Assembly: GCA_033961575.1 (NCBI GenBank)
Contig: CM066728.1
Coordinates: forward strand, 112,443,852 to 112,507,851
Source of the DNA: Aselliscus stoliczkanus
Lineage: Eukaryota > Chordata > Mammalia > Chiroptera > Hipposideridae
Direction of reading: 5' to 3'
Length of the DNA stretch: 64,000 bases
Shown: in pieces, positions 1-64,000 of the stretch
How positions within the stretch are numbered: the stretch's first letter is position 1
How the letters are laid out: each line of letters begins with the position of its first letter
Position numbers and translations under genes: made by a program
The notes under the pieces: model-generated
Seen by the model: only the letters and a program-made list of their open reading frames with translations
Databases searched by the model: none
What the model was told of the DNA's origin: nothing

Positions 1-780
1 GCCATATTGCGCCCCCACCGCTCCCCATTCCGCATGGACATCTCCATCCTCCCACAGGAGAGAGGAGTGCCCACTGAGGGGCAGGCGGCCACTCACCCCA
101 GGCAGACGGGGACCCCAACAAGGGGTGTACTGAGCCAGTCAGGGAACAGTCAGTGTTTGGCGTTGTGGAGGAAGCTGCCAAGGAGAATTCAAGTCAGACT
201 TTCACTGGAAAATATACTCTTTCTAGTAAAGACAATAGCGATGGCCTGCACGTCACACCCTCAGAGCAGACGGCGCTCCACTGGGTCAGCTGACTTCGCA
301 TGGAGGCCGCTCCTCTAGCGCCTCACACAGCCAGGTGGGAGCCGGGGAGCCCTGACCTAACCACAGGCGGCTCAGGTGTGTGCTCATCCCCGGCTGCCCT
401 GGGACCCGCCCACGGCTGAGCTGACCAGTGGAGGTGTGTGTTGCTCAGTCTGAGCTCCGCCAGCACTCATACCCCCCAGAGACGTGCACCACTACATAGG
501 TTGGTCTCCAAGCTCACCTGCGTCTTCAGGGTGCCACCTACGAGCAACACTTTGTGGAATGTGGTGTGCTACCTAGTGAACACATGCTTTTGTACATGTA
601 AGTTATACTTTAAGTCTATTTTTAATCCACTTGAGATACAGAAAATATACCAATGAACAATAATCTTAAATGAATTGCAAAGCACATGGGTCTGTGAGTT
701 CAGAACCCAAAAGGAACATTGTGTGCCTAAATAATTGAAGAATGTTTTATGGAGGAGATGAGAATTATATGGGCCCTAAA
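1..780. other. Intergenic, no gene seen
   Basis: Unique sequence, GC-rich at the start and AT-rich toward the GATA array. No exon, repeat family or RNA recognised. Confidence 0.6.
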
Positions 781-796
781 GATTAGATAGATAGAT

Positions 797-847
<51 letters not shown>

Positions 848-876
848 GATAGATAGATAATAGATAGATAGATGAG

Positions 877-958
<82 letters not shown>

Positions 959-996
959 GAGAGATTAGAAGACAGATTAGATAGATAGATAGATGC

Positions 997-1051
<55 letters not shown>
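781..1051. repeat. (GATA)n/(TAGA)n microsatellite
   Basis: About 270 bp of GATA repeat with scattered ATAGATGATAGA and GAGA interruptions. The open frames on its minus strand (poly-SIYL) are an artefact of the repeat. Confidence 0.98.
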
Positions 1052-1052
<1 letters not shown>

Positions 1053-4000
1053 GGCAGCCAGACATGGAGATGGGCAGGAAGGACTTTCCAGGTAGGAGAG
1101 AACCTTGGGTGCCTGTCCTGATAACGGGAGATGACTCTGCGGCTCACACAAAGGTGGAGGCAGGTGGTTTGGTCCAAGACTAGAGCCAGGATGCCCTGGA
1201 GTTATTTCAATAACCTAAACGTGAAGGAAGGCTTAAATAAAGCAAAATGTAAAAAAAAATACATTGGAGAGAAATTACGTCTAATGTATAATGCAACACT
1301 TCCTAACAAATATGTCTGCCTCGATGACAAATGATTTCCAAAGCGGGTTATAATCACATTTTCATAAATTAAATATTTCCCCTACAAGTTTAATTGCCCA
1401 TTTCCCCCGGTTTCCTAACACAGCACACTTGGTGCTGCTCCCTGCAGCCTCTTGCCTTACTGAAAATGAAGGGACATGTTATTTTATCTCCCCCATAAAA
1501 GGAGAGCATTGGGGCCACTGGCTTCGCTCATCTCCAGGCACAGACTCTCCTCTGAGTGGAGGGGTGTTGTGTGCATGATACGTGGAGCCCACGGGTGAGG
1601 GGAAGCGTGCACAGAGGGGCCGGGCCACAAGTAACACTCTTCAAAGTTAGCAGGATGGTAGAAAAGCCTATTTTTACAGGAGGTGTTTGTTTTCTGGCCT
1701 GTTCTCACACAGAGGCCCCAGCGGCACGCGTCATCACCCCTTCGGGAAGGACTAGGCTGGGGCCAGGTGGCTGCCTGTCTGGCGGTGCCTGCAGAGGGGC
1801 TCCACGGATGCCAGGTGGCTGCTGAGCCCGCAGTGTCAGCCCTGGAAATCCCTGGACGCAGTCCCTTGAGGAGAGGCCTGGGGGGCACCATGTTGATTGG
1901 CTAACTCTGTCTGCGTCCTTTGAGGGAACAGCGAGATGGAAGGAAGCCGCTTCTCCTGGGCCTCCGTGGGCCGCAGGGGCCCAGAGAGGCTGCTGGTTCT
2001 CATTCGCACTGCACAGCGGTGCACGAGCCTCCACTCCTCTGACACACGTGCCCCAGATCCGGCGTGCACTGCCTGCCCGTGAACGTCACCAAAGGGCCGT
2101 CCATGAGGCTCCTACTCTATCTGATCAGCTTCACGTCGCCGGCGAGTGGTTCCCACCAGACGCCACCCGGACGGGCGTGAGCGGTCAGGCAGGAGAGGCT
2201 CGCCTGTGGAGCCAATTGCCACTCCTGGCGTTTCTAAACAACCTTAGTCCAAGCAGAGATAAAAATACAGTAATAATAACAACCACTACAGATACAAGAA
2301 TGAGGCACTTCTGTGCTATTTGAAAGCTCCTAGGAACGTCCCAACCTGCAGAACACAGCCAAGAATGCGGGCCTGACGTGGCCTTTCCAGCTGCTTTTCC
2401 TTGTCAGTGAAAAGTCAGCCTTGCCCGGGATCCCCGTGCAGTCACATGTGCAGACTATAAATGGGGAACAGGACGCTATACCCAGGGGACGAAGGGAGCT
2501 GGGGTGGACTGTTGGCTCTGGGGGGCAATGGAAGGTGGTGGTGGCACCTTCTGGAATCCTTGGAGGGTCCTTCAGGGGCCCAAACAGGACGAACATGCGG
2601 CCCTGGGTGTGAGCGTGGAGACAAGGCTGAGTCCTTGTTGCCCCGTCTGAGCAAGGGGTTAGTGGCCACCACATCTCCTTATGGGGTGCAGCTATGGAGG
2701 CAGCAGCAGCCAGGCCCTGGGAGCTTGTCCTGGGGCAGGCAGGGGAGCTGACCGCGGGCTCCGCAAAGAGGAGGCAGAGGGCAGCAGTGGGCGCACGTGC
2801 GGGAGCAGAGTCCAGGCGCGGCTGGCAGCGGAGCCAGCCGCTGGCTGGGACAGCTCGGGGCGCGGCGTCTGCACTGGCCCCCAGCGGCCCTGACAGCCCC
2901 CGACCTCCGCTCTGCAGCCTGGGTGCTTCCTTCCCAGAGGGGGATTGCTGCCCCTTCTGAAACCATGGGGTCCTCACGACAGCCCTTCCTGTCCCCAAAC
3001 CTCTCTCTCTACCTGATGCCCACCCCAGGGCGGGGCCAGGGCCTCCTGCACATGCCTGGAACCTACTGTCCCTGGTCCCTCTGCCCCGGCAGTATGGGTT
3101 TCGGCCAATCTCCTCGGCTGTCTGTGAGCTCAGGGCTTCACAGTCTTTTCATCTGCATCCCAGAGCCAGGCAGTGGGCCTAACTTAACCAGTTCCCAGCA
3201 AATCTTGTTGATCGTATGAATGTGTGGTTAAGATGAACATGGGCAAGAAAAATGCAAACCACGTGGATGCAGTTTCTAAAATTCCTCACAATCTCGAGCA
3301 CTTTCAAACCTGTGTGAGCAATTTTCAGTGTTTCAATAAACCTGAGAACTGTCCTGAAATTGGACAAACACACAGATTGTCTGACATGTTTACTCGACAG
3401 TTTTTAACTCCATGATTGAAAAAAGACTTTTGTGTTAACACAAGAAACAGGAAGCTATTTCTCTCACCCTGGACGTCCTCCAGGAGCACGCCATTTTGAA
3501 AACTCAGTCAGGTTCTCCCAAAACATTCCTAAAAGGCACACTGTATAAGTGAAACCCTTCCCTTTAATCGCCACCATTCCCCAGGTGCTATGCTGAATAT
3601 GCTAACAGCTCAGTTTAAATAACATTCCCCACATGTCTGTCACCTGCTAGGATCACAAACTGAGCAGGACACTGAACCTGCCCCACAGAAGCCGAGTCCA
3701 AGGAGGGAGGGCTGCTCAGGTCCCGTCCGGGGGCGTCTGGCCTGTATATTCTTTGCCTAGAGCACAACTGTGCCCCTGGAACCACTGGGGGCAGCCCTGG
3801 GCACTGCAGGTCACAGGTCACACTGTCCCACCCAGGGTGCAGGTTTGTGAGCCCCACCCCATAGAGAGGGGACTGAGACTCGTGGTCAACAGCTCGCAGG
3901 TGACAAAGGTGATGTTCCAATCCGGCCGCCAGGGAAGCCACACTGAGCTGCAGGCTGCCATCCAGCCGTCCCTCCATCAGGACAGTCAGCGCCTCCCAGC

Positions 4001-4110
4001 CAAGTGTGATGCAGGCTAAGGATACCCAACTGCGCCCACTGTCAGGGCCGTGGGACTCAGCCTGGAAACACAGGAAGTCCCTAACTGAAAGGAAGACGCT
4101 GCAGACGGAT
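1052..4110. other. Intergenic, no gene seen
   Basis: Mostly GC-rich unique sequence. AT-rich patches at 1200-1420 and 3190-3430 could be conserved non-coding sequence but have no decisive motif. Confidence 0.5.
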
Positions 4111-4122
4111 AAAAGTAGCTGC

Positions 4123-4204
4123 GGGCCCGCTGAGTGGCGCAGTGGTTAAGCACTGGCTTGGGACACCAGCGGCCCCAGTGACACTGCCCTCAAAAAAAAA
4201 AAAA
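4123..4204 (+). mobile_element. tRNA-derived SINE (short form, B-box deleted)
   Basis: Head GGGCCCGCTGAGTGGCGCAG, then a direct jump from GGCCCC to AGTGACACTGCCCTC, so the 24 or so bases holding the B-box are gone. Ends in an A-run. Target-site duplications AAAAGTAGCTGC (4111-4122) and AAAAGGAGCTGC (4201-4212) overlap the tail. Confidence 0.9.
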
Positions 4205-4212
4205 GGAGCTGC

Positions 4213-4942
4213 ACGTGGCTGGGCTCTCACCCGTGCTGGACTCTGGGTCAGGAACTGCGCAGACTGGCCTCACTCAGCCCTCGCCGCCCAGGGTGTTGGG
4301 GGCCACAAAAGGAGCCCGAGCAGAACGCCATGCAGACGCCGCCGAGCTCACCAGCCAGGCGCGGCGGGGCTGGCGCCCAGCCCAGCCTCTCAGACCCGGG
4401 CGCCCCCACCGCTCCTGCCTTTCACCTCTGCTTGGCGAAACCTGCCCACGTGGCTGCAGGTGAAAGTTCAGTGAAGGAAAGCATGAGGGATGGGACACAA
4501 CGTGGCATGTTTTGCTCTCAGCTGACGCCACACCGCTGGCTGCGGGACCAGTCGCCATTGGGCTTGTGTGAGAAAGGGCAGGTGCATTCACATGGAACAG
4601 GGGCCCTGTGTGCCAGGACAGAGGCTGGGAGCAGGCGCTTTTCAACAAGGAGTCCGCGGATCTATCCAAACTCAGGTGGGACTCGGTGCCCTCTTACAGC
4701 AGCACATTCTGAGCTGGTTCAGGGCACACACACCAGGTTTTGGGGGGTGGGGTCGGTTATACCCATTCCAAAGGTCACATTTTCCTGCTGGGCAGCTATG
4801 GTGACCAGTCTGACCCTGCGGGGGTGCGGCAGTAACATTTCTGAGAGAATGGTCAAGGTTCTGTGTTAATATAATGTGCCCCATAATTGATTCTGACATT
4901 TGGAATAAGGAGGTGAGGATGGGAAATTAAGAAATACCTTTA
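4213..4942. other. Intergenic, no gene seen
   Basis: Unique GC-rich sequence between a SINE and the U6-L1 chimera. Short open frames here lack codon bias or homology. Confidence 0.5.
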
Positions 4943-5049
4943 GTGCTCACTTCGGCAGCACATATACTAAAATTGGAATGATACAGAGAAGATTAGCATG
5001 GCCCCCGCGCAAGGATGACACACCAATTCGTGAAGCGTTCCATATTTTT
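4943..5049 (+). pseudogene. RNU6 (pseudogene): U6 snRNA retropseudogene, 5' part of a U6-L1 chimera
   Basis: A full-length 107-nt U6-like sequence starts GTGCTCACTTCGGCAGCACA, contains the ATACAGAGAAGATTAGCATGG catalytic region (with the ACAGAGA box) and ends CCATATTTTT. It differs from the usual U6 at only a few positions, for example GCTCAC for GCTCGC and ACACACCAA for ACACGCAAA. It runs straight into L1 ORF2 sequence at 5050 in the same orientation. No proximal-sequence-element or TATA arrangement is evident upstream, so it is unlikely to be transcribed as U6. Confidence 0.95.
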
Positions 5050-7492
5050 ACAGCCATTTATGTTAAAAACCTTTAGCAAAGTGGGAATACAGGGATCATA
5101 TCTCAACATAATAAAAGCCATATATGATAAACCTACAGCTAACATCATACTAAATGGGGAAAAGCTAAAACCATTCCCCTTAAGATCAGGAACAAGACAA
5201 GGCTGTCCACTTTCTCCTCTTTTATTCAACATAGTTCTGGAAGTTCTAGCCACAGCAATCAGACAACAAAAAGAAATAAAAGGCATCCAAATTGGCAAGG
5301 AAGAAGTAAAATTGTCATTATATGCAGATGACATGATACTGTATATAGAGAACCCCAAAGACTCCATCAAAAAACTATTGGAACTGATAGACTAATTCAG
5401 TAAAGTAGCAGGATATAAAATCAATGTTCAGAAATCAGTGGCATTTGCATATACCAATAATAAACTAACGGTAGGAGAAATTAAGAAAACTTTCCCATTT
5501 ACAATTGCTTCAAGAACTATAAAATACCTAGGAATAAATTTAACCAAAGAAGTGAAAGATCTGTACTCAGAAAATTATAAGACACTGAAGAAAGAAATCA
5601 AAGAAGATACAAATAAATGGAAACATCTACCATGCTCATGGATAGGAAGAATTAATATGGTTAAAATGTCCATACTGCCTGAAGCAATATATAGATTCAA
5701 TGAAATTCCTTTCAAACTGCCAAGGGCATTTTTCACAGAAATAGAAAATATAATCCTAAAATTTATATGGAACCATAAAAGACCCCGAATAGCCTCGGCA
5801 ATCCTGAGAAATAAGAACAAAGTCGGCGGGATCACGCTACGAGATATCAAAACATACTACAAGGCTACAGTAATCAAAACAGTATGGTATTGGCATAAAA
5901 ACAGGCACATCGATCAGTGGAACAGAACAGAGAGCCCAGAAATAAATCCAGGCATTTATGGACAGTTAATCTATGACAAGGGAAGCAAGAATTTACATTA
6001 GAGTAAGATAGTCTATTCAATAAATGGTGCTGGGAAAATTGGACTGACACATGCAAAAAAATTGAAACTGGACCACCTCCTTATGCCATATACAAGAACA
6101 AATTCAAAATGGATTAAAGACTTAAATGTAAGACCTGAAACCATAAAACTCCTAAAAGAAAATATAGGGAGTACATTTGCAGACATTACCCGGAGCAATA
6201 TTTTTACTGATACATCCTTACGGGCAAGGGAAGTAAAAGAAAAAATGAACATATGGGATTATATCAGACTTAAAAGTTTTTTCACAACAAAGGAAATCAT
6301 CAATAAAACAAAAAGGAAGCCTATTGAATGGGAGAAGATATTTGCCAACGATATATCTGATAAGGGGTTAATATCCAAAATTTATAAAACACTCATGAAA
6401 CTCAACACCAAAAAAACAAACAACCCAATTAAAAAATGGGCGTTAGGGCCGGCCGAGTGGCACATTGGTTAAGAGCTGGTTTGGGGATGCCAGCGGCCCC
6501 TGTTCGGATCCCACATATGAGGCCCAGTGACACTGCCCTCTACAGCTAACAACAGCTCCACCTGGAGCTGGGCTGCTGTGAATTCCTGGAAGGCATAGCT
6601 GCAGCCCCTGCTGCAGTGGGCTGCCATAGGCTACAGCCAGTGGCCGGCAGCCAGCGTGAGCTGCCAATAGCCGCGGTGAGCGACCATCCAGAGGCCGGCA
6701 ACCGATCTGCCTCATCCAGGAAGAGCACAATGACGATACCAACATGGGCCAGTAAAGCAACATCCTCCGCAACTAGACTGAAGAACAAAAGGACAGCAAC
6801 TTGTCTGTTCCCCTTCCCCGATTCCCCAACGCTGTTCCCCTCCCCCAATTCCCCAATAAAATCTTTAAAATAAAATGGGCATTAAAAAAGATATGAAGAG
6901 AAATTTCTCTAAAGAGGACATACAGAAGGCCAACAGGCATATGAAAAAAAGTTCAACCTCACTGATCATTAGGGAAATGCAAATAAAAACCACCATGAGA
7001 TACCACCTCACTCCAGTCAGAATGGCTATCATCAATAAATCAACAAGCACCAAGTGCTGGCGGGGCTGTGGGGAAAAGGGGACCCTGCTGCACTGTTGGT
7101 GGGATTGCAGATTGGTGCAGCCACTATGGAAATCAGTATGGGGGTATCTCGAAAAACTGGAAATGGAACTACCTTTTGACCCAGCAATTCCACTGCTAGG
7201 GCCTTTTCCTGAAAAACCCGACACTAATTCAATAAATATATGCACCCCTATGTTCACTGCAGCGCTACTTACAATAGCCAAGACTTGGAAACGACCGAAA
7301 TGTCCATCGGTAGACGACTGGGTTAAGAAACTGTGGTACATTTATACAATGGAGTATTACTCTGCTATAAAGAAGAATGAAATTGTACCATTTGTAATGA
7401 TATGGATGGACCTAGAGACTATTATGTTAAGTGAAATAAGTCAGTCAGAGAAAGACAAATACCATATGATCTCACTTATATGTGGAATCTGA
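5050..7492 (+). pseudogene. L1 ORF2 (reverse transcriptase) remnant
   Basis: The frame holds the palm and thumb of the reverse transcriptase from the QPFMLKT region on, the LYADD active-site motif, the long C-terminal segment and the zinc-knuckle-like cysteine motif. Two stop codons (5393, 5999) and a 426-bp SINE at 6446 break it, but there are no frameshifts, so the copy is not very old. The N-terminal endonuclease and the first catalytic Asp motif are missing. Confidence 0.93.
6446..6871 (+). mobile_element. tRNA-derived composite SINE (long form) inserted in L1 ORF2
   Basis: Starts GGGCCGGCCGAGTGGCACATT and is flanked by target-site duplications AAAATGGGCGTTA (6433-6445) and AAAATGGGCATTA (6872-6884). 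The first 95 bp are a tRNA-like head with A-box and B-box (GTTCGGATCCC). They are followed by about 330 bp of GC-rich, imperfectly repetitive body (GAGCTGCC/GTGAGC-type repeats) and an AATAAAATCTTTAAAA tail. It is younger than the L1 it interrupts. Confidence 0.92.
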
Positions 7493-7974
7493 AAAACTGA
7501 GTGAATGAGCAAAGTAAACAGAAACAGTCTCATAGATATAGAGGAAAATCAGGGTTGCTAGATGGGAGGGGGGTGGGGATGAGGGAGAAGGGGAAGGGAT
7601 TAGACAGCATAAATAGGCAACTACAGTATTGTCACAGGGATAGGAAAGACATTTCGGGGAATATAATTAATAACATTGTAAATATTTTGTGGGGTGTCAG
7701 ATGGTCATAGGTCTTGTTAGGGAGACCACTTCATGGATGGAGTAGAGGCTTGATCACTGCACTGTACACCTGAAGCTGATGTATAATATTGTATGACAAC
7801 TGTAATTGAATATATAGATAGTCACGGGATGTGGAGTCTACTGTGGAAGGGAGTCAGAGTGTAATAGATATGTATGATATGGGGGGGAGTGGGGAGGCTC
7901 AATGGGGGAGGGGGTTGCCACTTTGAGGGGTAAAAAGTATAACTATTGCACTGTGTTGTGCACCTGAAGCTAAT

Positions 7975-8020
<46 letters not shown>

Positions 8021-8734
8021 GCCTGACACCGACACTGCGGCCTCGCGGTCTTCTACACATCTTATAAATAATAATATTCTGGACTTGTTTTTATAGGAAG
8101 TGATTGATAATCTGAAAATGACCTGCGATCGCATAATCAAAAAGAACCCCCTGCTGCTGCTCCCAGTCGCGCGCTGAGGCTGTTACGCTGGGAGGCCTAT
8201 GACTGACGGAGGGAAGTGCAGGTAGCCGTGCGGAGGCACGTCCAGCATTCCAGGGGACTCGTTCCCATTCGTAACAGGGAACAGGAGAACCCACCCATGC
8301 CTGCTGAGGGCCCCTGAGAAAGGGACCACGCAGGGCGGCTACCCCCCAAAACGTCCCCAGCTGAAGTCATTTACAAAAAAAACAAACAAATAAGGAGCTT
8401 CCCACTCAGAGCATGTTTTAAAGTCTTGCAGTGACAGAGGTTTTCGCCAAGGACATTTTTAGCTTGAAATAGATGAAGCTACACTTAGGACCCTGATTAG
8501 ACACATTTTGCACATTACAATCCAGCTGAAATCGTGCACCAAACACACAGCAGACACGGCGTGACGTGGACACTTAGAAACCAGCAAAATAAACGCTGCA
8601 TGATTAAAAATGTGACTTCTGAGCACTTGCACTGCTGACACTTGTTCACACTACACATGAGAGGAGAGGCGGTGGGATGCTGTTGCTCCCGAAGCCTGAG
8701 ACAAATATTCTCTCTGTGCAAAGGAAACAGTCCC
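8021..8734. other. Intergenic, no gene seen
   Basis: Unique sequence between the L1 tail and the 55-bp minisatellite. Confidence 0.5.
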
Positions 8735-9068
8735 ACCTCGCTGCTGCCGCTGCCGCTGGCCGAGGACACAGCCCCTCCGGGAAAATGCATGGCTGCTGCT
8801 GCTGCTGCCGCTGGCCGAGGACACAGCCCCTCCAGGAAAATGCATCGCTGCTGCTGCCGCCGCCGCTGGCCAAGGACACAGCCCCTCCAGGAAAATGCAT
8901 GGCTGCTGCTGCCGCCGCCGCTGGCCAAGGACACAGCCCCTCCAGGAAAATGCATGGCTGCTGCTGCCGCTGCCGCTGGCCGAGAACACAGCCCCTCCAG
9001 GAAAATGCATGGCTGCTGCTGCCGCTGCCACTGGCCGAGGACACAGCCCCTCCGGGAAAATGCATGGG
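8735..9068. repeat. 55-bp minisatellite, about six units
   Basis: GAAAATGCAT recurs at 8781, 8836, 8891, 8946, 9001 and 9056, an exact 55-bp period. Each unit has a GCTGCTGCTGCC run, CGCTGGCC, GGACACAGCCCCTCC and the ATGCAT palindrome. Because 55 is not a multiple of 3, each reading frame cycles through the unit, giving open frames on both strands that are not genes. Confidence 0.97.
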
Positions 9069-12000
9069 GGCGTGTTTTGCTCTATGACCTTGATAATCGC
9101 CCAGTGTTTGCAAAGTAGCCCCCAACCTCCGATCCTGAGATGAGGGGTGGTGAATGGTCTGGGGGTGGGGACCACTGGCCATTGGGGCCGATTAAGAAAT
9201 CTCTAATTCTTTTTGGTTTGCTTGTTTCTTGTTTAGACAGTTAGCTGAACGAAAGAGCCACCTGGAATTGGTCAGCATGCCGGGCATGCGGGGCAGTGGC
9301 CCGAGGGCAGGGGCAGCGGGGCAGAGAGAGGAGGGCCTGTGAGGGCTGCGGGCATCTGTTTGAACTGTAAACCACCAAGGGTGCAGGCATGGCGCAGGGG
9401 ACCTCAGAGCAGTTGGAACCTGTGATGACAGATGAGCTAGCGAGCGGCGGGCGCCCAGACCTGTGATGGGGCCCCATGCCTCGGGCAGCGCCCAGGTGTG
9501 GATGATGCATGAAGGCGGGGCGTGCAAAGGCAGCCTCCAGAGAGCCTTTGGAAAACCCCAAAAGCACACAGCGCCCTAATGGCTGCCTTGTTTTGCCAAG
9601 CGAGAGGGAACAAAAGCCCAGGGCCTGCCAGCATTCCATTACCGCTGGGCTTTGTGGCCGGCTCCACCTCCCCTCCAGGGCCAGGCAGGGCTGCTCCCCA
9701 ACCTGACAGGGAACCGCAGTGACAAGGTGATTTGCACACAGATCTTGGGGGGGTGGGGGGGAGGCGGTTGCTTGACACGGAGGGACGCACAGAGCTAAGA
9801 GGTGGGCTTTTCAAAGAATCCATGAGTGACTAGTTGAGATTCTTAGAATCTGAAACGTGATGTTGTTGGCCCTGCAGAGCGAGTGTGTGGACTCTTTCTC
9901 AGAGACGATTCATATCATACAGAACATACCACTGCATGTTCCAGAGCCCACGGACCCCTTGTCGTCCAGCGACCTTCCCCAGGGCTCCGTCACTGAGGTC
10001 CTGGGAGCCTGTTTCATTCATTGAGACATTCATGGGCTGCGTACTGTCAAGACTGGCTGGCCCCAGGCTTGGCCGGTGGGAAAATCAAGAGTTATTCGCC
10101 CGAGATAATGGAGGATCAGAGCCCGTGGGTGTGTCTGGGAAGGTGCCATGGGTTACCACAGAGCAGGAGAGGCGTCACCCTGAGCCCTGGGCCTGAGCAC
10201 CCAGAAGGCAGGGCCTCTCTCATCTCTCACCTGTGTCCTGCAGACACAGGCTGGTGACACGGCCCTGCACACGTCCTGTCCCTCTGCCAACTGCCTTGCC
10301 CTGCACCTGCCTACCTGGCCCAACCCTCAGGCCCCTCCTGCCACGTCCAGAAAGACAGTCCGAACCCCAAACCTGGCCTCTGCAGGGAAGACTGCTTGTT
10401 CCTCTTTAAAGCAAACTTGAAACGAGACAAAGTTGTTGGCACAGAGTGGAAACCTCTGTTTGGACCTGGCAGGCGCTCTCCGCAGGGACCACTAAGTGGG
10501 CCTGCTGGCACAGTCTGCTGCCCGCCGCTGAGCAGGCCTGCCTTGCAGTCCATAGACCCCTCACTGCAGGCCATGTCCTGAGGGTGGACATGAACCCCAG
10601 ACACCCCACTCAGATGTGAGCACTCCTGCTGGGAGGCCACAGGCTACAAGAGGAAGCAAAGGCCCAGATGGTCAGTGGCAGCGTGGGCACCAGGCGGGGC
10701 CTCCAGAAACCTCTGAGAACCCAAGGCTCGTTCGCCAGAATGCTGACCCCCACAGCCCTGGAGTGCCAGCAGAGCGTTCCAGGAGGAGCTGGGGGCGCCC
10801 CCTCTCCCCTCTGTTAGCGTCTGTCCTCGGGGCTTCTCCACCAGATCCCCGTGGGACTGCGCCAGCCCCTCTGGAGACGCCCCTCTAGGAGAGCTCACAG
10901 ACAGCCCTTCTAGGTTTTGTTAGAAGGAAAATAAAGGAAGCATGGATGGAATAAGGAATCTGCAGGCTGCGGCTTCCTTGCCCAGAGTCCGCACATGGAA
11001 TACAGGACAGGGTCCAGTGGGTGCACGCACGGCGGGAACGCCAATCAGGGGAGATGGAGTGAACCAACCACAAGCCAGCATACTCATCATTGGCGTACAT
11101 CAAACCCGGGTCTCCAATAAAAAATATCTGTAGAACCACCCACTCTTCCCATTCTCAAAGAAGCGTCTTCGTTTTGTTCCTTCGAGACCTCCAACCCCAT
11201 ATATTGTAAATCATCTAGCTGAGTGAACTGACACTCAGCCACACATTCCCAGGTTTCTGGGACTTCACAATATTCTGTTCACAGTTTCTGTACAATCCTG
11301 GCCTTAACTGACTATAATACTAATTGTACATTTACCTAAAAACTTTCTAAAAATTCAATCTCAATGAACTCAAAAAGCGTATTGTCAAATCATGCCTCTG
11401 TCTTTTGAAATTCAGGTGTGATGTCGCCAACTATGGCAGATGACATGCCTTCCTTGGAGAGCTGAGGTCCGTGTCCCCTTCCCCTTGAACCCAGGCCCAC
11501 TGTGTGCGTTTCCAGACCCAGGTCTCCAAAGAACGGCCACTTCCACCTCTGGTCTCTTGCGGAACTCAAGGCAGCTGTGGAGGAAGCCCGACTCCCTTGC
11601 TATATAGCGAGGCCCCTGGCCGTGGGGAGGGTTGAGGCCCAGCTGAGTGAGCCTTCCACTGTCCCCATCAAGACATGAGAGGGCCCTTCTGCCACAGCCG
11701 CCCAGGCGTCCGGCCTGGGACAGTGAAAACCTGCTCGGTAAAACTCCACCTGAACCTCAAACTTTGAGCAAATAAATGATTTGTTTTAAAGTACGAAGTT
11801 TGGGAGTCACTTGTGCACAGCAGTAGCTGCCAGGAACCGAATGTGCTCAGGGCGTGTGGGCCTGTCACGATGGAAGCCTGAAACACGTGGCTGGTGGCGG
11901 CTGGTGGGGGCTCAAAGGACCCAAGGCAGCCCTCACCACATGGTGGCAGAAAACTCAGCCACAGAGCATCCTGCGGTAGCCTGGAGACAGACGTTCACTT

Positions 12001-14469
12001 ACTGAGCTGGTGAGTTGCTTAGGAATATTTCCGGGCAGAAGGCTGAAAGTACCAGCTAATTTCCTAGACATATATAATAACGTACAGATAGAGAGATGAA
12101 GATATAACAGCATAAATAAATAACATTATCAGGCAGAATTCAGACATAACATCAGCCGGCAGCCCCTGAGTTCAAAAATAAAACTTTCTCCTAACGGGAC
12201 TCTCTCTCAGTCTGCAAAAGACTCAAAATAAGACATGAGCTCAGGGGAGATACTCACCAAGGTGAGGGCAGCTGAGCAGAGTGCTGGGAGGGAGATCTCC
12301 AGGGGGTCCTTGTAAGAGCCTTCGTGGAGACCTTAGAAGTGTTTCAAGACATGCACAGTGATTCCTCTGAGAGGCTTAAGGATGTGCCCGTGGACCCATC
12401 CAACATGATGACAAGAGGCTGCTAAGGATCTCACTAGCTTTGCCACACAGCACACTGACTGGCAGCCTTAGAAGCGCCTGTTTCAGAAAGAAGCGTGGCG
12501 TGAACAAAAGATTGTAATCTGACACATAGGAAGTCCACCGGCCTTTTTAATGAAAGTACATCAGCTAGGACTGAAAGAACAGAGACCATACAAACTCAGG
12601 GCTTCGACGTCCCCCAACCTTTCACTAACATAAGCAGCAAGCCTTCTGCTGTAGACAATGTGCTGTTTCTTATGGGAAAGGAACGCTTTGCCAGAGGGCG
12701 AGCCAAGAGCCCAGGGAGCAGGGGGACACCCCAGGGCAGCCCCTGGCAGCGTGTGCCTGGTCGCAGTGCGCGCCTGAGGACCGGTGACGGCGGCATGCCT
12801 TCTCTTGTCCCCTTTTCGAGCAGGCCTGTCCAGAGGTTATCCGATGGATGCCTCATCATTTTACATCGGATGCTACAGGAAAAGCTAACTTGTCTTCTTA
12901 GGTCAGGAGTCTTAGGTCAAGAGGGCTTTCCGTGGCATCATTTCCCAGGGTTCTCACCTGTGGGTCTGACTGAGGTCAGGAGACCCTGGACTTTGAGCCT
13001 GAACTTGACATGGTCATGGGCTCTCGGGAGGGAGATGAGTGTATTTCACGCGTAGGCAGAATGTAGATAATTTGGAGCCAGAGAGCAGGTTGGGGCCAGT
13101 TCCAGGTGGACATGAGCGTTTTCACTCTCCTCGTTAGGGGACACGAAATCTTTGTCTTCTCCTCTTGAATCTGGGCGGGGCCTGTGACAGCTTGACCTGA
13201 CAGGATGTGGCAGAAATGGTTCGTTTCCAGACCAAGCCCTAGGGAGGAAGACACAGCCTCCACTCCCTCACTTTTGAAACTCACATTGGAGCCATGGGTA
13301 ATGGTCAGCAGTCCAGCCACCCTGCTGGAGGCTGTGAGCTGATGCCTGTGACAAAGTTGAGAGGGGAAGGGACACAGCTGCCCATCCAGGCCCCAGACGT
13401 GTGAACCAAGAAGCCATCTTGGGAGCGGGTGCCCATCCAGCACCTCCAAGATCGAGAACAAGCCATCCAGCTCAGCCCTTTGCGAGCTTCTGACCCCCAA
13501 ATCTGGTACAGAGCTAGGCGGTAGCCTTATGTCACTGCTAGGCAGCAGTGAGTGGCCAACATGTCATCCTCATAACTCATGGGCTTTATTTGACTAAGAA
13601 ACTTTACAGTCAGTTAGTTCACAGTGCTCCCCTCCAGATAAGAAGGATCCCCACCAATTTATGGCAAGGAAATGGGGGCGACCACGACTTGAGTGGCTCG
13701 TCTGAGATCAGGCAGCAACAGCCTTGCCCAGAGACAAGGCTTTTCTGCACTCAGCCCTCCTTTAAACCCTGAATTTTTGGAGTCTACTTATATTATTACT
13801 TACCTTGTATATGCAAGTCCTCTTTCGTGATCAGAAAATACACGTGGTAGGTGGTGGGGTCGGGGAGGGGGCTGTCTGCACACTCAGAGTAGGGTGGGTT
13901 CCTTTAGAAATGGTCATTTCTGACTGTCGAACGCCAGGATTTCTTTTTCTAACATCAGTGATACTGGCGATAATATAACATTGATATGTCAGATCTTGAT
14001 GTCCCTGAACGGTAGCTATTTAATGTCTACTAAACACTTTGGCACCCAGCAATCAAGCAAAACAGGAAAGAAAGGGGACGGCTTGTGACAGCCCCTCCTG
14101 CTACAGTTTTTTCAGTCTTACAACAAAGGTCTATTTATAGAGTTTCAGAAGCTGGGAGAATGGACACTGGAACCTTCTTACGTGCATCCGAGCCTCATCT
14201 GATGAACGCCGCAGGTCCCACGTGCCACTCCACACGCTCCATTTGCTCTGGAACCAACCGGAGGAGCAGACAAATGCTGGTTGATGTGCATCTCCATGTA
14301 AAACCCACCAGCGGCCCCTCAGCGCGTCTGCGTAAACTGGCTCTGAGACACTGCATGTGCTCACACGAGGACACCATTCTCACAACACTGCCGGGCTCGC
14401 TCACAAGCGCAAAGGAGAGGAGGCTGACCCCAAATCAGCCATGCCAATGGAACACTGTGTAGATGCTGC
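9069..14469. other. Intergenic, no gene seen
   Basis: Alternating GC-rich and AT-rich unique sequence. Nothing recognisable as exon, RNA gene or well-preserved repeat. AT-rich parts lie at 11150-11420 and 12000-12170. Confidence 0.5.
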
Positions 14470-14710
14470 AGCTCTCCAAAAACTGGCTCGTCTGTTCAGG
14501 AAATTATCATTTAATAAATCTGAAATGCATTCCATATTAAAGGCAGATTTATTTAATAAATAACATAAAAACTTTGCACAAAGCAGCATTCCCCATGAGG
14601 CTTATGCTACAAATATGAAACCCACAACGACAAAAATCATTTAGAAAATAATGTTGCCGATTTGGAATTTCTGTGACTTCTCCTTTCAACATTTGAAGAG
14701 TACATCCAGC
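14470..14710. promoter_or_regulatory. Candidate conserved non-coding element
   Basis: AT-rich unique block with AAATTATCATTTAATAAAT, a TEAD-type CATTCCA (14528-14534), ATATTAAAGG, TTATTTAATAAATAAC and CTTTGCACAAAG. It stands out from the surrounding GC-rich sequence and is not a recognisable repeat. Confidence 0.4.
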
Positions 14711-17700
14711 TGCAGTTCACGTGACTGACCGAGGCTCTGAGACCCCCCTGATTAGAGGCTTGCTCTTAGGAAACCACGACTCCGAGAAATTGGAAGGTGT
14801 ATTTCTGTGCAGTTCACGTATTCATTTCCTTGTCCAACACCGCCCAGGAGAGGTGAGACATTTAAAAGAAATTTTCCTGTTTCCTGTCCCCAGCAATGGA
14901 TTTCTCTCAGAACAGAGACTGCCATTCCAAGGCTGACAACACCACTGGCAGGCAGGGACCGCCGGGCACCCCTCCTGGGTCCCTCCTGGGCCCCACGGCC
15001 GTGCGGCCCAAGGCTGGTCTGAGCGTGAGCCTGCCGCCTCCCTGCTCCAGGCTCAGAGCTCGTCCTCCCCGCTGCGGGGCCACTGCTGCTGGTTCCTGGT
15101 ACACCCATGGGGACCCTGCTCTCCATGGAGCCACAGCCTGATGGCAGCAGTGGAATCCCCCACTGGCGGCGAGGCTGTGGGGGCCCCAGGACCCTGACTG
15201 CCTGATGCATGTGCCCCACGCTGTGAGGCGGCGTGGCCCCGCAGGAGGCAGGGCAGCACGATGGCTGTAGTGGGTGACAGCAAACCCCAGGGAAGGGGAA
15301 TGGCGCTGGCGTGATGGGGGCGAGACGGGGGGTATACGTGCAGTGGGCGGTGGGAAGGTGAGGCCTGATGAGAGGAGGAGGCTCTGTGAAGACCCGGCGG
15401 GAACCTGGAGGCCGGACCACCCAGGGGACAGCAGACAGACGAAGGCCAGGGAAGGGGCGCCAAGGAGGACAGAGGCCCGGCCCCACGGGGCCGGTGAAAC
15501 GCCAGCTGAGGGTGCTACGCTGGGAGAGGCAGGATTTGAGGGGCATTTGTTGGCACACTGATCTGACTTGAGTTACATTTTCAGTCACTGACTGCAGTGG
15601 GGCAGGGAGACATGTGAGAGTGGATTCAAGGTCAGAGTCAAGGCCAACAGTGATCAGGCCACGCAGCTGGCGGCACTGCGGGGTCAGGGGAGCAGAGCTG
15701 CATGGGTGCCTCTGGGGGTCCAATTGTTTGGGGTGGGCCTGAGAGGGAGGGGAGTCAACAGGAGGGCCCGGCGGGCCCTGTAGGGACGGGGACCCTGGAT
15801 GAGGGGGGGACGCTGCCCCATTCTCTGGCCCCATCGCTGGGCTGTGGTCACCCGGTCCTCTCGCGGCACCTGCTGTGCTTGGCAGAACCGCTAAGTGATT
15901 TGGGGACAGAGTGTGTACTGTCGCTTCCATGCTGGAAACGGGTGCAGACCTGCTCTGTTTAGCACTGGCACTTTGGAAGCTGTGAGGTCTGGAGTCTTCA
16001 ACGGACAGTCCTAAAATTCTGCCGTCTCTCACCCCCGTAATGCGTCTGTCACCCCAAACCTCCACCGCCACCACTGCGGGTTCCCTCTGATGGCCTGACT
16101 AAGCCCGGGCAGTAGGGGGTCCCATGACTGGACCCCAAAGGCCTCGCCTTCAGGGGACAGAGTCAGCTGTGGCCCGGCCCCACTGGGTGGTTTTCCAGAG
16201 ACGAGACGCCCACCTCCTGGTGTCTGTGCCCCTGACCCCCTCGCCCAGTGTTTGGCAGTCCCAGGTCGAGAAGGACAGTTGCACCAGACACTTATTAAAA
16301 ACAAGACTTTATTCCAGACGATTGCAACAGAGGAGAGAGCCTGCACTCAGCTCCTCTGAATACAACGGGGACAAGCGTGGGCAAACAAGGACAGCACAGA
16401 CCGTCGCTGAGAGGACCTTGGCGAGATGTCACGGGAGGAAGAGACGCCTGATTGGAGGTCAAGGAAATCTCAGGATTCTTGCTACAACTGGGCTCTGAGG
16501 GCCAAGGACAGGGCGTGAGCATGAGGCCCCAGCCGAAGAGGAGCCTGACAGAAGTTCGGTCCGGGGGGCTCCTTGCCGCTGTCCACGGCCCTGCCCCACA
16601 CTGTGGACGTCAGCCCGATGTCCTGCCTGCCTGGCCACAGGACTGCTGCGGCTCTCGGAGAGCTCGGTTGAGATTATTGGTGTTGGTCATACGCATGTCA
16701 CCTTCTAATCAATCTCCTCTGCCGGTTTGCAGTTGCATCAGTGTCACCTGGCTGTCCCAGGGAGGACCGGGTCACCGCCTCCTGCTCAGGCTGCCTCTCG
16801 GAGCCACGGAGGCTCACCCAGGCTCACGTTGTGCATATTCTGTGTCGTGACAAGCCAGGACTCACTCCACATGTGACGGAAGAGACGCTGAATGGCAAAG
16901 CGAGGCCGCGGCTGCTCGTTCACGTTCAACTGCACAAAAAAATCAGTGGGGCGGGCGGGGTCCTGCCCCGGGGAGCCCCAGCTGACGGCACTGGGCTGGG
17001 GGTATGAAGCTCGGTGCCCTGGAGCGGGTGCCACGGGGACTCTGTGCTCCTGGCTCTTAGAGGGGAGATGGGGCCACTCAGCTCCTGGGAGAACGGGACG
17101 GGGAAGCCCTGCTGTGCCGGCCGCTCAGGTGGCTCCCAGGTCACGCTGAGAGGTGCCAGAGAGGCACTGCTCTGAGAGGAGGAGGTGACCAGGAGTCTTG
17201 GCCCAAATCCCACTGAGAGAAAACATGTCAGCTCACTGTTGCTGATTCTGATTAAGATCTAATTTGTGCTGCGCCTCTGCATGGGCTCAAGGGAAAGGCC
17301 ACCCCCTCCTGGAGACAGGAAGATGGACAGGGACGGGGCAGGTGGGACCTGCCCGAGGGGAGAGGGCACGGGATGAGGAGTGGACGCCGCCACACCACTG
17401 CTCCGCCAGGTGGAAGGTGACGGGCCTCTGACGCCTGGTGGTCAGGCAGCCCCCACGCCAGCCGCTGAATTCCCACCGGCTCAGACTGGAAGCGCAGTGG
17501 CTGGAACAGGAGGCACATCATTGCAGCAGGTCTGCCGAGCCTGCTAACCGCTTCCAGGAAGGGGAGAGGGGTCCCTGAGTCCCTCAAGAAGCCCTGGGCC
17601 CTGGGCCCACTCAGGTGGGAGTCGCCGTGAGGACGGACCCAGGTGCACTCATGGAAGCCCAGGTCAGCCCGGCCCTCCAGGTGGGGGCGTCGGCAGCTGC

Positions 17701-18099
17701 TGTCATCTCCACGGTCTTAGGAAAAAGAGGCTTTTTCAGGATACAACTTCAGTCTTTCTTTTAAAAAAAGAAAGAAAAAAAATGGCTTCTTTAAAATTAC
17801 AAGTGCAAACCTAGGCACATTTTCCGACTGATTCTCATTTCATTTCCAAGATATCGTACATTGTCACCATGCTGGCTGCTCACCCCAGGCTGGGACCAAG
17901 TTGAGAGAACTTAGTTCAGTTACATGGCCCACTGAACTTCCACAAAGTAAATACTCAGAAATACTAGGACACAATTAGAGAGGCTCCGAAGGCCCTTCTG
18001 TGTGGATTCATCTCTCCTCTATAAACTTTGGGGTTTCTTAAAGTGACAGTTCACACAAGTGCCTTACCCCATTAGGATGCCCTAGTCAAGGAACGCAGA
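14711..18099. other. Intergenic, no gene seen
   Basis: GC-rich, with a 440-codon minus-strand open frame (14752-16074) of Pro/Ser/Gly-rich composition that matches no family. An A/G-rich run lies at 17760-17782. Confidence 0.5.
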
Positions 18100-18560
18100 G
18101 TGGACGCAAAGGCTCGTGTTTATGTCTATGCAGCATAAGCTGCAATACACAAAGCTGGAAACAAACTGAAAGCCCTTCACTCGTGAATCTGGGGACAAAA
18201 TGCAGCCTGTCTCCAGGATGGACCCAAAATAAAAGGAACTAAGTAGCAATTCATGCAATACGTGGATGAACCTCAAAAACACGCTAGAAAACTTAAAACA
18301 TTACGTGGGGGAAAAAATCCATAAACGTATATATTTAATTTATGTAAAATTCCCAGAAGAGGAAAAACCATGCAGACAGAAAATTGGGGGACAGATCAGA
18401 TCGGCACTCCACGTGGGAGTCGGGGCTGGGGAGCGATGACATCATTTGAGGGGTTTGGACATTTGAAAGGTTATTACGAGGCACTTGACAGATGGGATGA
18501 AAGTGTATAGAAAACGTGGCCCTAGTTTTGTAGAAAATTAAGCAGTGAAAACAACCCGGC
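18100..18560 (+). mobile_element. Ancient L1 (L1M-like) 3' fragment
   Basis: Diverged L1-type 3' text: GCAATACACAAAGCTGGAAAC, CGTGGATGAACCTCAAAAACA, TTATGTAAAATTCCCAGAAG, and a GGGGCTGGGGAG stretch in the usual order. Subfamily not resolved. Confidence 0.6.
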
Positions 18561-20061
18561 AAAAAGGAACTCCAGGAAAAGTGGACACTTATGCAACAAA
18601 GAAAACATAATCACAGTGCATAACTTGGCTTAACAGTAAATAAACATGGGTTTAAGCAAAACTAGTGACAAAAGTATGTGAGGGAGACAGGGGAAGTCAC
18701 ACTAGAAAAGAGACCCAGGACGGAGCACACAGCCGACTCAGACTTCAGCCACCACAGAGGAAGTCCACAAACGAGGTCTAAAAACGAGAGGTCGGTAGCT
18801 AATAGGTACTGTATTATTTATAAACAGTTGAAGAAACAGAACATAGAAAAGAGAGGTGCTTCTAGGGAGCAAGACTGGAAGAGGGAGAAGGGGGGGTCAG
18901 GGACTGCATTGTGATTTCTCAGAAGCCCTTTAGTCTTATTTCATTTTAAAACTGTGTTCCTATTACTTTTTGAAATAATAAAACTATTTTGAAAAGCAAG
19001 GGCATCAGATAAAGGGAGTAATCACAATCTACTTCCTCCACCATTTCAAAAGTATATTTTAATGCCAAGAAAAGTTGAAAGAACAAAAATTAAATTAGTT
19101 CAAGGTAAGACTCATTCTTTTTTTTATTATTATTATTTGTATCATTTTGCTGCAGATCAATGAAAATGTTCTCAGGGTCTCATGGATATCTGGCCTCAGC
19201 ACCATCACTAAAGTAAGTGGCCAATCGGATGGAAGAAGACATTGTTGGGTAAGCTTTTCAGGAAAGGCCCTATTCGCCCTTCTCCCTCTTTTCCTGCCCC
19301 TTGCCTGGAATGCTGATGTGATGGCTGACGCATCAGAAGTCTCGATGGGACTATGAAGCAAAGTTAGGATGGAAGCCAAATGAGTTGCAGCAGAAGGGCA
19401 CAGGAACCCTGATGCCTGAGGAAGGTGGAGGTCCCCTAGCAGCCATGGACTGCCTGCCTCCAGCCCACTTGATGTGGGAGAAGGTTGTACCCTGTTTATT
19501 TAAGCTATTGTCATTTCTGGTGCCTTCATGAGCAACCAAGCTCAATTCCTTGTAGACACAGCTTTGCAGACACCCTCTCTATTCTTGCATAACGGCCATC
19601 TAACCTTTCCCCTCTGAACACTCCAAAAATACATCTATTCCTTCAACAAAGATTATGTCCACGGGAGCCACGCTGGGACGTAAGAGCTGGAATTCACTGC
19701 TTTCTATCTATAGTGGCCCATTCCTGTTTCAGATCAACCTCATTACAAATTTTTTCTGCATATTGAGCAGCAAACACCTTTTCAGCAATTTCCGTCCTGC
19801 ACCCTAACTCTGCCCTTAAGCCAGTCTAATTCCTTGTTCCCAGAATCGCACTAGACACTGAGTTAAACAGCACCCACCGTGGCTCCTACCTTGATCACTG
19901 AGATCACGGGTTTGGGGAAATTTTCTGCAGGAATCCCAGAAGATACATCTAAAGATCTTGTGGCCATAACTCTGTCCCATCAGGCCACCTGTCTCTGCTA
20001 AGATGACAGCTCCCTGGGGATTGTGCTGAGCAGTCGGACACAAGGTTGACACCTGCAGTGA
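18561..20061. other. Intergenic, no gene seen
   Basis: AT-rich unique sequence with a short T/TTA run at 19115-19137. Confidence 0.5.
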
Positions 20062-20455
20062 GCTCAATGGTGACCCCCGAAGGACATACCCACATCTTCC
20101 TCTTCAGACCTTAGAATCGGGACCTTATTGGGAAAAAGAGGTTTTGCAGATGTGAGTAAGGTGAAGACTTGGAGCTGAGGAGCTAATCTAGCAAATGGGT
20201 GGGCTCTAAATCAAATGACAAGTGTCCTTTAAGAGACAAAGAGGAGTGACACACACAGGCAGGAGGCCACGTGATGATGATGGCAGAGCTTGGAGTGCTG
20301 CAGCCACCAGCCCCGGAGCCCTGGGGCCCTGAGGAGCTGGGAGAGGCAGGCAGAAGCTGAGCCGTGCGGGGAGCCCAGCCCTGGGACACCTGGATGGCGG
20401 ACTTCCGGCTCCAGAGCTGTGAGGGGACCAATGTCTGCTGTCACCACCTCTCACG
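20062..20455 (+). mobile_element. Ancient LTR fragment (MaLR/MLT1-like)
   Basis: Diverged copy of a common mammalian solo-LTR type: ATGGTGACCCCCGAAGG, GGACCTTATTGGGAAAAAGA, GATGTGAGTAAGGTGAAG, GTGGGCTCTAAATCAAATGA, GTGTCCTTTAAGAGAC, and GGACTTCCGGCTCCAGAGCT in order. Confidence 0.6.
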
Positions 20456-21309
20456 CCCCGCACCCCAGGAAACCCCCGCGTGCCGCCAGCCCAGGTTGCC
20501 TCCTTGACGCCAACCTGGGAGTCGCAGCTCTGCCCCAGAGGCATGGGTGGGACAGTCAGCCCGTGTCGGGGTCTGCCCTTCAGAGGACCAGGGACTGCAG
20601 ACTAGGGTCCCCCTCGGGCCTGAATTCCCAGCAACGCGCCTGCTGCCCTGAGCGGCCCTCCCCTGGAGAGCAGCCCCAGTCAAGCAGGTTTCCCCGCGTG
20701 GCCTCTGATGCCCTCTCCCCAAACACAGACGCCCTTGGCTGTGTTTTTCACGTTCATTATTTTTCTCATGAAAAGTAATCAGCTTTAAAGCAGTTCACCT
20801 TCTGGAGATGAAGAGCTGGCTGGCAGAACACGGACTCTGCCTGACCCGGGGCTGCATCGCTCTGAGATCTTTGAAAAGGTCGCGTATCCCTACCTACGAG
20901 CAGGTGGGGACGGGCAGTGGGAAATGGTGCTCTGATGGCTTCCTGAATGCACACAGGTGGGGGGCAGGAAAAGCCCCCGGAGCAGCGCCTCTCTAACTGA
21001 GCTCTTAGACTTCAGTCATCCTATTTAGAGACCGTCACCTCCTCAAAGACCCAGTGAGCGAACTGGCCACCACCTGCCTCTGTAGATAAAGCTTCATGGG
21101 TGCAAGGCCACACCCACTGTCCAGGGTCCCTGGGCGGCTGGCACTGTGACCAGGGCTGAGCGGCTGTGACGAGAACACGTGGCTCCCAAACATCAAATTC
21201 TTTGCCATCTGGCCTTTATGGGAAGAGCTGGCTAAGCAACACAGACTGACAAGAAGGAAGAAGACCCTGCCACAGTGGGTCACACCCCTGGTGACAACGG
21301 CAGGTTGCA
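20456..21309. other. Intergenic, no gene seen
   Basis: GC-rich unique sequence. No supported feature. Confidence 0.5.
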
Positions 21310-21480
21310 TCACATTATATCAGCCATTGAAATGAATATAGAAAGGAGACAAATCCCCAAAGATCTGTCAGTGGTTTCTCTGAGTGGTGTGATTATGAGT
21401 AATTTGTAATTGTTTCTTTAGCCTTTTCTGTATTTTTCAAATTTCCTACAATGAACGTTTTAAAATTTTTTTCTAAAAGC
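21310..21480 (+). mobile_element. Probable ancient LINE 3' end
   Basis: TGAGTGGTGTGATTATGAG, then CTGTATTTTTCAAATTTCC and ACAATGAACGTTTTAAA, resembles a widespread mammalian LINE 3' end. Family uncertain. Confidence 0.4.
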
Positions 21481-21504
21481 TGCTATCGTAAAACAAACCC
21501 CCCA

Positions 21505-21622
21505 GGGCCGGCCGAGTGGCGCAATGGTTAAGCGCTGGCTTGGGAAGCTAGCGGCCCCGGTTCGGGTCCCACATGTGAGGGCCAGTGACACTGCCCTCAA
21601 AAAAAAAAAAAAAAAAAAAAAA
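21505..21622 (+). mobile_element. tRNA-derived SINE (short form)
   Basis: GGGCCGGCCGAGTGGCGCAA head, intact B-box GGTTCGGGTCCC, ACTGCCCTC junction and about 24 A. Target-site duplications GTAAAACAAACCC (21488-21500) and GTAAAAACAAACCC (21623-21636). Confidence 0.93.
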
Positions 21623-21636
21623 GTAAAAACAAACCC

Positions 21637-22894
21637 TCTGCTTCTGTATTTTCCTTAGAAGGCAGGGGCTCTATCCAAGGTGGTCTGGTCAGGAGATCAG
21701 TGGAAGGTGGAAGTAAGATGCTGCACCCAGAGGGCTGGGGTGGGTGGGAAGGGTGAGGGGGGGACACACTTGTGATGTGCACAGGGCTGAGCAGACCTCT
21801 GTCCCCGTGAAAGTCGGCAGGAGGGAATTAGATGCCCTCGCCTGCTGCCTCCTTCCCCGGGAAACCCCGGCTCCCCAGCCCCACGTGCTCGGGCTCCCCG
21901 CTTTGCCGCAGGACCCCCTCCCGCTCAGCCTCGCTGGCACAGGCGGCCTCTGTGAGCGCATCTGTCCTGAGCACTCCCAGCGCGGCGTGGGACCCTCCTC
22001 ACAGTCCCTGAGCACCAGGTGACATGCAAGTGAGGGCAGAGGCCCCTGGGATGGCCAGGGAAGGCGTCGTGGGGGAAGGAGGCCGGTGGCAATGCTCCCG
22101 GAGGAGTGGGTCCTAGGACCCGAGGGAGGGGTGGGCACACAGAGGCCTGGCCACAGGGGGTGCCTCGAGGGCCCCACACCCCGTCCTTCCTGTGCCCCTG
22201 GACTGAGCAGGGGGCAGGGGCACTGCAGGCTCCTTCTGGGTGTCCAGGGTCTGGGCGTCAGGCTGACACCTGGCCACTCGGCCACAGGTGTGTGCAGAGC
22301 AGACCGGGGAGGTCACTCCCATGACACACAGACACGCCAACAGGTCAGAAACACTCGTGTGTCCAGGCATGGTCACAGCCGTCCGTCACTGACCTCCCAA
22401 GGGTTGGGGAGGGCTAACTCATTTGGGGGATACTTCCCTATATCTGCTGCTGTATAAGAAATCACCCTAGATTCACAGCAGGGGCGGGGCCCCGGGTCAT
22501 CCAGACTTGTGACAACCCGGCGGGCTTCCAAGAGACCTGTCCGCTTCCAGCCTGGTCTGAGGTCCCAGCAGGGCCGCGGTCCCACTTCTGCCGGACTCTG
22601 GAAAAACACACAAAGAGGGAAGTGGGAGGCCACGTCCACAGAACTCCCGTGAGGTTTTGTGCTCTGGCCACCGTGTCTGTGTTACGTGCTCCCGGCAGCG
22701 TGCAAAGCAGACACTCGCTGGACAGGCAGACCCACACCGACAGCATCCGGGGCCCGCAGTGCGCCCAACCAGCACCTGGCCAGCACTGGCCCGGTCAGCA
22801 AGCAGCTCAGCGGACATGGCGGCCAGGCTCGGCCACAGGTGGGCAGCATGGCCCAGCGGCTGCCGACACCTCTTGGAGGTGAAGCCACGTCCTC
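21637..22894. other. Intergenic, no gene seen
   Basis: GC-rich unique sequence. A patch near 22440-22470 (CTGCTGCTGTATAAGAAATC) may be the edge of an old LTR, unresolved. Confidence 0.45.
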
Positions 22895-23120
22895 ATTTCC
22901 CACAGATTGCTTTTTTTGATTAAAAACTGATTTTCTACTGTGCTCTGGGAATTGCTTTTCTTTGCCTTTGGAGGAATAGGAGGGAGAGGAAAAAAAACCC
23001 TGCTGTAAATAATCTTCCTCCAGAACAAGACTTGAAGAAAGAAAAACCTAATTTGTCTGATTTTCCTTCTGTAAAGTGAACGCGCCCTGGATGACACGGT
23101 TTATGCCGTGTGTGCATCAT
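22895..23120. promoter_or_regulatory. Candidate conserved non-coding element
   Basis: Unique AT-rich block including TTTTTTTGATTAAAAACTGA, GCTGTAAATAATCTTCC, CCTAATTTGTCTGATTTTCC and GCATCATCTTTATG. Similar in texture to developmental enhancers; no repeat signature. Confidence 0.4.
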
Positions 23121-23279
23121 CTTTATGCTCTGGGCTGCATGGGGAGCAGTCGCGGGCCGGGAGCCGTCCTGGAATCCACCCACACCTGGGGACGTGAGCC
23201 CGGCACAGCTCCTCCCAGAGACCCCGGCCCACGATCACGCGCCAGGCAGGCAATGTGCCCTCACTGTCCAGTCGGGACG

Positions 23280-23420
23280 TGATATTCTGTTGCATAATCG
23301 AAACACTTGAGATGAAAAAAGCAAATGCACTCTGAAACCACGGATCTTCTATTTGCTGCAAATCTTTTTTCCTGGAGGAAGCTAACAATGTAACGCATCT
23401 CCAGGCCCTACTCAAATAGG
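23280..23420. promoter_or_regulatory. Second part of the candidate non-coding element near 23 kb
   Basis: TTGCATAATCGAAACACTTG, GCAAATGCACTC, TATTTGCTGCAAATC and GCTAACAATGTAACGC, a low-GC block after a CpG-rich gap. Function unknown. Confidence 0.3.
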
Positions 23421-26400
23421 TCGCCTGAATATGAGATTTTTTAAAATGACAACAGAGTGGACAGAGGGATGAGCTCCCGGAGCTGAAAGACCCTGGCGCG
23501 AGCTCCGAGGCGGCTGGAGGGTGGCATCCATCAGCCCCGCACCAGGGGAAGGGGTGGCCCCAGGCCCTGCCCCGGCCTGTGCCGGGAGGGGTCAGTCCCC
23601 TGGCACGGCTGCGGAGGCCGCTCCCACAGGCGGGAGGGGGGCAGGGGGCGGGGAGGGGCCTCCTCCCGCAGCAGAGCCCGGGAGCCTCAGGGTGTTCCTC
23701 AGCTGCAGCTGCAGCCGCCAGTGCGCGGGCTCTGGGCTGGGCCCCTGGCGATTGCTCTGCACACGGCGATGTACTTACATCCCCCAGGACGTGGACACTG
23801 GGGGACCACAGGCTTTGACACCAAGCTGTGTTCCAATCCCAACGTCTGCGTTCTGTGTGAGTGATGCCGTAAGCTATTTAACTTTTCTATGTTTGTTATC
23901 TCATAAGCAAAATGAATAAATATTTCTGAAGAGTTGTTTCCAGGACTGGATGAGATAAGATGCTATCTGAACCTGAGTCCCTCTCCCCCCAAGGAAAGCA
24001 GAGCCTGAGACAAAGTGTTTATGTGCACAGATTTGTTTTGGAAATGTGACCTTCGGAACCAGGAGTGGGGCCAGAGGAGAGTCAGGGACAAAGACAGAAG
24101 CCAATGTAGGCGCCATCACTGAGTCCGTTTCCAGGACAGATGTGAGGAGGCTGGCAGTGACCTCACACTGTCCTCTCAGGACTGGAGACGCAGAGCCATC
24201 CCCCACTGCCGCCCTCTCCCAGCGGTCAAGGGCTCTGATTTCGCCCAGTGCGAGGGACTAGCTGACTCCCTAAGTATCCCTCACTTCTGCACCCAGGGCG
24301 GGTCCTGGGCGGAGAGGGAGGGACTGCCGCTGGCCAAGAGGCTGCCTGTCCCAGCAATGCCCGGCCCCCAAGGTGGGCCAGGAGCACAGGAGGCCGGGGA
24401 CAGAGGTGCCAAAACAGCTGTGCGAGCGCCGGGCACGTGCCGGGAACACGGACAGCCCTCAGCAGTGGCTGCTGTCCTCGTGTTTCCGCTGAGCCCCAGC
24501 TTCTGAAGAGCATTTCCACGAACTAGGCTAGACAACCACAACCACGGAGGGCGTGCTACCGTGAGCTTTAGGCTTCTTTATCATTTTGGAAAAAGAAACG
24601 TGGACAGGAAAAGACAGGACCATGGGTGCTGGGTAGGAATCACCAAAGGGCGCAAATCGGGCAGGTTTGCCTCCCAACTGGTCCTAACTTGTCCGAGAAG
24701 CGTCGTCCTGGTGGATGCTGACCTCCGCGTCCCCTCCAGCCCGCAGCAGGGACTCAGGAGCAGCAAGCAGGCGCTGGCATCTCCTGTGTTAGTGGGGAGC
24801 GTGTCTCCGCCTGGCTCGCTCCCAAATGCTTTCAGTCGTTTCTCATGTAGTTCATCCAAGTTAGAAGGTCTAATGCCACAGTCAGTTCAGGGGGTGACAT
24901 TGCTAGTCTCTCTCCCCCCCCACCTTTTATACAAAATTATTCACTATCTATTTAATCTCCCCTGCTCTGTCCACCAACCTATGTAGCTACCATAGTTACC
25001 AGAAGGCAATCAACTAAACCTAGAAACAAAATTGAGTCTAAGAACCAACTTTAACTGTTCCTATTTCATTATAATTGAGGTTAGTTTACCCATTCTGGAT
25101 TTAGCGATGATGATCAAAAGGCCGCAGGGACCGTCAAGGTCTTCCCGTGTCCATTGGAAGGTTTGGTTGGTGAAGGGAATACACTGACCCACCAAAGTCG
25201 TTCCTGAGAAGGAAAGTCGTGGGCAGGGTCCCAGGACACTAGTTAAGATGCTTCCCGCTGCAGCAACAGAAAGTTTTGACTCAAACTGGCTTCACTCAAA
25301 GGAGATTTGTCACCGCCCACAAGGGACCTTCAGGCAGGGCAGGCCCTCGTCTGCCCACCCTTGGTCCCCCTTCTGTGCATGTCATCCTCAGACCTCAGGC
25401 TTATTCCAGAGGTCACTTCCAGATACGGCCATGGCTATTCAGACACAGAGTCTGCTTGTCTCCTGGGCCTGAAGTGGACTTAGGAAGTGTTCCCAGGGCC
25501 TCATGGACTTGGGTGCGTCTGGGAGGGGACAGTGGCGGTTGTACCTTGGCAGGCAGGACTCTTACTTGTCCACCGTGCCTGGCACTAGGCTGGACTGCAG
25601 GCGACGATGGGCTCTGATTAGTCTTTTCGACAAGACACCGGGATTCTTGTCACTGGCTGGATCCTCCTGAAGCCCCCGAAATGGGGCCGTGGATTAAACC
25701 ATGGAACAGTGGTCGAACAAGCTCGACTCTTTTTCTGTGTCAACTTGCTGGCAGACACTACTAAAGAATATTTTTCCAGTGAGGTGCTTATGAAAAACAT
25801 TTCTGAGTACCAGAAAAATCAATTGCGCTTATGAGAAAGCTATTGTTCCAGGAAAGTTTGCTGCAAATTCAGAATGAAGAGACTCAAGGAATCAGCACAA
25901 GAAGGAAAGGACAAGCCAACAAAAGAGCCTTTCAGCCCCACCTTCCAGGTCGGCTCACCCTGGCCGGCCGCGGACAGTCTGCTGCTGCTCATTTCTACAC
26001 ACGGTGCCCGGAGTTAGAACTGCCCACACCAAGCAGTTCTCCTCTTGCACCAAATGGTTACTTTCGGTAAAAAATTAAACAAGAAGTAAACAAAAATTAG
26101 GGTATCGTGTAGCACAAGGGGGCTTCCACTCTGGGAAATGTCAAGAGCAGGTGATATTTGGGGAGCATGGCGCCCTAAGGACCAAGGCTGCAGGAAAGGC
26201 TTAGCGGAGGTGCCAGCGCTAAGGGGGTGCCTGACCCCCAGGGGAAAGCCCCCGGCGCCCCAGCCGCCCCTCCTGGCAGGTTTCCAGGTAGGAGGGTTTG
26301 TGGTTGAACACCGAAAGGGGTTTACATCCATGTTTTTCCAAATGCTTCCCCTGCAGGTGGGACAAGAACATGCAACAGAGGTGCCCGTCGGCCTCCCGTT

Positions 26401-28304
26401 CCCCGCCGCCCCGGGACCCCCGGCGGAACCACGGAGGCAACTGCCGCCTCGCCGCTGCCCTTGGGGCGGTGTCCGGGGTGTTGCATGCACTGCTCCGGTG
26501 AAAACTGCACCGCGCTTGTCAGCAGTTGTGAGAACAAAGGTCCACTAGCCGCCCCCCTCAGACAGGGGCAACAAAATTCATTTAGAGAAGGAAAACCATG
26601 TGTTCTCAACAGCTATCCCAAAACGTTATCCTGTAATATAAAGTACTGCTTCGTTTTATGGATCAAACATTATTTGGAGAGAGATGGGGCTCCAGGATGT
26701 GACAACAGTGCTTCCCCTGCTCTCCTGGCCTCACGGCCCTGTACCAAGTGACCAGGACGCACAGGACAACACGTAAACCCACAATCGGGCTGAACACAGG
26801 CACTCCATGCCTCCGCTTCCGGTGAGAACAGCGTCCTGATCGGCTCGCCTGCTGCTTCCCAGGGAGCGTTTCGGATAAAGGTGGGTGCCTCCATCTCCTC
26901 CACGAGGCACCTCTCTGCCTCTCAGCAGCTGCAGAGAGAGATGTGCGCAAAACCCAAGTACCCAAACTCCCAGTTCAAAGCCCTTTGAAATCTTGATCCA
27001 CAGACAATTTGTCGAGCTCATGACTCTGAGCCCATCCTCCCAGGTCCTGAAAAAAACAAGACCTGTCAAGCATTGAAGAGAAAAGCAGCAACCTTTCTCC
27101 AGGCACTGCGGGACCCTCACCTAAATTGGAGCAATCAGGGAACCCAAAGTGAAACTCCTCCTCGGCCACCTGGTGACCAATGCCGACGGCCAAGGGCTCC
27201 CGGTTTCTGAAAGGGCCTCCACTCTGACCAAAATGACTAGCCCCCCAAGGGAAGCACCCCAGTGCTACCATGGGGAGAGGCAGGAGGGCAAGACGTCTGG
27301 GGGTCTCAGATCAGGCGGCAAGTCCACAGAGCCCACCAGGACTGTGGGTGCCGATACAGAAGCCGCCTCCCACCCTCACAAGCTGGAGGCCACCCAGGCT
27401 TTGAGCCTGATGCTCTGGGGATGCAGCCCTGGATTGCGGCTTCCAAAATTCAGAGAAGCTACAACTTGCCACAGGATTGCAGATAGCCCGGAAAGCAAAA
27501 TCTCAGTGAGTTCATCCAGCATTGCCCTGGGGATGGGCCATCCTGCAGACAAGGTGGCAGGCAGCTTGTTGACCAGGGAGCAAGAAGGTCCTACCCGGGA
27601 AGCCGACGGTGTGGCTCTGAGCTATCCTGCACATGAGGACAGAACGCGCTGCCAGCCCTGAGCGCAGGCAGGACTCGGCCCGTCCACCGCTGACCCACCT
27701 GTGAGGGTGGGCCGAGCGATGTGCGCAGCCCTCAGGCTCACGCTGGCTCCAGGGGCACTCTCTGAGGACGGCGCAGCACCCAGGGCAGCCCATCTCACGG
27801 GTGGTGAAGGCTGAACAAATCCTGGAGATGTGGCGGCCACACGCCGTGGGACAGAGTCCGCACTCTCTGAGCCATGCTGGGGGAGCAGGGGGTCAGGCGC
27901 TCCTGCCGTCTCCAGAGGAAGCGCCGGCCCCAGGGGCCTGTGAAGACCTGCTTTCCAGAGAAGACAGTGCGCGGTGCCGACATCCACGCTGTGGGTGGTG
28001 TGGGAGCCGCCTGGAAACTGTGGGGCACAAAACTCACCAGGGTTCAGGGGGAGTGGACAGGGACTAGGAAACGCGCTTCCAGAAGGTCTGACAGTATTAC
28101 CGTTGAAACTCATTTTATCAGATGTTAAAGAAAATACAAAAGAAATCTGCTTGGAAAAATCTAATAGTTTACTTTATCAGGTCCGCTGTACAGACGCTTT
28201 ATTCTTTCTCTTCCCCAGAGTCCCCACCACCACCTTTCTATGGGAATTCGCTGCATAGAAAATCAACATCACAATATATCATAGTGAAAAATGCTCAGTG
28301 ATGG
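23421..28304. other. Intergenic, no gene seen
   Basis: Mixed sequence with a small CpG-rich patch at 23490-23740. Possible very old repeat debris at 24000-24260 and 25240-25330 could not be assigned. Confidence 0.45.
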
Positions 28305-28440
28305 AAGGAGAACTGACTCTGGGTGTGAACACACGGCATGATTTATAGATGATGTAGTATAGAAATGTGCACTTGAAACCTGTATAATTTTACTAACCAT
28401 TGTCACCCCGATAAATGTAATAATGAAAAAAAGAAAGAAA
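28305..28440 (+). mobile_element. Retrotransposon 3' end with A-rich tail
   Basis: GGGTGTGAACACACGGCATG, then TGTGCACTTGAAACCTGTAT and TTGTCACCCCGATAAATG, ending in an A/G-rich tail. This resembles a 3' UTR segment common in laurasiatherian genomes, probably of L1 origin. Confidence 0.5.
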
Positions 28441-29189
28441 AATGCTCGCAAACCATACCCGAGAGCTTGACCCGGGCCCGGCGCCATTCGCTGCTGCAGC
28501 CTGTCTCCCTCTCCCCTCAGCCCACCTCGCAGTGGCCCCACCTGGACCCACCCCCCACGGGGACGCTTCCCTTCCCACGCTGCCGGCTCTGGCGTCCCCT
28601 CCAGGCGCCCTGCCTATCACCCCGACTCTGCTGCCTTACAGTCAGCCCCTGTCATTCATTGGGTACAAACATGGAGCAGCTTAAATAAGACACAAGCTCC
28701 TCCTCTCTGAGGTCAGAGGCCGAAGGCAGGAGGTGGCGCAGCAGGTGGCCCCCGACAGGGGGTGAGACAGGAGGTGCAGGGCGCACGAGTTTCTGGTAAA
28801 TCAGTCACAGGGAAGCCACATGCGCCACCTCCACATAAAGGCAGGAACTGTGTTCGTGGCCCACGCTTAGTCCCAAGGGAGGTCGAAAGGTGAGTGCTCC
28901 CTGGGCGACAGCTCTGAGCTTGGAGAGGAAGTGTGTCAGAAGCAGGGGACCACAGGGGCTCCCGCTGGACGCTGCAAGCCTCTGCCTCCCCTCTGCCTGC
29001 AACCCCATCGCGCCACCCATCAGTCACCCCCATGGCCTCCTGGGCTGAGTCACTGCATCTGTCTCAGAAGTCATACACAGTGTGGAACCTTCGTAAGGCT
29101 GCTGATAACTGACATGGTGAATGGTCACGCAGCGAGGCTACCACTGTCTGCGACAGGCTTTCACGAATAAAGACTTATACGCAGAGCAC
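28441..29189. other. Intergenic, no gene seen
   Basis: GC-rich unique sequence between two LINE-derived fragments. Confidence 0.5.
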
Positions 29190-29480
29190 ACAAAAGTGAG
29201 TTTCAGATCCACGTAGTGAAAAGATTTCTAATGAGTGATACTAGGGAACATGGTCACTGCTAGAGAGAAAAAAATACCAATCTCTGCCTCACGCCACTAA
29301 TAAAAACACATAAACTTCACATGGATCGAAGGCCTGAATGTGAAGATTAAAATTAGAAAAACAGAAGAAGAATGGGGGAACACAACTATAAAATATAAAT
29401 AAGTAAATAAAGTGAAAATGATAGAATTGACTGCATCAGAATAAAATTTTTTGGTTAGACAAAAGACAAATAGATAACAT
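29190..29480 (+). mobile_element. Ancient L1 ORF2 fragment
   Basis: Diverged match to the late ORF2 segment: CATGGATCGAAGGCCTGAATG, then AAAATTAGAAAAACAGAAGAAG, then ATTGACTGCATCAGAATAAA. Heavily mutated with no open frame. AT-rich unique sequence follows to about 29630. Confidence 0.6.
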
Positions 29481-31009
29481 TAAATATTATTTAGCATTAA
29501 TATTAAAATGAATTAGTGAATTATCAAATGTTAGGTAAAATACACAATAGGTATTCTTTAGTATTTAATATTCTTTATTATGTGCTTTAATAGTATAATA
29601 GTAACTACAAATAAGGTTTCAGTTTTTCAGGACCCCAGCAGAATTCCCCTGGTTCTTTGCACATTTGGACGGCTGATTGAAAATGCTGAGTCCCATCGTT
29701 AGTTTTCTATAAGCTCTTCAGAGCTGTCAGAGCCATCCCCGTCGCCGCGGCCCTGTGACCCTTGCAAGTGGCAGTCAGTAGGCCAGCATCTCCCCGAGCC
29801 CTGCCATCCATGGATACCCTGTGGCCACCCTGTGTGGCCACTCGAGCGGCCCCCCGGAGAAGCCCCAAGAGCCACAGGCTCTGCCTCCTGGCACAGGGCC
29901 ACCAGCGGCCAGACATGTTCACAATAGAGAGGTCCGCTTCCAAGGTAAGAAACTCCTGAAAATGCCTGCCTGTCCCCCCACGGCAGTCACGCCCGGGCAC
30001 GTGACGTTTCCGTCGGGCCTTTACTGGCTCTCCCTTTAGAGCAGTGTTTCTACCTGGTTGCTTTTTCTGTATTGAAATTCTTACTATAACATGTAATTAC
30101 ATAATAATATACGGTTATCATTTATAATTATGTACCTTACAATTATTGTATAATCACATAATAATAATAATAATAATAATATTCACTTACATCATAATGT
30201 TATTAATCGGACTTGCAAAAGAATCACTGTGTCTGTCACATAGGACAGATCATGTCACCGTGACAGAGAGAGGACCCCCAACATCTCAGTGGCTTAAAAG
30301 AGCGGTTAGTTCCTGCTGTCATGGGCAGTCAGGGAGGGTCACCCTCACACGGGACAGGGCGGGTCGCTCACCGGCTCTGAAGGCTTCTGAACGGCAGTGA
30401 CACAGGACCCTCCTGCTCACGTCTCACTGGCCAAAGACAGTGACTCCAAGGTGGCAGGAAAGGGCAGTCCACCCTGTGTGCAGCGGGAACGGCCCCCGCA
30501 GCTGGCCAGCAGACTGCCTGCCACCAGCATGTCACCAAGTCACCACAATCCCCTGGCTGGAGACAAGAAAAATCGAGACAAAGCATGATTCGGAAGAGGC
30601 TGGCGTGGCCAGCGCGGCTGTGTGAGCTTACGCTGACACCTCAGACAGATGCAGTCACCGGACAGTCACCACGGGTTTGCCGGGGTCGGTCCTCTCACTG
30701 GGCGGCCAGGGGTGAGAGGGGTGACCTGGAGAGAATCTTGTCCCATGAGTTAGCCACAGCGAAACCCACAGGAGGCCCCAAAGGTGTTGCAACCAAAACG
30801 CTGCCAGCTCAGACTGCAAAGGACAGAAAGAGAACAAATAAGGCGGCTGGGACCCCAAAGCGTCCCGGCGGGAAGCAGGCCAATACGACTGAGCGGAGTG
30901 TGTGACTCGCTTCTGCCGCAGCAGGCCCCCACAGAAACGAGGAGGTGCAGGAGAAGGGACAGTGCATCGAAGAGACAAATGAGGCCAAGGGGCAGCATGA
31001 GGGCACCCC
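29481..31009. other. Intergenic, no gene seen
   Basis: Very AT-rich to 29630, GC-rich to 30030, AT-rich with the ATA repeat to 30220, then GC-rich. Possible old LTR debris (CATCTCAGTGGCTTAAAAGA) near 30282. Confidence 0.45.
30158..30183. repeat. (ATA)n microsatellite
   Basis: Eight or so ATA units within an AT-rich stretch (30060-30220) that is otherwise featureless. Confidence 0.9.
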
Positions 31010-31390
31010 TCTGGGGTGGGTTGATTGTGTCCCCCCAGGCCTCGTGTGTGGAAACACTTATTTGTAAACGGGGTTATGTTATGGCAGATGTAATTGCTTA
31101 AGGGGAGGCCATTAGGGCCCTTCATCCGACATGACCGGTGTCCTTATAAAGAGGGGACTTTGGACCCAGAGACCGATACACATACAGGAGACTGCTGTGT
31201 GACGGCGGAGGCAGAGACCGGGGTGCTGTGTCCACAAGGGACGACAGCGATGGCCAGCGACCACCAGAAGCTGGAAAGAGGCCCAGGGCAGGCAGCTCTC
31301 ACCAGGGCCGCGGAGGGGCGCACTGGTCCCCACGGAGACCTCACGGGGGTGTCACCGTCTGCTCAGCGACCTCACACAGCCCAGGACACA
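31010..31390 (+). mobile_element. Ancient LTR fragment, same type as the one near 20 kb
   Basis: GTTGATTGTGTCCCCCCAGG, GGCAGATGTAATTGCTTAAG, GTGTCCTTATAAAGAGGGGA, GGAGGCAGAGACCGGGGTGC, and CCACCAGAAGCTGGAAAGAG follow the order seen in MLT1-like LTRs. The same orientation as the copy at 20062-20455. Confidence 0.6.
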
Positions 31391-34300
31391 CCTACGCCCT
31401 CCTCCGCAGACAGGAAGCCCCGCAGCTCTGAGGCCTGTGTCCACCCGAGCCAGGCCCCAACCCCGGGCCCAGGTCACTCGGACGAGCGGGGGCCCATGGC
31501 TCCTTTCCAGGAGCTGTTGTATCCCAGGCAGTAAGAGAGTCTCTTTCTGTCATTTTCAAACAGCAAACGTAAAGTTGCTAAATGTAGAAGTAATTTTGAC
31601 TGAGTCACTGATCTGGATGCTTTTAAAGCAAAACAGTAAGTATTTCTGTCACACTTTGAAGTCGGCTCTGCGCACACTGTTTTCCCGCAGGGTGATTTTA
31701 AAGCCATTAAGAATGTCTGCCTTTTATCTGGGGCCTTCAATTAATTGAATTTCAAAAATACTCTGAAATGGTTTTTTTATATATGTAAAAGTCTGCTGAC
31801 TCCGGCCGGCCCTTTCTGACTTACTGCGCGGGAATTCTGGAGCGTTAAGCTGGTCACTGCCGATGCCACCTGCAGCATGGAGTCTAAGGGGGGCTGTGAC
31901 CTTCCCGGGCCACCCAGAGACGGAGCGGTGCTCTCCTTTCCAGGGCTGCTCTGGATGGCCACCCCTTCCAGGGGACACACCAGGGTGCAGAAGACGACCA
32001 AAGGCAAGCCCGGGGCCACGCCTCCCTCGGCTGTGGACGATGAACCGCTAAGCAGCCAGCATTCAATGTTCCCCAATTTCATGTGCTCCTTCTGGTGGCA
32101 TTGCTGAGTGGAGTTTCCCACAGACCTCCAGGAATGCCGACCGGGCACCACGCCAAGTCGCCCAGGGCCACTCGGCCTGACAGCAGGTGCCCCGTGGGCA
32201 GGCGGGGTCCAAACAGACAGCTGACCTTGCGTCGCCACTCCCATCCCCCATCTCTCTCTCATTTACTTGCTGACCTGTGCCAATGCCATGTGGTATCTTG
32301 CCGCCTTTCACTTGGGCATGTGTGTTTTGCACACAAATGCAAGAGAAGGGCAGTGTCGGTGAGACCGGTCAGGAAGCAGGAAGCCTGGGCTTCTTTTCAC
32401 AGTGTGAACACATCCTTTCTCTGTGCGACTGCCAGGCAGGACACCTGCCACCTGCTTGCGTGGCGGCCAGTCCCACGTGGGCTGCGTGCGTACTCTTGGT
32501 TGTGGCCCCTTATGCGGGCACTGACTCATGAGTTCAGAATGCACGGTTATACTTCTTCTATCCCTACTGAAGACTGGCTTTTCTAAAATGATGTCAAGGA
32601 ACCCAAAACCCAAAACTGCAGGGCAATGCTAGGTGTACTGTTACCTTTCTCGACGATTTACTGTGACTCCATCTCTCTCGTTCAGATGGCTTTCTTAACG
32701 GGGCCATTTATGATCCGAGGCTGTGCTGGGTGAACAGTTCGCGTTTCAACATACAGACTGCAGACACTGCCTGAAACAACAACCTTTCACTGTTAATAAC
32801 AGAAACCTCCCTAAAATCAGCTGGTGCATTCAACGTGATACTCGTAGACACACCTTATATTCCTGAACTAAGGAGAAAGAAAAAAGTTTCTAACCTTTGC
32901 TGTCTTTGCCTCCTTCCAACCTCACGAGGACGGAACAGCAGAAAAGGAAAATGAGACCAGGGGCGCGAGGATCCCTGCCCAGTGCCCTCGGGGCCACCCT
33001 GTACAGCGACCACAAACACCTCTCACCTGTGGCCAGGCCACAGGCCACACCCTGCTCTGCTTTTCCCAGTTCCATGTTTGGTGCTGCACTGAGAAGCCAG
33101 GAAGGGAGGCAGGAAGACGCCCTGCAGCCGGAGGGCGGGGACCACACAAAAGTCAGCAGCCTCAGGGACAGCGACTGGGTCTGGGCCATGGAGCACTGTT
33201 CCGCCACTTAGTCAGGCCAAGGAACCCTTCCAAGGACAAGGGCATCTTTGGGACACCAGTGCCACTGGTCCTGACGCTGTCCACACTCAGGACCGGTCCC
33301 TATGGCCTCCTCCGTGACCTAAGACTCTCTTGCCCGTCCTGAGACCCCAGGGTGGGGGACGGCGGGCCGTGGGCCCTCGGCAGCGGAGGGCGCCGGGCAG
33401 CGCCAGAGCCGGCCCAGTCGGCCCGGCGCAGCAGCGGCGGCCACCAGATGCCTGTGCGTGTTGCGGCAGCACCCAGGCCAGGGGGCGGTGCGGAGGCCTG
33501 GCCAAGCCCTGGCGCATGGAGACTCTTTCCAGATTGCACTCCGCAGCTCTGCCAGCAGGAGAAACAAAAGCAGGGCCGAGAGAAGATGGATCCATCAGGG
33601 AGCGAATACTGACCAGAGGTGGGGGCATGGAGAAGGGGGTGAGGCCCTGTTGGCCTTGCCACAGCATAGGGTCTGCCCGGGACGACTGCTGTCCTGTGGA
33701 GGTGGCCGCAGCTGCGGCCTCTTTGCTTTAATCACTCACTCTGATGCCAAAGAGGGACTTTCCCTGCCAGGCCCCCTGGCCAGCACCTGGGGTATTTCCA
33801 CCATTTCCTCAGAACGGCAGCCTAGGAGGGCCTGGCAATGTGGCAGGAGGGCTGGGGCAGTCAAGGGCAGAGGGGCAGAGGATGCTTCCAGTCACATGGC
33901 CAGGGGTCCGGGACAAGGGCCGGCCTGGCAGCGTCGAAATGCCGGAGGCTGTGGTGTCAGTGAGGAGAGGCCTCCTTCCTAGGGGAGGGCAGGGGAGCTT
34001 TGAGGACACCCGGAGTGGTCCTGTCCTGGACGTCCTGGAGGGCGGGGAGCCTTTCCGGCTGCCGGCGGCCCTGGGCCCTCCTCAGCCTCGGTGCTTCTCA
34101 GCGCTTTGCTGTTAAGAGGACTGAGCGAAGGTGCACCTGGTTTATCTCCCGATCGAGGTTGTAAGCACAAACTGCCTTGCTTATCGTCAGCTATGAAAGG
34201 AATCTCAGTCCCAGGTGAGCTCTACAGGGAGGGGGACGAGCTCATTAGTGTTGGCCCCAGGGCCCTGCCAGGAGCACCCTGCAAGGCCTGAAGGGGGCCA

Positions 34301-35179
34301 GAGAGGGTGGGGAGCAGGCCCAGGCCCGAGGCTGGCCCCCATCCCAGAGAGCCGAGGGGCCTTTCTTCCACCCCGTCCCAGGAGGAATCAAATGATGTCC
34401 CCTGCCCCCTGAGGGTACCCCTCCCAGAATGCCTTCTGTCAGCCCAGGTAGCTGTCCCGTGGGCTACACCTCTGGGTAGGTCTGTCGCCCAGAGGAAGCC
34501 CACCTTTGTGCTTCCAGAGCTCTGTCCTGCCCAAAGAAGCCAGGGGCAGCTCTGGGCTCTGCACGGGGGCAGCAAGCCTGGACAGCTGGTTCTCTTCCTT
34601 CCTGGCTCTGCTCCATGGAAAAACCGGAGGGGTGTGCGAGGCCTGGAGGCAAACACCATGCCAGCCTGTTGTTGGGGAAGTCAGCGGGCATTCACTGCCT
34701 TTCCAGTCACTGCAGAGAACTTTGAGGGAAAAGGGGGGTAAAAAAACAGCAAATAATTTTTTCAGACATTATCCATGACAACAAGCCTCAAATGTCATTG
34801 CACCATCACCAATCATCAGGGGAAAGTTCCCGGTTCTTGGAAGGCAAATGAGGGGCCAGGGGAGAGCAGGGCAGTGGGTTCAGGGCTGTGTCAGGCTTGG
34901 GGAGGCCTGGGCCTGGGACCGAGGACGCTGCCTTCCCTCCCGGCCTCAGGCTGTCGGTGTGGAGGTGTGTCCCCAGGCCAGAGTCCAGCCCAGCGGGGTC
35001 TGGGCAGTCCTGGAAAGCCGCCATGTCAGGCGGCCTGGTCCTTGGCAGGCCGCAGGCCGCCTGCTCCCCAGAGTTTCTGTTAACCTGGGACACAGCAACC
35101 AACGCTCTCCTGAACGGCAGGGCCTGCCACCCCAAGGGCCCAGTGGGCGGAGGCCAGTGTGGACAGCGGAGGAGAAGCT
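31391..35179. other. Intergenic, no gene seen
   Basis: Unique sequence, GC content rising toward the CpG island at 35.2 kb. AT-rich islands at 31540-31800 and 32560-32890 hold no recognised element. Confidence 0.5.
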
Positions 35180-36700
35180 GGGCTCCCTTAGTGCCAAGGG
35201 CTTAATGGGGGTGCGGTAGGGAACAGCCCGGGGACCCTGAGAGCCAGGGCGCCCAGCGGCTTCGGAGGAGCTGGCCGGCAGCGCGCTCGGCCCGACCCCC
35301 GGGGCAGCGAGACCGCCGTCCAGGGCGGGCTCTGGGGACCTGGGGCTGAGAAGGGGCGAGGCTGTCTGAGGGCCCCCGGAGCCGGGGGACGCCCCGGAGC
35401 AGCACGGCTGGCGCCGCTCCGGGCCAGATCCAGGCGAGCCTCCCCCCGTCCTCGGCGTCCCCTCCGGGCCCCGCGCCCCTGCACGCAGCCCGGGTGGAGG
35501 GGAAAGTTGGCAAGTGCGCGGCGCCCGCGGGGGAAAGCGTTAATGGGCGGCCGGGTGGGAGCAGCGCGCTCGCTCGCCCACGTCACGCCGGTGCGGGCTC
35601 GGCTGACGGCCGCGGCGCCTGGGGACGCCGCGCGCTCGGCTCGCCAGGTGCTCCGCCTGGAAATGTCTCCATTAGTGGTCGCCCGCTCCCCGCCGGAGCG
35701 CGCGCACCGAGCGGCCGCGCAGAGCCTCGCGGGCGGCCGGTAGAGGCCCGGCGCCTCCGCAGGTAGGCGAGGCCCGCGCGCCCCGCCCGGGGCTCCGAGA
35801 CCCCTCCCCTCCCGGGGGCGGAGGCGCCGAGGGGCGCGGGCGGCGGCGGCGGCGGCGACTCCCCGGTGCGTCCCGGGCTGCGCGCTGCTCCCGGCGGGCC
35901 CGGCGCCCCAGCGGCGCGGGCGGCGCGTCCCCGGCGCAGGTAGGGAGTGGGCTCGGCCGCACAAACTTGGCGAGGATCGCGCCTTCGCCAGAGGGCACAA
36001 AGTTTGCTGCTTGCGGGTGGGGGTCTCCCGAGGCCGCCGCGTTGGCTGCAAGTTTCGGAAAACGGGGTCCGGAGGGGGGCTGCGCCGGGGCACCCGGACC
36101 GCTCGCCTCTCCGGCTGCGTGGCGCCCTGTGAGCGCGCGTCGGGGGCGCAGCGGAGGAGCCGGGGTGGGGGCAGCCGGCAGGAATGCAGGGCGTTCGGGG
36201 AGGATTCAGGGCTTGTGCCTGCAGCTCGCCCCACGGGCTGCACGGAAGGCCCCAGAGAACAGGCTGAGAAGTGACCCGCCAGCCACAGGGCTCGCAAGTG
36301 CGGCGCCACCAGCGTCCAGAACGCCTCTGAGCCCCTCGCCCCGCCTGGGTGTCCCCGAGCAGTGGGCGGGCACAGGCGCCTCGAGCTCTCAAGCCTGTGC
36401 TTCGGGAAAGGAGGCCCCTGCCCGGTGCCGCGCACTCCCGCCTCTGCCTTCTGCCTGGGGTCCACTGCGCTGGGCCGGAGGGAGTCCCCCCCCACTTCTG
36501 CTCTCGGTGCGGGGTCACCGAGGCGGCCTCGGGGAAGATTCCGGGACCTGGCATTGCAGGGCTCAGCTGTGGCCGGAGCGAAGTCCCACCCGGAGCGGGA
36601 GAAGGTCAGAGCGCGGCCTGTCTCCCCCAAGGCCCGCCAAGGTTCCGAGACCCGCAACGTCCCGGGGCAGGAAAAGAGACCCGCAGGCCTCTAACATTTA
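35180..36700. promoter_or_regulatory. CpG island, candidate distal promoter or non-coding first exon of IRX4 (or a lncRNA promoter)
   Basis: Dense CpG over about 1.5 kb, with two strong donors CAG|GTAGG (GT at 35763 and at 35940) on the + strand about 4 kb before the IRX4 ATG exon, which has an acceptor at 39735-39736. This fits a non-coding first exon spliced to the ATG exon. A divergent lncRNA promoter is the alternative. Confidence 0.5.
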
Positions 36701-37769
36701 GGCCTAACCGTCCTCAGGCCCCCTCACCTTCGGCTCTTCTCCAACTCAGCAGGCCAGTGGGGACACCTCACCCAAGCCCGGCTGCTGCCCTGTCCGTGAG
36801 GAACTGTGCGTCTCCGGCGGGTCTTCTTACGGGTGTGTTTAGAACCGGGGGTCCCTCCAGGGACGCGGGCTGGGCACTCCGCATCTATGCGGGTGCACTT
36901 AGCTGACAGGACCGAGATACTGAACCCCCCCCCCCCCGTTCCGCGGCACTTGGGGGAAACCCGGTGCCTCAACTCAAGGCTTGGCCTTTCAGTGAAGGAC
37001 ACTTGATAGTTATTCCGGGGTTTTCTATGGGACAAAAACGGCCCAGAAAGTACCCCAGTTGGGGCAGGTTGTCAGCGGGGTGTCGGGGTGTGCGCTGGTC
37101 CTGTATCCAGGATTGGGTGACGGGGCCTGGGTGAGATCTGCGAGCTCCTCAGGCCGCCCACGCTTCCCCCAAACAGGCCCAGCGCCCTGCTGTGCAGCTG
37201 GCCTAGCCCGGACAGGAAGTGGAGGGTGGTGGTCAGCGGCCTGGGAAAGTGGAATCGGTGAACTGGATTTCACAACCAGGGAGACAGGGTGCCGGGTGAG
37301 AGCCGGGCAGGCCGGTGGGGCAGGGAGCGTGAATTTACTCTCAGTCTGGGAAAGAAAACAGAGCAGCACAGTGATGGTCGAAGGAGTCCCCTGAAATCCC
37401 TCCCCCAGAAACCCCCATGGCGGCTGTGCCCGCTGGCTCCCAGGGCGGGACATAGCTCAGAAGACAAATGGTCTCGTGTTCAGGGGCCCGGTTTCCCGCG
37501 AGCTGTGGCCGAATCTCAGGGAAGGAGCGATGGCTGTCAAGCCTGAGTGTGATGAGAGCTGCCAGCGGGCGTCTCCAGGCCGCTGGGACCCACCGGACGG
37601 TGGCTTCCTCCCCAACCAGCTGAGCACTCAGCATGGCAGGCCGGTCCCCAAAATGGGGTGAGGAAAGGATGCCAACTGCCATCCTAGCAGCGGGAAGCCT
37701 GCCCCTGAGGCCTCCGCCGCCCTGGGCTGCTGCCCCTCCCTCCAGCCCGCCACAGTACCAGGGGAGAGC
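36701..37769. other. Non-coding flank between CpG island and candidate enhancer
   Basis: GC-rich unique sequence with one C homopolymer. No exon seen. Confidence 0.5.
36925..36937. repeat. C homopolymer (13 nt)
   Basis: Run of 13 C between GATACTGAA and GTTCCGCGG. Its length may be unreliable in the assembly. Confidence 0.85.
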
Positions 37770-38370
37770 GAGTTGTTTGTAAACAATACATAATGGAAAG
37801 TAGGAGGACGTTCAGCAAAAGCCTCAGCAGAAGCCAGAAAACTGGAAGGAGTTGGGAGGAGGGGCGGTGGGGGCGGGGAGGAGGCCGACAGGGAGAGATG
37901 GAGGAGCCATTCCTGCCGAGAAGCCCCGGTGGCGACTTTCTTATTATTTACAGGAAGGTGATATTAGCAATTCAGGTGAGAAAGAAATAAACACGGCTGC
38001 CACGAAATCAATACAGAATTCAAAAACAATTATTAATGTCATTTGACTCGTGTTCTTTATATATCTCTCCTGGCTACAGACGCTAAACTGTCTGAATAAT
38101 TTGCATGGAGCGGCTATTCATTATTTCTGATGTTTTTCCTTTGCAAGCAGCTCGGACGTGGCCGGCTGCGGTCCAACGCGATCGGAGAACTCGTATTTTC
38201 ATCTGTAAATTAAAGCAATTACGCAGCAGATATTATATGATGCGTACTGTGGTCTCCAGATAGTCATCAATCACCTTCAACCGAGCTGTCAGGACGGGCA
38301 GATTTCGTTTCTGGGAGGCAGGCTTGCAGCTGGGGAGAGGGCGAGAACGTCATCATTAATTAGAGGGCGA
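37770..38370. promoter_or_regulatory. Candidate conserved enhancer upstream of IRX4
   Basis: An AT-rich, non-repetitive island between two CpG islands, dense in homeodomain-type sites. It includes an exact octamer ATTTGCAT (38099-38106), a PBX-like ATCAATCA (38266-38273), several AATTA/TAAT cores (about 38025-38035, 38205-38220, 38353-38363), and GCTGTC (38286-38291). Texture and place resemble deeply conserved Iroquois-cluster non-coding elements. Conservation itself cannot be checked here. Confidence 0.5.
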
Positions 38371-38379
38371 CCCTGGGGC

Positions 38380-39200
38380 GCTTCACAGGTCTGAGCCCAG
38401 GAATCTATCCCAGCAAGTCTGCACAGCGCCGCCGCGCGCGGCTCCCTCCTGGCCGGCTGCGGGGCCCGAGCGGGCGGAGAGCAGCGGGGGCGAGCCCGGG
38501 CCCCGGGGGGCGGCGGCGCACACGGCCCGGGGCGAGTTCAGGGTGGCCCGGGCGCCCTTGGCCGCCTGCGCGCTGGCTTCTGCTCTGGACGAGGGCACGG
38601 TCCCAGGGCCGGAGCTGGCCGTGGAAGTCCTGGGGTGGGCACTTGGCCCCCTCCCCAGGCCTCTCCGTGCGCCTCTGGCAAGGAGCCCCGCGAGACGGGC
38701 TGCGAAGGGCGCCCCTGCCCGACGCCCCGCGCCCCTCCCCCGCGCTTCGCCCCGAAGGTCCCCGGAGGGACCCCGGAGGGAGCGCGCACGGCGGGCGCGG
38801 CCCCCAAGCTGAGCCGGGAACCCCGCTCCCTGCAGTGCTCGGGGGCGTCTGGCAGTCCCGGGCTCAGCCGCGGGGGGCAGGGGAGGCCGAGGGAGTGCGG
38901 CCCACGGGGACAGAGGGCCGTGCGCGGAGCGGGGCCCACGGCGCGGGGCGGGGGGCGCTCCCCGGGGATGCTCCGGCCGGGCGTGGAGAGCCCCGCCGCC
39001 CCTGCGCTGCCGAGCCCGGGCCCCACGCACCTGAAGGCGTTCGTGGCCTCCAGAGGCGGACACGCTCGTCGATGCCTCTGGTTCTGGAACTCCTTTCCGG
39101 AGCGCGGTTCCAACTGGCGGGCGGCGCTGCGGCCTCCCGTTAAACAATAGCCGGGCGCGCCTCCCACCTGCGGGGGCGCGGGGAGCCGTGGTCCGCGGGG
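38380..39200. promoter_or_regulatory. CpG island upstream of IRX4
   Basis: Continuous GC-rich, CpG-dense sequence about 0.6-1.4 kb before the IRX4 start codon. Long open frames on both strands here reflect GC content, not genes. Likely part of the promoter domain. Confidence 0.6.
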
Positions 39201-39204
39201 CGCA

Positions 39205-39350
39205 TTTTAACTGTTGATTACATCTTCACGAAGACTCACTCGTGTGTCCCTCATACGTCTCATTTGTAATTGAGACTAATGATCACAGCGAGGCGGGAAG
39301 GAGCAGCTGCTCATTAATTAATTTCTAATTAAACGTGCCTCCCGTCCTCG
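39205..39350. promoter_or_regulatory. Homeobox-site-rich proximal element of IRX4
   Basis: A compact AT-rich block inside CpG-rich sequence holds two TAATTA palindromes (39315-39320, 39326-39331), a TAATTGAGACTAATGATCA stretch (about 39270-39290), and a perfect 12-bp palindrome GAGCAGCTGCTC (39301-39312) centred on an E-box. It lies about 500 bp before the start codon. Confidence 0.5.
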
Positions 39351-39736
39351 GTGACTCAGGAGGAACGCCGGGTGTCGGGGCGATCTCGGCTCCTCGGACG
39401 GAATTCGTGTGTCAGCGCGCGTGGGCCCCTCCGCGCGCGTCCGCGGCCCGGCCGGGCTGACGTCAGAGCCTCCGCCGCTTAAAGCCGCGCGCCTCTGACT
39501 TGACGGGTTCGCGAGACTGGTTTTTCTTTTTTTTTTCTTTTTTTTTTTTCCTTTTTTGCAAAATATGTATTTGTGTCGCCGCTGCGAGGCCGGTCGGTCC
39601 CAGAGCCCCCTCGAGGCTCCGGATTGCGGAGCTAAAAGGGGCGCGGCGGCAGCCGCCGCTCAGGTTCCCACCTGCTCCCGAAAGTTTGCGGAGCGCGTGG
39701 CTGGATTAACCCGCTGCCCCGCCTCGCTTCCCGCAG

Positions 39737-39811
39737 TGCCCAGGCGCCAGCGGCCCCGGAGCAGCGGCCCAGCCACAGCGGCCCCTGCGCACAGCACCCC
39801 GCCGGCTCGCC
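39737..39811 (+). other. IRX4: IRX4 5' UTR portion, probably spliced to an upstream non-coding exon
   Basis: A pyrimidine-rich tract ending CTTCCCGCAG at 39727-39736, with a branch-point-like TTAAC about 25 bases upstream, forms a convincing 3' splice site 75 nt before the ATG. This fits a mammalian IRX4 structure with a non-coding first exon. Alternatively the transcript could start nearby and run through this site unspliced. Confidence 0.6.
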
Positions 39812-39856
39812 ATGTCCTACCCACAGTTCGGATACCCCTACTCCTCGGCGCCCCAG
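39812..39856 (+). CDS. IRX4: IRX4 coding exon 1 (15 codons)
   Basis: Encodes [15 protein letters not shown] and ends at CAG|GTAAGG (donor GT at 39857-39858), phase 0. The last 24 nt (YPYSSAPQ) and the donor are the founder copy of the 43-bp array that runs into intron 1. A 3' splice site at 39735-39736 suggests that this exon starts at 39737 in the mRNA. Confidence 0.95.
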
Positions 39857-42800
39857 GTAAGGAGGCCCCACGGGGCACCCCTACTCCTCGGCGCCCCAGG
39901 TAAGGAGGCCCCACGGGGTACCCCTACTCCTCGGCGCCCCAGGTAAGGAGGCCCCACGGGGTACCCCTACTCCTCGGCGCCCCAGGTAAGGAGGCCCCAC
40001 GGGGCACCCCTACTCCTCGGCGCCGCAGGTAAGGAGGCCCCACGGGGTACCCCTACTCCTCAGCGCCCCAGGTAAGGGGGCCCCACGGGGTACCCCTACT
40101 CCTCGGCGCCCCAGGTAAGGAGGCCCCACGGGGCACCCCTACTCCTCGGCGCCCCAGGTAAGGAGGCCCACGGGGTACCCCTACTCCTCGGCCCCCCAGG
40201 TAAGGAGGCCCACGGGGCACCCCTACTCCTCGGCGCCCCAGGTAAGGGGCCCACGGGGCTGGGCACGCTGGCTGGCGGGCTGGGCTGGCTGCCGACCTGA
40301 TGTGGCTTCCCCGCGAGTCCCGGGAAGGGCAGGGGTAACGGGAAATGCCGTCGCGCGGGGGGGGGGGCCCAGGTCCCCCTTAGTTTAACCTCCGCTGCAG
40401 GGCTCTGAGGCTGCCCCTCAGGGGATCCCGGGCACCCGGGTGACACCCGACCCAGGAGCGCTCGCCAGGCCTTGGAAAGGCCCCGGGGAGGTGTGAACAC
40501 GCCCGGCCACGACTGGCTGCCCCGCCGCGGGGCTGCAGGGGCCCGAGCTTGTAACCCGCGTGGAGGGCGGTGGACCCCGAGGCCATGGGGCAGGCCCCCG
40601 GGCGGCCCAGGGCCCACGCTTCCTCGCGGCCCCTCTCCCCCCAGTTCCTGATGACCACCAACTCCCTGAGCACGTGCTGCGAATCGGGCGGCCGCACGCT
40701 GGCCGACTCCGGGCCGCCCGCCTCGGCCCAGGCGCCCGTCTACTGCCCGGTCTACGAGAGCCGGCTGCTGGCCACGGCGCGCCACGAGCTCAACTCGGCC
40801 GCGGCGCTGAGCGTTTACGGGGGTCCCTACGGGGGCTCGCAGGGCTACGGCAACTACGTGGCCTACGGCTCCGAGGCGTCTGCCTTCTACTCGCTGGTAA
40901 GGGGCACAGGTGCACGTCCGCCCCGCTGCGCCGGCCTCGCTTTCCCGGACCCCGGAGGCGGCGAGGCCCCGCACCCGACTCTCTGGGGTGGGAGAAACCG
41001 CCTGAACTGTGCGCTTCCCAGCCCGGCCCCTGCAGCACCCCGGCCCCCGCGGGGCGACCCGGCAGGTGGCTCGCCGTGGCCATTGTAGGGCTGCTCTGGG
41101 GTCCCCAGTGAGTTCCGGTGGGATCCCTGGTGCTGCCGGAGCGGGCTGTGCCCTCCCGCACCCCTGCGCTCCCCGCCCAGCGGCCGCCCCTCCCCTGCAG
41201 GCCTCCCTCCCTCCTTCGCCCAGCCCCCTGGCTCCTCCCCGCGTCTCCCCTTCTCCTCGGCCGCATTTCCCGGCCCTCCCTCCTCTCCCCTGCCTCCGGC
41301 ATCCCTCCCCTCTCTCCTGCTCCCCTACAACCGTTCCCTGACCCCCAACCCCCCCCCTCCCCCAGCTCTGCTCTCATTCCACGTCTCGAGGCTCCTTCGC
41401 TGCCTGGGCTCTAGGGACGGTGTGGGGAGCCAGGGGCCCGGGGGAGGGGCGCGCGCGGGGTGGCGACCCCAGGCTCCGTGTCTCCCACAGAACAGCTTCG
41501 ACTCCAAGGACGCGCCGGGCTCTGCGCATGCGGGCCTCGCGCCCGCCGCCGCCGCCGCCGCCTATTACCCCTACGAGCCCGCCCTGGGCCAGTACGCCTA
41601 CGACAGGTGAGCGCCCACCCTCCTCACCGGCCCCTGGGCCCCTGCGCCCCGTCAGCCCTCCACCCCACCAGCCCCGCCCCCAGGAAAGGCCGGGCGGCAG
41701 TCGAGGCCGTGCCTCTGAGGTCGCTGAGCTGACCAGGCCTCGGTTTCGGCCGACACCTGGCGAGCCCGTGAGGCTGGGATTCAGCGCGCCCCCGTCTCAC
41801 ACCCGCCCCTGCGCGGCCTGGCCTCCCACAGCCCTCGCTGTGCTGTGCGCTTGGGGGGTCGCATCGTGCTGCCCAAGCTTCGGATGCCTCCCTCACCCCC
41901 AAGAAGTGCAGCCCGTGTGCCGTGTCCCGCCGGCCCCAGCCCACTGCCCTCGCGGTGGGAACCGGAGGGGCGTCCTTGCCCACTCGCAGACAGCATGCCA
42001 CAGCTTCCGCGGAGCGACAGTTACACATTTAACTTCAGAAAGCCTACGTAGGCCCTCTGGGCATTTTCTCCCCGTTGGCGCCAATGAATGGTACAGCCCT
42101 TGGGCTTACATCCTCTGGTTTGCAACTCTGATATGTCTTCCCGGTTTCGGGAATCAAAAGGGTAGGAGAGAGGCCCAATAAAGGAACTGAAAGATGAGTA
42201 TGTCTATTGGAGTGACACACCTAGCCGGGCCTGGTGCCTGTGTCTCATCCTTGACCTCTCTGGCTCGCAAAAGAGCCCAGGCTCCGGGTAAGTGTAGTGA
42301 AATATAGACATTCTGTGCACCCTCGGGCCAAAAGCTGCAGTCCTCGTGAGCAGCGGCGCTGGGTGGGCCGCGGTCGTACCCAGGTCTTACCACCATAAAC
42401 ACCCCCCCCCACTACCAGAGGCCCATTCCCCCGCCTGTCTCCAGGTACAGCACCATGGACAGCGGCACGCGGCGGAAGAACGCCACGCGCGAGACCACGA
42501 GCACGCTCAAGGCCTGGCTGCAGGAGCACCGCAAGAACCCCTACCCCACCAAGGGCGAGAAGATCATGCTGGCCATCATCACCAAGATGACCCTCACGCA
42601 GGTCTCCACCTGGTTCGCCAACGCGCGCCGGCGCCTCAAGAAGGAGAACAAGATGACGTGGCCGCCCAGGAACAAGTGTGCCGATGAGAAGCGGCCCTAC
42701 GGGGAGGGCGACGAGGACGAGGGCGGCGAAGAGGACGCCCGGGATGAGCCCCTCAAGAGCACCAAGAATGAAGGTGGGCCCGAGACCACACCTCCCTGTG

Positions 42801-42882
42801 CCTTCTCTATGGCTTCTAGGGTGCTAAAGGCATGGAACCTTTGGGGCCTGGGCAGCAAATGGATGAGCTGACCCAAGCAAAG

Positions 42883-42925
<43 letters not shown>

Positions 42926-44017
42926 CCTGTGGTGGGGGAGCCTACGGTGGTGAGCCAGGAGCATACTTGAAGAAGTCCAACCTGACGTTTAAAACATTAG
43001 ACACCCCGCCCCCCTGTGAAATCCACTGACACGTGTTGCCATTTGGGGGAGATGAGAGGCACAAAGAAGGTCCTCCTAGTCCCCGGGGCCAGGCCCCATA
43101 GCCACGGGCACAGAGGTGGGAAGGAGGAGATGGGGATCTGGTGGACTCGCCATCCTCCCGCCCTCCACTGGCCACTCTTTCTCTCCTAAGTAGAGCCGGT
43201 TGGCAAACAGGAGAAGGATCTGGAGCTCAGCGACTTGGAGGACTTCGACCCGCTGGAGGCCGAGCCCCCAGAGTGTGAGCTGAAGCCTCCCTTCCAGCCC
43301 ATGGACGGCGGTCTGGAGCACGCTGCCGCGACCGACGGCCCCAGCGCCCCTGGAAAAGAGGCCTCTGGTCCCCTCCGGATGCCCCTGGCCGCCGGGGGCG
43401 GGGCCGCCTTGGACCAGGACCTGGAGAGGGCCCGGCGCTGCCTCCGGAGCGTGGCAGCAGGGCCGGAGCAGCAGCCGGGCTCCGGAGGTGGCCCGCAGGC
43501 CTGCGAAGCCAAGCTAGGCTTTGCGCAGGCCGGGGCAGCAGCAGGCCTCGAGGTCAAGCCGCGCATCTGGTCCCTGGCGCACACGGCCACTGCAGCCGCC
43601 GTCACCAACCTGAGCCAGACTGAGTTTCCGTCGTGCATGCTCAAGCGCCAAGGCCCCACTGCCTCTGCGGCTGTCCCACTGGCTCCAGCCTCATCCTCAC
43701 CGGCGGCCCCGGCCTCCACCGGTGCCCAGAACAGGCACCAGGACTCCCCAGTGACCAGTCTCAGAAACTGGGTAGACGGAGTCTTCCATGACCCCATCCT
43801 CAGGCACAGCACTTTGAACCAGGCCTGGGCCACTGCCAAGGGCGCCCTCCTGGACCCGGGGCCGCTAGGACGCTCGCTGGGGGCGGGCACCAACGCGCTG
43901 ACGTCGCCCCTGGCGCGCACCTTCGTGCCCGCCGCGCCCCACGACGATCCGGCCGCTGGCGCCGCCAAGGAGCTGCTGGCGGTGCCCAAGGCAGGTGGGA
44001 AGCCCTTCTGCGCGTAA
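39812..44017 (+). CDS. IRX4: IRX4, Iroquois-class TALE homeobox transcription factor (5 coding exons, complete)
   Basis: Joined exons 39812-39856, 40645-40896, 41491-41606, 42445-42773 and 43194-44017 give 1566 nt, 521 residues plus TAA, in one frame with GT-AG introns. The product begins [15 protein letters not shown] and ends GGKPFCA, as in vertebrate IRX4 (human protein is about 519 residues). It has an N-terminal Tyr/Ser-rich region, a six-Ala run (about 118-123), a 63-residue TALE homeodomain (about 145-207) with the NPYP loop and the WFANARRR recognition helix (W194, N197), an acidic stretch (about 225-239) and the Iro box [10 protein letters not shown] (371-380). Iroquois proteins bind ACANNTGT-type sites in the nucleus. 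IRX4 is known for ventricle-restricted expression and control of chamber-specific myosin genes. The start codon has G at -3. Introns are short (420-838 bp). Identity is certain from the sequence; the function is family knowledge. Confidence 0.98.
39833..40258 (+). repeat. IRX4: 43-bp tandem array of the IRX4 exon 1/intron 1 junction with ten 5' splice sites
   Basis: Ten CAG|GTAAGG donors occur with GT at 39857, 39900, 39943, 39986, 40029, 40072, 40115, 40158, 40200 and 40242, so spacing is 43 bp seven times and then 42 bp twice. Each unit repeats the codons for the end of exon 1, the donor and about 19 bp of intron. The 9-base donor core is unchanged in all ten, while substitutions lie outside it. 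A T/C difference (GGTACC or GGCACC) after successive donors runs C,T,T,C,T,T,C,T,C, hinting at amplification of a three-unit (129-bp) block. Confidence 0.97.
40645..40896 (+). CDS. IRX4: IRX4 coding exon 2
   Basis: 252 nt, 84 codons, phase 0 to phase 0. It starts [12 protein letters not shown] after a CCCCCCAG acceptor and ends ASAFYSL at CTG|GTAAGG. It carries the N-terminal conserved region of IRX4, including the [16 protein letters not shown] segment and the Gly/Tyr-rich stretch. Confidence 0.96.
41491..41606 (+). CDS. IRX4: IRX4 coding exon 3
   Basis: 116 nt, ending in phase 2 (AG of an Arg codon) at CAG|GTGAGC. It starts NSFDSKD after TCTCCCACAG. It encodes the poly-Ala run of six residues and the [14 protein letters not shown] segment just before the homeodomain. 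Confidence 0.96.
42445..42773 (+). CDS. IRX4: IRX4 coding exon 4 (homeodomain exon)
   Basis: 329 nt, starting with the last base of an Arg codon after CTCCAG and ending in phase 1 at AAG|GTGGGC. It encodes the whole TALE homeodomain, with the three-residue loop extension around NPYP and helix 3 WFANARRR, followed by the basic/acidic tail ([13 protein letters not shown], then a Glu/Asp-rich run). Confidence 0.97.
42885..42926. repeat. (GT)n followed by (GC)n microsatellite in IRX4 intron 4
   Basis: About 17 GT units run directly into GCGCGCGC. Alternating purine-pyrimidine sequence of this kind can adopt Z-DNA. It lies about 110 bp after the exon 4 donor. Confidence 0.95.
43189..43193 (+). 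promoter_or_regulatory. IRX4: NAGNAG tandem 3' splice site at IRX4 exon 5
   Basis: The sequence CTCCTAAGTAG|AGCCGG offers AG at 43189-43190 and 43192-43193. The two choices differ by one codon and both keep the frame. The distal site matches the human protein length. Confidence 0.8.
43194..44017 (+). CDS. IRX4: IRX4 coding exon 5 (terminal)
   Basis: 824 nt to the TAA at 44015-44017. The start uses the distal AG of the AAGTAG tandem acceptor, giving KNE-EPVGK, the same length as human IRX4 here. Starting at 43191 instead would add one Val (KNE-V-EPVGK). The exon encodes the acidic [16 protein letters not shown] motif, the Iro box near residues 371-380, and the conserved C-terminal [20 protein letters not shown] region ending in KPFCA. 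Confidence 0.95.
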
Positions 44018-44575
44018 CGCGGCGAGACCCTGGGGCCCAGGACAGAGCCAGCGCTCAGGCTGCAGGCTCGCCGCACGCCGAAGACTCTTTCTCTACCAAG
44101 TTTCCAAAGCTAGGCGAGAGCTCAGCAAAGCTCAGGCCGCCCACCCACCTTGGAGGGAAGATCTGAACTGAGTCTCTGGGGACCACGGGCGAGCCCCGGG
44201 ATCTGCCTCGTGGCTGACCATTTCCAAACTCGGGGAGCAGCGAGATCTGGCTGCTCCCAGAGCAGAAGGCCGCTCTGAAGCGTCAAGTTTACGTCCGAAA
44301 GTTTACATGGAGAAGACCTTTGGGTTCCGAGGCTCTGTGTGTGTCGCGGTCCCCCGGGTGCGGCATGCCCGCCCGTGTTCCCTCCGAAGGCCTGCTGACC
44401 TCTGATCCCATCCTCAGCGTTATCGTTTCCACCCACACACTTCCACCGAATTCACACGATTGCACACTCTTAACTCGATACAATTATGTTTTTTAAGTGT
44501 AAGTTCACACCAATAATTGCCTGCTTCCGAGGCTGATATAACAAAATCAATAAAACCGAGTGATGATGTTTGCAT
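44018..44575 (+). other. IRX4: IRX4 3' UTR
   Basis: Sequence from the stop codon to about 20 nt past the AATAAA at 44549-44554. The distal half is AT-rich and looks conserved. The exact cleavage site is inferred. Confidence 0.7.
44549..44554 (+). terminator. IRX4: Polyadenylation signal AATAAA of IRX4
   Basis: Canonical AATAAA in a 530-nt 3' UTR context, followed by TG-rich sequence. A second AATAAA at 44740-44745 could serve as an alternative signal. Confidence 0.7.
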
Positions 44576-44739
44576 TGCAAAATGAACACATTTCCAAGGT
44601 AGGGACTGGAGAACTCTTTGGAAGAAAGGTGCTGACCCTGCGGGAGGGGTGGGGGAGGCGCTGGCCCAGGGCCCCAGGAAGCTGCTTGCAGAGCCCCCCA
44701 AGACAAGGCTTGGTCAGACAAGTTTTTAAAAACAGTCAA

Positions 44740-44905
44740 AATAAACTTTCAGGATTCTGTTGAACTCCGTAATGGAAGTGCGGGAGAGACGCACAACTTT
44801 AAAACTTTTCCCCATTACCAGGCTCCAGAATTTTGAGAAAATGGGAGTGTCGTTGGCTAGATTAATTAGAACAGCTTTTAAACTCCCTAAATTCCCCGGG
44901 ATTGT
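44740..44905. promoter_or_regulatory. Candidate conserved element just downstream of IRX4
   Basis: AT-rich block with AGATTAATTAGAA (about 44859-44871) and TTTAAAACTTTTCCCC, unlike the GC-rich sequence after it. It may belong to the transcription-termination region or act as an enhancer. Confidence 0.35.
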
Positions 44906-46850
44906 GCCCCGGTGGGGGGCGGGCGGGGACGGCCAAGCCCTGAGCCTTTCTGCTGCAGGCGGCTCCCCGACGGCGCCCCGGGGCTCCGAGCCCCGCCTCA
45001 CCCCCTCCCGGGACCCGGCGCTCTGCGGGCAATGAGCCCCGCACTGCGAGCTGCAGCTCCGGGAGGGGGAACCGCAGCACTGGCCGCAGACCCGAGGCGG
45101 GGCCTTGGGGCGGGGGGGGGGGGGCAGAGGCGGCGGGCAAGGCCTGGGTAGGGATTAGGGCCGATGCCTGATAAGACATTTGGGGGCGGGGGAAGGTGAA
45201 GACGCAGGCCTTGGTTCCTGCGCGGCGCAGACCCCTGGCTTCGCTCAAAAAACCGGGTTTCCCCGCCCCCTCCCCACCGGTGCAGGCGCCTGGCCCTGCG
45301 CCACGGCCCCGTGGGGCGGCGTGAGAGCGCAGCGCGCACTGGACTCCGGGCTTGCCCCTTGCCTGCACCCCTCTGCTTAGGGCCCTACTGGACCCCGTTC
45401 ACTCCCGGTGTCCCGAGTAAGAACGGGTCGGCCGGCCAGCGAGCCGCAAGGGTGGCGCGGCAGGGGGTGCAGCGACAGGGCGACGGCTGCCCTTGCCCAG
45501 GATGCGGACAGATGGACAGCCGCGGGGACGCCATTAGAGACGCTGGTCCTGTCGCGGGCCGGCGGGCAGCTCTGGAGGAACTCGCGAGGCTGGGGCTTAG
45601 ATGGGACCCGTCCCAGGCCCGTGGGGTCAGGGCGGGGAGCGCTGGAACGCGGACTGAAGTGGGACCGGGCCTTGGGGAGGGTTTGCACACCCGAGAAAGG
45701 GAGGTTTCGCTGCCAGAAGCCGGTGGCCTGGGCTGCGGGGTCTCCCTGCGCGGTGGGACCCTGATGGCGGGACCTCGGCCGGCCCCCCCCAGCTCTGAGT
45801 GGTGGGCCCCGGAACCCCAGACCTTAGCAGGGGAAGCAGCCCCGGACCCTGCGTGGGGACCCGCCGCAGCGCCGAGCCTGCCCCGGCCGCCCGCGGTAAT
45901 TGGATTGTATCCGCCCGCGCGCTGTCACCGTATTGACTTTCGCTCTCTTGGATGATATTATCGAGATTCGGAAGCTCGCCGCTGATGTGCCTGTCAAAAG
46001 GCTGCGGCGGGAGGCCCTGGCCTGGCGAGCGAGCATCAGCCAAGATAATTTGAAGTGAAATTTTCATTTTGACAGTAAACCCCTCAATTTCTAAAGGCTC
46101 GGCGCTCCGAGAGCCCGTTGGCAGGGGGAGGCTTCGCAGAAAGCCACGTCTCAGACTGAAAAGGGCAAAAGAACTCGAATTAGTTGTAATAGATAAAAGG
46201 GCAAAAATAAAGAGTCAAGGGTACTTGACAGTAATAGCGAGCGTGGAGTCTCGGGGGAGACACTGCGGCAGGGGCGGGGGCTCCAGGAATTGCAACGCGC
46301 CGCGGGGCGCCCCCACCGCAGCCCGACACAAAGCCAGGCGCTCTCGGCACGAACCAGGCTTCGCACCGCGCGGCGCGGCGAGACCGGGCCCGGCTGCGGG
46401 GGTCGCGCGGGGCGGGGGCCCGTCTGTCCCCGGCGCCCGGGCCGGGCGGTCCCACCGGGCGGGAGACCCCGGAGCTGGGGGGGAACTGGCTGACGCACGG
46501 CGGTCTGTGCGATTAAACCGCGAACCTGTGTGAAATGAAGACATCAGGTGGGGCGAGGGGATTCCGCCACAGCCCGGGGCGCATCCCCCAAAAGGGCGCC
46601 CGCAGCTGGGCTGTCCCTGCGCCCCCACCCGTCGCTTGACGCCCTGCACCCGCCTTCTGGCGGGTCTCCCCGGGGTGACGGGTCAGGCGAGGGCCCCGCG
46701 GAGGGCGGGCGGCGGGGCGCAGGGCGCGGGGAGCCGCGCGAAAGGTCGCGGCCCCGGGCGGCTGTCGGGCAGGACTGCGGCCCCGCGCTCAGCCGCTCAG
46801 GCGTGGCGGGTGCGGACGCGCCGCGGCGGGCGCTGAATTAACGGCGCTCT
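44880..46850. promoter_or_regulatory. Downstream CpG-rich domain
   Basis: CpG-dense sequence of about 2 kb downstream of IRX4 with AT-rich islands inside it. No convincing exon was found. Developmental-regulator loci often carry such extended CpG domains under Polycomb control; that reading is an inference. Confidence 0.5.
45890..46105. promoter_or_regulatory. Candidate cardiac-type enhancer with GATA, NKX2-5-like and MEIS-like motifs
   Basis: Within 46042-46076 lie AGATAA, TGAAGTG (46051-46057, an NKX2-5-type site) and TTGACAG (MEIS/TALE-type, 46069-46075). TAATTGGATT, TTATCGAG and CCTGTCAA occur upstream. The block is AT-rich inside a CpG-rich domain. Confidence 0.45.
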
Positions 46851-47070
46851 TTACATAGAGCCCAAATAAAACTGTAATCAGCGGCGCGTTACTTTTCATT
46901 AAGCGAGTGTGACAGCCGCAGATCCAGGGCCGACAGGGGAACAGGCGCGGGAAATATACGGCCGCGCGCGGGGCCGAGATAATTCCTTAAGCTCCATTAA
47001 CAACTCTTAGCCGCGGGAAACGCGCTCCCGGAAACCGTCTCCAAATCTAAAAGCTTTATCGACCCTCCAC
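46830..47070. promoter_or_regulatory. Candidate conserved element at the edge of the downstream CpG domain
   Basis: Mixed AT-rich segment with TGAATTAACGG, AATAAAACTGTAATCAGC, CATTAAGCGAG, GAGATAATTCC and CCATTAACAACTC. It is non-repetitive and rich in homeodomain cores. Confidence 0.4.
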
Positions 47071-47337
47071 CCGCTGCTGATGGTTCCATTTTTTTCTTTT
47101 TTCTTCCTTTCCTTTTATTTTTTTTTTTTTAACTTAAGGGAGAGACGTTCAGCAAGGTAATAGAGTTTGACACGGCACCTTCTTAACTAGACAGAGAGGC
47201 AGGGAAGCTGGCCCTTAAATGATATTTAAAAGGCAACCAATTAAGATTTAAAGTGGTGGGTCTCCTGAGATGGTCCGCGGGGTTCACCCACCTCCTTCTC
47301 CCGGGGCACGTCTGCCTGCCTGGCGCCACTGCAGCCT

Positions 47338-47397
<60 letters not shown>

Positions 47398-49844
47398 CCT
47401 CTCTCTCTCTCTCCCATAAAGAGAGTAACAGAAGGAGAGAGGTAGCAAGCTCTCAGTACTCCATTCCTTTCCGCTGGTCACCTGTTGGAACGGGCAAACT
47501 GTCTGCTAAGGCAGATAGCAGCAGGTTAAAGGAGCTCGTCTCCTGCGGCCGTCTGGCCGGCCTCGTGGTGCCCGGGTGCTGGGGGCAGAAGGGGGCTCTC
47601 TAGCGGGCTCGGGTGCCCGGGCTGCAGACACGGGGCAGTGGAGGCAGAGGGACCCCGGCCTCCCCTGGGCCTGCACTGCTGCCTTCCTGACCAGTGTTCC
47701 AGGAAGACACTGGGTCCTTTCAGCAGCTCAGTGGAAGCCCTTCATCTGGGGTCAGCCCCTTTCCCTGTCACCTCGCCGAAGGTGATGGTGGGCGGAGCAT
47801 TTGTTCCACTGAGTTAAAGAAGCCAGAAAGCCCTTGCCCAGGGCCACACCACGGGAAGGCAGGGAGGCCCAGGGAAGGAAGAGAGGTGACCTTTCGATTT
47901 GACCCGCCTCAGGCCCGGCTGGAAGGGAGCAGGAACAATGGGGCCCTAGAGGGAATGGGGGGGGGGAGGAATGGGGGAGGAGAAGAGAGGACCGGGGGGA
48001 GGGGAGGGCAGCAGAAGGAGGGGGACCACCTTCCAACCTGTCGGGCATCAATGTTATAGAAAATACGTGTGAAGAAAATGCCTTTTCCCCAAAGCACCCC
48101 GACTCTTGAGGTGAAGGCGGGAGGTTTCCCTGAGCTCCAGGGGACTCATGGTGCCTGATTATGCCCTGAGCCCCTGGCCTCTCCACCTTTCTGTTGGGGA
48201 AGGAGGCTGGGCGTCGCCTCAGGGTCTCAGACATCAGCCCAACTCTGGACTTCAAGCCTGGGCTCAGAGAAGGCTCCAGGACCTCCTTGTGAGGACCTCT
48301 CCCTCTACGGGTGGGATTCAGGGAGCAGGGGCCCCATCACTAAGAGCCATGAGGGCTCAGACTGGACCCCAGATGAAGAAAGGTGCCCAATGGCCGAAGC
48401 CAGGATTAGACCAAGGACGGCTTTTCTTCGCTTGGCCTGCCGCTCGCCTGCATCAGGGAGCTAAAGCAGCTCGTCCCTGCACCCATGTTGACGCTGCTTT
48501 TGTTGCGGGGACAGGGTTTTCGGGGCCTCTCAGAGGAGGAGCTGAATTTCTGCATGACCACCTCATCCCCACTGCTGCTCAGGTGTGGATCTCGCTCATG
48601 TGATTGGGGCCCCAGTCTCATGGGGAGATCATGATAACAGGCCGAGCGCGAGGTGGGGCTGACCCAGGGGTGACGGGGAGGTGCGCAGGCTGTCACCTGA
48701 GCGTTTCACACCTTTGCTTCTCAAGGCTTTCCATTCTCAGAAATGCAAAATCGTTAGGCTCGTTATCTCATGGAAACAGGAAGCCCGAGCTGGTGGAACT
48801 GTGAGCACTAAGCTCGTGAGATGGGTCCAGGGCTCGGTGCCGTGCTGGACGCCAGAGGTCCTGATGGGCAGCGCTGGGCAGGCCGCGCTGGGGGAGCGCA
48901 GGAGAGGTCCCTGCGCGGCTCTGGAAGGCTTTCCAGCAGCCTCAGCACAGTGTCTGCCCTCATCCCTCTCTCTGCTTCACCAGCTCTCTCAGGGGCCCAC
49001 AGCTGGTGCTGCTCGGGTCTCAGGGAACAGGGCAGATTGTGACAGAGCAAGAAATGGGTGCCCTCCAGGGCGGGAGGAGGGTCTCAAGGCCAGGGCACCC
49101 ACCGGGAAGAGACAGAGGATGCAGGGGTGAAGAGGAGGGTGGTGCGGGGCTGAGGCAGGGACAGCAACACTGAGGGAGCCTGGCATGGGCCGGATGGAGA
49201 AAGCCTTGGGGGGCAGTGAACCCGGGACAGAAGCATCAAGCCGTTCACCGCAGCCCCAGGAGGCGGGAAGCCCACGGGGGCCCATGCAGGCAGGTGGGGT
49301 TGCTCCTTCACATTTGGAGGGCTCACCTGTCATGAGGGGGCCTGGGATGGAAATAAAAGATCCAATAATCCACCAGCATGAAGGCAGCAGGGACAAACCC
49401 AGGACAAGGGGAAAGGTGGTTTCCTGGGATGATTTAACACCCTAGTGACCTGGCAGGGAGAATCATGTGTCAGGAAGACTCAGAAATCAGCTCATGAAAT
49501 GAGGGGCATTTCTGGGAACACGGGGACCAGCGCGTGCCACAGCGCAGATCTCACTGTGCTGCTGACTCAGCAGAGTGCTCTGCACAGCCTGCGGTCACAC
49601 CTGTGCCAGCCGTGGACCCGGCACCTTCCCTGCGGGCCCACAGGCTCAGGGCTTCTCTTCTTTCGGCCCCAGCTGCGGCTGCGACCTCCGCAGCACCAGT
49701 AGCAGGATGCGGAGAGGTGGAAAGTGAGTGGAGGAAAATGAAGGGTCCCAGGCACTAGGCTGAGGAGCTGTCAGTGGGGGGAGTGGCCCCTGGGCAAGGT
49801 TTGGGGCACCGGAAATCCCCTGGGGGGGACCTCCCACTGTGCAG
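47071..49844. other. Intergenic, no gene seen
   Basis: A T-rich tract at 47089-47131, the CT repeat, and then GC-rich unique sequence with a G/A-rich run at 47956-48025. Confidence 0.5.
47340..47413. repeat. (CT)n microsatellite
   Basis: About 74 bp of nearly pure CT on the + strand with two small interruptions near the 3' end. A mirror-symmetric homopurine-homopyrimidine tract. Confidence 0.97.
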
Positions 49845-50045
49845 GTACTGTACGTGTGTGTGCGCACAGGCACACTCACACACAAGCACACATGCACACA
49901 CATGCTCATACATGCACACACAGCATATGTGCACTCACACACGAGCCCACATACACATGCATGCTCGCAGATTCACACACGCACACACACACAAGCACAC
50001 GTGCACACTTGCACAGAGGCACACATGCACACTTGCACACACTCA
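49845..50045. repeat. Degenerate CA-rich repeat
   Basis: CACACATGCACAC-type repeats with period near 8-12 bp over 200 bp. Confidence 0.9.
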
Positions 50046-52096
50046 GAAACACCAGCCCTGTGGAGAGTTCCCGGGCTGGGCACCTTGGCAGCAGGGCAGA
50101 GCGGAGGGGAGGGGAGGGCACAGAGCTTGCCCCGAGGGGACCTGGGACCGCAGGTGCCTAAAGAGGGCTGCGTTGTGAGGAGGACGCTGCGGAGCCCTTG
50201 TGAAGCCGGGGTGCCGGGACTGGCCCCTCTAGGGCAGACCCAGGCGGGGTGCTTGGGTAGGAGGGAAGAGGGACAGTGAGGCAGCCCCCACCCCCGTCCC
50301 TGGGCACACTGCCCTGGGCCGGGGGACACACCCTCCTGGGTCCACCTGGCCTGCGGACGCGCACCCCACACTGCAACCTGAGAGCTGTGTGACCCCTGAG
50401 ATCCCACCCAGCCTGGAATCAGAGAACAGGCCCTGACTTCACGGCTCGCTCCCACCTGTGCCTTTGCGTATCCACAGCGGCCTCGCCAGCAGGGAGCAGG
50501 GCCTGCCCCTCACACATGGGACGCTGTTCACAGTTGGATTGCAAGTGGGGCCTTAACTAAGGAATGGATGATAGAGACTTTGCTCATGGAACGTGAGCCC
50601 AAGTGCAGGACAATCAGCCCGACACCAGCCTTGCAGCAGCCCTGGCCTGGGCGAGAGCATGTCCACGCCAGGCAGGCAGGCGGGCACGGCACACGGGTGA
50701 CAGTGGCTCGCTGGGCCTCCGGGCACGGGGCGGTCCCAGCGCTGGAGGCAGACCCTTCGGGAGCAGGCTCGACCCCACACATTGTCATCGGCACGTCTGC
50801 GTCATCAGAGTCCATGCTGGTGGCTGCGGGCCCACCTCTGCTACCGCTGGTCTGTGGGCCTCTAGTGGCTGCCCTCTTTCTACTGTGGCCCCATCTTAGT
50901 GACCACGTGGCTGGGAAAAGGCAGCGGGACACTGACGACTTGGAGAGCCTCAAAATTTAGGGCCCATGCGTGGGCCTTCCTGCCTGGGACTCGCGCAGGC
51001 GGTGACAAGGCAGTGACCAGCAGCCGTGTGCACAGGCGGCGGAGGACGCCCTGCGGATTGTTCCAGGGGCAGACGTCAGGCCAGCCAGGGACGGCAGGCC
51101 TTCGAGAGGGGACTCTGCGTTTGCAGCAGCTTGGGGTGGGCTGGGGCGGGGGTGCAGGAACTGCACAAGTGCCAGGTCTGGGCCCGCAGTTCTCAGGAAA
51201 GCAGCCACGGGCGTGGCGGCCTGGCCAAGTTCCTCCGGCCCTGCTTGCCCTCAGGACAGCCCACTGTCCATCTGCTGAGGATCCCAGGGGAGCAAACAGT
51301 GAGCGTGGCCAGGCCAGGAGCACCCCAGGGGAGCCCTGCCTCCACGCCCCTCTCCATCCTGCTGGGCCTGGGGGGTGAGGGGCACAAAGCGGAGGGGTGG
51401 ACCTCCTTGTTTGCTCACTAGTATTCCAGCCCAGAAAGTCCTTCATTGTCCTGAAGCTGAGGGCAGGCAGCACACAGATGTGTGCCCTGCAGGCAGGGGA
51501 CGCACAGTTTGGGGAAACTGCCAGCAGGCTGTGCACCGTGGGGAGGGGCCCCAGCCCGCCAGGCATCCCTGCTGCCCCGATGGACCCCTCCCCACCCCCA
51601 GCCCAGTGGCTGCTCTGATCTCGCCTGGTTCCCAAAACCGCTCCCTGCGCAGGGCCGCGGGCGGAGGTGGCTGTCTGGGCGCGGCCAGCCGCGTGTAATG
51701 TAACCTTCCGCCTGAGTCTGTTGTCCAGCCGACATCAGGCTGCCACGGATACGGGTGGCCGTGGGGAGGAGGCCAGGGTCTATTCCGCCCTCCTTCCCTA
51801 AGGGCACGGGCCGAGTTGTTTTGTTTTCCGTCACCTGCTTCTGCAAGTCAGAGAGCATCCATTTTATTCTTCTGGTTTTAAGTACAAAGTAAGCTATTAT
51901 CCGTGATGCTTAGCATGTTCTTCCCTCATGGAAGGCGCCACCCCTGTTCCGAGCACCTCTGGCCCAGATGTGCCTACTTGGGGAAGTCTAAGAGCCTGTG
52001 GAATGAGGAGACAGACTAAACAAGAGGCAAACGCTCTCATTTCCCAACGCATCCCACTTGCCAGCAAGCTCATCTCAAAATGTAGGCCTTGTATTT
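50046..52096. other. Intergenic, no gene seen
   Basis: GC-rich unique sequence. Open frames on both strands reflect base composition. Confidence 0.5.
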
Positions 52097-52111
52097 AAAA
52101 TAGATGTTGTA

Positions 52112-52218
52112 GGGCCGGCCGAGGGGCGCGGTGGTTAAGCGCTGGTTTGGGAGGCCAGTGGCCCCGGTTAGGTCCCACATACGAGGGCCGGTGACACTGC
52201 CCTCAACAAAATAAAAAT
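52112..52218 (+). mobile_element. tRNA-derived SINE (short form)
   Basis: GGGCCGGCCGAGGGGCGCGG head, B-box slightly altered (GGTTAGGTCCC), and ACTGCCCTC followed by an A-rich tail. Perfect target-site duplication AAAATAGATGTTG at 52097-52109 and 52219-52231. Confidence 0.93.
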
Positions 52219-52499
52219 AAAATAGATGTTGGTTTTCCAAAGCTGGAATCCAGAGGAACCCCAGCCGTGGCCATGCGTCTGTCCCTTCCCTGCATGCGCC
52301 CTTGCCCGGCGCAGGGGGCTCCCAGCTCTCACACCCACCAGGACCCTAACGTGCCCATGGCTTTGGCAGATCTGGGCAGGCAGTGGACGAATCACTGCAG
52401 GGTGTGAGATGCAAATAAATAAACATACTTAAAGATAAAAGCAATGTGTCCTTTAACTGTAGGGGATACATATAGATAAGAGAGAACTGTGGAGGGCAG

Positions 52500-52660
52500 C
52501 CGTCACTGCCCCCCTGAACCCCCTCACAGCCCTCATTCCCCCGGGTCCCCCCACAGCCCCCCGCCCCCCTGGGCACCCCCACAGCCCTCAGTCTCCCTGG
52601 GTCCCCCCACAGCCCCCCGCCCCCTGGGCACCCCCACAGCCCCCCGCCATGCCCATTCCC
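52500..52660. repeat. C-rich tandem repeat, ~53-bp unit
   Basis: About two and a half copies of a unit with GGGTCCCCCCACAGCCCCCC and GGGCACCCCCACAGCCC. Confidence 0.85.
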
Positions 52661-55600
52661 TGCAGCCCCAGCACTCAGCACTGGTTCATGAACCTGCATT
52701 TTCTCTTGTGCCCTCTTGGGTTTCCAGGGCCTCCCCATCATCAAGAGTACCCTGAAAAGGGACATAATTAATGTCCTCACTGTAAGGTGACACCAACAGT
52801 CTACAGCACCAGCTATTACCCTCCTGAGGATCTTACGTTTAATCAGACAAGTGCGTAAAGGAAGAAAGCATGGCCGTCAGACCGTGATGGGGCTGCAACC
52901 CGCGTGCCACGTGTCACTGCCGCTGGGCCTCCTAAAGGAGCCGTGCGCACGGCTCAGCAGCCGCCTTGTCCCAGCACACCAGCAGGGCCTGGGGACTCCT
53001 CAGGGGGTGTCGGAGCGTTAGCACAGCAGGCCCTTGTCCCAACAATGCTTAGTCCAAACCACATGCAGGGCTGTGTGCCGCGGGCGGGCGGGCTGCCATG
53101 CACACGCCTCAGGGAAAATAGGAAGGAAGTTAGGAAGCAGGGCCGCGGCCGGACCCGCCTGCACGGCTCTGCCACGGGCCTAGGGCCTCACAGGGGCCTG
53201 GCGGGTGGGGGAAGCAAAGCAGAGGAAGCCTGGGTGTTCGCAGACGAGGGAGAGCCGGCAGGCTGCAGCACTCCTTGAGAAATCAGACGGCAGTGGTCTG
53301 CAGACGCCGTGCTCAGGGGCTCCCTTCTGCTCCAGGACGCGGCTGACCCCCGGCCTGCTCCCCGCCCTGTGGCCACAGCCTTCCCGTTTCTCCCACTCCG
53401 GTGTAAGCGCGGGCTCCTCTGTCCCGCTGCCGCCCGTCGTCAAAGCGCGGTCATCCCGGCTGCTCATCCCGGGGAATGAAAGCTCCAGGACAGAAATCTG
53501 GATGAGTTTCCTGATCTGATTCGATCAAAGGCGTTAATTACCCTGTTGCCATGGTGACTGGAGCAGGTGGTCCGTAGCCCACATAACAAAATACTTACTC
53601 ACTGTCACCTGTGGTCATCTGGAGCTGGTGCCTATTTAGGGTGAGGCTCTGACGGCCAAGTGGCCTCTGTGCACACCGGGCGCTGAGAGCCCCAGGCTCT
53701 GAGGCCCCACCCCAGCCCTGCCCCCGACGCCTCTGCACAGGCCTGAGGGAAGCCCTTATCTCCAGGAGCCCGCAGGCCACCGTTCCTGGAACCCAGATTC
53801 TCAGATTCTCGGGCTGAGTCTGCAGCAGGCCGGCTGGCAGGGCCCGCTGACGGGAGAGGCGGGCTGGGAGGAGGCAGGGGCAGAGTCCAGTGAGCTGAGC
53901 ACGGGGCCCTCCCGTTACTCTGGCGTCTCCCACGGCCCTCCCCATGTGCCCCCCTCCTTGCCTGAAAGAGCCCGCAGCTTTTCACCTCTCCTCTCTGCGA
54001 AACCCAGAACCAGCCTTGAGCCCCAGGGTCCCAGGGCTCAGGTACGGACTATGCCAGGACAGGCCATGCACACAAAAAGAACCGTAAGACTTTACAATTT
54101 CTACTGACAGAAAGTGGGGGAAATTGTATGACAGTCAGCCTAAGGACGACAGGCAGGGTGGAAGGCATTCTGTTGGTTCCAGGAGAATATATGGGCTTGG
54201 CCGCCCTGAGGCTGTGTGTTGGCTCCATCTTGGGTTTGAGCAGCTGACAACAGCTCTCACGACTTACCTGGAGACGGAAACATGACCTTGGTGACTGCTC
54301 TCATGAAACGATGCCGGATGCGGCAGGAGGAGACAGTGTGGGTTGACCATGACAGAGGCAGCCACCAGCCTGGCCCCACTCCAATGGGGAATGGGGTCCC
54401 AGAACGGCCGGCCCTAGGGGCAGGGTGTGGGGCCCGGGGGGTAGCAGGGCTTCCCCAGCATGGCTCAGCCTGCAGAGGTCTTTGGGGACAGCTGTGCATC
54501 CTGACGTTCCTAGTACTCAGGTAGATAGCCAGCTCAAATCTGCCTTGATTTGTATATAAAAGGGACAAAAGCAAAAAAAAAAAAAAAAAGGAAACCCACA
54601 ACAACTGCAAAGCTGATTGGAAGCAACACAAAACACTCTCCAAGTGTGATACGCAGGGGTTCTGCGAGAACCATGGCCCCTCTCGGCACCCAGCTTGAGC
54701 AGCTCAGCCCCTGACTGCCGACATTGCTGCCCTACCAGAAATTTCCACTGCGAACCTCCTCCCCAGGGGGCCCGTCAGGGCCATTCACCAGGGCGACTGT
54801 GCCCAGGTCTCTTGGTGACTTCTAGATAGTGGCTCAGAATAGACACTGATTCCTGGAAACCCCAAACTCGTTTCCTGAGTAGGTCACGTGGCAAACAGCC
54901 CCCACCCCCCGCCAAGCTGCAGGCCCTCGAGACGGCGGCTGTACTGCCCGGAGCCCCAGGGAGGAAGGACAGCTGGGTTCGTGTCACACCTCTGTCCCCG
55001 AGCCGCCAGATCTGAGGGGCGTGTAGCACACTGGCCTGCTGACCGCTGGCCGAATCTCGTGCACAAACAAGAGCCTGCGTGACGTGCAGTCAGAGCGGGC
55101 TGCTCCCAGGGGCTGCACTCCCGTCTGTGGGGTCCTGGGCAGGAAACGTGCCGTGGTTTGGGGAGCCCCGAAGGCCAGGCCTGACCCAGAAGCCTGAGTG
55201 TCCTTGGGAAGTGATCCCAGGGACAAAGAGGTGGGAGAGTCAGTATGGGAACTGGTTAGCCACTGGCCACCCCTGGGTACAAACCGGTTTTTGATGCCAC
55301 GTGACCTGAGAAGCCGTGTGAAGTGCCCACCAGAGTGCCCTGTCGGAGACAGCTGCCCACCCAGAGGGACAAAGCGGGGAGAACCAACTCTGTGCGGGTC
55401 TCCCCCTGGGACCCAGTTGCTGGGAGGGGCCCTGGGGTGTCCCTGGTGATAAGCTGGACAGTACACCATGGAAGGATGCGCTGGCACAGCAAGGTACCGG
55501 GCCCTGAGAAAGGCAAGGGGACCCAAAAGCTACTGCCCCTGGGCGGCCGTCACCAAGTGCAAGTGGTCTTGAGAAAGATGAAGAAGGCTGGTGCTCCCTG

Positions 55601-55884
55601 TGCTGCTGATGTGCCCAGCCTGCTGGACACTGGCACCAGGGCTGATGGAGCCATCCCTGGAGAAGACCCAGCTTGGCGCCAGGCTGACTGTCCGGGACCT
55701 TCCGCCACTCACAGCTATCGGCCTACCTGTTCTCAGCCAGGCTGAAGCAACGGTGAGGCCCCAGGGCGGCCCCGGGGCTCCTGCCTGCCCCGTCGTGGGC
55801 AGAGCCCCAGCCCCTGTGATGGTGGAGTTCAACGCCCTGCGCCCATCCAACAGCCTCTTTTCCTGCCGGTCCTGTTGTGAGGAC
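52661..55884. other. Intergenic, no gene seen
   Basis: Mixed sequence. 54080-54570 is possibly LTR-derived (ends near a TATATAAAAG box), unproven. Parts of 54600-55880 may belong to the same retroviral relic as 55885-56180 but no motif is legible. Confidence 0.4.
54573..54589. repeat. A homopolymer (17 nt), possible retroposon tail
   Basis: A-run preceded by GTATATAAAAGGGACAAAAGC. The 500 bp upstream have an LTR-like look, but no family or flanking duplication was recognised. Confidence 0.4.
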
Positions 55885-56180
55885 CCCAGGTGATCAGATG
55901 GGGTCACAACTTGATTCAGGGGAACTTCCCAGGGCCCCTTTAACTCTTGTATGGTCACAGCTGTCCACTGCCATCGGCCATCACCAGCCAGTTGTTGCAA
56001 AGGCCAAACAGGGGAGTTGCATGGGCACACAGTGGGGCCAAACCCCGTGAATTCTACTCTTTCCAGTCTGGCGGACACGACACCACTCTGGCTTCCTATC
56101 TTGGCAACGGGGCTGGCTCGAGGGGCTTCCACCAGGACACACACCAGAACGGCCCATGCACAGTGGGCACTCGATGCCTG
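55885..56180 (-). pseudogene. Degenerate endogenous retrovirus pol fragment (start of reverse transcriptase)
   Basis: On the minus strand a short stretch keeps the layout of a class I (gamma-like) ERV pol around the protease/RT boundary. A TGGAAGCCCCT-type segment near 56135 precedes a leucine-rich connector, the NSPVWP motif (about 56000-56017), a DGRW motif and a NQVVTP motif (about 55900). The surrounding 365-codon open frame (55530-56627) is not uniformly retroviral. No LTRs, RT active site (YxDD) or integrase could be recognised nearby. An inert relic. Confidence 0.6.
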
Positions 56181-57214
56181 GGCCACAGCGGTCACCACGA
56201 CAGTGCCCCGGGCTCTCAGGTTGCCCTGTGGACCTGCCGGACCCACTGTGGGTTGCACTTGGCCCACACAGGTCATTCTCCAGCTGTGCCCCAAGAGCCC
56301 ACCGCAGCTCGCCTTTCCAGCTGCCGGGAGGCGCCCATGGCCCATGCTCTGCCCCTCACCCTGCACAGGCGCTGGGGTCTGCGGTGGGGACACACCTGCT
56401 CCACTTGGTCCTGGAAGCACCAGCTGCCGTCCCTGCCCTGACAGTGGAGACGGATGGGGTGCATGGGAAGCAGAGGTCAGTTTAACTCCTCTGTGGGTCC
56501 CTCTCTTCAGCAGGGGTGATTCTGTCCCCCACGTAACAAAACAAGCCAACCCCGCATTCTGAACTGGCAGAGGCATGGCTGCCCCTACTGTCCTGCCCAA
56601 GCCAGTGCCGTTGGCATCTGCTGACATGCTGGGACATCAGGTGGCTGGCGGCGCTGCTTTGCCATGATTTCAACACCGTGTGCCCTGCCTGCCGGAAAGT
56701 GCTAGTCGCAGTCCGACGGCGTGGCCGGACTAAGTACCGAAGGCCAGCACGCCGCATCCTGGCAGTGAGGCGTGCCACGGGCAGACACATCTGTAGAAGC
56801 TGAGATGCCCCGGTCGTGTCTGCGGAGAAAGCTGGTCCACCTGGCTGGATTGAGGCCACACCCGAGAGGGCGGAGCGGTTCTTCGCAGAGGTCAGGATCG
56901 CCCCACAGAAGAACTGAACCCAGCCACCCTCTGAGGTGCTCAGAACAAACCCACCAGGCTGGCTCCCCCAGGCCACCCTCCAAGCTGCCCAGGTCAGATT
57001 GGATTTGCCTTCATGCTGTACTTTAGGGGTGCAGGCCTTCCCTCTCTGTGGGTCCCAGACCCCTCTGTTCTGCCCTTGTTGGGCCTGGGCCCTACTGTCC
57101 TGAGCCTGCCCACCCCACATGGCAGCTGCACACCAAAGAGGAAGGCATCAGACCGGCAGTGCGGGGAGGTGAGCCAGCGAGCCCACCGTAGGCGGCCGCC
57201 TCGTCTCCAGGCTG
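56181..57214. other. Intergenic, no gene seen
   Basis: May be the 5' side of the minus-strand retroviral relic. No protease or gag motif could be read with confidence. Confidence 0.4.
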
Positions 57215-57640
57215 ACGCTGGGGTCCTGGGGCTGAGCTGGACTCCCCCCCTGGGGTCCTGGGGCCGTGATGGACATCCCCCACTGAGGTCCTGGGTCTGT
57301 GCTGGACATCCCCCCCTGGGGTTCTGGGGCCATGCTGGACATCGCTCCCTGGGGTCCTGGGGCTGAGCTGGACTCCCCCCCCTGGGGTCCTGGGGCTGAG
57401 CTGGACATGCCCCCTGGGATCCTGGGGCCGTGCTGGACATCCCCCCTGGGTCCTGGGGCTGAGCTGGACATCCCCCCTGGGTCCTGGGGCCGTGCTGGAC
57501 ATCCCCCCCTCTGGGGTCCTGGGGCCGTGCTGGACATCCGCCCCTGGGGTTCTGGGGCTGAGCTGGACATCGCCCCCTGGGGTCCTGGGTCTGTGCTGGA
57601 CTCCCCCTCTGGGACCCTGTCTCCAGGGCCTTTTCCCACC
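57215..57640. repeat. ~32-bp minisatellite, about 13 units
   Basis: Units of the form TGGGGTCCTGGGGCTGAGC followed by TGGACATCCCCCC, length about 29-34 bp, with three alternating cores (GCTGAGC, GCCGTGC, GTCTGTGC). Several frames on both strands stay open across it, with no sign of a real gene. Confidence 0.93.
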
Positions 57641-58429
57641 CTGACCCCCATCAGGAGTCTATGGTGCCTCCCTGACCCACAGCCACTGATGGACACACAC
57701 CAAAATGTCCCCCTGACTTTCCAGCCTGGCCCCGGGTTCTTGTCCACGATGTGGCGTCAGCTGGGCTACAGAGGTGCATCGTCCACGCTGAGGCCTGCCC
57801 CTTTGCCCTCCTGTCCACAGGAGGGGACCCCGGCAGAGCCAAAGGGCTGGGGTCCCTGGCATGTCCCAGACGTTCCTGAGCCTCCTGGAGAGACCGCCGT
57901 GACAGGAGTCAGGGGCCCGGGTGGGGACGTGCTGATCCTTTCAGGACTCGGGAGCCACGCAGATGATGACTAAAGCCCAAGCCCCTCTCTCTGGAACTGT
58001 CATGTGGGTGCCAGGCCTGCTGTTCACCTTTCAGTTTGAGGATTATTGTCAACGTGGCTTTGTGACGTGATGAAAGACCTTCAGGATATCAGGAGGTCAC
58101 AGCCACGCTGCGTCGCCCCCTTTTTCCTTCCTGAGTCAGAAACGTTGCTCCCCAGTGAGCTGTCTGTGCAGGAAGAGAGTTCAGGGTGCCCCCCTGGCCC
58201 CCTTCCCAGCGCTTTTCAGCCTGCCAGGTCTGACCAGCTCTGCTCATCCGAGCGGGGAAGTCCTCGGCGGCCCCATCCTTCCAGATGGTTCCACTTTAAG
58301 ACCCACCCCATCTGTCCACCGTGGCAGCGTCAGAGCTGCACCCCCGACTCCAGAACCTGGAACAGAACTGACTCGATGGCTGGCGCGCAAGTGCTTCCCA
58401 GAGGAAGCCTGTGGGCTGAGCGATAGTTC
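57641..58429. other. Intergenic, no gene seen
   Basis: Unique sequence between the minisatellite and the candidate conserved element. Confidence 0.5.
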
Positions 58430-58660
58430 TCATTCACACTTTATTATGTAATTACAGTGTGAAACATGTTGTTTTTATTTTTATTTTTCCTCTCTCAGCT
58501 AACGGTGGATTTTATTGCATAAATAAATTACACAGGCCGTGACACACGCCTCGCAGCCCACACACCAATTAAACCAGAAGTTGAGACTATCTGAGCACAA
58601 TTACACATAACTGCAAAGTGACATGGCCATACATTTCCTCTGCAATGGTAGTCACTGCCC
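58430..58660. promoter_or_regulatory. Candidate conserved non-coding element downstream of IRX4
   Basis: AT-rich unique block with an 8-bp inverted repeat TTCACACT (58433-58440) and AGTGTGAA (58456-58463) around TTATTATGTAATTAC. An ACATGT Iroquois-type site (58464-58469) follows at once, then TTGCATAAATAAATTACACAG and CACCAATTAAACC. Confidence 0.45.
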
Positions 58661-60099
58661 TCAGCTCCCAGCGGCTGTAGGTCCCAGGGGAGGGGCCCTG
58701 GGGGGAGTGACCGCCAGGCCCTGTGGGAAAGGTGCTGGCGGCACACGGAGCCTCCCCACGGCGGGACTCGCGTGGTCACCACACAGACCCAGGCGGGAGT
58801 GTGCCCCGCGGAGAGGCGCCACCCCCTCACTCCAGACAGACCCCAGAGTGATGGGGCTCCCACAAGGGGGCTGCTTGCGCTGCTGGGAAAGCGCCCCTGC
58901 GGCTGTCCTGGATCCCCAGCCCACAGAGAGGGCTCGTGCTCCACTCAGGAGCCGGTCAGAGCACAGGGGATGGTCCCCAGCGTCCCAGGGAGGGCGGCGG
59001 GAGCCGCGCTTGGCCCTTTGACCCCTCTGATGACGCCTCCTGGGTGCAGAGACCGTGCGTCCTCATAGCCCACCGAGGGTCCTTGTCCTCCCCACACCGG
59101 ACGGGCGACGTGGGCCCTGCTCTCGGACGTGTCCTGGGTCACCCCCGGGTCTGTGCCTGTGAGGAGAGCGTGACCAGAGGAGCAGGCAATGGGGCAGGAG
59201 ACAAGGGAACTAGGAGAGGCGTGTTAAGGGGTGATGTCCCAACAAGGTGAGCCCGTGACCCTCATGCAGATACAGAGGGACCAAGTCAAGCTCTGATTAA
59301 TTAGTGGTGAGGGAACTGGGAACGTGAAGCCTGGGGCTGAGATTTCCATGGGGCCCCGGGCCGGGATGAGCTGGAAGAACCCGTTCAAGTGACATGTGAC
59401 TCTTCTGTCCTCAGGTCACCTGTCTCTGCAAAGTCATAAAGGACAGGGGACACCGCAGGGGTGCACACCCACCCCCTGCTCCACCCAACACCCCCCCCCC
59501 CCCGGGGTTAGACCCCTGGAACTTCCGGCATTCCGCTGCGAGGATGGGCCCATCTCTTCTGCCCATCCCACAGGGTCAGCATTTCCTCCCACAAGGAAAA
59601 CGAAAGACAGCTAAGAATTTCCAGGAGGGGCGGATAATGGGGCCGCCAGCAAATGTCTCCATGTTTCCCCAACAGAATTAGAGGCTCAGGCTGCCTTTTG
59701 GTGGAGGAAACGTCAGCCTCATTGGGAGGGTGACCCCTGGGTGACCCTCTCTCCCCGTAGCGTGAGCTTTTGAAAGAGGTTTCTGGTCTCTCTCGCCTCA
59801 GAGCAATCAAATCTGTCCGGTGAGGTCTTTGGGGACAGACCTGTGGTGGGCCTGGCGGGAACAGCGCCGACCCCGGGCACACCACTGCCCGGATGGTTCC
59901 TGCTCTGTGTGCAAACCACCTGGAGGCTGGGTGGGCACCGCCCAGACCCCCTGAGATGCTGCCCTCCCAGCAGGCTCTACAGGCCAAGGACCAGCCCCGC
60001 CCCCCACTGCCCCCCCCCCGTGGGCAGGACGCCCCCGAGGTCTGACCACAGGCCTCATCCGCTAAAAAAGGGAACCAACTCTGACCCTGCAGCTCCCAC
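58661..60099. other. Intergenic, no gene seen
   Basis: GC-rich unique sequence with C-runs near 59492-59504 and 60010-60019. Confidence 0.5.
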
Positions 60100-60250
60100 T
60101 AGCTGAGTTCTGAAATCTGATTACAGCCAATAATTGAACTTAAAATATGTGATTAAAACGAAATGCTCACCAATTGCTTCTTTGAGTCAATTTACTTAAA
60201 CTTTGGGCAAGTTATTCCCATGCAAGTACCTATAAAGAGAACTGGGGATT
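60100..60250. other. AT-rich unique block with a possible MIR core
   Basis: GATTACAGCCAATAATTGAA and GTGATTAAAACGAAATGC resemble conserved non-coding sequence. ACTTTGGGCAAGTTATTCC (60207-60226) resembles the MIR SINE core. No gene. Confidence 0.3.
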
Positions 60251-62274
60251 TGTTCTGGTGAGTGCGCCTGACGTCTGGTCCACATTGAAGCCGGGTCACG
60301 GGAGACAACGTGTGCCGTGAGAGCTAAGTCGCACTTCAGCTGTGACTCGTCCACGACTCGAGTCCTTGTCTGTTGCGTGTCGGCACAGATGGCTTTGTGT
60401 CCGTTCCAGTTGGAATCGGCAGGGCTTCTTGAATGTTATGAATGCACATGTGAACCCACCCCCTACTGGATCGGATACTGTCCGCTGGGCCCTCTGATCT
60501 GGCGGGTGTTGCCCCCTCCCGTGGGGATGGTGTTTGGGGGGGCTCTCCCTGTGCCCTCGGTGGCTCCCCTTTTATTTCAAGAGTGGGGAGTGTCACTTTC
60601 TCTCAGCCAGGGCCATTTACTTAATTGGTGTGAGGATATTTTCAAGTACATATGTGGCTACATTTCATATATTTCATATTCATGTATCTGTGCACAAATC
60701 CATACCCAAAAATATCCTTGGAGGCAGAAGGAGCAAAAAGTTCTCTTTTCAGAAACTCCTCTTCCCCCACGTTTTCCAGGTGCAGAAGGCAGACCCCACA
60801 GCCTGGAAACCCCCCACCCAAGAGGGCCAGGTGTTTCCCCTGCAGATCAGCCTTCAGGTGGGCAGCCTGTGTCCCCGTGTCCTGAGAGGGGCGCTATGGC
60901 TCGTAGCCCCGTGTGATTTTCCACTATGGCAATCCCAAAAATAACACGTATCCACTTTGCACTCGTTGGTTCCTTTAACTGGCTTCATACATGGATTCAA
61001 CTATGAGCTTGATTTGATAATAATGTGTCAGTATTGTGTTATCAACGTTGACACACGCAGCACACAAATGCCAGATGTAAGGAGGTGGCAGGTGAGGGGG
61101 CAGATGGGACCCACTGTGCTTCCTGCTTAAGTTTTCTGTAAGCCGGAAACTGCTCAAAAAAAGTAAAGCTATTAATTATTTAAAAATAGAAAGAAAGGAA
61201 TGAGGTGTTAAAGTTACCTGATGAAAATCATTACTTCACTCTTCCTGTAAGGAATCCAGCCTAAAATTAGTTTTCTTTAATGTTTAGAATTTGTATTTTT
61301 CTTTGAACATCATGAAACAGTGTGTCTGTTGCATCCAAATGTAAACAGTTAAGAAACTAGAAAGCAGGCAGTGGGAGTCCTGGGCAGTCTCCGCTGACCA
61401 CTGGGCACCTTCCTGCTGACCTGTCCCCTTCACGTCCTGAGCTGTCTTCTGCCCTCCCCCCACTGTGAGGCGAACTTTGGGGCCTACACTGGGTGGGCTG
61501 TGAAGAGTTAACGTTCTAGGTGTGATCTCGGGCTGTCTGCTGGCAGACCAGTGATGTGTGTAACACAGCCGGCCCTAAGACGTGCCCTGAGGCACCTGGG
61601 CCAGGTGCAAAGGATGGGAGAGGCCAGCAGGCCCTGACAGGCCAGGCCCAGGGGGCCCCCTGTCCCCAGCAGGAACGCTCAGCCCGGGTTGAGGGGGTTG
61701 CCAGGCTTTTGCACATGCAGGCCCGGCCCGCCGGGGGCTGAGGAACGAACACTCAGGACCCTGCTTCGGCCTGGTTCTGGACGGAGGGACGGGCCTTCAG
61801 AAGGGGCGAGGTGTCCCCTGTCATCCCCCGGGTCCCCAGAGCCTCTGGAATGTGCCAGATGGCTGCTGACTGCTGCGCACCCCACCCCCACTTGTGGATC
61901 CCCCGAGCGCATGCCTGCGGGGTCAAGCACCGCTCCGGCCGGCTGACGAGTGTCATCTGGCATCCGCTGGCTTCCGTCCTGCAGCAGGGCCCAGGGCGGG
62001 GAGGGCTTCCACATACCACAGTGGCAGAGGTCAGACGTGACAGGGAGAGGTGAGGAAAGGTTACAGCGCTGACACTTCCCCGGCCTCCCAGCTGTCACTG
62101 CCGGCACTTTGGAGGCCTGGGTAACCCAGGAAAGAAATGCAGGTCCAGACAGACGGAGCTTCCCTGGGCAACTTAGAGCTCAAAGGGAACTTCACATCAC
62201 ACGCTCCACACAGCACTGGGTAGTCCCAGGAGAACCAAGGCACTGAAAACCCAGGCCAGAGAAAATGCGGTTGT
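60251..62274. other. Intergenic, no gene seen
   Basis: Mixed unique sequence. The stretch 60950-61370 is AT-rich and may include old LINE or MER debris (TAAGCCGGAAACTGCTCAAA near 61139). Confidence 0.45.
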
Positions 62275-62560
62275 GTTAGTGTCCGTACGTGTGTGCGCAA
62301 ATTGTGTGTGTGTGCTCTGTGTGCATGAGTGTGTGCGTGCATTTATGTGTATGTGCACTCTGTGTGCATGATGTGTGTGTGTGTGCTGTGTGACTGTATG
62401 CATGAGTGTGTGTGTGTGCATTTATGTGTGTGTGCCGTGGTGACTGTGTGCATGAGTATGTGTGTGCTGTGTGTGTGCATGCTGTGTATGCATGTGAGTG
62501 AGTGCATGCTGTGTGTGCATGTGTGCGTGCATGTAAGTGAGTGCATGGTGGGAGGCAGTT
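62275..62560. repeat. Degenerate TG-rich repeat
   Basis: GTGTGTGCATG-type repeats over nearly 290 bp, including runs of TGTGTGTGTGTG and repeated GTGAGTGAGTGCATG. Confidence 0.9.
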
Positions 62561-63289
62561 CTCTCAGAGCCATGTGGTGAGGCGCTGTGAGTATCTGAAG
62601 CATCTTCTCACGTGGGGATCCCATCCTATTCCTTCATGTCGTCAGTGCCGTGTGTGATGCCCCAGGTGTGTCACTGCCCTTTGTAGAAAAGGCATGGTGA
62701 CCCCTCAGCACCATGCAGATGGGGACTCACGTCCTCTTCACACTGGGAGGACGCTGAGGCCAGAGGGTCATGTAAGCAGTGGGCCTGAGCAGGGGAGGGG
62801 AGAGGAGAGGAAGGGAGGAGGGAAGGGGAGAGGGGGGGAGATGAGCGAGGAGACCACTGGTCCTGATGCCATTCTCCCATCGCCTTCCTGCACCGCACTC
62901 CCACATGCCCTCGGCTCTCCACCCCCCACGCCCCTAACGCCCCACCCCACCCCACCCCCACAGCAAAAGCCAGCGCTGAGACGCAGGTGTGCTGCACCCC
63001 AAGCCCGCGGCCCTGCCCAGGTGTGCTCCTGGGGCTGGTGACACATCCAGTGCCTCAGGGCTGGACGCCCTGTGAGGCTGGGACAAAGCAGGAGGGACAG
63101 GAGGCAAGGCTGCCCTGGAAATCCCAGCCTGGGCATCAACAGCCACAGTGCGCAGTGCTGAGCGACGGAGTCGGTGTCACTAGGGACCTGCCTAGGCGCC
63201 GGGGCCCTGCTGCTTCCTGGGGAGCGGGGCAGCCTGAGCGACCGACAGACCAGCCCAAGAGCAGTAGCAGAACCCTCCAGCACCCCACC
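62561..63289. other. Intergenic, no gene seen
   Basis: G/A-rich run at 62785-62860, otherwise GC-rich unique sequence. Confidence 0.5.
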
Positions 63290-64000
63290 GTGCATGCGTG
63301 TGTGCGCGTGTATGCGTGTGTGTCCACACTCCCAGTCCTCTCTGGCCTTTAGTCCACCACAGCAAGGTGTCCACCTTTAAAAGGACCCAAGAACCAAATG
63401 CCTGCTCAGCTGGCCACACACAGAGTATATGCACAGACGCGCATGCACACACGCGGCCACACCCACACACGCACACTCCCAAGTGCCCACACACCTGCAC
63501 TCATCCCCGGGACATTCACACATTGGCATGTGGGCACTCGCATGCTCACACACTTGCACACATACACATGCTGTCGGCCAGTAGAAGGGCTGGTGACTGG
63601 AGTGTTAAAATGCTGTGTGTCCAGGCCCAGTGGGAGGGTCAGTGCTGGCCGAGCCTGTCGAGTGGTGCCTCACAGCTCACACCGAACGCCCACCCCGAGG
63701 GGACCATCTGTGGAAGATTAAGGTATCGGTTCACATCTGTTCAGACACTAGTAAGAGCGCTGCTTCCCATAGACCAGCCCTCTTGCTCCCCAACGCCATC
63801 TTCTGTACCCGGTTCTAAACCTGCCCTCCCAAAGCCACCCTGCAGACAAGGGTCAGCGACGCCTGCTCTTAGAGTCGGGCAGTGCTGAGTGTGAGTGTGT
63901 GCATGTTTACGTGTGTGCATATGTGAGTGAGCGAGTGAATGTCTATGTGTGGGTGTGCATGTGTGAGCATGAGAGTGAGTGTGCACACACCAACACTTGT
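63290..64000. repeat. Scattered TG/CA-rich repeats at the window end
   Basis: TG-rich at 63292-63332, CA-rich at 63415-63575, and TG-rich at 63885-64000. The sequence between is unique and shows no gene. The last block continues beyond the window. Confidence 0.8.

Follow-up and report, generated by a model that had tools for sequence, protein, structure and literature searches.

Ten tandem copies of the IRX4 exon 1 splice donor form a minisatellite at a coding junction in the bat Aselliscus stoliczkanus

In the genome of Aselliscus stoliczkanus, the end of IRX4 coding exon 1 and the beginning of intron 1 are repeated head to tail ten times, and each of the ten copies carries the same splice donor, CAG|GTAAGG. 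The array lies within a stretch of 64,000 nucleotides that we analysed as a whole (hereafter the window), and its features are collected in Table 1. Judged by its sequence, it joins an already known kind of element, the minisatellite containing a live donor, as described in IFI6 and ABCA7. We consider it probable that this minisatellite was born at the IRX4 junction and has been tolerated because most splicing goes through donor 1 and only a little leaks into decay. The mechanism put forward in a first-pass annotation of the same DNA, in which the array sets up donor competition and nonsense-mediated decay (NMD) or serves as a landing strip for U1, is possible but not favoured.

The nine-base sequence CAGGTAAGG occurs at ten exact sites, all on the forward strand, and nowhere else on either strand of the 64-kb window. 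Successive donors are separated by seven steps of 43 bp followed by two of 42 bp, and Tandem Repeats Finder (TRF) delimits the array at 39834-40259, with a period of 43, 10.0 copies, 95% matches and a score of 761. Each unit comprises the last 23 nt of coding exon 1 and the first 20 nt of intron 1 (19 in copies 8 and 9). The first-pass annotation had described ten tandem copies of the exon 1 donor in 43-bp steps, the last two of 42 bp, with about 19 bp of intron per unit; TRF and direct matching confirm the copies, the site positions confirm the steps, and the intron share needed only the exact count given here. With head-to-tail units of 43 bp, the array falls among minisatellites, whose units measure roughly 10-100 bp. 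It is, moreover, of the IFI6 and ABCA7 kind: copy 1 is the real exon end with its donor, and every further copy holds a functional-looking donor with the identical CAG|GTAAGG. The duplex of this donor with U1 has an energy of -11.5 kcal/mol, equal in both flank types tested. When a 25-base core of the unit was sought as exact matches only in the genome (2.187 Gb in 146 contigs), seven were found, all within the IRX4 array, the remaining three copies carrying substitutions. The IRX4 neighbourhood is repeat-rich, with further minisatellites at window positions 57218-57613 (33-bp unit, 12.2 copies), 8740-9067 (55-bp unit, 6.0 copies) and 52508-52642 (55-bp unit, 2.4 copies). A full-length match to U6 snRNA (109.9 bits), gene or pseudogene, lies on the forward strand at 4943-5049.

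Table 1. Features of the IRX4 donor array and gene model (window coordinates), and of the DNAH3 donor triplication
Feature	Position	Strand	Basis or remark
IRX4 coding exon 1 (15 residues), ending at donor 1	39812..39856	+	translation in frame with exon 2; conserved peptide junction
Tandem array, ten copies of exon end plus intron start	39834..40258	+	TRF, direct match
Copy starts	39834, 39877, 39920, 39963, 40006, 40049, 40092, 40135, 40177, 40219	+	TRF, direct match
CAGGTAAGG starts	39854, 39897, 39940, 39983, 40026, 40069, 40112, 40155, 40197, 40239	+	direct match
Donor 1, GTAAGG, the only one keeping IRX4 in frame	39857..39862	+	translation
Donor 2, shifted frame ending in exon 4, 86 nt ahead of the final exon junction	39900..39905	+	translation
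Donor 3, TGA at exon 2 start; holds TAA 39944-39946	39943..39948	+	direct match, translation
Donors 4-10 (GT at 39986, 40029, 40072, 40115, 40158, 40200, 40242)	39986..40247	+	direct match, translation
Copy 10, intron side QVRGPRG	40219..40258	+	same as read-through of two database proteins
IRX4 exon 2; acceptor ...CCCCCCAG|TTCCTG; in-frame Met18	40645..40896	+	translation
IRX4 exon 3	41491..41606	+	translation
IRX4 exon 4 (homeodomain)	42445..42773	+	translation, domain match
IRX4 exon 5 to stop codon	43194..44017	+	translation
DNAH3 donor triplication, exon GMVEKWLRQVEQVMLTSLREVIRLGLEAYVQ	contig 15, ~2.799 Mb (L064:972-1066, L070:8475-8619)		three donors, 26-bp steps

The exons listed in Table 1 assemble into an IRX4 protein of 521 aa with an intact frame and a Homeobox KN domain. 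In the database it matches IRX4 of Hipposideros larvatus best (93% identity), followed by the bat Artibeus (89%) and then by carnivores and bats at about 87%, a ranking that fits a genome close to Hipposideros; seven probes for SINE motifs had no match. The gene and its exon 1 donor had been named correctly from the start. Among 120 listed proteins of 3006 passing, which range from fish to mammals, the peptide spanning the junction of exons 1 and 2, ...PQ|FLM, is present in 105 when variants are allowed and letter for letter in 83. In 4 of these 120 proteins the IRX4 start is annotated at the residue matching Met18 and, given that Met18 is in frame, it is conceivable that an IRX4 lacking 17 residues would be begun there on mis-spliced mRNA. 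Rescue through an upstream ATG at 39565 was rejected, since that frame meets a stop at 39901 and no donor links it to IRX4. The upstream frame (window 39565-39903) overlaps the IRX4 start in another frame, and the annotated start of the entries from cheetah (P0103) and raccoon dog (P0066) seems to be the ATG matching 39565.

Translation of the product of each donor bears out the consequences that the first-pass annotation had predicted. Only donor 1 joins exon 2 in the frame of the 521-aa protein; donor 2 shifts the frame, and we place the resulting stop in exon 4; donor 3 leads to a TGA at the exon 2 junction; and the products of donors 4-10 terminate at the in-frame TAA at 39944-39946, after 44 aa. 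Because 43 leaves a remainder of 1 on division by 3, the frame moves with each extra 43-bp copy, and the TAA within GTAAGG falls in all three frames. The usual rule is that a stop more than about 50-55 nt upstream of the last exon junction exposes an mRNA to NMD. Here the last junction is 86 nt or more downstream of every premature stop, so that the products of donors 2-10 would be placed for decay, and all nine may fairly be predicted to be NMD targets by this rule.

The closest precedent is human ABCA7, in which, according to the available portion of the report (PMC5954066), a 25-bp VNTR has its start at the donor of exon 18. Use of the second donor, which leaves one unit in the mRNA, is given there as 2 ± 1%, out of frame and independent of VNTR size, while longer alleles show lower expression and more exon 19 skipping (PMC5954066). 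Like the IRX4 array, the VNTR of intron 18 begins at a live donor, each of its units can supply a donor, and retaining one unit is out of frame. The two differ in that ABCA7 has a 25-bp unit, a length that ranges from 12 units to alleles of 9711 bp, and an internal exon (PMC5954066). Its unit was counted by the authors from the GT, whereas that of IRX4 takes in 23 nt of exon; and population variation and RNA are known for ABCA7, whereas the IRX4 array is known from the sequence of one assembly. In human IFI6 (6-16), the accessible text of PMC4526556, citing Turri 1995, describes a minisatellite at an exon end that gives several donors, with two downstream units used and three mRNAs. Here too, as in IRX4, an exon-end minisatellite places several splice donors in one transcript. 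The IFI6 unit is 12 bp long and keeps the frame, unlike that of IRX4, which is 43 bp long and frameshifting. In the open-licence literature, by titles and the starts of abstracts, we found no repeat described in IRX4.

From the ABCA7 precedent, our best forecast for IRX4 is a preference for donor 1, with donor 2 accounting for a minor leak; strong competition should not be assumed by default, since the second donor of ABCA7 is used at only about 2%. We hypothesize that a GC-rich segment of 43 bp, straddling the exon 1/intron 1 junction by chance, was duplicated in tandem and then expanded to ten copies. The spliceosome would mostly commit to donor 1, and the array would therefore be tolerated. 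The extra donors may bind U1; little if any frameshifted mRNA would escape through them, and its degradation by NMD would leave IRX4 output slightly lower. The array would then be no evolved switch.

Protein searches with the donor-2 product are consistent with this hypothesis, in that none of the matches (one for a 113-aa query, and seven for a 232-aa query, scored among 7993 candidates sharing most words) joins exon 1 and one unit to exon 2. We stress that, as NMD targets are seldom recorded as proteins, this negative is weak evidence. The single match of the 113-aa query, a human IRX4 entry of 109 aa (P0121), was rejected as a donor-2 product because its acceptor seems to lie upstream of exon 2; the frame of this human isoform shifts after SSAPQ. 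Human IRX4 isoform 2 was also discarded as an analogue, since it uses a separate 78-bp exon according to the available part of PMC8143155.

Some observations speak against a junction-born, tolerated minisatellite. Predicted accessibility does not favour donor 1, for which it is 1.5e-4 as against 6.4e-3 for donor 9, donor 10 having the lowest value (8.6e-5). When identical donors are duplicated the intron-proximal copy is often preferred, which would favour donor 10. A further point is the number of substitutions in the protein. Of the 62 leading database rows, we aligned with the window IRX4 the 57 whose start could be recognised, and a column was called conserved when 93% or more of the other rows agreed in it. 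At the 311 columns conserved in placentals, the window protein has 9 substitutions, tied for second highest of 58 rows, compared with 3 in Hipposideros, 1 in Artibeus, 1 in Myotis, 4 in Pipistrellus and 5 in Pteropus; two of the nine are common to Hipposideros. These changes could mean mildly relaxed constraint on IRX4 in this species, of which they are only a weak hint because the database rows are cluster representatives.

Comparison of the copies gives some indication of how the array arose. Among the ten copies, 7 of 43 columns are variable (two of them length changes), and none of these falls within the donor 9-mer. The first-pass annotation had drawn attention to a donor that stays unchanged while other positions vary; this is literally so, but it fails as a sign of constraint, as such invariance is expected by chance with P = 0.17, given 7 variable columns of 43 in ten copies. 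Among copies 1-7 the mean difference is 1.4 of 43 positions, and the array is thus young or homogenised. Translated from the CAG, copies 1-5 and 7 read QVRRPHG, copy 6 QVRGPHG, copies 8-9 QVRRPTG and copy 10 QVRGPRG. Two database proteins, P0058 of Thomomys bottae and P0122, run on past SSAPQ with QVRGPRG and then show no unit repeat in the part examined; we take their tails to be read-through of a single-copy intron start. Since copy 10 alone shares this peptide with them, it probably keeps the ancestral intron start, which suggests growth of the array on the exon side of that copy. A higher-order structure of three units (129 bp, frame-keeping), marked by a C/T label at the copy ends, was considered and rejected: a period of 3 fits 5 of 6, with P = 0.15 over periods 1-4. 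Nor is a special RNA structure supported, as 62 of 100 shuffles of a 489-nt stretch fold at least as well (z = 0.41).

It seems to us unlikely that the array tunes dosage, with ten equal donors competing, a substantial out-of-frame share decaying and the number of copies setting the level of IRX4. Each of the nine extra donors does predict a stop that precedes the last junction by 86 nt or more, the -11.5 kcal/mol duplex with U1 is the same in both tested flank types, and ABCA7 expression falls as its VNTR lengthens. However, the second ABCA7 donor is used at about 2%, and unit retention there is unchanged by VNTR size (PMC5954066, in the portion available). In IRX4 itself the reading frame is intact, and the database matches of the 113-aa and 232-aa queries include no donor-2 protein.

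More doubtful still is a self-erasing array, in which the copies act as ten recursive splice sites of the form (Y)nNCAG|GTAAGG, each exon end doubling as a 3' splice site. Donor k (k >= 3) would be joined to exon 2 first, and donor 1 would then re-splice to the CAG left there, removing about 43 x (k-1) nt and yielding normal IRX4 mRNA. Were donor 10 used first, the product would still have donor 1, and a CAG at the junction, and its frame could be restored; a misstep at donor 3 or any later donor could be undone. Between donor 1 and copy 2 the intron would measure 43 nt, which is too short. The sequence of the copies resembles that of recursive sites, (Y)nNCAG|GTAAGT-like with G rather than T at +6: each exon end is a pyrimidine-rich ACCCCTACTCCTCGGCGCCCCAG before GTAAGG, with single changes in copies 5, 6 and 9. 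Between -20 and -5, copy 9 has a pyrimidine fraction of 0.81 and the other nine copies one of 0.75, the 97th and 92nd percentiles among the 1356 NCAG|G sites of the window; these values are comparable to those of the four true IRX4 acceptors (0.69-0.81). Yet C predominates in the tract, where T fills just 3 of 20 nt, and a branch point would be hypothetical.

As far as the consulted portions of the literature go, (Y)nNCAG|GTAAGT is the consensus of recursive sites in Drosophila; more than 60% of the recursive sites in one human study were without the expected donor, which counts against this reading, while another human study held to YAG|GT (PMC5126111). Proven exon-end acceptors are few: lariats have revealed such use of the exon end in 10 human cassette exons (PMC10156609). 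One recognised way in which new introns arise is by tandem duplication of AGGT segments (PMC3443670). The described recursive or dual-specificity sites (PMC5126111, PMC10156609, in the parts available) share with the IRX4 copies a CAG|GTAAG with upstream pyrimidines, readable as acceptor and then as donor; they are not tandem arrays, and the likeness to IRX4 is one of sequence only. If the recursive reading were true and of wide application, any duplication spanning a YAG|GT junction preceded by a pyrimidine tract would correct itself, and the survival of frame-breaking repeats in important genes would be explained. On contig 3 of the same genome, at 164,928,922-164,929,053 (L039), a 62-bp unit is present in 2.9 copies (100% match), each with a T-rich tract followed by CCAG|GTAAGG, resembling three recursive splice sites in a row.

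How often donors are repeated elsewhere in the genome was judged from triplets of donor motifs. Triplets of CAGGTAAG with gaps of 5-35 gave 34 matches at 9 places, against 48 for a reversed-pattern control, and with gaps of 36-66 gave 15 matches at 6 places (control 66), which together make 12 distinct places. Triplets of CAGGTGAG, the GTGAG form, matched 695 times against 40 for the control and, among the matches listed (contigs 1 and 2), fall largely into a few long arrays; AAGGTAAG gave 7 matches against 63,615, a control count that we take to be swollen by simple repeats. Long CAGGTGAG minisatellites were seen on contig 2 at 104.136-104.138 Mb and 113.087 Mb and on contig 1 at 206.207 Mb (50, 77 and 27 motif copies in the stretches fetched). 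We inspected the flanks of 17 places besides IRX4 (11 of CAGGTAAG and 6 of CAGGTGAG), comparing one frame from each of 7 with Pfam and judging the other 10 by eye, where exon ends may be hidden. The Pfam comparison returned one match, to DHC_N2, at 19.4 bits, under the Pfam cut-off of 31.9.

The corresponding exon alone matches dynein axonemal heavy chain 3 among PDB sequences at E 1e-9 and, once donor 1 is joined to the next exon, does so over 67 residues without a gap (E 7e-31); the top PDB row for the joined exons, of 4069 residues (E 7e-33), bears another name and aligns as the same dynein. As in IRX4, an exon end and its donor are repeated head to tail in DNAH3 and only donor 1 is in frame, donor 2 shifting the frame and donor 3 meeting a stop. 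DNAH3 differs from IRX4 in having three copies and, by eye, a purine-rich sequence before the CAG, without an acceptor-like tract, and would provide a contrast from nature for the recursive reading of the IRX4 copies. Live repeated junctions thus account for 2 of the 12 CAGGTAAG places, a lower bound, since visual inspection was the sole check on most of the remaining places. The earlier view that arrays built from a live junction are unusual can stand for the live junction, with DNAH3 as a further case; it does not extend to donor-motif arrays in general, as the GTGAG matches attest. Donor-like minisatellites are not rare in this genome; the special feature of the IRX4 array is a copy 1 that coincides with a live exon end. 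The presence of a second junction array in the same genome fits a general mutational origin of the IRX4 minisatellite.

The frequency of GTGAG arrays (695 matches), for which we know of no function, also weighs against a U1 landing strip, in which ten promoter-proximal donors would raise U1 occupancy and so protect or boost transcription. Ten strong donors do lie 378-763 nt 3' of a TTAAA motif at 39479 (a motif, not a mapped transcription start), and we nonetheless hold this role to be highly improbable. That the true copy number is different or single is barely credible: short tandem arrays can be mis-sized, but the copies differ from one another at 7 columns, two of them length changes, and the array, of about 425 bp, lies inside a 194.7-Mb contig, which makes a collapse artefact unlikely.

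We see in the IRX4 array a natural experiment that can be put to the test, and not a new system. Its ten donors share a near-identical local sequence and differ mainly in position, so that they constitute a natural competing-donor experiment, and a readout of donor use in this heart-patterning transcription factor would show how position alone guides choice. Together, IRX4 and DNAH3 indicate that a single genome can carry more than one repeated live junction, and such junctions are a possible source of splicing variation that is poorly resolved by short reads.
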